Virus record (IMG/VR): IMGVR_UViG_3300017745_000059 | Span: 1 to 23,800 of that record | DNA: 23,800 bases | DNA from: a virus | Direction: 5' to 3' (one strand) | Shown here: positions 1 to 23,800 of the stretch, piece by piece | Layout: each line of letters begins with the position of its first letter | How positions within the stretch are numbered: position 1 is the first letter of the stretch | Position numbers and translations under genes: made by a program | The notes under the pieces: generated by a model | Database searches by the model: none | Seen by the model: only the letters and a program-made list of their open reading frames with translations | Told to the model about the DNA's origin: nothing

Positions 1-2
1 AG

Positions 3-3000
3 GAGACTGCGAATGTAGGGTCGGAAAATCAAGCAGTCAATATGGATTTAAATTCGGAAGATTTTTCTTTGGGGTCATTAGATCAAAATAATTTTAAGCC
101 TTTTGATCCAAAAGCCCATATAAATAAACCAACTGGTTTTGGTACTAAAGATCCACTTGTATTGGATAATATAAAAGTTGAAGAAAATATTAAAAAAGCT
201 AAAAATAAGCATGATGATAGGCTTATTAACAAGAAAGGTTTTGATTATGATGATATAGCTAAAAAAATACATTCTGACCCTGAAAAATATAAAGGTTTAC
301 TTTCAGCCACACAAGACCCTAAGGCTTTATTAAATAGAAATAAACTACTAGAAGAATTAATACCTGGCTTTTCTGAAGTTTCTAATCCGTATTTACTAAA
401 AATGATTGAGCATGCAGGTATGGGCACAATGACGGAGGATGAAAAGTTGGTTTTAAGTGGTGCTAAAGTACACCCCATGACTCAACACGTGGCCTCTTCA
501 CTTAGTAATACTAAACATAATTTTCGAGATGATGACCATAACTTATATACTGAACCTTACTCTAGAGTAAAGTTTGACGGTGCAGGTGCGGTCCATACAC
601 TTGCTGGGGCTGTAGGGGAATATGTTATGGGCTCAAAACCATACATTTTTGGTGAAGAAAATTTAAAGGAAGTTGGGGATGGTGATCGTTTTGTTGTTAC
701 ATATGGTGATGATCCGAATATGATCATGCAAAATCATAAATATAATACTAGAAGTTTTAATATAAATAAACTTAGAGCAATTTACGATGAGATAATAAGC
801 AGCCAAGAGTATGTACAAGACGGGGAGAAAGCTGGAGGTGAAGAAAAACATATAGAAAATGTTATACAAAAAGGTATTCAATTTTTTAGCGGTGATGATA
901 AAGAATTTGCAGAATTATCAAGAAAGGTTCTTGATAGCGGTGATCCAGAGGCAATACAAGCATTAAAAAACAATCCTACTTACCAAGATTATATAGATGG
1001 TAATGTTAAGCAGTTATATGAAATATCAGGGCCTAATAAAGGTAATATAGTTTCTATGGATCAAGCCACAGGCGAAGCTAAGGAAGTGTTGGAACAAGCA
1101 CAGGAGTTAACAGAAAGCATGGAAACTGATGAATTAGACGCGGGATTAGCAAAAGCTTTTTCTAATCTTAAGGCTATAGCTAAAGATGCACATTTGGAAA
1201 TACAAAATAAAGGCGAAGGGAATTTTAAAAATCAAACATTTAAATATCCAGGCCAAAAGTATTTATCTAGCATACTGGATTTTGCTGGAAATGACTCAAA
1301 CTTTCATGCAGACTTAAGAAATTTAAAAGGAATTTTTGAGGATGATGATATCCCTACCAATATAACTACTATATCTGGTACAACACCCGAGGCAAATAGA
1401 TTTAATAATGCTTTAAAAGAATATTTAGCGTTTAATAAAGCGGTTACTATGAACATCGACCCTATGGAGAAAAGAACAAAAAAGGTTCTTGGCATGGAGT
1501 TTGATGTGACTAGAGATACATTTATGGGTGGTGTTGTAGATAACGTAGGAAGAAGATTAAGCCTTAATGAAGGGTTAGAAAGCAAACAGCAAGCAGTGCA
1601 ATTTTTTGATGCGGCTATACATAAAAATACTAATTTAAAATATGTGGACCCGAAAAAAGCAAATGAAAGGCTATACGAAGGATTTGGAAATGCCAGATAT
1701 ATTGGTGATGGCTTCGTTGATTTAGGTATGTTTGCAGCTGAAATATATGCTTTAAGAAAAGTTTCTGGTAATGCTATTTCAAAAGGATTAAATAAAGTTG
1801 ATAAAGCTTTAAAGGGAGGTATATTATACAGTAATCGTATTACTAGAGGTGCAACTAAATTTACTTTAGGTGCAGTTGATGAAGCAGCTTTATTTACAGG
1901 TTTGACATTATTAAAAGGTGGAGACAGAGAAGAAGTAAAATCTAGTGTATTATTTGGTGGAGCGCTTGGTGGCAGTAATAAATTCGCAGCTGGATTAATG
2001 AAAAGATTAATGACTCCAGGTGGCTTTTTTAGTAAAGCAACACATAATTTAATGCAATATAATTCAGGAGCAGCTGTTATTGAAGGGACTATTGGAGCAG
2101 CATCGGGTTCTTCTGTTTATCACTTTGCCCAATTTTTAACAGATAATGAAGAATTTCAAAAACTTTTAGAAGTTGATAAAGATGACCCTAATTACTCTGA
2201 TTATTATGGCCAAAAGTTATTAGAAAGCTGGAGTGCTGAATTTGTTAAAATGGCACTGCTTAACGGTTCCAAAGGAATTACCCCTAAAGGTTTTAGGAAT
2301 ACTTACCATAGCATGCGTGAAGATATGCTTAGAATGAAAGGTAGAGATGCCAGATCAGAACAAGCAGCTGAATCTTTTAACATTGATCATAATAGAATTG
2401 ATAATTTTGCTAGTAAAGATAAAAGATATAAACAAAATCCTTTAGAAAAAGATATTAATAAAGCTTATCAAAATAAAATTAATGAAATTGAATCAAACCA
2501 AAAAAATGGTAAAATTACAGAAGAGCAGGCAAATGAGCAAATAAATAAAGCTAGAACAGATAAAATAATTTTAGAAAATAAATTAGCTATAATTACTTCT
2601 AAAAAAATAATAGAATCTGAAAGTGGTAAAGATGGGAATGGGCATTACTTTAAAAATGAAATGGAGGCGTCTACTGTAGGTAACAAATTATTAGCTGGTG
2701 AAAAATTAACAGAACATGAAAGCAGACAATTCTCAAATGTAAACCCAGCTTATGTTTTAAACTCTATGGGATCTAAAGGTAGAAAATTAGCTGAAGGTAA
2801 GGAGTTTAGAGATCACATGCAGGGCCAACTAAAAAAACATGAGCAAATACAAAAGTTTTTAAATAATAGTGAATATAAGACTGATTTTAATGCTAAAGAA
2901 GAAAGAGAACAAGCATACGAGCATTTATCTAAAATGTGGGAAAATGCTTCTAGACAGAATGAATTAAAATTTAAAGGTGAAAAAACCGAAGGTGAAAAAG

Positions 3001-6000
3001 AGGAGTTAAAACAATTAGAAGAAAAATATAAAGATTTAAACGAAGGAGAAAGCTATAAGAAAATTCAAAAAACATTAGAAGCATATAACAATAAAAGATA
3101 TCAAGAAGATATTGCTTCTGCAAGAGAAATATTAAAAGTTACTGGGCAAGCAAAAGGGCTTAAGCAAGCTAGAACAGAAAGAGAATTCCAAGAGTTATAT
3201 AATTCATCAGGTTTAAAATCTAGAGATGTTAGGGGTACATTGGCTTTTTATAATCCAAATACCCAAAAAATGATTATAAATAAAAACCTGGCTTTAAAAA
3301 CAAGAACAATAACTACAGGTAAACACGAGGTATTACACCATGTTTTAAGAGATGTTTTAAAAGATGATAAAGGTAAAGTAACTAAAGAAGGTATTAAAAT
3401 AATTGATGACGTATTAGATAAATTAACCCCTGAGCAAAGAAAAATTGTTCAAGAAAGAATAGATAAAAATTATAGATATGATGAAAAGGGGAAAGAGCTA
3501 GCAAAAGAAGATTATTATGAGGAGCACTTAACTACTTTATCTGAATCTATAGCTAATGGGGAGATTAAATTTAGCGAAAAGGTTGGAAATTCTTTATTAG
3601 ATTTTATTCCTGGGATGAAAAAGAAAGGATTTGAAAATCTTGAAGTTGGTGTTGGAACTGGTGAGCAATTATTTAATTTAATAAAAAGTTATTCTAAAAA
3701 TGAAACCTTAGGTATTGAAGCGGCTAAAGCAATATCAAAAGACGCACCTACAAAAGGTCTTAAAGGTAAAGGTAAAGATTCTAGAAGTTTTAAAATGGAA
3801 TTAGAATCAGATAAGAAAACGGGCGTAGCAAAATTAAAAGCTAAGATACAGGAAAACAGAGATATGGGGCCTGGTAATCAAATAATGAATAGAAATATTG
3901 AGCAAGGCTTTAAAGAACAAATAAAAAGAGTTGAAAATTTAGAAACTCAATTTACTGCTGCCGAACTAAGAGCTAAAATTAAAAAAGCAAAAGGGCAAAA
4001 GAAAGAAGATTTAGAATTAGCATTACAAGAAAAATTTAGAGGATTTGAAAAAGAAGTTGAATTAGCAAAATTAAATATTGAAACTGGTGAAGCTAAATTT
4101 TCTGAAAAAGATTTTGATGGAAAAATAAGTTATGAAGCAATTGAAAAAGAAGGTTTAAAATTAGACAAAACTTCAGACAATGCTTTTATAGTAGCTTATA
4201 ATAAAAACTTTGCAAAAGAAACTATGCGAAGGCTTAAAAATGTAAAACTTGACGCTGATTTTCAAAAAAATAAAGAAGCTAAACAAGAAATTGCTGATGA
4301 GTTTATTTTAAATGATGGAAGGGGTTTAGTAGGGTTATTGAAAAAATATGACCCTGCTATAAATAAGAGCGTGATGGGTTATTTAAATTCTTTTGTACCC
4401 GGAACAGGAAGAAGCTTATTTGATGTTAGGCTTCAAGAGTTTTACGAAAAAGATCCTAGATATAATAGAATAATACAATCTACAACAAACGAGAATGTTC
4501 AAAGAAAACTTGAAAGAAAAGAAAATAATGATGATATTATTAATAAAAGCTTTGAAAATAAAAACTTAGTAGATAAGGTTTCTAACGGAACTCCTTCTAT
4601 AGTACAAAGAAATCTTAAAGTAAATGGTAAAGCTATATTAGATGCTGGCACACAATTAAGACAAAAGTTTGTTGATAAAGCATTAGATATTGCTCAAAAA
4701 TTAAAAGAAGAGGGTATCGCCCCAGAACATAAAGATTTTAGGAATAGATTTGGTAAAGAAGTGTTTAAGGATACAAAATTGTTTGAAGAATTTAAGAAAG
4801 AAATTGGGGCTACAAAATATGATAATTTCCTTGGTGAAATAATGGATGGTATTTTGAAAAACCCTAAAGGATTAAATTTAGCATTTTTTGTACAATCAGA
4901 AAAGTTTTATTCTAAAACAGGTAGAGAACCAATGTTTGTTAGGAAAGAAGCAGATAACAATAAAACATCTAAATACTTAAAGAAAGGTAGAGGTGGATAT
5001 ACAACAGAAAACCCAGCAGCTCAAAACTATAGTAAAGCAACAACTAAAGAAATGATGGAGCTTGCTATTAAAGATGGTAAAGCAAGTTATACTGAAAATT
5101 TAGCTAATGGTGTTTTTGTATATGAAAGACTAAGTACTAGACGTAGATCTAATAAAGAAATAAAAGATTATTTTAAAGTTCCTAATACAAAAGAAAAATT
5201 ACTTGAAACATTGTATACTCAAGCTTTGACGGACGCAATGATTGGTAACGCTAAAAAACCTATATTTACAAAAGAACAAAAAGATATAACTGCTAGAAAA
5301 TTCCAAAAGGAATTTGATGTTTATTTTTCTAAAAATTCAGAGGGTGTTAAATTAAGAGAAAGTGGTTTTGGTCCAAAAGGATTTTTTGCAGACTCAAAAG
5401 AACAAGTAAATGAACATTTCCAACTTATTGAAGGTGCTCCACTAGAAAAATTGCCTTTTTTGTTTGATTTATATTCATCTGGCAATTTAGTAACTTGGGG
5501 AGCTAAAGCGGTTGATTTAAGAAGTTCAGGAACAAAAGTTGTTAATTTACCAAAAGGATCTTTCTTTGTTATAGGAAAAGACTTAACGGGCAAAAGAAAA
5601 ACAGAAAATCAAAAAATGCTTGAGCATGGTTGGACTGTTGATATTTCTGGTGCAAAAGTAGGAAATAAACAAATAAATATATTTCAACAAAGAATACTTA
5701 GTAAACTAGGTAAAGACGCTCCTCAAAGTGCCGCAATGAAGCATGGAAATTCTAAGCCTTCTATAAAAACAAAAGAAACTATAAACAATTTTGTTAAAAG
5801 AATAACTAAAGATCACGTAAAAAATGAGCCTTTAACTAAAGAAGCCATTAGAGAGTATATAAATAATGTTGTTGAATTATTAAAAATTGAACCAAGAGCA
5901 ACATGGGATTTAATATATAATCAAAATGCTAGTGGAGGTTTAAATAGACAATTAGCGAAAGCAACTCACTATGAACTAGGTATTAAAAAAGGTGGTGGAG

Positions 6001-8621
6001 GAAATAGATTTGAGCATGTCCTACAAAATGGCGAGTTCAATGTAATGATTAAAGATATCGCCGAGGCTAAAGATGCTGCAGCTAAAAAGCAAATGACTGA
6101 ATGGCTTGCAAAAAACTATAGACAATATATATTAACAAAAGAAAGTGAAAAAATAGTTGATGATAAATACATTTTAGCAGACGGCACAGTTTGGGAAGCA
6201 AAATCAAAATTACATCCAGCAATTAGAAAAGCATGGGATAGAGTTAAGAATGGTGAAAAAGAGGTTAAAATACCAAGTGCAGACGCAAGATTGTTTAATG
6301 AATATTTTGGTAATAAGTTTATTAATCCTTATGCTATAAAAAATGGTAATGGTATTTCTAAAGCAAAAGAATATGGTTTTGACGTTCCCCAAAAGGTTTG
6401 GAAAAATAATATAAATGTTCAAAGAAATGCTGCCAACCTTATAGGTGATGTAATAGTTGGTAAAATAACAAAAGCAGAAGCTTTAAAAAGATTTAATAAA
6501 ACCTTACCAATAGCTAAACCTCAAGCTAAAATGGCGCTTAAATATTCTAAAGGTAAAACAACAGATATATTAGAGGTTATTGAAAAAGGCGAAGCAGGAA
6601 ATAAAGAAGCGAGAGAAGTACAATCTGCTAGATTTTCGAAACAAGATATTTCAAAAGAGTTTAATGGCTATTTAGAAAAATCAACTGGTATTAAAAAAGA
6701 ATCTGTATTTGGTGCCGCAACCGCAATGGCTAGGGGTAAAAGAGCTAAAATAGATTTTGGTGATTATTTCATACCTGTAGGTGCTGAAGATTTCGCGGGG
6801 TTAATGCATAAAACATTAGCTAAAGGCAAAGCTGGTGAAAAACAATTAGAATTTTACGATAAAGTATTATATGAGCCATATAATAAGGCTGTAGAAGGAA
6901 TGACTAATGAAGCAATGGCATTAAAAAATGATTTTAAAGCAATAAAAAAGAAACTGACTGCTGTTCCTAAAACCTTAAAAGAATATACAGAAGGCGGTGT
7001 ATTTACAAAAGAACAAGCAGTAAGAGTATATATGTGGAATAAGCTTGGATATGAAATTCCAGGTATAAGCAAAAAAGTTAAAAGCGAATTATTAAAAGAA
7101 GTTGATAAAAATGCTGACTTGCATACATTTGCTAATGAAATAGTAAAAATTACAAAAGGTGATGGTTACGCAAAACCTAAAGAAAGTTGGGTTGCGGGTA
7201 ATATTGCGATGGACATGGTTGATTTAGTAAATGGTGCCAAAAGAACAAAACACTTAGAAGTTTGGCAAAACAATGCGGATCAATTATTTAATAAAGAAAA
7301 TTTACTTAAGCTAGAAGCCGCTTATGGCCCTAAATATGTTAAGACTCTAAAAAGAACTTTAGAAAGAATGAAAACTGGCTCAAATAGAAAATGGGGTGGT
7401 AATGAAACAATAGAAAAATGGAATGACTGGGTTAATGGTTCAGTTGGTGCTATTATGTTTTTAAACACTAGATCAGCAGTTCTACAAACAATATCCAATA
7501 TAAACTATATAAACTTTTCAGATAATAACCCATTACAAGCAGCAAAAGCTTTTGGAAATCAAAAACAATATTGGAAAGACTTTAATACTTTATTTAATTC
7601 ACAATACTTACAAAGTAGACGTGGAGGTAATAAAATAAATGTAAACGAAAGTGAATTAGCATTAGCACAAGAAAAGGGCGGTGTTCAAGGCGTTATAGCT
7701 TTAATGCTTAATAAAGGATTTGTGTTAACAAGAATGGCTGATAGTTTTGCAATTTCAACAGGTGGTGCTTCCATGTACAGAAATAGATTAAACAGATATA
7801 AAAAAGAAGGATTGTCTGAAAAAGAAGCGGAGAAAAAAGCATTCCGTGATTTTATGAAAATTACAGAAGAAACGCAACAGTCTAGTAGACCAGACAGAAT
7901 ATCTGAACAACAAGCTGGTAATTTAGGTAGATTTATGTTAGCATTTGCTAATACACCAATGCAGTATAATAGAATTATTAAAAGAAATTTACAAGATTTA
8001 ATAGCCCGTAGGGGTGATCCTAAAGAAAAACTTACTAAGATTACTTATTACGGGATGATTCAAAACCTTATATTTAATGCTTTACAAAAAGCATTATTTG
8101 TATCTGCATTTTCAGATGAAGAAGATGACGCTCAACAACAAAGAAATGTGAATATTGGGGAAGGTATGTTAGATTCATTACTAAGAGGATCTGGTTTAAT
8201 AGGTAATGCAACAGTAGCTGTTAAAAATGTTGCTAAAGCAGTAATAACTGGAGCTAATGAACCAGCCTTACAGGCATTATCTGTTTCACCTCCTTTACAT
8301 ACAAAAATTAAAAAGCTAAGAGGTGCAGATTATTTAAGAAAGAAAGTTACTAAAGAAAACATGTTTGAACCTACCCTAGATAATCCTGCTTTAAATGCTG
8401 GTGCACAATTCAGCTCAGCCGTATTTAACTTCCCGTTAGATAGGGCTATAAGAAAAGCACAAAATATGGAAGCAGCGATGGGTGAAGAAGCTGAATATTG
8501 GCAAAAAGTAGCATTAGCTTTAGGATGGGGTGAATGGGAATTAGGAATGCAAGAAGAGGATAAATCTAAAAAGAAAAGAAAAAAGAAAGTTAAAAGATAT
8601 GCCGCGGGCACTTTTAAATAG
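3..8621 (+). CDS. Giant polyvalent/internal virion protein with zinc-peptidase motif (5' partial)
   Basis: The frame is open to the left edge: the 13 codons before the ATG at 42 contain no stop and no clear ribosome binding site precedes that ATG, so the gene probably starts outside the window. Numbering from Met at 42 (2,859 residues): residues about 554-700 are rich in small and hydrophobic residues and could insert in membrane; HEVLHH at 1095-1100 is a HExxH zincin motif, with an acidic EEHLTTLSE segment at 1160 that may give the third zinc ligand; about 2195-2330 (RFSKQD, EDFAGLMHK, GKAGEKQ, a PYNKA motif) and about 2460-2690 resemble blocks conserved in marine phage polyvalent or internal virion proteins. 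It is Lys/Glu/Asn-rich with long helical stretches. By family analogy it would be packaged and ejected to help DNA cross the envelope. The virion-protein role is fairly likely; the peptidase activity is inferred from the motif only. Confidence 0.75.
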   Translation, partial: ETANVGSENQAVNMDLNSEDFSLGSLDQNNFKPFDPKAHINKPTGFGTKDPLVLDNIKVEENIKKAKNKHDDRLINKKGFDYDDIAKKIHSDPEKYKGLLSATQDPKALLNRNKLLEELIPGFSEVSNPYLLKMIEHAGMGTMTEDEKLVLSGAKVHPMTQHVASSLSNTKHNFRDDDHNLYTEPYSRVKFDGAGAVHTLAGAVGEYVMGSKPYIFGEENLKEVGDGDRFVVTYGDDPNMIMQNHKYNTRSFNINKLRAIYDEIISSQEYVQDGEKAGGEEKHIENVIQKGIQFFSGDDKEFAELSRKVLDSGDPEAIQALKNNPTYQDYIDGNVKQLYEISGPNKGNIVSMDQATGEAKEVLEQAQELTESMETDELDAGLAKAFSNLKAIAKDAHLEIQNKGEGNFKNQTFKYPGQKYLSSILDFAGNDSNFHADLRNLKGIFEDDDIPTNITTISGTTPEANRFNNALKEYLAFNKAVTMNIDPMEKRTKKVLGMEFDVTRDTFMGGVVDNVGRRLSLNEGLESKQQAVQFFDAAIHKNTNLKYVDPKKANERLYEGFGNARYIGDGFVDLGMFAAEIYALRKVSGNAISKGLNKVDKALKGGILYSNRITRGATKFTLGAVDEAALFTGLTLLKGGDREEVKSSVLFGGALGGSNKFAAGLMKRLMTPGGFFSKATHNLMQYNSGAAVIEGTIGAASGSSVYHFAQFLTDNEEFQKLLEVDKDDPNYSDYYGQKLLESWSAEFVKMALLNGSKGITPKGFRNTYHSMREDMLRMKGRDARSEQAAESFNIDHNRIDNFASKDKRYKQNPLEKDINKAYQNKINEIESNQKNGKITEEQANEQINKARTDKIILENKLAIITSKKIIESESGKDGNGHYFKNEMEASTVGNKLLAGEKLTEHESRQFSNVNPAYVLNSMGSKGRKLAEGKEFRDHMQGQLKKHEQIQKFLNNSEYKTDFNAKEEREQAYEHLSKMWENASRQNELKFKGEKTEGEKEELKQLEEKYKDLNEGESYKKIQKTLEAYNNKRYQEDIASAREILKVTGQAKGLKQARTEREFQELYNSSGLKSRDVRGTLAFYNPNTQKMIINKNLALKTRTITTGKHEVLHHVLRDVLKDDKGKVTKEGIKIIDDVLDKLTPEQRKIVQERIDKNYRYDEKGKELAKEDYYEEHLTTLSESIANGEIKFSEKVGNSLLDFIPGMKKKGFENLEVGVGTGEQLFNLIKSYSKNETLGIEAAKAISKDAPTKGLKGKGKDSRSFKMELESDKKTGVAKLKAKIQENRDMGPGNQIMNRNIEQGFKEQIKRVENLETQFTAAELRAKIKKAKGQKKEDLELALQEKFRGFEKEVELAKLNIETGEAKFSEKDFDGKISYEAIEKEGLKLDKTSDNAFIVAYNKNFAKETMRRLKNVKLDADFQKNKEAKQEIADEFILNDGRGLVGLLKKYDPAINKSVMGYLNSFVPGTGRSLFDVRLQEFYEKDPRYNRIIQSTTNENVQRKLERKENNDDIINKSFENKNLVDKVSNGTPSIVQRNLKVNGKAILDAGTQLRQKFVDKALDIAQKLKEEGIAPEHKDFRNRFGKEVFKDTKLFEEFKKEIGATKYDNFLGEIMDGILKNPKGLNLAFFVQSEKFYSKTGREPMFVRKEADNNKTSKYLKKGRGGYTTENPAAQNYSKATTKEMMELAIKDGKASYTENLANGVFVYERLSTRRRSNKEIKDYFKVPNTKEKLLETLYTQALTDAMIGNAKKPIFTKEQKDITARKFQKEFDVYFSKNSEGVKLRESGFGPKGFFADSKEQVNEHFQLIEGAPLEKLPFLFDLYSSGNLVTWGAKAVDLRSSGTKVVNLPKGSFFVIGKDLTGKRKTENQKMLEHGWTVDISGAKVGNKQINIFQQRILSKLGKDAPQSAAMKHGNSKPSIKTKETINNFVKRITKDHVKNEPLTKEAIREYINNVVELLKIEPRATWDLIYNQNASGGLNRQLAKATHYELGIKKGGGGNRFEHVLQNGEFNVMIKDIAEAKDAAAKKQMTEWLAKNYRQYILTKESEKIVDDKYILADGTVWEAKSKLHPAIRKAWDRVKNGEKEVKIPSADARLFNEYFGNKFINPYAIKNGNGISKAKEYGFDVPQKVWKNNINVQRNAANLIGDVIVGKITKAEALKRFNKTLPIAKPQAKMALKYSKGKTTDILEVIEKGEAGNKEAREVQSARFSKQDISKEFNGYLEKSTGIKKESVFGAATAMARGKRAKIDFGDYFIPVGAEDFAGLMHKTLAKGKAGEKQLEFYDKVLYEPYNKAVEGMTNEAMALKNDFKAIKKKLTAVPKTLKEYTEGGVFTKEQAVRVYMWNKLGYEIPGISKKVKSELLKEVDKNADLHTFANEIVKITKGDGYAKPKESWVAGNIAMDMVDLVNGAKRTKHLEVWQNNADQLFNKENLLKLEAAYGPKYVKTLKRTLERMKTGSNRKWGGNETIEKWNDWVNGSVGAIMFLNTRSAVLQTISNINYINFSDNNPLQAAKAFGNQKQYWKDFNTLFNSQYLQSRRGGNKINVNESELALAQEKGGVQGVIALMLNKGFVLTRMADSFAISTGGASMYRNRLNRYKKEGLSEKEAEKKAFRDFMKITEETQQSSRPDRISEQQAGNLGRFMLAFANTPMQYNRIIKRNLQDLIARRGDPKEKLTKITYYGMIQNLIFNALQKALFVSAFSDEEDDAQQQRNVNIGEGMLDSLLRGSGLIGNATVAVKNVAKAVITGANEPALQALSVSPPLHTKIKKLRGADYLRKKVTKENMFEPTLDNPALNAGAQFSSAVFNFPLDRAIRKAQNMEAAMGEEAEYWQKVALALGWGEWELGMQEEDKSKKKRKKKVKRYAAGTFK

Positions 8622-8671
8622 TTAAAAATACAGAAAAATAGGTAATTACATATAGTATACAAAGTTAACTT

Positions 8672-8974
8672 ATGGCAACAGAAATATCAGAAAAAACTCA
8701 ATTAAAATTAGATTTAAAAACGATTGGAATAATTGTAGCAGGGGCGATCTCTTTAGCCAGCATGTATTTTGTAATGGCTGCTGACATAGAGCAAGCTAAA
8801 CTTTTACCAAAAGCACCTGTTAGTGAAGTTGAGTTTAAATACAAAGACGAAATGATTCGTAAAACTATAGAGCTCACACAAAAAGATGTTGAAACTATAA
8901 AAACAGATGTGGAATCTATGAAGGGTACATTGGAAAAATTAGATGAACGTTTATATGATCTCCAAAGAAGATAA
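8672..8974 (+). CDS. Small membrane protein, one TM plus coiled coil (copy 1; holin-like candidate)
   Basis: This 100-residue protein has a polar N-terminus, one membrane span at about residues 17-36 (KTIGIIVAGAISLAS) and a charged helical C-terminus with heptad-like spacing, so it is probably a membrane-anchored coiled coil. It is clearly paralogous to the protein at 10679-10987: about 22 of the first 31 residues are identical, including LDLKTIG and GAI-LASM. The gene follows the giant virion gene after a 50-nt gap and sits 2 nt before the secreted thioredoxin-like gene, the same order as in the second copy. Size and location near an M15 lysin fit a holin or a spanin-like accessory, but no family was recognised. 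A structural or ejection-channel role is also possible. Confidence 0.75.
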   Translation: MATEISEKTQLKLDLKTIGIIVAGAISLASMYFVMAADIEQAKLLPKAPVSEVEFKYKDEMIRKTIELTQKDVETIKTDVESMKGTLEKLDERLYDLQRR

Positions 8975-8976
8975 TT

Positions 8977-9312
8977 ATGAAATATTTAAAATTATTATTA
9001 CTATTATTCACTTTAACAGGTTATTCACAATATAAAGATGGAATATCTGTTGTTCAATTTAGTGCAGAATTTGTAAAAGATAATGAAATATCCCTAAAAA
9101 AATTTGATGATCATAATATTCATTCTTTTTATTTAAGTAAACATAGTGGTCATTTTACTAATGAGAGTATAGTATATATACCAACAGTTATGTTATTTCA
9201 TAACGGTAAACAATTATTAAAAATAGAATCAGGTGTAACTTTAAAATTACCTGAAAATACAGTAGAAAGGATAGAAGAAGCTATAGACGAGATACTATCC
9301 GACAAATTTTAA
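8977..9312 (+). CDS. Secreted thioredoxin-like protein lacking CxxC (copy 1)
   Basis: The 111-residue product starts with a signal peptide ending in GYSQ, the Bacteroidota pattern, so the mature protein should be periplasmic or surface-exposed. The remainder reads like a thioredoxin fold: a strand (SVVQFSAEF, residues 24-32) where thioredoxins have VVDFWA.WC, and a cis-proline loop followed by a strand and turn (YIPTVMLFHNGK, residues 67-78). The active-site cysteines are missing: the mature protein has no cysteine, so it cannot do thiol-disulfide exchange. It follows the coiled-coil membrane gene by 2 nt. Its partner is the similarly built product of 10984-11307. A binding or scaffold role is inferred; the fold assignment is moderate. 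Confidence 0.7.
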   Translation: MKYLKLLLLLFTLTGYSQYKDGISVVQFSAEFVKDNEISLKKFDDHNIHSFYLSKHSGHFTNESIVYIPTVMLFHNGKQLLKIESGVTLKLPENTVERIEEAIDEILSDKF

Positions 9313-9314
9313 CA

Positions 9315-9464
9315 ATGAAATCTAAAGGATTAGGAGACGATATTGAAAGACTAACTACAGCAACTGGATTAAAGAAAGTTGTAGATAAAATAAGTGAAGT
9401 TACAGGTGTATCTTGTGGCTGTCAAAAACGTAAAGAAGCATTAAACAGGATATTCCCAAAATAA
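9315..9464 (+). CDS. 49-residue CGC-motif phage miniprotein
   Basis: A short ORF between the thioredoxin-like gene and the barrel-like gene, with 2-nt and 5-nt gaps either side. The product is 49 residues: a helical N-terminus (GLGDDIERLTTATGLKK), a VVDKISEVTG segment and a Cys-Gly-Cys-Gln-Lys-Arg motif (residues 34-39) before a short LNRIFPK end. The compact gene spacing, sensible codon use and paired cysteines support a real gene. It looks like a small conserved family that I associate with phages of Bacteroidota, but I cannot name a function. The two cysteines could bind metal or pair between monomers. There is no signal peptide, so it is expected in the cytoplasm or virion. Confidence 0.65.
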   Translation: MKSKGLGDDIERLTTATGLKKVVDKISEVTGVSCGCQKRKEALNRIFPK

Positions 9465-9469
9465 AAACT

Positions 9470-10675
9470 ATGAAAAACCTATTATTAGCATTTTGTTTGT
9501 TAATTTCATTTAATTCAAATAGCCAATTTTTAAAAGAGGTATATAAAGACTTTTTAAAATATGGTACGTTTTATGTTGCTGGTGACGCGTCAAATGCGTA
9601 CGAACAAACATATAAAGATTACTTTGTAGAAAGACCAGCAGACGGAGATTTGTATGGTATACCAAGAGTAATTGACGTAACTGATTACTACCCAATGGAT
9701 TATAGGGTTGGTTTAGGTTTTAGAAAATTAGCTAGATTTGATTATGAAGTAAAAGCTAAAGAATACTATGACGGAACTGAAAATAATAAATCATTATCAG
9801 CACCAACATCATCAGTTAAAGGGTTAGAATATTTATTCCATTATGAAAAAGAAAGAGAACGTGGGGAAGAATTTTTTAATTCTAGATTCTTTATAAGACA
9901 TGTAGGTGATTACCATATAGTTAAATTAGAGCAAAGAGAACAAGGTAATGTTGGATTTAAATACCAATCAGCTGAAGTAAGAGGTAGACTACCTATTGGT
10001 AAAAAATTTAGTTTATCAGCTGGAGCGATATATAGAACACATCAAACGCCTTATGGATATAATCCAATTGAAATATGGTTAAATGAAACAGCACAATACA
10101 CTAATCCTAACACGGGAGAGATTATAGAATATCCTGCTAATCCATGGTATAGTCTTGGATATGAATATGGATATAGTGATAATTTTACAAAGTATACTGA
10201 TATAAATACAGGTGAAGAAAGATACGACTGGATATGGAAAGATAGTGATGGGCAAGTTGTTGCTTGGAGTGATAAAGATTTTCGTGATGAAATATTTGGT
10301 GGATTAATGAATTTATACAATAGAGAACAATGGGATTTATTAGATCCTTTCGGTGAAATTGCACCGGTTGTAGGATTTGATTTTTATCATTATAGATCAA
10401 ACTTTTGGCTTCACGCATATGGCAACTATATACTACCTTACCATAAATATATTACTGGTGATGAAAACGTAAGTTATTTAAATCGTAATAATTGGGGTAA
10501 AGGTGGTTTAATAGAAGGTGCTGAAGGAGAACAATGGGATGATTACCAAGCTGGAATAATATTTGGCTGGAAATTAAGCAAATCAATAGGAATATTTGCT
10601 GAAGGAGAATATACTAAATTCTGGGATTCAGAAATTTATAATTCTTCCGTAGGCATAAACTTTACATTTAGATAA
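9470..10675 (+). CDS. Secreted outer-membrane beta-barrel-like protein
   Basis: The 401-residue product has a signal peptide (MKNLLLAFCLLISFNSNSQ) of Bacteroidota type. The mature part is rich in Tyr, Trp and Phe and contains many alternating polar/hydrophobic strands, for example RFFIRHVGDYHIVKL, FKYQSAEVRGRL, APVVGFDFYHYR and SIGIFAEGEYTKF. It ends in INFTFR, a terminal aromatic strand of the sort recognised by outer-membrane barrel assembly. This suggests an outer-membrane or surface protein made late in infection, which is unusual for a phage. It lies between the two coiled-coil/thioredoxin-like pairs. Possible roles are superinfection exclusion, envelope disruption at lysis, or nutrient uptake; none is shown. 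A secreted beta-rich virion component is the main alternative. Confidence 0.7.
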   Translation: MKNLLLAFCLLISFNSNSQFLKEVYKDFLKYGTFYVAGDASNAYEQTYKDYFVERPADGDLYGIPRVIDVTDYYPMDYRVGLGFRKLARFDYEVKAKEYYDGTENNKSLSAPTSSVKGLEYLFHYEKERERGEEFFNSRFFIRHVGDYHIVKLEQREQGNVGFKYQSAEVRGRLPIGKKFSLSAGAIYRTHQTPYGYNPIEIWLNETAQYTNPNTGEIIEYPANPWYSLGYEYGYSDNFTKYTDINTGEERYDWIWKDSDGQVVAWSDKDFRDEIFGGLMNLYNREQWDLLDPFGEIAPVVGFDFYHYRSNFWLHAYGNYILPYHKYITGDENVSYLNRNNWGKGGLIEGAEGEQWDDYQAGIIFGWKLSKSIGIFAEGEYTKFWDSEIYNSSVGINFTFR

Positions 10676-10678
10676 AAT

Positions 10679-10987
10679 ATGGCAACAAAATTAGGAGAAG
10701 ATACTCAAGTACAACTAGACCTGAAAACAATTGGAATGATTGTTGGAGGAGCAATAGCTTTAGCGAGTATGTGGTTTACTTTGCAAGGGGAAATTAAAGA
10801 TTTGCAAAATCAAGTAGCCCCTGAAGAATTTGTAAAACAGATGGAATTTAAATTAAAAGACGAATTAATTCGTTCGACAATTATACAAATTGAAGCATCC
10901 ACAAACTTACTAAAAGAAGATATAAAAGAAAATAGAGAGGAAATTAAAAAGAATTCAGATAAATTATATGAAATAACAAAAAGATGA
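10679..10987 (+). CDS. Small membrane protein, one TM plus coiled coil (copy 2; holin-like candidate)
   Basis: This 102-residue protein repeats the plan of the gene at 8672-8974: a short polar start containing TQVQLDLKTIG, one TM at about residues 17-36 and a long charged helix with heptad-like repeats ending in KLYEITKR. It overlaps the start of the next gene by 4 nt (ATGA), so the two are probably translationally coupled, and the same gene pair exists upstream. This second copy is separated from the M15 peptidase by only one gene, a position often held by holins. The paralogy is directly visible; the holin idea is inference. It begins 3 nt after the barrel-like gene. Confidence 0.75.
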   Translation: MATKLGEDTQVQLDLKTIGMIVGGAIALASMWFTLQGEIKDLQNQVAPEEFVKQMEFKLKDELIRSTIIQIEASTNLLKEDIKENREEIKKNSDKLYEITKR

Positions 10988-11307
10988 AAAATTTAATTAC
11001 AATTATATTAGTGTTGTTTGCTTTTATAGCGACAGCACAAGATTACACTTTAATGCACATAAATGCAAAATGGAACCAATCAAATAATTTTGATTTAAGA
11101 GGTATTAAAGAAGCCAAAGTGCAATATGCACTATTAGAGGACCAAGCGCCCTCTTTAAGAGCACAAATAAAATCTGTTCCACTAATTATATTACTTGATA
11201 AAGCTGGTAAACCTAGAGGTCAGTGGACAGCAGATTTGACTTTTAAAATCACGGCAACAAAAGATGAAATCCAAGATAGAATTTATTTCTTGTTATCTAA
11301 AGATTAA
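10984..11307 (+). CDS. Secreted thioredoxin-like protein lacking CxxC (copy 2)
   Basis: The 107-residue product has a signal peptide ending in ATAQ. The mature region matches a thioredoxin-like plan: YTLMHINAKWNQSNN at residues 21-35 lies where thioredoxins have WCxxC, with Asn/Gln/Ser in place of the cysteines, and SVPLIILLDKAGKPRGQW at about 64-81 forms the expected cis-Pro loop, strand and turn. It has no cysteine, so redox activity is ruled out. It is coupled to the upstream coiled-coil membrane gene by a 4-nt overlap. Overall similarity to the copy at 8977-9312 is low at residue level but clear in length, signal, fold pattern and neighbour. A periplasmic binding partner of the coiled-coil protein is a reasonable guess. 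Confidence 0.7.
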   Translation: MKNLITIILVLFAFIATAQDYTLMHINAKWNQSNNFDLRGIKEAKVQYALLEDQAPSLRAQIKSVPLIILLDKAGKPRGQWTADLTFKITATKDEIQDRIYFLLSKD

Positions 11308-11310
11308 TAA

Positions 11311-11775
11311 ATGAAAAACATAAGCGAACACGTTACATACAAGGAAGGTGTGTATAGCATCACTGCTTTGCGTTTAGGTTTAAATAATGATCCTACAAAG
11401 AATCATTTAACAAACATGGAGCTTTTAGCAGAAAAAGTATTTGAACCTCTTAGAAAGGCCGTAAATGGCCCTATAAAGATAAATTCATTCTATCGCGGAG
11501 GCGAATTAAATAAAGCGATCGGCGGGTCGCCCAATTCACAACATTGCAAAGGACAAGCAATTGATATTGATGATGTATATGGATATATGAGTAACGCAGA
11601 TATGTTTGAATACATAAGAAAAAATTTATCGTTCGACCAGATGATATGGGAATTTGGAAATTCTGATAACCCAGATTGGGTACATGTCAGTTATGTGAAT
11701 GAGGAAAACAACAGAAACAGATGCCTATTAGCTTATAAAGACGAAGATAATAGAACAAAATATAAAACAATATAA
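11311..11775 (+). CDS. M15-family peptidase, probable endolysin
   Basis: This 154-residue protein matches the M15 D-Ala-D-Ala carboxypeptidase / L,D-endopeptidase fold seen in phage lysins and hedgehog-like zinc peptidases. The SxHxxGxAxD motif is at residues 76-85 (zinc ligands His78 and Asp85), a candidate catalytic acid is Glu114 in IWEFG, and the third zinc ligand is His125 in DWVHVSY. The length fits the single-domain family. There is no signal peptide, so release to the periplasm would need a holin, which supports a search for one among the adjacent small membrane genes. It most likely cleaves peptide cross-links in host peptidoglycan at lysis. A virion-associated lytic role is the alternative. 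Confidence 0.88.
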   Translation: MKNISEHVTYKEGVYSITALRLGLNNDPTKNHLTNMELLAEKVFEPLRKAVNGPIKINSFYRGGELNKAIGGSPNSQHCKGQAIDIDDVYGYMSNADMFEYIRKNLSFDQMIWEFGNSDNPDWVHVSYVNEENNRNRCLLAYKDEDNRTKYKTI

Positions 11776-11777
11776 CT

Positions 11778-14024
11778 ATGCCAAGAATTCATACAGTCGC
11801 AGCAGATGGTACAATAACATCGCAGGACAAACTAATCGGATCAGATGGTGCACAAAACGCGGACTTTGTTACTAGAAACTACACTGTAGGTGGTATAACA
11901 GATTTCATTATCGGAGGTGCTCATCATGGAAAATTCATAACACTAACAACAACAGGAAATGCAACTATCGGCGGAAACGTTACTATCGCGGGTAATATAA
12001 CAGTCGGTGATGCAGATACAGATACAATATCATTTGCAGCAGATGTAATTTCTAATATAATACCAGATGTAACAAACACATACGATATAGGTAGTTCAAC
12101 AAAAGAATGGAAAGATATACATTTGTCTGGTTCTGCAAGAGCTGGTGGTATATGGTTAGATGGTACTTTAAATGAAATTTCAGGTGTTACAAATATGTAC
12201 GCTCAAAAATATTTTGATAGTCAAGATAGTACTTATTTCTTAGATCCTTCTGGTAGTATATCAGCAAAATTCAAAGGTAATATACAATTAGGCGTTGGAA
12301 CTGGTAGTGGAGAAAATAGTTCAGAGATAACTGCATATGGTGATTTAAAATTAAAAGCCGACAGTGACAATGATGGTAACTACACACGTGGAGAAGAAAT
12401 ATTTAGAGCTCGTGGTGGTAATGATGGAGGTACTAATATTGATATTAATAAAAGTCAATATGACCTTAATGCCGCCGCTATACCTAGCAATGCATTTGAA
12501 ACCATTCAAGTTGGAGATGTTATTCATGGTCTTGGGGGTGGAACCAATCATACAACCATAACTAGTGCTACTATAAGTTCTATTACTGGTTGGACAAACT
12601 CTTCGGATGAACTAATTCAAGCTGCTGTTGCAAATCCTCCAGAAGCAGCCACTAAGTTAACGTTAGTAATGAATACTTCAATATCATATTCTAATAACGC
12701 ATATCTTACAATTTTACCTTCAGGTTCTACATTTAATGAAGGCAATTCTCGTAATATAAAATTCTATTCAGGCGCTACAGAGGTTGCAAAAATTGATAAA
12801 GACGGTAAGTTAACTATTAGTGGAATAGATGTAGGCTCAGGTGCTATAACAACTACTGGCGCTTTTAATGCTGGTAGCATAACTACTTCTGGTAACATAG
12901 TTGCAACTGGAACTATAGTGGCTAATAACACAGATACTATAAACGGTATTAATATAAATAATAGTAATCAAGAAATGTCTGGTATTGGAGAAATTTATGC
13001 TAATAAATATTTCGATGGCCAAGACGCTAATTACTATCTAGATCCTGGACACGCAGGTGTATCAATAAAAGTTGCTGGTAAAATAGAGGCTAATAATACT
13101 GATACTATAAATGGAATTAACATAAACAGTTCTAACCAAGAAATATCAGGTATTAGTGAAATATATGCTCATAAATTTATTGATTCACAAACTGGTACTC
13201 ATTATTTAGATCCAGGTAATAGTACATTATCATTAGTTACTGCAGGTAAAGCAACAATTGGTGCATTTACAATACCTAAAACAATTGGTAGTGCAGGCCA
13301 AGTATTAAAAGTACCCTCTTCTGGTTCTGAATTAGAATGGTCAAATGATTTACAGTCTACAGCTAGTGCTTCAGTAGGTGGAGGTTCAAATACTGTTCCA
13401 TCTTCTGCTGATGATTTTGTTGTTAATATAAATTCAGTTAATGGTGGTATGACTGTCGTAACTCAAGACGGTACCAATGCTGGTAACGGACCTGAATTTA
13501 GATTAGCAACTCATACACAACAAAATGCTTATATATTAGATTATGATGAAGCTACGGAAAATGTAAGGATGCAAAGACATGGAGCTTACTTCTTAAAAGC
13601 AGGAGCAACTGAAGTTAATATTTTTGGTAAGTTACGTGTAGGGAATGGAGACGAAACCGCAGAGAGTTCATCTGACGCGTTGATAGTTAATGAAGGAGCT
13701 TCTAATACCGGTATGAGTATACTAAATGGAGGTGATGCCTCAACGGGTTATTCAAGATTAACTCTTGGTAGAGATGGAGATACAGATGCTTATCATATTA
13801 ACTACGGAAATTCTGCAGATTCATTTGAAATTAGAAAGGACGGTAATTTAGTTGTTAAAATTGCTCCTAATGGGCCAAGTAATGCTGTAATGGTTGATAT
13901 TGGATACTTATTAAAATTAGGTAGTGTTTCAACATTTGCAGATGATACTGCTGCAGGAACAGGGGGATTAACTAGCGGAATGGTATATAAGAAAAGTGAC
14001 GGAACTTTAATGATTAAATCTTAA
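11778..14024 (+). CDS. Fibre-like structural protein with internal repeats
   Basis: The 748-residue protein is Gly/Ser/Thr/Asn-rich, low in cysteine, and built of short beta repeats, typical of phage tail-fibre or spike proteins. The N-terminus (GSDGAQNADFVTRNYT) could be a virion-attachment part. A motif of the form YFDxQDxxYxLDP occurs three times (near residues 148, 413 and, diverged, 470), as in fibres of marine phages. Two consecutive 56-residue repeats beginning ANNTDTINGININ are visible. GSAGQVLKVPSSG is a common fibre linker. No S74 chaperone domain is seen at the C-terminus. It probably contacts the host surface; the exact receptor is unknown. A decoration or head-fibre role is an alternative. 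Confidence 0.8.
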   Translation: MPRIHTVAADGTITSQDKLIGSDGAQNADFVTRNYTVGGITDFIIGGAHHGKFITLTTTGNATIGGNVTIAGNITVGDADTDTISFAADVISNIIPDVTNTYDIGSSTKEWKDIHLSGSARAGGIWLDGTLNEISGVTNMYAQKYFDSQDSTYFLDPSGSISAKFKGNIQLGVGTGSGENSSEITAYGDLKLKADSDNDGNYTRGEEIFRARGGNDGGTNIDINKSQYDLNAAAIPSNAFETIQVGDVIHGLGGGTNHTTITSATISSITGWTNSSDELIQAAVANPPEAATKLTLVMNTSISYSNNAYLTILPSGSTFNEGNSRNIKFYSGATEVAKIDKDGKLTISGIDVGSGAITTTGAFNAGSITTSGNIVATGTIVANNTDTINGININNSNQEMSGIGEIYANKYFDGQDANYYLDPGHAGVSIKVAGKIEANNTDTINGININSSNQEISGISEIYAHKFIDSQTGTHYLDPGNSTLSLVTAGKATIGAFTIPKTIGSAGQVLKVPSSGSELEWSNDLQSTASASVGGGSNTVPSSADDFVVNINSVNGGMTVVTQDGTNAGNGPEFRLATHTQQNAYILDYDEATENVRMQRHGAYFLKAGATEVNIFGKLRVGNGDETAESSSDALIVNEGASNTGMSILNGGDASTGYSRLTLGRDGDTDAYHINYGNSADSFEIRKDGNLVVKIAPNGPSNAVMVDIGYLLKLGSVSTFADDTAAGTGGLTSGMVYKKSDGTLMIKS
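12921..13088 (+). repeat. Fibre repeat unit 1 (56 codons)
   Basis: First of two adjacent 168-bp units in the fibre-like gene. The encoded unit starts ANNTDTINGININNSNQE and includes the YFDGQDANYYLDP motif. The next unit has mostly the same protein sequence with many synonymous base changes, so the duplication is not recent. Confidence 0.7.
13089..13256 (+). repeat. Fibre repeat unit 2 (56 codons)
   Basis: Second adjacent 168-bp unit of the fibre-like gene. It starts ANNTDTINGININSSNQE, has IYAHKFIDSQTGTHYLDP in the motif position, and is more diverged toward its end. A third, more distant copy of the motif lies at about 12162-12293. Confidence 0.65.
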
Positions 14025-14025
14025 T

Positions 14026-14397
14026 ATGAAACTATGGAAAATTGCCCTTTTTGTACTCATTGTGGTTGTCACTAGTTGTGCAACCTACAATACAAAACCT
14101 AAAATACAAATTACGCACGTTTTAGCTGTCACAGAACAAGGTGATACGCTAAGATTACCTATTAATATGATTAAACCAAACGTTTATTATAACGTCATAT
14201 CGTATCCTAATAGATACTACGGTGGTTGGTATAATAATTATTATCAACCAGATTATAGAAATTATAAACCTATATATGCTCCTAGCAAAGGATCAAGTGG
14301 GTCATCAAATAACAATAACAGCAATAACAAAATTGTTCCAAGAGATAATCCAGACAAAAGACCATCTGGAGAAGTATTATTAAAAGGTAAAAAATAA
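14026..14397 (+). CDS. Small lipoprotein
   Basis: The 123-residue product has a lipoprotein signal with lipobox-like VTSC and the lipidated Cys at residue 18, followed by Ala. The middle is Tyr/Asn-rich (YYGGWYNNYYQPDYRNYK) and the C-terminus has a Ser/Asn low-complexity tract then a basic PSGEVLLKGKK end. It begins 1 nt after the fibre gene. An outer-membrane location, as usual for Bacteroidota lipoproteins, is inferred. In the lysis neighbourhood it could be an outer-membrane spanin-like subunit or a surface protein that blocks superinfection, but no family was recognised. It is more than just a short linker lipoprotein because of the aromatic segment. Confidence 0.7.
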   Translation: MKLWKIALFVLIVVVTSCATYNTKPKIQITHVLAVTEQGDTLRLPINMIKPNVYYNVISYPNRYYGGWYNNYYQPDYRNYKPIYAPSKGSSGSSNNNNSNNKIVPRDNPDKRPSGEVLLKGKK

Positions 14398-14400
14398 ATT

Positions 14401-14484
14401 ATGAAAAAAGTAACTAAAGGACAATTTTTATTACAGTTAGCGGTAATAAGCCTAGCGGCAGTAATTATATTTTTAATATTTTAA
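14401..14484 (+). CDS. 27-residue single-TM peptide
   Basis: A short ORF 3 nt after the lipoprotein gene, giving MKKVTKGQ and then an almost entirely hydrophobic helix (LLQLAVISLAAVIIFLIF). The basic start and single span indicate an inner-membrane peptide with a tiny cytoplasmic N-terminus. Its close spacing to genes on both sides supports reality, but such short ORFs carry risk. Function is unknown; pinholin-type or regulatory membrane peptides have similar size. Confidence 0.5.
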   Translation: MKKVTKGQFLLQLAVISLAAVIIFLIF

Positions 14485-14496
14485 AATAATTAAATT

Positions 14497-14628
14497 ATGG
14501 CAAAAAAAAGAAAAAAAGCACCCAGCTGTTGGAAAGGCTATAAAGCTGTAGGTAAAAAGAAATCACCTAGCGGTAAGAAAACTAAAGGTGGTAAGTTTAA
14601 AATGGTAAACAACTGTGTTAAGAAATAA
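14497..14628 (+). CDS. 43-residue Lys-rich miniprotein with Cys pair
   Basis: The ORF begins 12 nt after the membrane peptide. The product (start MAKKRKKAPSCWKGYK) is about one third lysine with two cysteines, Cys11 and Cys41, and the motif KMVNNCVKK at the end. Its stop codon overlaps the next start by one base (TAATG), suggesting coupled translation. A nucleic-acid-binding or packaged basic protein is plausible from composition. No family is recognised with certainty. Confidence 0.6.
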   Translation: MAKKRKKAPSCWKGYKAVGKKKSPSGKKTKGGKFKMVNNCVKK

Positions 14629-14876
14629 TGGCTATACGTAAAACTACTAAAGGAAAAGGTCGTAACTTTCGTACAACAAAAGAAGGTGCAGGTATGACTA
14701 AAAAAGGTGTAAGAGCTTATAGGAAGAAAAACCCTGGAAGTAAATTAAAAACTGCAGTTACTGGTAAAGTTAAACCGGGAAGTAAAGCTGCTAAAAGAAG
14801 AAAATCATTCTGCGCTAGATCAAAAGGCTGGACCGGTGAAAGAGGCAAAGCCGCTAGACGTAGATGGAGATGTTAA
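14628..14876 (+). CDS. 82-residue Arg/Lys-rich phage protein (DUF6321-like)
   Basis: This basic protein contains GAGMTKKGVRAYRKKNPGSK, a K(P)GSKAAKRRKSFCARSKG motif near residues 46-65 and a terminal RRRWRC. The pattern, with SFCAR and a C-terminal WRC, is common to small conserved proteins of large and T4-like phages and resembles the DUF6321 group from memory; this was not searched. The two cysteines (Cys62 in SFCAR and the last residue) are probably structural. The charge suggests DNA binding or an internal head protein. It overlaps the preceding gene by 1 nt. Confidence 0.75.
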   Translation: MAIRKTTKGKGRNFRTTKEGAGMTKKGVRAYRKKNPGSKLKTAVTGKVKPGSKAAKRRKSFCARSKGWTGERGKAARRRWRC

Positions 14877-14880
14877 CATT

Positions 14881-15123
14881 ATGAAAAAAATTATAGTATT
14901 AATGGTATTAATATTCAGTTTGAATATAAATGCACAACAAAGACAAAGACAACCTAAAGATAAATGTATAAGTACATCAATAATTGAGAATAGAGAAAAT
15001 GTATTTGTTACTAAAAAGAACAAATGTACTAATACTAAAACTACAAAAGTCTACACTATAGAAGAGTGGAAAAAGTTGTTAGAAAAAAGAAGGAAAGAAG
15101 CACTTAAAAGAAGAAAGAAATAA
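14881..15123 (+). CDS. Small secreted basic protein
   Basis: The start at 14881 is chosen over an in-frame ATG at 14836 because it lies 4 nt after the previous stop and gives a clean signal peptide, MKKIIVLMVLIFSLNINAQ, of Bacteroidota type. The 80-residue product is then highly basic, with two cysteines (in KDKCISTS and KNKCTNTK) that could form a disulfide once exported, and a charged C-terminal helix EEWKKLLEKRRKEALKRRKK. The stop is followed immediately by the GTG of the next ORF. A periplasmic membrane-disrupting or peptidoglycan-binding role could be imagined, but no function is recognised. Confidence 0.65.
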   Translation: MKKIIVLMVLIFSLNINAQQRQRQPKDKCISTSIIENRENVFVTKKNKCTNTKTTKVYTIEEWKKLLEKRRKEALKRRKK

Positions 15124-15246
15124 GTGAAGTTTTTTGATTTAAATAATAATGGGAAGTATGATTGGTGGGAATATATCCTACCAATTTTATTATTACTATG
15201 TATTGAAGTTATTGCTGAGCTTTTGGCAAAATTTTTGATATCTTAG
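15124..15246 (+). CDS. 40-residue EF-hand-like loop plus TM peptide (GTG start)
   Basis: Read from a GTG directly after the previous stop, this ORF gives an N-terminal stretch KFFDLNNNGKYDWWEYILP in which residues 5-16 match a canonical 12-position EF-hand calcium loop (D1, N3, N5, G6, hydrophobic/aromatic 8, D9, E12). It continues into a hydrophobic helix (PILLLLCIEVIAELLAKFLIS) that should span the membrane. The last 38 nt overlap the 3' end of the leftward glycosyltransferase gene. The coherent motif plus TM design in an ORF with no leader gap argues that it is real, though the GTG start is not proven. Confidence 0.6.
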   Translation: MKFFDLNNNGKYDWWEYILPILLLLCIEVIAELLAKFLIS

Positions 15247-16015
15247 AATATCTAGGAGCTGTTTTCATAATCTTTAATCCATTCATCCAGCCAGTGTAAG
15301 GTACTTCGCCTGCTTTCAAATCACTGAGCATATGCCAATTTATAATACCTCTTCTTTTAAGAGAGCTCATATATTGTTGTTCCATATCTTTATCGTGTGC
15401 TGGTCTATCTAACACATATACTGGTAGATGCCAACTATGAGGATTACAATTACTTACTTTGCCACGTTTATCACGTGGTCTTTTATTTATAGTTTTAGCA
15501 AAGAAATCAAAACCTATAAGATCAATACTTTTGTATGTCTTTATTTTATCAATAAACCATACAATACTTATAAATCCTGCACTAGGTCTGTAATCATTCA
15601 CACCTAATAAATCTTTATCAAACTCTTTCATTATACTTACCAACTCATCATCAGAATACATCTCTGTATATTTGGGAAAATCTTTTGGTAATCTTTCCTC
15701 CAATATCCAATCCTTCAACATTAAATTACCTCTACATCTATTAATTAGAATTTCAGTATTTTTAAATTTACCTGATTCAAATTCTTCCTTAACGCTATTA
15801 TATGATGGGGCTCTAAATTGACCAGTTATCCATATGTCACATTTAGTCCCTAAAGACTGTTCTTGTAACTCATTAGCCTCAATAGCTCTTCCAAATCTGA
15901 CTACAATATCATAACTGTCAATAAACTCTGCGAGTTTATGATTCATAATCTCTACAGAGTTACCGACAAATATAATACGTTTATCTTTTACAAACTGTTG
16001 TATACTCTCCACCAT
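15209..16015 (-). CDS. GT29 (sialyltransferase)-like glycosyltransferase
   Basis: The 268-residue protein has the pattern of GT29/CMP-sialyltransferase-type folds: a Rossmann start RIIFVGNS (residues 13-20), then IDSYDIVVRFGRA (32-44) with an LGTKCDIW element (55-62), which look like the large motif; a RPSAGFI element (143-149) followed by IDLIGFDFF (164-172), like the small motif; and an HDKDMEQQY block at 207 preceded by NPHSWHLP. There is no signal peptide or TM, so it would act in the cytoplasm. It is last in the leftward operon and overlaps the GT8-like gene by 28 nt. Donor and acceptor are unknown; sugar addition to a virion, DNA or envelope component is possible. Confidence 0.75.
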   Translation of the reverse strand: MVESIQQFVKDKRIIFVGNSVEIMNHKLAEFIDSYDIVVRFGRAIEANELQEQSLGTKCDIWITGQFRAPSYNSVKEEFESGKFKNTEILINRCRGNLMLKDWILEERLPKDFPKYTEMYSDDELVSIMKEFDKDLLGVNDYRPSAGFISIVWFIDKIKTYKSIDLIGFDFFAKTINKRPRDKRGKVSNCNPHSWHLPVYVLDRPAHDKDMEQQYMSSLKRRGIINWHMLSDLKAGEVPYTGWMNGLKIMKTAPRYSKISKILPKAQQ

Positions 16016-16641
16016 TCTTCAGAAGCTTCTGCATCTCTATGGTCATCAAACCAAGGTCCGCCGTTTGTATAATGTAATGCTTTAGCACCTTTTAAATCAT
16101 AATGTCCAACTAAACAATTATATTTTTTAGGTATTGAACCTATATTATCTTCATGTATAAAATGAAATTCGTGTAGTTGTGCTGGTGTTGCTTTATCTAA
16201 ATATTCTTTTGATAATTTCTTTTCAAATTCATTACATCTAAATAACATTAAACTAGACCAGTTCTTTTTTGGGTATGATTTATTTTTTACACCGTCCATT
16301 TTATTTGCTTCAGCTTCATAGTCATCATGCTTAACAACTGCCATAGGCTGCATTTGATTTACATACCTTCTTATTACTCTTGGATCGCCTTTCCATAAAA
16401 AATCATTATCACAAAACATTGCTATCCCTCTGTAATTACATAAAAGAGGCACATAAAATCTTGTGAAAGAAAATTCAGTTGATTCCCCTTCTACATCTTC
16501 CCTGCCATACAAGCCTGATTCTTTTAATTTATCTTTGTTTAGCCAAGTTATATCTGCGTCTGGCCAGTAATTTCTAATAGATTTTTCGCAAACTTTTGTT
16601 GCGTCTTTAAATCTTGAGTCGTGTCCTATAAATATTCTCAT
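15988..16641 (-). CDS. GT8-like glycosyltransferase
   Basis: The start is placed at 16641 (MRIFIGHDSRF), because an in-frame ATG further upstream at 16710 would overlap most of the cupin reading frame and adds a non-family leader; this leaves a 1-nt gap after the cupin gene. The 217-residue protein has a GT-A layout: MRIFIGHDSR start, DxD-type motif Asp78-Asn-Asp80 within AMFCDNDFLW, an NWSSLMLFRC strand (127-136), a HED loop (163-165) and HYTNGGPWF (190-198), typical of GT8-like third metal ligand and acceptor region. It is likely a metal-dependent, nucleotide-sugar enzyme. It overlaps the GT29-like gene by 28 nt and may act in the same pathway. Confidence 0.78.
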   Translation of the reverse strand: MRIFIGHDSRFKDATKVCEKSIRNYWPDADITWLNKDKLKESGLYGREDVEGESTEFSFTRFYVPLLCNYRGIAMFCDNDFLWKGDPRVIRRYVNQMQPMAVVKHDDYEAEANKMDGVKNKSYPKKNWSSLMLFRCNEFEKKLSKEYLDKATPAQLHEFHFIHEDNIGSIPKKYNCLVGHYDLKGAKALHYTNGGPWFDDHRDAEASEEWWRVYNSL

Positions 16642-16642
16642 G

Positions 16643-16987
16643 TTATATTTTTTTACCTGATGTTCTTCTGTTAATATCGTCGTGATTAAATTCAGCCCAA
16701 TATAACTCAAAAGCTACACCGTCTTTTAATCCTTCAAATTGATGGAACTTACCGGGTTTTACCATAGTAAAATCACCAGCTTTTAATATTGTTTCGTCTA
16801 CAAGACCTTGATCATCTTGCCATACTCTTATAAGCATTTCACCGGATTCAACGAAAAATCCGTTCCATTTATATTTATGTTCATGTTCTGAACATTTAAA
16901 TCCTTTATTGTATTCTATTCTGTGGAATTCTAATACACCATTTTTGTGTATCATTTCTGTTGCACCCCAAACTTTTCCTGCTTTCAT
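16643..16987 (-). CDS. Small cupin-fold protein
   Basis: The 114-residue protein is a single cupin domain. Motif 1 is CSEHEHKYKWNGFFVESGE with His35 and His37; motif 2 is GDFTMVKPGKFHQF with Gly71, Pro78, Gly79 and His82. The three histidines could bind a metal. The usual motif 1 Glu is replaced (Asn at 42 near its position). Such small cupins include sugar isomerases/epimerases and mannose-6-phosphate isomerase-like proteins as well as dioxygenase partners. It overlaps the end of the upstream oxygenase gene by 4 nt (ATGA) and directly precedes two glycosyltransferases, so a role in sugar-nucleotide handling or with the oxygenase is inferred. Confidence 0.75.
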   Translation of the reverse strand: MKAGKVWGATEMIHKNGVLEFHRIEYNKGFKCSEHEHKYKWNGFFVESGEMLIRVWQDDQGLVDETILKAGDFTMVKPGKFHQFEGLKDGVAFELYWAEFNHDDINRRTSGKKI

Positions 16988-17784
16988 AATTTATTAAAAT
17001 AAGGTTTAGACCAATTGGCTTTATTCATGAGTCTAGCTCGACTCTTTGGTTTTTGTTTTTGTTCTGGTTCCCAATTAATCCAAACGGGTCTTTTGTTTTG
17101 TTTATTTGTAGTTACTTTAAATTTTTCAATTGATTGGTTTTCTTTATTCTTAAAGTGTATACTAATTAATATTCTAGGCCCAATAGTATCAACTTTATGA
17201 TATTGGTATTGTGGTATGTATAGCAAATCACCTGGTTCTAAAATAAACTCTTCTGCTATTTCAGTTGGTTTATTAGGTGCAAACTCTTTATACACTGTCC
17301 ATTTAGTTTTACCTTGTGTATGGAATAAAAAGTTTTCAGTTCCATCTGCATGAGCTGGAAATGATTTTGAATTAGCTTTAGGCGAGGCATACACGTTAGC
17401 TTGCCCAGGACCAAAATACTTTTCAAACTCAAAGCATATATTAACTAATCCTTCTTTTTCATATTCAACAAATGGAATAACAAAAGTTCTATTTTTGTTA
17501 ACCCATTGTTTATACATGTCTTCTTTAGATAAAAACACCTCTTTTAATTTCTTATTTCGTACTTTATCTAAACACCACCGACCATCGCCTTTTTTACGAT
17601 AATCAATAATTTGTAAACCTTTTACGTGTGGATATCTATTTAAATAATTATTAAAATCATCCCACGTGAATAAATCTTTAAATTTATTTCTTCTAATAAC
17701 TAAGTGTCTTTTACCCCAATAATTTTTAAAGAAGTTTGCAACACCTACCGGTTCTAATATTTGTTCTATTGTTATTTTATCCAT
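16984..17784 (-). CDS. JmjC/cupin_4-type 2-oxoglutarate and Fe(II) oxygenase
   Basis: The 266-residue protein starts like ROXA/MINA-type ribosomal oxygenases (FFKNYWGKRHLVIRR at residues 18-32). A facial triad is visible: His145 and Asp147 in FPAHADGTENF and His196 in YQYHKV, with GKTKWTVY (159-166) in the usual 2-oxoglutarate-contacting area and PRILISIHF closing the barrel. The LEPGDLLYIP motif (182-191) is typical of these cupins. It is expected to hydroxylate a protein side chain or another large substrate in the cytoplasm. It overlaps the end of nrdA by 8 nt and the cupin by 4 nt, forming an oxygenase/cupin/GT/GT row. Confidence 0.82.
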   Translation of the reverse strand: MDKITIEQILEPVGVANFFKNYWGKRHLVIRRNKFKDLFTWDDFNNYLNRYPHVKGLQIIDYRKKGDGRWCLDKVRNKKLKEVFLSKEDMYKQWVNKNRTFVIPFVEYEKEGLVNICFEFEKYFGPGQANVYASPKANSKSFPAHADGTENFLFHTQGKTKWTVYKEFAPNKPTEIAEEFILEPGDLLYIPQYQYHKVDTIGPRILISIHFKNKENQSIEKFKVTTNKQNKRPVWINWEPEQKQKPKSRARLMNKANWSKPYFNKL

Positions 17785-19501
17785 CGCAAGCTAAACAGTT
17801 TTCATCCATAGCTTGTTCAGCAATATCGCCTCTAAGCACAGATTCGGTTCTCATATAATATAATGTTTTAATCCCTTTTTTCCATGCAGCCATATGAACT
17901 TTATTAATCCACTTAGGAGATGCAACAGCCGGGAAGGCTAAGTTTAAACTAACTGATTGATCAATATATTGTTGACGTATACCAGCTTGGTTAACTAATT
18001 CTAATTGATTTATTTCTTTAAATGTTTTAAAGACTTCTTTTAAAGGTATATCATTATACTTACCTATCATAATGTTATCAAGTGCTTTTATACCTTGTAC
18101 TGAACCACCATCTTTTAAGATTCTGTTCCAGATTTTTTCGTTGTCAAGTTTATGTTTCTTTAGAGCTTTTTTAAGCGTAGGGTTTTTCCGTATGAACGTG
18201 CCTTTTGCGCTTTGCTCAGTAAATACGTTTGCAGCCCAAGGTTCGATACCTGGGGAAACATTTCCACTAAGTTTGCTATTGCTGACAGTAGGAGCAATAG
18301 CGCGTAAATGAGTGTTACGCATAGCAGAGCCGCGACACCAAAGGGGTTCCCCGAACTCCTCAGCCAATGCCATAGACGCTCTTTCCGATTCAATTTTAAT
18401 TTGACTAAATATTCTTCTTGTTTCATATTGTGATAATAATCCTTCAAAAGGTAAACCTTTTTCTTGTAAGTATGTATGCCAACCTAAAACTCCTAATCCT
18501 AATGCTCTTCCTTTTTCGGCTGATCTTACTGAATTATGAAATCCAACTTTACCTTTTGATTTTTGTATAAATTCTTCTAAGACACCATCTAAAAACCATA
18601 TACTATCGTATATTAGATTTGTGTTCTTCCATTCATCGTACTTAGCTATATTTAACGATGATAAACAACAAACGAATGAATGTGATTCATCAGTATGTAA
18701 TGTAATTTCACTACATATGTTTGTCATGTGTACTTTTAAGCCGTGCTTTCTGTAAGCTGCTGGGTTACCCTTGTTTGTATTTCCCTTAAATAAAATATAA
18801 GGTTCTCCAGTTGCTTTACGTTTTTGAAGTAGCTTACCCCATAACCTCCTCGCATCTTTATCTCCGACATCAAGTCTTCGCATGAACTTGTCGCCGACCA
18901 CAACGCACTGGTGTAAGTTGAGCGACTGACGATTAACGTCTCCTTTAGGTTCTCTAATTTCCAACCACTCTTCAAAGTCGGGGTGATCAATATTAATATT
19001 AACGCTTGCAGCTCCTCTTCGGACAGATCCTTGATTCGTCGCGAGTATAGTGCTATCGTAGATTTTACAAAAAGGCACAGTTCCATCAGATGTTCCATTT
19101 CCAGTTATATTTGCGCCAGCGGGTCTGATCATATTAAGTCCGATACCAACTCCACCGCCGTGCTTTGCGAGTAGCATCATCTCTAGGTTTTTCATTCCGA
19201 TCTCATATATTGAGTCCCCTACATCAATACCAAAACATGATATTGGCAAACCTCTATCTGTGCCTGTATTAGACAACACAGGAGAAGCTAAACATAGCCA
19301 ACCCTTCCATATGTAATCAAAAAAGATTTCAGCCAATTCTGGGCGATTTAAACGCTTAGCTACAGCAACACAAACACGTGTATAAGCTTCACGTGGAGTT
19401 TCACCATTGAATAAATAACCACCAGTTATAGTTTTTTTGTAAACATCAGTATCTCCCCAGCTAGGGTAATCAATACCTTTTTTCCAATCTTTATTCCACA
19501 T
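17777..19501 (-). CDS. nrdA: Class I ribonucleotide reductase large subunit
   Basis: NrdA reduces ribonucleoside diphosphates for phage DNA synthesis. The conserved set is present: Cys89 (E. coli C225 equivalent) in ISCFGIDVG, the Asn261-Cys263-Glu265 triad in NICSEI, Cys278 (C462 equivalent), the Tyr548/Tyr549 pair in LYYMRTES, and the C-terminal shuttle pair Cys569/Cys572 in the last nine residues. At 574 residues it is much shorter than E. coli NrdA (761) and has no N-terminal ATP-cone, so dATP feedback inhibition through that domain is absent. The small subunit is upstream with one small membrane gene between. The stop overlaps the oxygenase start by 8 nt. Confidence 0.96.
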   Translation of the reverse strand: MWNKDWKKGIDYPSWGDTDVYKKTITGGYLFNGETPREAYTRVCVAVAKRLNRPELAEIFFDYIWKGWLCLASPVLSNTGTDRGLPISCFGIDVGDSIYEIGMKNLEMMLLAKHGGGVGIGLNMIRPAGANITGNGTSDGTVPFCKIYDSTILATNQGSVRRGAASVNINIDHPDFEEWLEIREPKGDVNRQSLNLHQCVVVGDKFMRRLDVGDKDARRLWGKLLQKRKATGEPYILFKGNTNKGNPAAYRKHGLKVHMTNICSEITLHTDESHSFVCCLSSLNIAKYDEWKNTNLIYDSIWFLDGVLEEFIQKSKGKVGFHNSVRSAEKGRALGLGVLGWHTYLQEKGLPFEGLLSQYETRRIFSQIKIESERASMALAEEFGEPLWCRGSAMRNTHLRAIAPTVSNSKLSGNVSPGIEPWAANVFTEQSAKGTFIRKNPTLKKALKKHKLDNEKIWNRILKDGGSVQGIKALDNIMIGKYNDIPLKEVFKTFKEINQLELVNQAGIRQQYIDQSVSLNLAFPAVASPKWINKVHMAAWKKGIKTLYYMRTESVLRGDIAEQAMDENCLACDG

Positions 19502-19502
19502 A

Positions 19503-19757
19503 TTATATAGTTATTAAATGTTTTATCCAAGCAAATAAACCATTAAGGTTTAATGCTACTAAGTTCCATTGTTTTCTTGATCCAGTCTGTATCATGACGC
19601 AAATAAAACCTACTATGTATAGCATAGGTTCTAAAGTCCATTGCGCTGCCACTAAAAAACCAGCACCCATATATCCAATACGAGTAGCCATTCTTTCTAG
19701 TGGTTTTAATTGTCTTCTTCGTTCGACAAGAAATTTTCTTATTTTATAGTTTACCAT
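19503..19757 (-). CDS. Small membrane protein between nrdB and nrdA
   Basis: The 84-residue protein has a basic N-terminus (YKIRKFLVERRRQLKPLERM) and then two or three hydrophobic segments (about residues 25-41, 44-58 and 66-82), with a positive QTGSRKQW loop between them. It probably sits in the inner membrane with the N-terminus in the cytoplasm. It overlaps nrdB by 7 nt and is separated from nrdA by 1 nt, so it is produced with them. The tail segment (VGFICVMIQTGSRKQW) loosely recalls small PnuC-like membrane proteins, but I do not assign it. No function is recognised. Confidence 0.65.
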   Translation of the reverse strand: MVNYKIRKFLVERRRQLKPLERMATRIGYMGAGFLVAAQWTLEPMLYIVGFICVMIQTGSRKQWNLVALNLNGLFAWIKHLITI

Positions 19758-20728
19758 ATATCTTCAAAATCTTCGCCTTCATTCGGTTTACTATAGTCAG
19801 TCGGCCTAACAGCAAAGAAATCAGTGTGAGTGTGACCCCCGGTAAGATGATCAAACCAAGCCATTTTATCAATTGACTTTTGGTCATATTCAAACTTAAA
19901 TTTTCCTTCTGCTTTATAACCCAATTCTTTAATTTTATCACCTGTACGTTTTTTAATAAAATGTTGGAGGTCATATTTTGTTATACCTTCAATATCACCC
20001 ATTTCAAATAACTTAGATATATAAGTCATTTCAGCATTGTGCATCGTTAAAGCTGCATCATATACATGCTCTTTACATTCTTCTTTTAATCCTGGTATTT
20101 GTGAACACATGTGTCTAAATAATTGACAACCCATTTTAGAATGTAATGATTCATCTCTTACAGACCATTTCATTTGTTGGCCAATACCTTTTAGTAAGTT
20201 ACGCATTTGAAAACTGTATAACACAGCAAATGCAGAATACAAACTAACGCCTTCTGCAAAGGCTGAAAACGTAGCTAACGATTTACCTATCCCTACAGGA
20301 TCATTACCCTCATAAGCAACTAAGTTATCAAACCTAGCGGCTGTTGCGGGCTCATGTAAGAACGCTTCATAATCTTCTAAGCCTAATGTTTCATTTAAAT
20401 AACTGTATGCAACTGCGTGGATAGTCTCTTGACTTCCAAACATCATTGCCATTTGTTGAATCTCATGTTTCGGGAACCAAGATACAACTTTTTGCGTCCA
20501 GTAGTCGGAGACAGCGCATTCGGTTTGTGCGAAGCCGAGTAGTATGTTTCCAACAAGGTTTTTTTCTTTATCATTTAATTTTTCATTCCAATCTTTAACA
20601 TCACCAGACATAGGTATTTCGGTATGTAACCAAAACGCTTGTGCCTGTTTTAGCCAACCTTCAGTATAATACTCTGGGTATTCAAAAGGTTTATAAGGTA
20701 TTCTTTCAGTGAATAGTGGTGCTGCCAT
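19751..20728 (-). CDS. nrdB: Class I ribonucleotide reductase small subunit
   Basis: NrdB (325 residues) makes the radical used by NrdA. Metal ligands are Glu70 (in FAQTEC), Glu101 and His104 (in QETIHAVAY), Glu159 (in FAEGVS) and Glu193/His196 (in DESLHSKMG). Tyr108 stands seven residues after Glu101, as does the E. coli radical Tyr122 after Glu115, so a tyrosyl radical is expected. Glu70 lies 31 residues before Glu101, exactly the E. coli D84-E115 spacing, so Glu replaces the common Asp as first ligand. The C-terminus is acidic and aromatic (EGEDFEDIW), as needed to dock NrdA. The start at 20728 is 1 nt after the upstream stop. Confidence 0.96.
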   Translation of the reverse strand: MAAPLFTERIPYKPFEYPEYYTEGWLKQAQAFWLHTEIPMSGDVKDWNEKLNDKEKNLVGNILLGFAQTECAVSDYWTQKVVSWFPKHEIQQMAMMFGSQETIHAVAYSYLNETLGLEDYEAFLHEPATAARFDNLVAYEGNDPVGIGKSLATFSAFAEGVSLYSAFAVLYSFQMRNLLKGIGQQMKWSVRDESLHSKMGCQLFRHMCSQIPGLKEECKEHVYDAALTMHNAEMTYISKLFEMGDIEGITKYDLQHFIKKRTGDKIKELGYKAEGKFKFEYDQKSIDKMAWFDHLTGGHTHTDFFAVRPTDYSKPNEGEDFEDIW

Positions 20729-20729
20729 A

Positions 20730-20891
20730 TTAATTTTCTTTTTCTATTGCGAGATCTACAAATGGTAGATAAAATACTGTTTGTGTATGTGTTGGTCCTT
20801 CATAAGTTCTAACACCAAACAATATTCCTGGGTATACTCCTAGAGCCATACTCCAATTTTTATCTCCCTTGCCCTCTGTATTTTTTGACAT
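20730..20891 (-). CDS. 53-residue conserved-looking hypothetical
   Basis: Short ORF directly upstream of nrdB (1-nt gap), overlapping the next upstream ORF by 32 nt. The product begins MSKNTEGKGDKNWSMALGVY and continues with a PGILFGVRTYEG segment and a hydrophobic TQTVFYLPFVDLAIE end. The Gly/Tyr/Phe-rich middle has beta-strand character. It is too short for reliable family assignment, but the tight spacing to nrdB, an ATG start and an orderly composition support a real gene. Similar short proteins occur in marine phages in my recollection; no function is known. Confidence 0.6.
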   Translation of the reverse strand: MSKNTEGKGDKNWSMALGVYPGILFGVRTYEGPTHTQTVFYLPFVDLAIEKEN

Positions 20892-20997
20892 AATTTTTAC
20901 TTGATTTTAAATTTGACGTCTTAGATTTAGCGTGACAACCTGGACGTTTTGTTTTTGCTTTTCTTATATATTGAAATATATTTATTTTTTTAGCCAT
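20860..20997 (-). CDS. 45-residue basic miniprotein with RPGCHAKSKTS motif
   Basis: The ORF gives a very basic product containing KRPGCHAKSKTSNLKSSKNY and a terminal VKKYRGQGR. This [GC]-H-A-K-[ST]-K-T-S...SKNY.K.YRGQGR pattern recurs in small phage proteins as I remember them, which supports it even though the ORF is short and its last 32 nt overlap the 53-residue ORF downstream. It overlaps the preceding ORF by 8 nt. The basic composition suggests nucleic-acid or ribosome interaction; function is unknown. Confidence 0.65.
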   Translation of the reverse strand: MAKKINIFQYIRKAKTKRPGCHAKSKTSNLKSSKNYVKKYRGQGR

Positions 20998-21163
20998 AGC
21001 ATTTTATTCCGTATTTATCATGTATATATTCTAAGTCTTTCCACTTTAGATGCCCACGTGCAGTTACGGTCCATTTAATGAACGTATCAATTTTACGTTC
21101 TTTATATTTACGTCTTGCTAAATGCTTGGCTGACTCTGTAAAATTTCTACTACCTTGTCGCAT
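20990..21163 (-). CDS. 57-residue hypothetical overlapping endonuclease I gene
   Basis: A 57-residue ORF whose first 46 nt overlap the end of the endonuclease gene in another frame; no later in-frame ATG exists, so this is the likely start. The product (start MRQGSRNFTESAKHLARRKY) is basic with a DTFIKWTVTARGHLKWKDLEYIHDKYG core, Trp-rich and helical, and ends in CYG. It continues the row of short coupled ORFs between endonuclease I and nrdB. No family is recognised. The protein-like composition and the otherwise empty space between 20997 and 21118 support it. Confidence 0.6.
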   Translation of the reverse strand: MRQGSRNFTESAKHLARRKYKERKIDTFIKWTVTARGHLKWKDLEYIHDKYGIKCYG

Positions 21164-21573
21164 TCTTTTTGATTTTGTGGTTTAAATAAAGTATAACTTG
21201 GGAACTGTTGAGTTACCAATCTTTTGAATAGTTTCCAACGCATTGGAAAAGATTCATTAGGTCTACCTTTTGTTTCAATTATAAAGTCTTTACCAATAAA
21301 GTCTGGAGTATATTTAATAGGCAATACTCTTTTACTACCTCTATTTTTAAATAACCCTTTGCTATTAGCTTGTCTTTCATGGCATTCGTTTTCAAAATGA
21401 AAACCATTTAATAATACAAATGTTTCGCCTTCGTATTTAGCTCGTATGTTTGCATTTTTTAAAGCAACATACATATATTTTTCCAAGCCAGATGCAAATT
21501 TAATTCCATCGTATTCAACTTTTTTAGAAACTACAGGACCTCTTTTTTTTCTTCTATAGTATTTCTTCTTCAT
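21118..21573 (-). CDS. Endonuclease I-type Holliday junction resolvase
   Basis: The 151-residue protein has the PD-(D/E)XK layout of T7 endonuclease I (gp3): SGLE with Glu31, YTPDF with Asp91, and IIETKGRP with Glu100 and Lys102, followed by a MRWKLFKRL helix. T7 uses E20, D55, E65 and K67 in the same order. It should cut branched DNA during replication or packaging and help degrade host DNA. The N-terminus is very basic (KKKYYRRKKRG). It overlaps the EELMDA gene by 20 nt upstream and the 57-residue ORF by 46 nt downstream. Restriction-like cleavage of other substrates is the main alternative. Confidence 0.82.
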   Translation of the reverse strand: MKKKYYRRKKRGPVVSKKVEYDGIKFASGLEKYMYVALKNANIRAKYEGETFVLLNGFHFENECHERQANSKGLFKNRGSKRVLPIKYTPDFIGKDFIIETKGRPNESFPMRWKLFKRLVTQQFPSYTLFKPQNQKECDKVVEILQSQPSI

Positions 21574-21817
21574 GAACTTCTATATCATCGGCGCCTGAAA
21601 ATCTTTTTAAAGCAACTTCTTCTATCTCATCTGTCAATACAGCTTTTGCTTTTTCAATATAATTTACAGCGTCCATTAACTCTTCTTGTATATGTGTCAG
21701 CCATGTATCTAAAGACTGATCATCCTCGTGTAACGTTACGCCATATTTTTTATAGCCTACGTCTGAGCGGCTTTTAATCTTATTAATTACTCGCTCAATT
21801 ATTTTATCTCTACACAT
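21554..21817 (-). CDS. Small EELMDA protein, possible all-alpha NTP-pyrophosphatase-like
   Basis: The 87-residue protein has SRSDVGYKKYGVTLHEDD and then WLTHIQEELMDAVNYIEKAK, in which Glu45, Glu46 and Asp49 resemble the acidic metal-binding helix of MazG/dUTPase-like all-alpha pyrophosphatases. It is half the length of a complete MazG domain, so it may be a one-helical-unit version, a homodimer-former, or only a relative. The pattern is one I associate with conserved phage proteins. It overlaps the fusion protein upstream by 8 nt and endonuclease I by 20 nt. A dNTP-related role is inferred from motif and neighbours; moderate to low certainty. Confidence 0.6.
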   Translation of the reverse strand: MCRDKIIERVINKIKSRSDVGYKKYGVTLHEDDQSLDTWLTHIQEELMDAVNYIEKAKAVLTDEIEEVALKRFSGADDIEVHEEEIL

Positions 21818-22595
21818 CTTTTACAAATGTTCCGTTAACCATCTTGCCTGTTCTATTACATATTTCTGAGAATGCAGCTTTAATACATTCTTCAATAGTA
21901 AAACCTTCAAGATAAGCTAAGTTTGTTAATACAACAGTTATATCCCCAATAGCATCTTTAATTTCAGCTTTGTCTTTATTAAGTAAAGCTTTTGCTAATT
22001 CACCAGCTTCTTCTTGAAGCTTAACATATTGTGTATGACTATTGCCTTTTTCATATATGCCTCTTTCAGCAGCCCAGTTTCTTATTAAATCAAAATGGGT
22101 TATGTCCATTAACTCAGATTTTTTTATGTCTTTTTCTAAGCTTTCTAAGCTATTTATTTCATTGAATGCTTCCCATACAGCTTTATTGTATACGTAGCTT
22201 CTGTCACTATTGTACATTGATACGTGAGCATTTTTTGTAATCCAGTCTGTTAGTTCTGCACATAATAATATTCTGCCAAAACCTGTTTTCCAGACCATTC
22301 CAATTTGGTTCTCCAAAGTTTCTTTAAGCTTTGTTACTGGAACCGGGAATGTTGTTGTTTGTTCGGTTACGTTTATTTTCATTTTAAATAAATTTTTATA
22401 AAGTTTATGGTCTTTCCTATATCCAAAAGACTGTTGAAGTTCTATTTCCTTCTTAGATATATAATCAATATCTGTAGAAGATTCTAGAACCTCATATTCT
22501 CCAGGCTTGTAGCCCTGCGTTTGCGTAACCCTTTTATTAAGATCACGTGTAACGCCGATTTTTTTACCTGGAATGTGATATAAATGATATTTCAT
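21810..22595 (-). CDS. GIY-YIG-like domain fused to MazG-type NTP pyrophosphohydrolase
   Basis: The 261-residue protein has two recognisable parts. Residues 1-60 resemble a compact GIY-YIG-type domain (YHLYHIPGKKIGVTRDLNKR, later a Glu in KKEIELQQSFGY). Residues about 170-261 form a MazG-like unit, with EEAGE at 195-199 and EIKD at 211-214 giving the EExxE...ExxD metal signature, then GDITVVLTNLAYLEG and a C-terminal CNRTGKMVNGTFVKD. The middle (about 75-165) is unassigned. The MazG part should hydrolyse a (d)NTP to the monophosphate, which could feed ThyA. Its start shares one base with the thyA stop (TAATG), so the two are translationally coupled. Confidence 0.8.
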   Translation of the reverse strand: MKYHLYHIPGKKIGVTRDLNKRVTQTQGYKPGEYEVLESSTDIDYISKKEIELQQSFGYRKDHKLYKNLFKMKINVTEQTTTFPVPVTKLKETLENQIGMVWKTGFGRILLCAELTDWITKNAHVSMYNSDRSYVYNKAVWEAFNEINSLESLEKDIKKSELMDITHFDLIRNWAAERGIYEKGNSHTQYVKLQEEAGELAKALLNKDKAEIKDAIGDITVVLTNLAYLEGFTIEECIKAAFSEICNRTGKMVNGTFVKDV

Positions 22596-23440
22596 TATTT
22601 TCCAACGTTTAATTTTGCCGGTATTGCTGGCAAAGGTTTATAATTAATTAATTCTATATGTTTCTTTTTTGGTACTATTACATCAGGCTTTTCTCTGCCA
22701 CCTTTAAACTGAAATCCCTTGCCTGATATTTTAACTTTAGGCAATTTATCAAAGTAATTAGGATTTCTATATATATAACAATAAGCTGCATCAGTATGGT
22801 TCAAATATAAATGACAATCACCAAGTTGGCCTATAAGTTTGCCAGGTGTGTATTTTGTATTATGACATAACAATTCTAATAATAAACCGTACATTGCAAT
22901 ATCATATGGCAAACCTAAGAATACATCTGCAGATCTTTGGATCCACATTAAATCCATTTTATCATTATTTATATTTACTTGCATTGCATAATGACATGGT
23001 GGTAATACCATATTCTTTAATTTATCCGGTCTCCAAGCACTTATTATATGTCGCCTAGATGAGGGATCATGGTGTATAGCAAAAAGTAACTCCATCAACT
23101 GGTCATAACCATTAAAGTCACGCCATTGAGCGCCATAGACAGGACCTAAAGTTCCATCTTGTCTACCAGATCTTTTATAGTCATCATCCCAATAGCTAAC
23201 GCCATTCTCATGAAGATAACCCATATCTGTTCTTCCTTGTAATATCCATAACAATTCTGTAACAGCATGATTAAAATACATTTTCTTTCCAGTTAATAAT
23301 GGAAAACCTAATGACATATCATGTTCAATCTGTCTACCAAATACTGATTTGGTGCCTACACCTGTTCTGTCTTCTTTTTCAGGAGCAGACTGTAATAGAC
23401 TTGCTAATAAAGCTCTATATTGTTGTTCTATATTTGTCAT
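22595..23440 (-). CDS. thyA: Thymidylate synthase-family enzyme; possible dCMP (hydroxy)methylase
   Basis: The start at 23440 (MTNIEQQYRALL) is preferred over an in-frame ATG at 23506, which would add 22 atypical residues and deepen overlap with the upstream gene. The 281-residue protein has ThyA landmarks: Arg25 in DRTGVGT, Glu62 in ELLWILQG, RR at 129-130, nucleophile Cys149 in PPCH, Gln168-Arg-Ser-Ala-Asp172, and His210/Tyr212 in GDCHLY. E. coli Asn177, which selects dUMP, is replaced by Asp180 (GLPYDIAMY). The T4 dCMP hydroxymethylase has Asp at this position and engineered Asn-to-Asp ThyA accepts dCMP, so a dCMP substrate is possible. It is coupled to a MazG-type gene. ThyA family membership is near certain; the substrate is not. 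Confidence 0.93.
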   Translation of the reverse strand: MTNIEQQYRALLASLLQSAPEKEDRTGVGTKSVFGRQIEHDMSLGFPLLTGKKMYFNHAVTELLWILQGRTDMGYLHENGVSYWDDDYKRSGRQDGTLGPVYGAQWRDFNGYDQLMELLFAIHHDPSSRRHIISAWRPDKLKNMVLPPCHYAMQVNINNDKMDLMWIQRSADVFLGLPYDIAMYGLLLELLCHNTKYTPGKLIGQLGDCHLYLNHTDAAYCYIYRNPNYFDKLPKVKISGKGFQFKGGREKPDVIVPKKKHIELINYKPLPAIPAKLNVGK

Positions 23441-23696
23441 AATAATATTTACACATTCTATAATATTCTGGCCATAATGTATGCTTGTCATAAATTGACG
23501 GAGCAAAGTTACATTTTTCTCCCCTTTTATATGGCCCTAAGTTTATACATATCTTCCATTCACCATCTAATGATGTTGCCCAAGGTGATATCCTTATATT
23601 GTTTCTTGTACAAAATAATTTCCACTCTTGTTCTTCCGGGTTTGGCAAATATGGCGGAAGGTAATTTGGTTTTCTTCTTTTATATAAACTTTTCAT
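23415..23696 (-). CDS. 93-residue hypothetical, Trp/Tyr/Cys-rich
   Basis: The product starts MKSLYKRRKPNYLPPYLPNP and continues EEQEWKLFCTRNNIRIS, GEWKICINLGPYKRGEKCN, WPEYYRMCKYYYDKYR. The aromatic and cysteine content (Cys at about residues 29, 50, 62 and 82) is protein-like, and the start overlaps the upstream stop by one base (TAATG). The last 26 nt overlap the thyA start. There is no signal peptide or TM. No family is recognised. The cysteines do not form an obvious zinc-finger spacing, but could still bind metal. Confidence 0.6.
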   Translation of the reverse strand: MKSLYKRRKPNYLPPYLPNPEEQEWKLFCTRNNIRISPWATSLDGEWKICINLGPYKRGEKCNFAPSIYDKHTLWPEYYRMCKYYYDKYRTTI

Positions 23697-23800
23697 TAAT
23701 CCCAGGGCATTGGTTCATCTTCTAAGCTTTGAACTTCGTGTGGAATAAAACAACCTGATCTAGGTTCCCATTTAAAATGAGCTTCAGCTCCATTCTCACC
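23696..23800 (-). CDS. 3' end of an unidentified leftward gene (5' partial)
   Basis: The last 34 codons and stop of a gene that begins beyond the right edge. The visible tail includes GENGAEAHFKWEPRSGCF followed by an acidic end EVQSLEDEPMPWD. The stop shares one base with the start of the next gene, consistent with the coupled pattern throughout this operon. Too little is visible for a family call; the acidic, aromatic tail could be a protein-interaction peptide. Confidence 0.55.
   Translation of the reverse strand, partial: GENGAEAHFKWEPRSGCFIPHEVQSLEDEPMPWD

Follow-up and report, generated by a model that had tools for sequence, protein, structure and literature searches.

Gene order between the giant gene and the endolysin

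The window, i.e., the whole stretch of DNA analysed, is the 23.8-kb virus record IMGVR_UViG_3300017745_000059. After a giant open reading frame (ORF), the genes CC1, T1, a 49-residue ORF, BAR, CC2, T2 and M15 lie head-to-tail and tightly packed:

3-8621: giant ORF, upstream of CC1
8672..8974, + strand: CC1 (100 aa), single transmembrane (TM) helix followed by a coiled-coil tail; makes up the clade A unit together with T1
8977..9312, + strand: T1 (111 aa), signal peptide and thioredoxin fold without CxxC, clade A
9315..9464, + strand: 49-residue ORF, a passenger gene outside the module
9470..10675, + strand: BAR (401 aa), predicted exported outer-membrane beta-barrel, co-inherited with the clade A CC-T pair
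10679..10987, + strand: CC2 (102 aa), paralogous to CC1; makes up the clade B unit together with T2
10984..11307, + strand: T2 (107 aa), signal peptide and thioredoxin fold without CxxC, clade B
11311..11775, + strand: M15 peptidase endolysin (Pfam Peptidase_M15_3, PHROG endolysin)
14026..14397, + strand: lipoprotein P123, with a lipobox and about 9% proline across the family, a possible outer-membrane partner

An earlier note had placed the ORFs at the same coordinates, including two CC-T pairs at 8672-9312 and 10679-11307. Its order and coordinates stand, and its layout is amended in two details: the T2 start overlaps the CC2 end by 4 nt, and the packed run reaches the endolysin. Neither Pfam nor PHROGs has a name for the set of exported proteins beside the endolysin. 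The 49-residue ORF contains a CGC motif; its relatives occur in 27 loci, at places that differ from locus to locus, and it is therefore regarded as a separate small phage gene, a wandering passenger.

Both CC proteins consist of about 18 residues, a single hydrophobic helix and a helical, coiled-coil-like tail of about 60 residues; the TM helix starts near residue 19, and a second one is found in none of 84 CC members. As the earlier note had seen, CC1 and CC2 are obvious paralogs, with exactly 22 of 31 N-terminal residues identical and 42% identity over the full length (E = 5e-28). Heptad spacing is strong in CC1 (its score is reached by 0 of 500 shuffles) and weak in CC2 (34 of 500). The sequence suggests an N-in/C-out orientation, with the tail in the periplasm. 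The Rz-like PHROG model phrog_739 matches CC2 with E 0.022 and CC1 with E 0.58, and also matches in 11 of 14 control genomes; we therefore discount it as a sign of Rz homology and read it as a non-specific coiled-coil match.

Some CC members carry a calcium-loop-like DxDxDGxxD directly N-terminal of the membrane helix (L053:4991-5398, L040:4977-5294 and L018:5698-5994). A 40-residue ORF of the window (15124-15246) may encode a tiny membrane protein: it has a DxNxNGxxD loop, and a hydrophobic helix at its C-terminus. Another CC subfamily, marked by the motif FRIKWPRGEMGALPDDA, is often encoded ahead of the CC-T pair (L034:2218-2532, L047:4261-4578 and L059:4926-5225); its homologues are gp15 in the cultured Pelagibacter phage HTVC027P and a gene of the uncultured fussvirus AP013543, immediately 5' of the DNA maturase/terminase genes.

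Between the secreted partners T1 and T2, BLASTP finds no alignment even at E <= 100, in accordance with the strong divergence described earlier, yet profiles unite them in a single thioredoxin-fold family: iterated searches begun with either protein arrive at the identical set of 97 ORFs, and hhalign between T sub-family profiles gives 94–99% probability. The earlier thioredoxin-like assignment is borne out by PDB profile searches (thioredoxins, E down to 1.5e-8), by Pfam Thioredoxin (29 of 50 T members) and by the AF2 model of T2 (pLDDT 87), whose structural matches are thioredoxins. T shares with bacterial thioredoxins the fold and the cis-Pro motif, and differs from them in being exported, phage-encoded and devoid of CxxC in all 75 distinct members. 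Usual thiol-disulfide exchange is thus impossible, and T would be redox-dead. A lipobox is found in none of the 75 T members.

All of 73 T members have a signal peptide with glutamine where cleavage is expected, preceded by Ser, Ala, Gly or Thr in 72, and Q19 of the BAR signal peptide is invariant across 27 aligned members. The T signal peptides fit the Q-rule described for Bacteroidetes (PMC5837995), and such signal peptides point to Bacteroidota as hosts of these phages. Metagenome-assembled genome (MAG) contigs that bear BAR come under the labels Flavobacteriaceae, Bacteroidetes, Maricaulis, Alphaproteobacteria and Woesearchaeota; such mixed labels, which misbinned phage contigs may explain, leave the host unsettled by labels. 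Among 50,697 phage records, nothing matches BAR or CC2, and T has weak thioredoxin matches only; the window phage has no close cultured relative there.

The 401-residue gene had been called barrel-like, and both its signal peptide and its model agree with that call. The model is of moderate confidence (pLDDT 71), and nearly all its structural matches are outer-membrane barrels, the best being a loose fit (Z 11.9, rmsd 4.5 over 185 residues); no sequence match was found in PDB. BAR thus models as an exported outer-membrane beta-barrel. None of 47 BAR proteins of the main set, that of the window included, has a lipobox. In three divergent records (L154:13165-14262, L099:4166-4756 and L179:13132-14280), BAR opens with a lipobox-like signal followed by PKxCCxQ, and may there be a lipid-anchored barrel.

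Virion proteins are assembled in the cytoplasm and normally lack Sec signal peptides. T and BAR carry such signals and would be exported from the cytoplasm before virions assemble, which makes an ejection system, one of the functions proposed in the earlier note, highly improbable. Such a system would resemble internal virion proteins that build a trans-envelope channel, and what favours it is the place of the module directly 3' of the giant gene, of a type found as virion-associated proteins, a role that is assumed here.

Two ancient lineages of CC-T pairs

Two viral scans gave 97 loci, some of them overlapping on shared contigs. A CC gene lies immediately upstream of T in 92 of the 92 T ORFs that have upstream DNA, the remaining five being at contig starts, and the spacing is mostly -4, -1 or +2 nt, so that stop and start overlap or touch. 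The pair order, for which a search in related phages had been proposed, therefore recurs far beyond chance. Of 18 large related records, two lack CC as well as T, and the other 16 have both. The exceptions are three partial records with a CC relative without T (G019, G020 and G021) and the more distant G018, where three genes separate CC from T; the module is absent from G006, G016, G022 and G023. Viral records may be fragments, and these absences are provisional.

The T tree shows a deep division into two clades (SH-aLRT 99). One of them, clade A, takes in 33 single pairs that come with BAR, the first pair from each of ten double loci, and L097, where BAR is present in the record; clade B takes in the second pair from each of these ten loci and 15 single pairs that lack BAR. 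In profile comparison, the first-pair T is likewise closer to clade A than to clade B. In the CC tree, all first-of-two CC proteins group together (support 83), and all second-of-two CC proteins fall with eight BAR-less singles into one supported clade (99); seven further clade B partners (L023, L024, L029, L030, L041, L064 and L095) lie elsewhere in this poorly resolved tree. Every one of the 44 clade A T rows comes from a record with BAR. Thirteen records with clade B alone were searched over their full length, G004 (70 kb), G009 (61 kb) and G030 (59 kb) among them, and BAR turned up in none.

Most relatives carry a single type, A or B, and the window carries both. Given the clade placement and the co-occurrence of BAR with A only, the window holds an A unit (CC1-T1-BAR) followed by a B unit (CC2-T2). 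A recent tandem duplication is ruled out by the two deep clades, each present singly in relatives, and the local duplicated module of the earlier note gives way to two ancient paralogous lineages. Its two specialised partner pairs remain in that the pairs are conserved as pairs and T and BAR are exported, and are revised in that they are not local copies. The barrel gene does lie between the pairs, as had been described, but is not merely interposed, being co-inherited with the first.

Porins are among the structural matches of BAR (OmpG, CymA and Tsx), and BAR could be a porin, with CC-T as its helper, in solute uptake or another physiological aid. Fold alone is no proof of function, and the clade B units do without BAR; we consider this reading improbable.

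Pairwise distances among 31 single-pair clade A loci correlate for CC-T (r 0.78; partial r 0.53), CC-BAR (r 0.71) and T-BAR (r 0.72), whereas those of the nearby M15 correlate with the module at r 0.33–0.41. By sequence distance, CC, T and BAR thus co-diverge as a unit, from which the adjacent endolysin stands apart. Tight linkage may add to this signal, yet M15 is also linked and does not co-diverge.

Endolysin, holin candidates and lipoproteins around the module

In most loci, M15 lies directly after T or within one or two genes of it; in G017 and G018, CC-T is far from M15. The MAG contigs L110 and L115 keep the gene set in permuted order, and in L016, L108 and L064 a 3TM-holin-like gene shares the cluster of the module. 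The cultured Pelagibacter phage HTVC027P has a CC-family homologue two genes 5' of M15; in between is a small protein whose N-terminus is hydrophobic, so the succession of CC, exported protein and endolysin extends beyond the present phage group. By context, the module would belong to the lysis region, as it lies beside the endolysin, T and BAR are exported, and some loci have the 3TM-holin-like gene in the cluster; the link to lysis itself is one of position only.

A location just 5' of the endolysin, with overlapping genes, is also what a holin–antiholin pair like T and RI of phage T4 might show, with CC as the holin, T as a periplasmic regulator that binds the CC tail, and the two pairs as two timing inputs. 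The predicted topology of CC and T, an N-in TM protein with a periplasmic tail and a periplasmic protein with a signal peptide, matches that of T4 T and RI as described in PMC11413866. The module differs from T4 T/RI in its added barrel, whose co-inheritance would be unexplained, and in the separate 3TM holin candidate of most relatives, detected by Pfam PF11351 in 12 of 18 large records (five of these above the cut-off, most below it) and by our own profile in 15 of 20. Such a separate candidate favours an outer-membrane or timing role over CC as the sole holin. The thioredoxin fold of T is a further difference; RI, to our knowledge, does not have it. We judge the holin–antiholin reading, a main rival, unlikely.

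A lipoprotein scan that recovers 50 of 50 known lipoproteins makes no call among the T, BAR, CC and M15 proteins of the main set. P123 is rejected as a constant o-spanin partner of CC: many CC-bearing records lack it, and G016 has P123 without CC. That BAR and a lipoprotein are alternatives is unsupported at the level of loci, where a lipoprotein occurs in 23 of 34 BAR loci and 6 of 12 BAR-less loci (p = 0.31), the latter set wrongly counting in L091, L096 and L097, which do have BAR elsewhere in their records; a test on independent pairs had no power. Among large records, by our own reading, a lipoprotein is present in 6 of 6 without BAR versus a convincing non-BAR lipoprotein in 5 of 14 with BAR.

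In relatives that lack the module, the slot between the giant gene and M15 holds other exported genes (L067:1151-6000, L090:1271-6000 and L026:1088-5998): proteins of about 154 and about 541–585 aa, a lipoprotein of about 118 aa, a 76–91-aa TM protein with a Pro-rich tail, and secreted proteins of about 240 and about 450 aa. The secreted protein of about 240 aa recalls CsgG by eye, an identity that PF03783 did not confirm.

Such replacement in the same slot would also suit superinfection exclusion or envelope remodelling, in which BAR and CC-T would work on the host surface late in infection, altering or blocking it, and the endolysin would be a mere neighbour. Every component is exported or membrane-bound, the pairs vary, can be replaced and have diversified, two types occurring within one genome, and M15 does not co-diverge with them. 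Against this, no exclusion family is matched in Pfam or PHROGs, and the link to the endolysin region recurs under permuted orders. We give this explanation the same weight as the holin–antiholin reading.

A putative envelope-spanning complex

The adjacency of CC and T in all 92 testable cases, the tie of BAR to clade A, the co-divergence, the proximity to the endolysin and its persistence under permuted orders argue for an envelope complex. We tentatively propose, at somewhat below an even chance, that CC-T (clade B) and CC-T-BAR (clade A) form an envelope-spanning complex of the lysis region that helps to breach or destabilise the outer membrane, or acts in timing. CC would be anchored in the inner membrane, N-in/C-out; T, in the periplasm, would dock onto the tail of CC; and BAR would be the outer-membrane end of the bridge. 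Around or after the action of holin and M15 endolysin, this bridge would aid the breach of the outer membrane, a spanin-like job without homology. In clade B, the complex would have a different outer-membrane partner, e.g., a lipoprotein, or serve in timing alone. As a counterpoint, the periplasm is wider than the CC tail of about 60 residues could bridge on its own.

Like the lambda Rz/Rz1 spanins (and the T1 gp11 u-spanin), CC is predicted to be an inner-membrane protein with an N-terminal TM helix and a helical tail, encoded near the endolysin, and clade A, like Rz/Rz1, has an exported outer-membrane component. The module differs from Rz/Rz1 in having no constant lipoprotein partner, a barrel as the outer-membrane part, an extra thioredoxin-fold protein and no specific sequence match. 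T and the window BAR lack a lipobox and the Rz-like match is non-specific, so we do not count the module among the canonical spanins. The OM43 methylophage Melnitz encodes a CsgGF pore, proposed as a lysis regulator (PMC9004378). BAR is likewise a phage-encoded, predicted outer-membrane protein, but its model is a monomeric barrel of a different type, and CsgG (PF03783) was not found in eight related records.

About 13% of surveyed phage genomes are without a recognisable spanin, and the authors of that survey (Kongari et al. 2018, PMC6139136) raised the idea, though giving no example, of an outer-membrane protein (OMP) as o-spanin in spanin-less phages. A route of spanin-independent outer-membrane disruption, widespread in marine Bacteroidota phages, in which CC and BAR are joined by a redox-dead thioredoxin-fold adaptor, is possible if doubtful. 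Searches of open-access papers turned up no account of the gene set, and the coexistence of two module versions in one phage offers a natural pairing test. In sum, these phages have in their endolysin region a conserved three-layer exported set, unnamed in Pfam and PHROGs, and the module is a concrete, clonable candidate for the route in which an OMP would serve as o-spanin.
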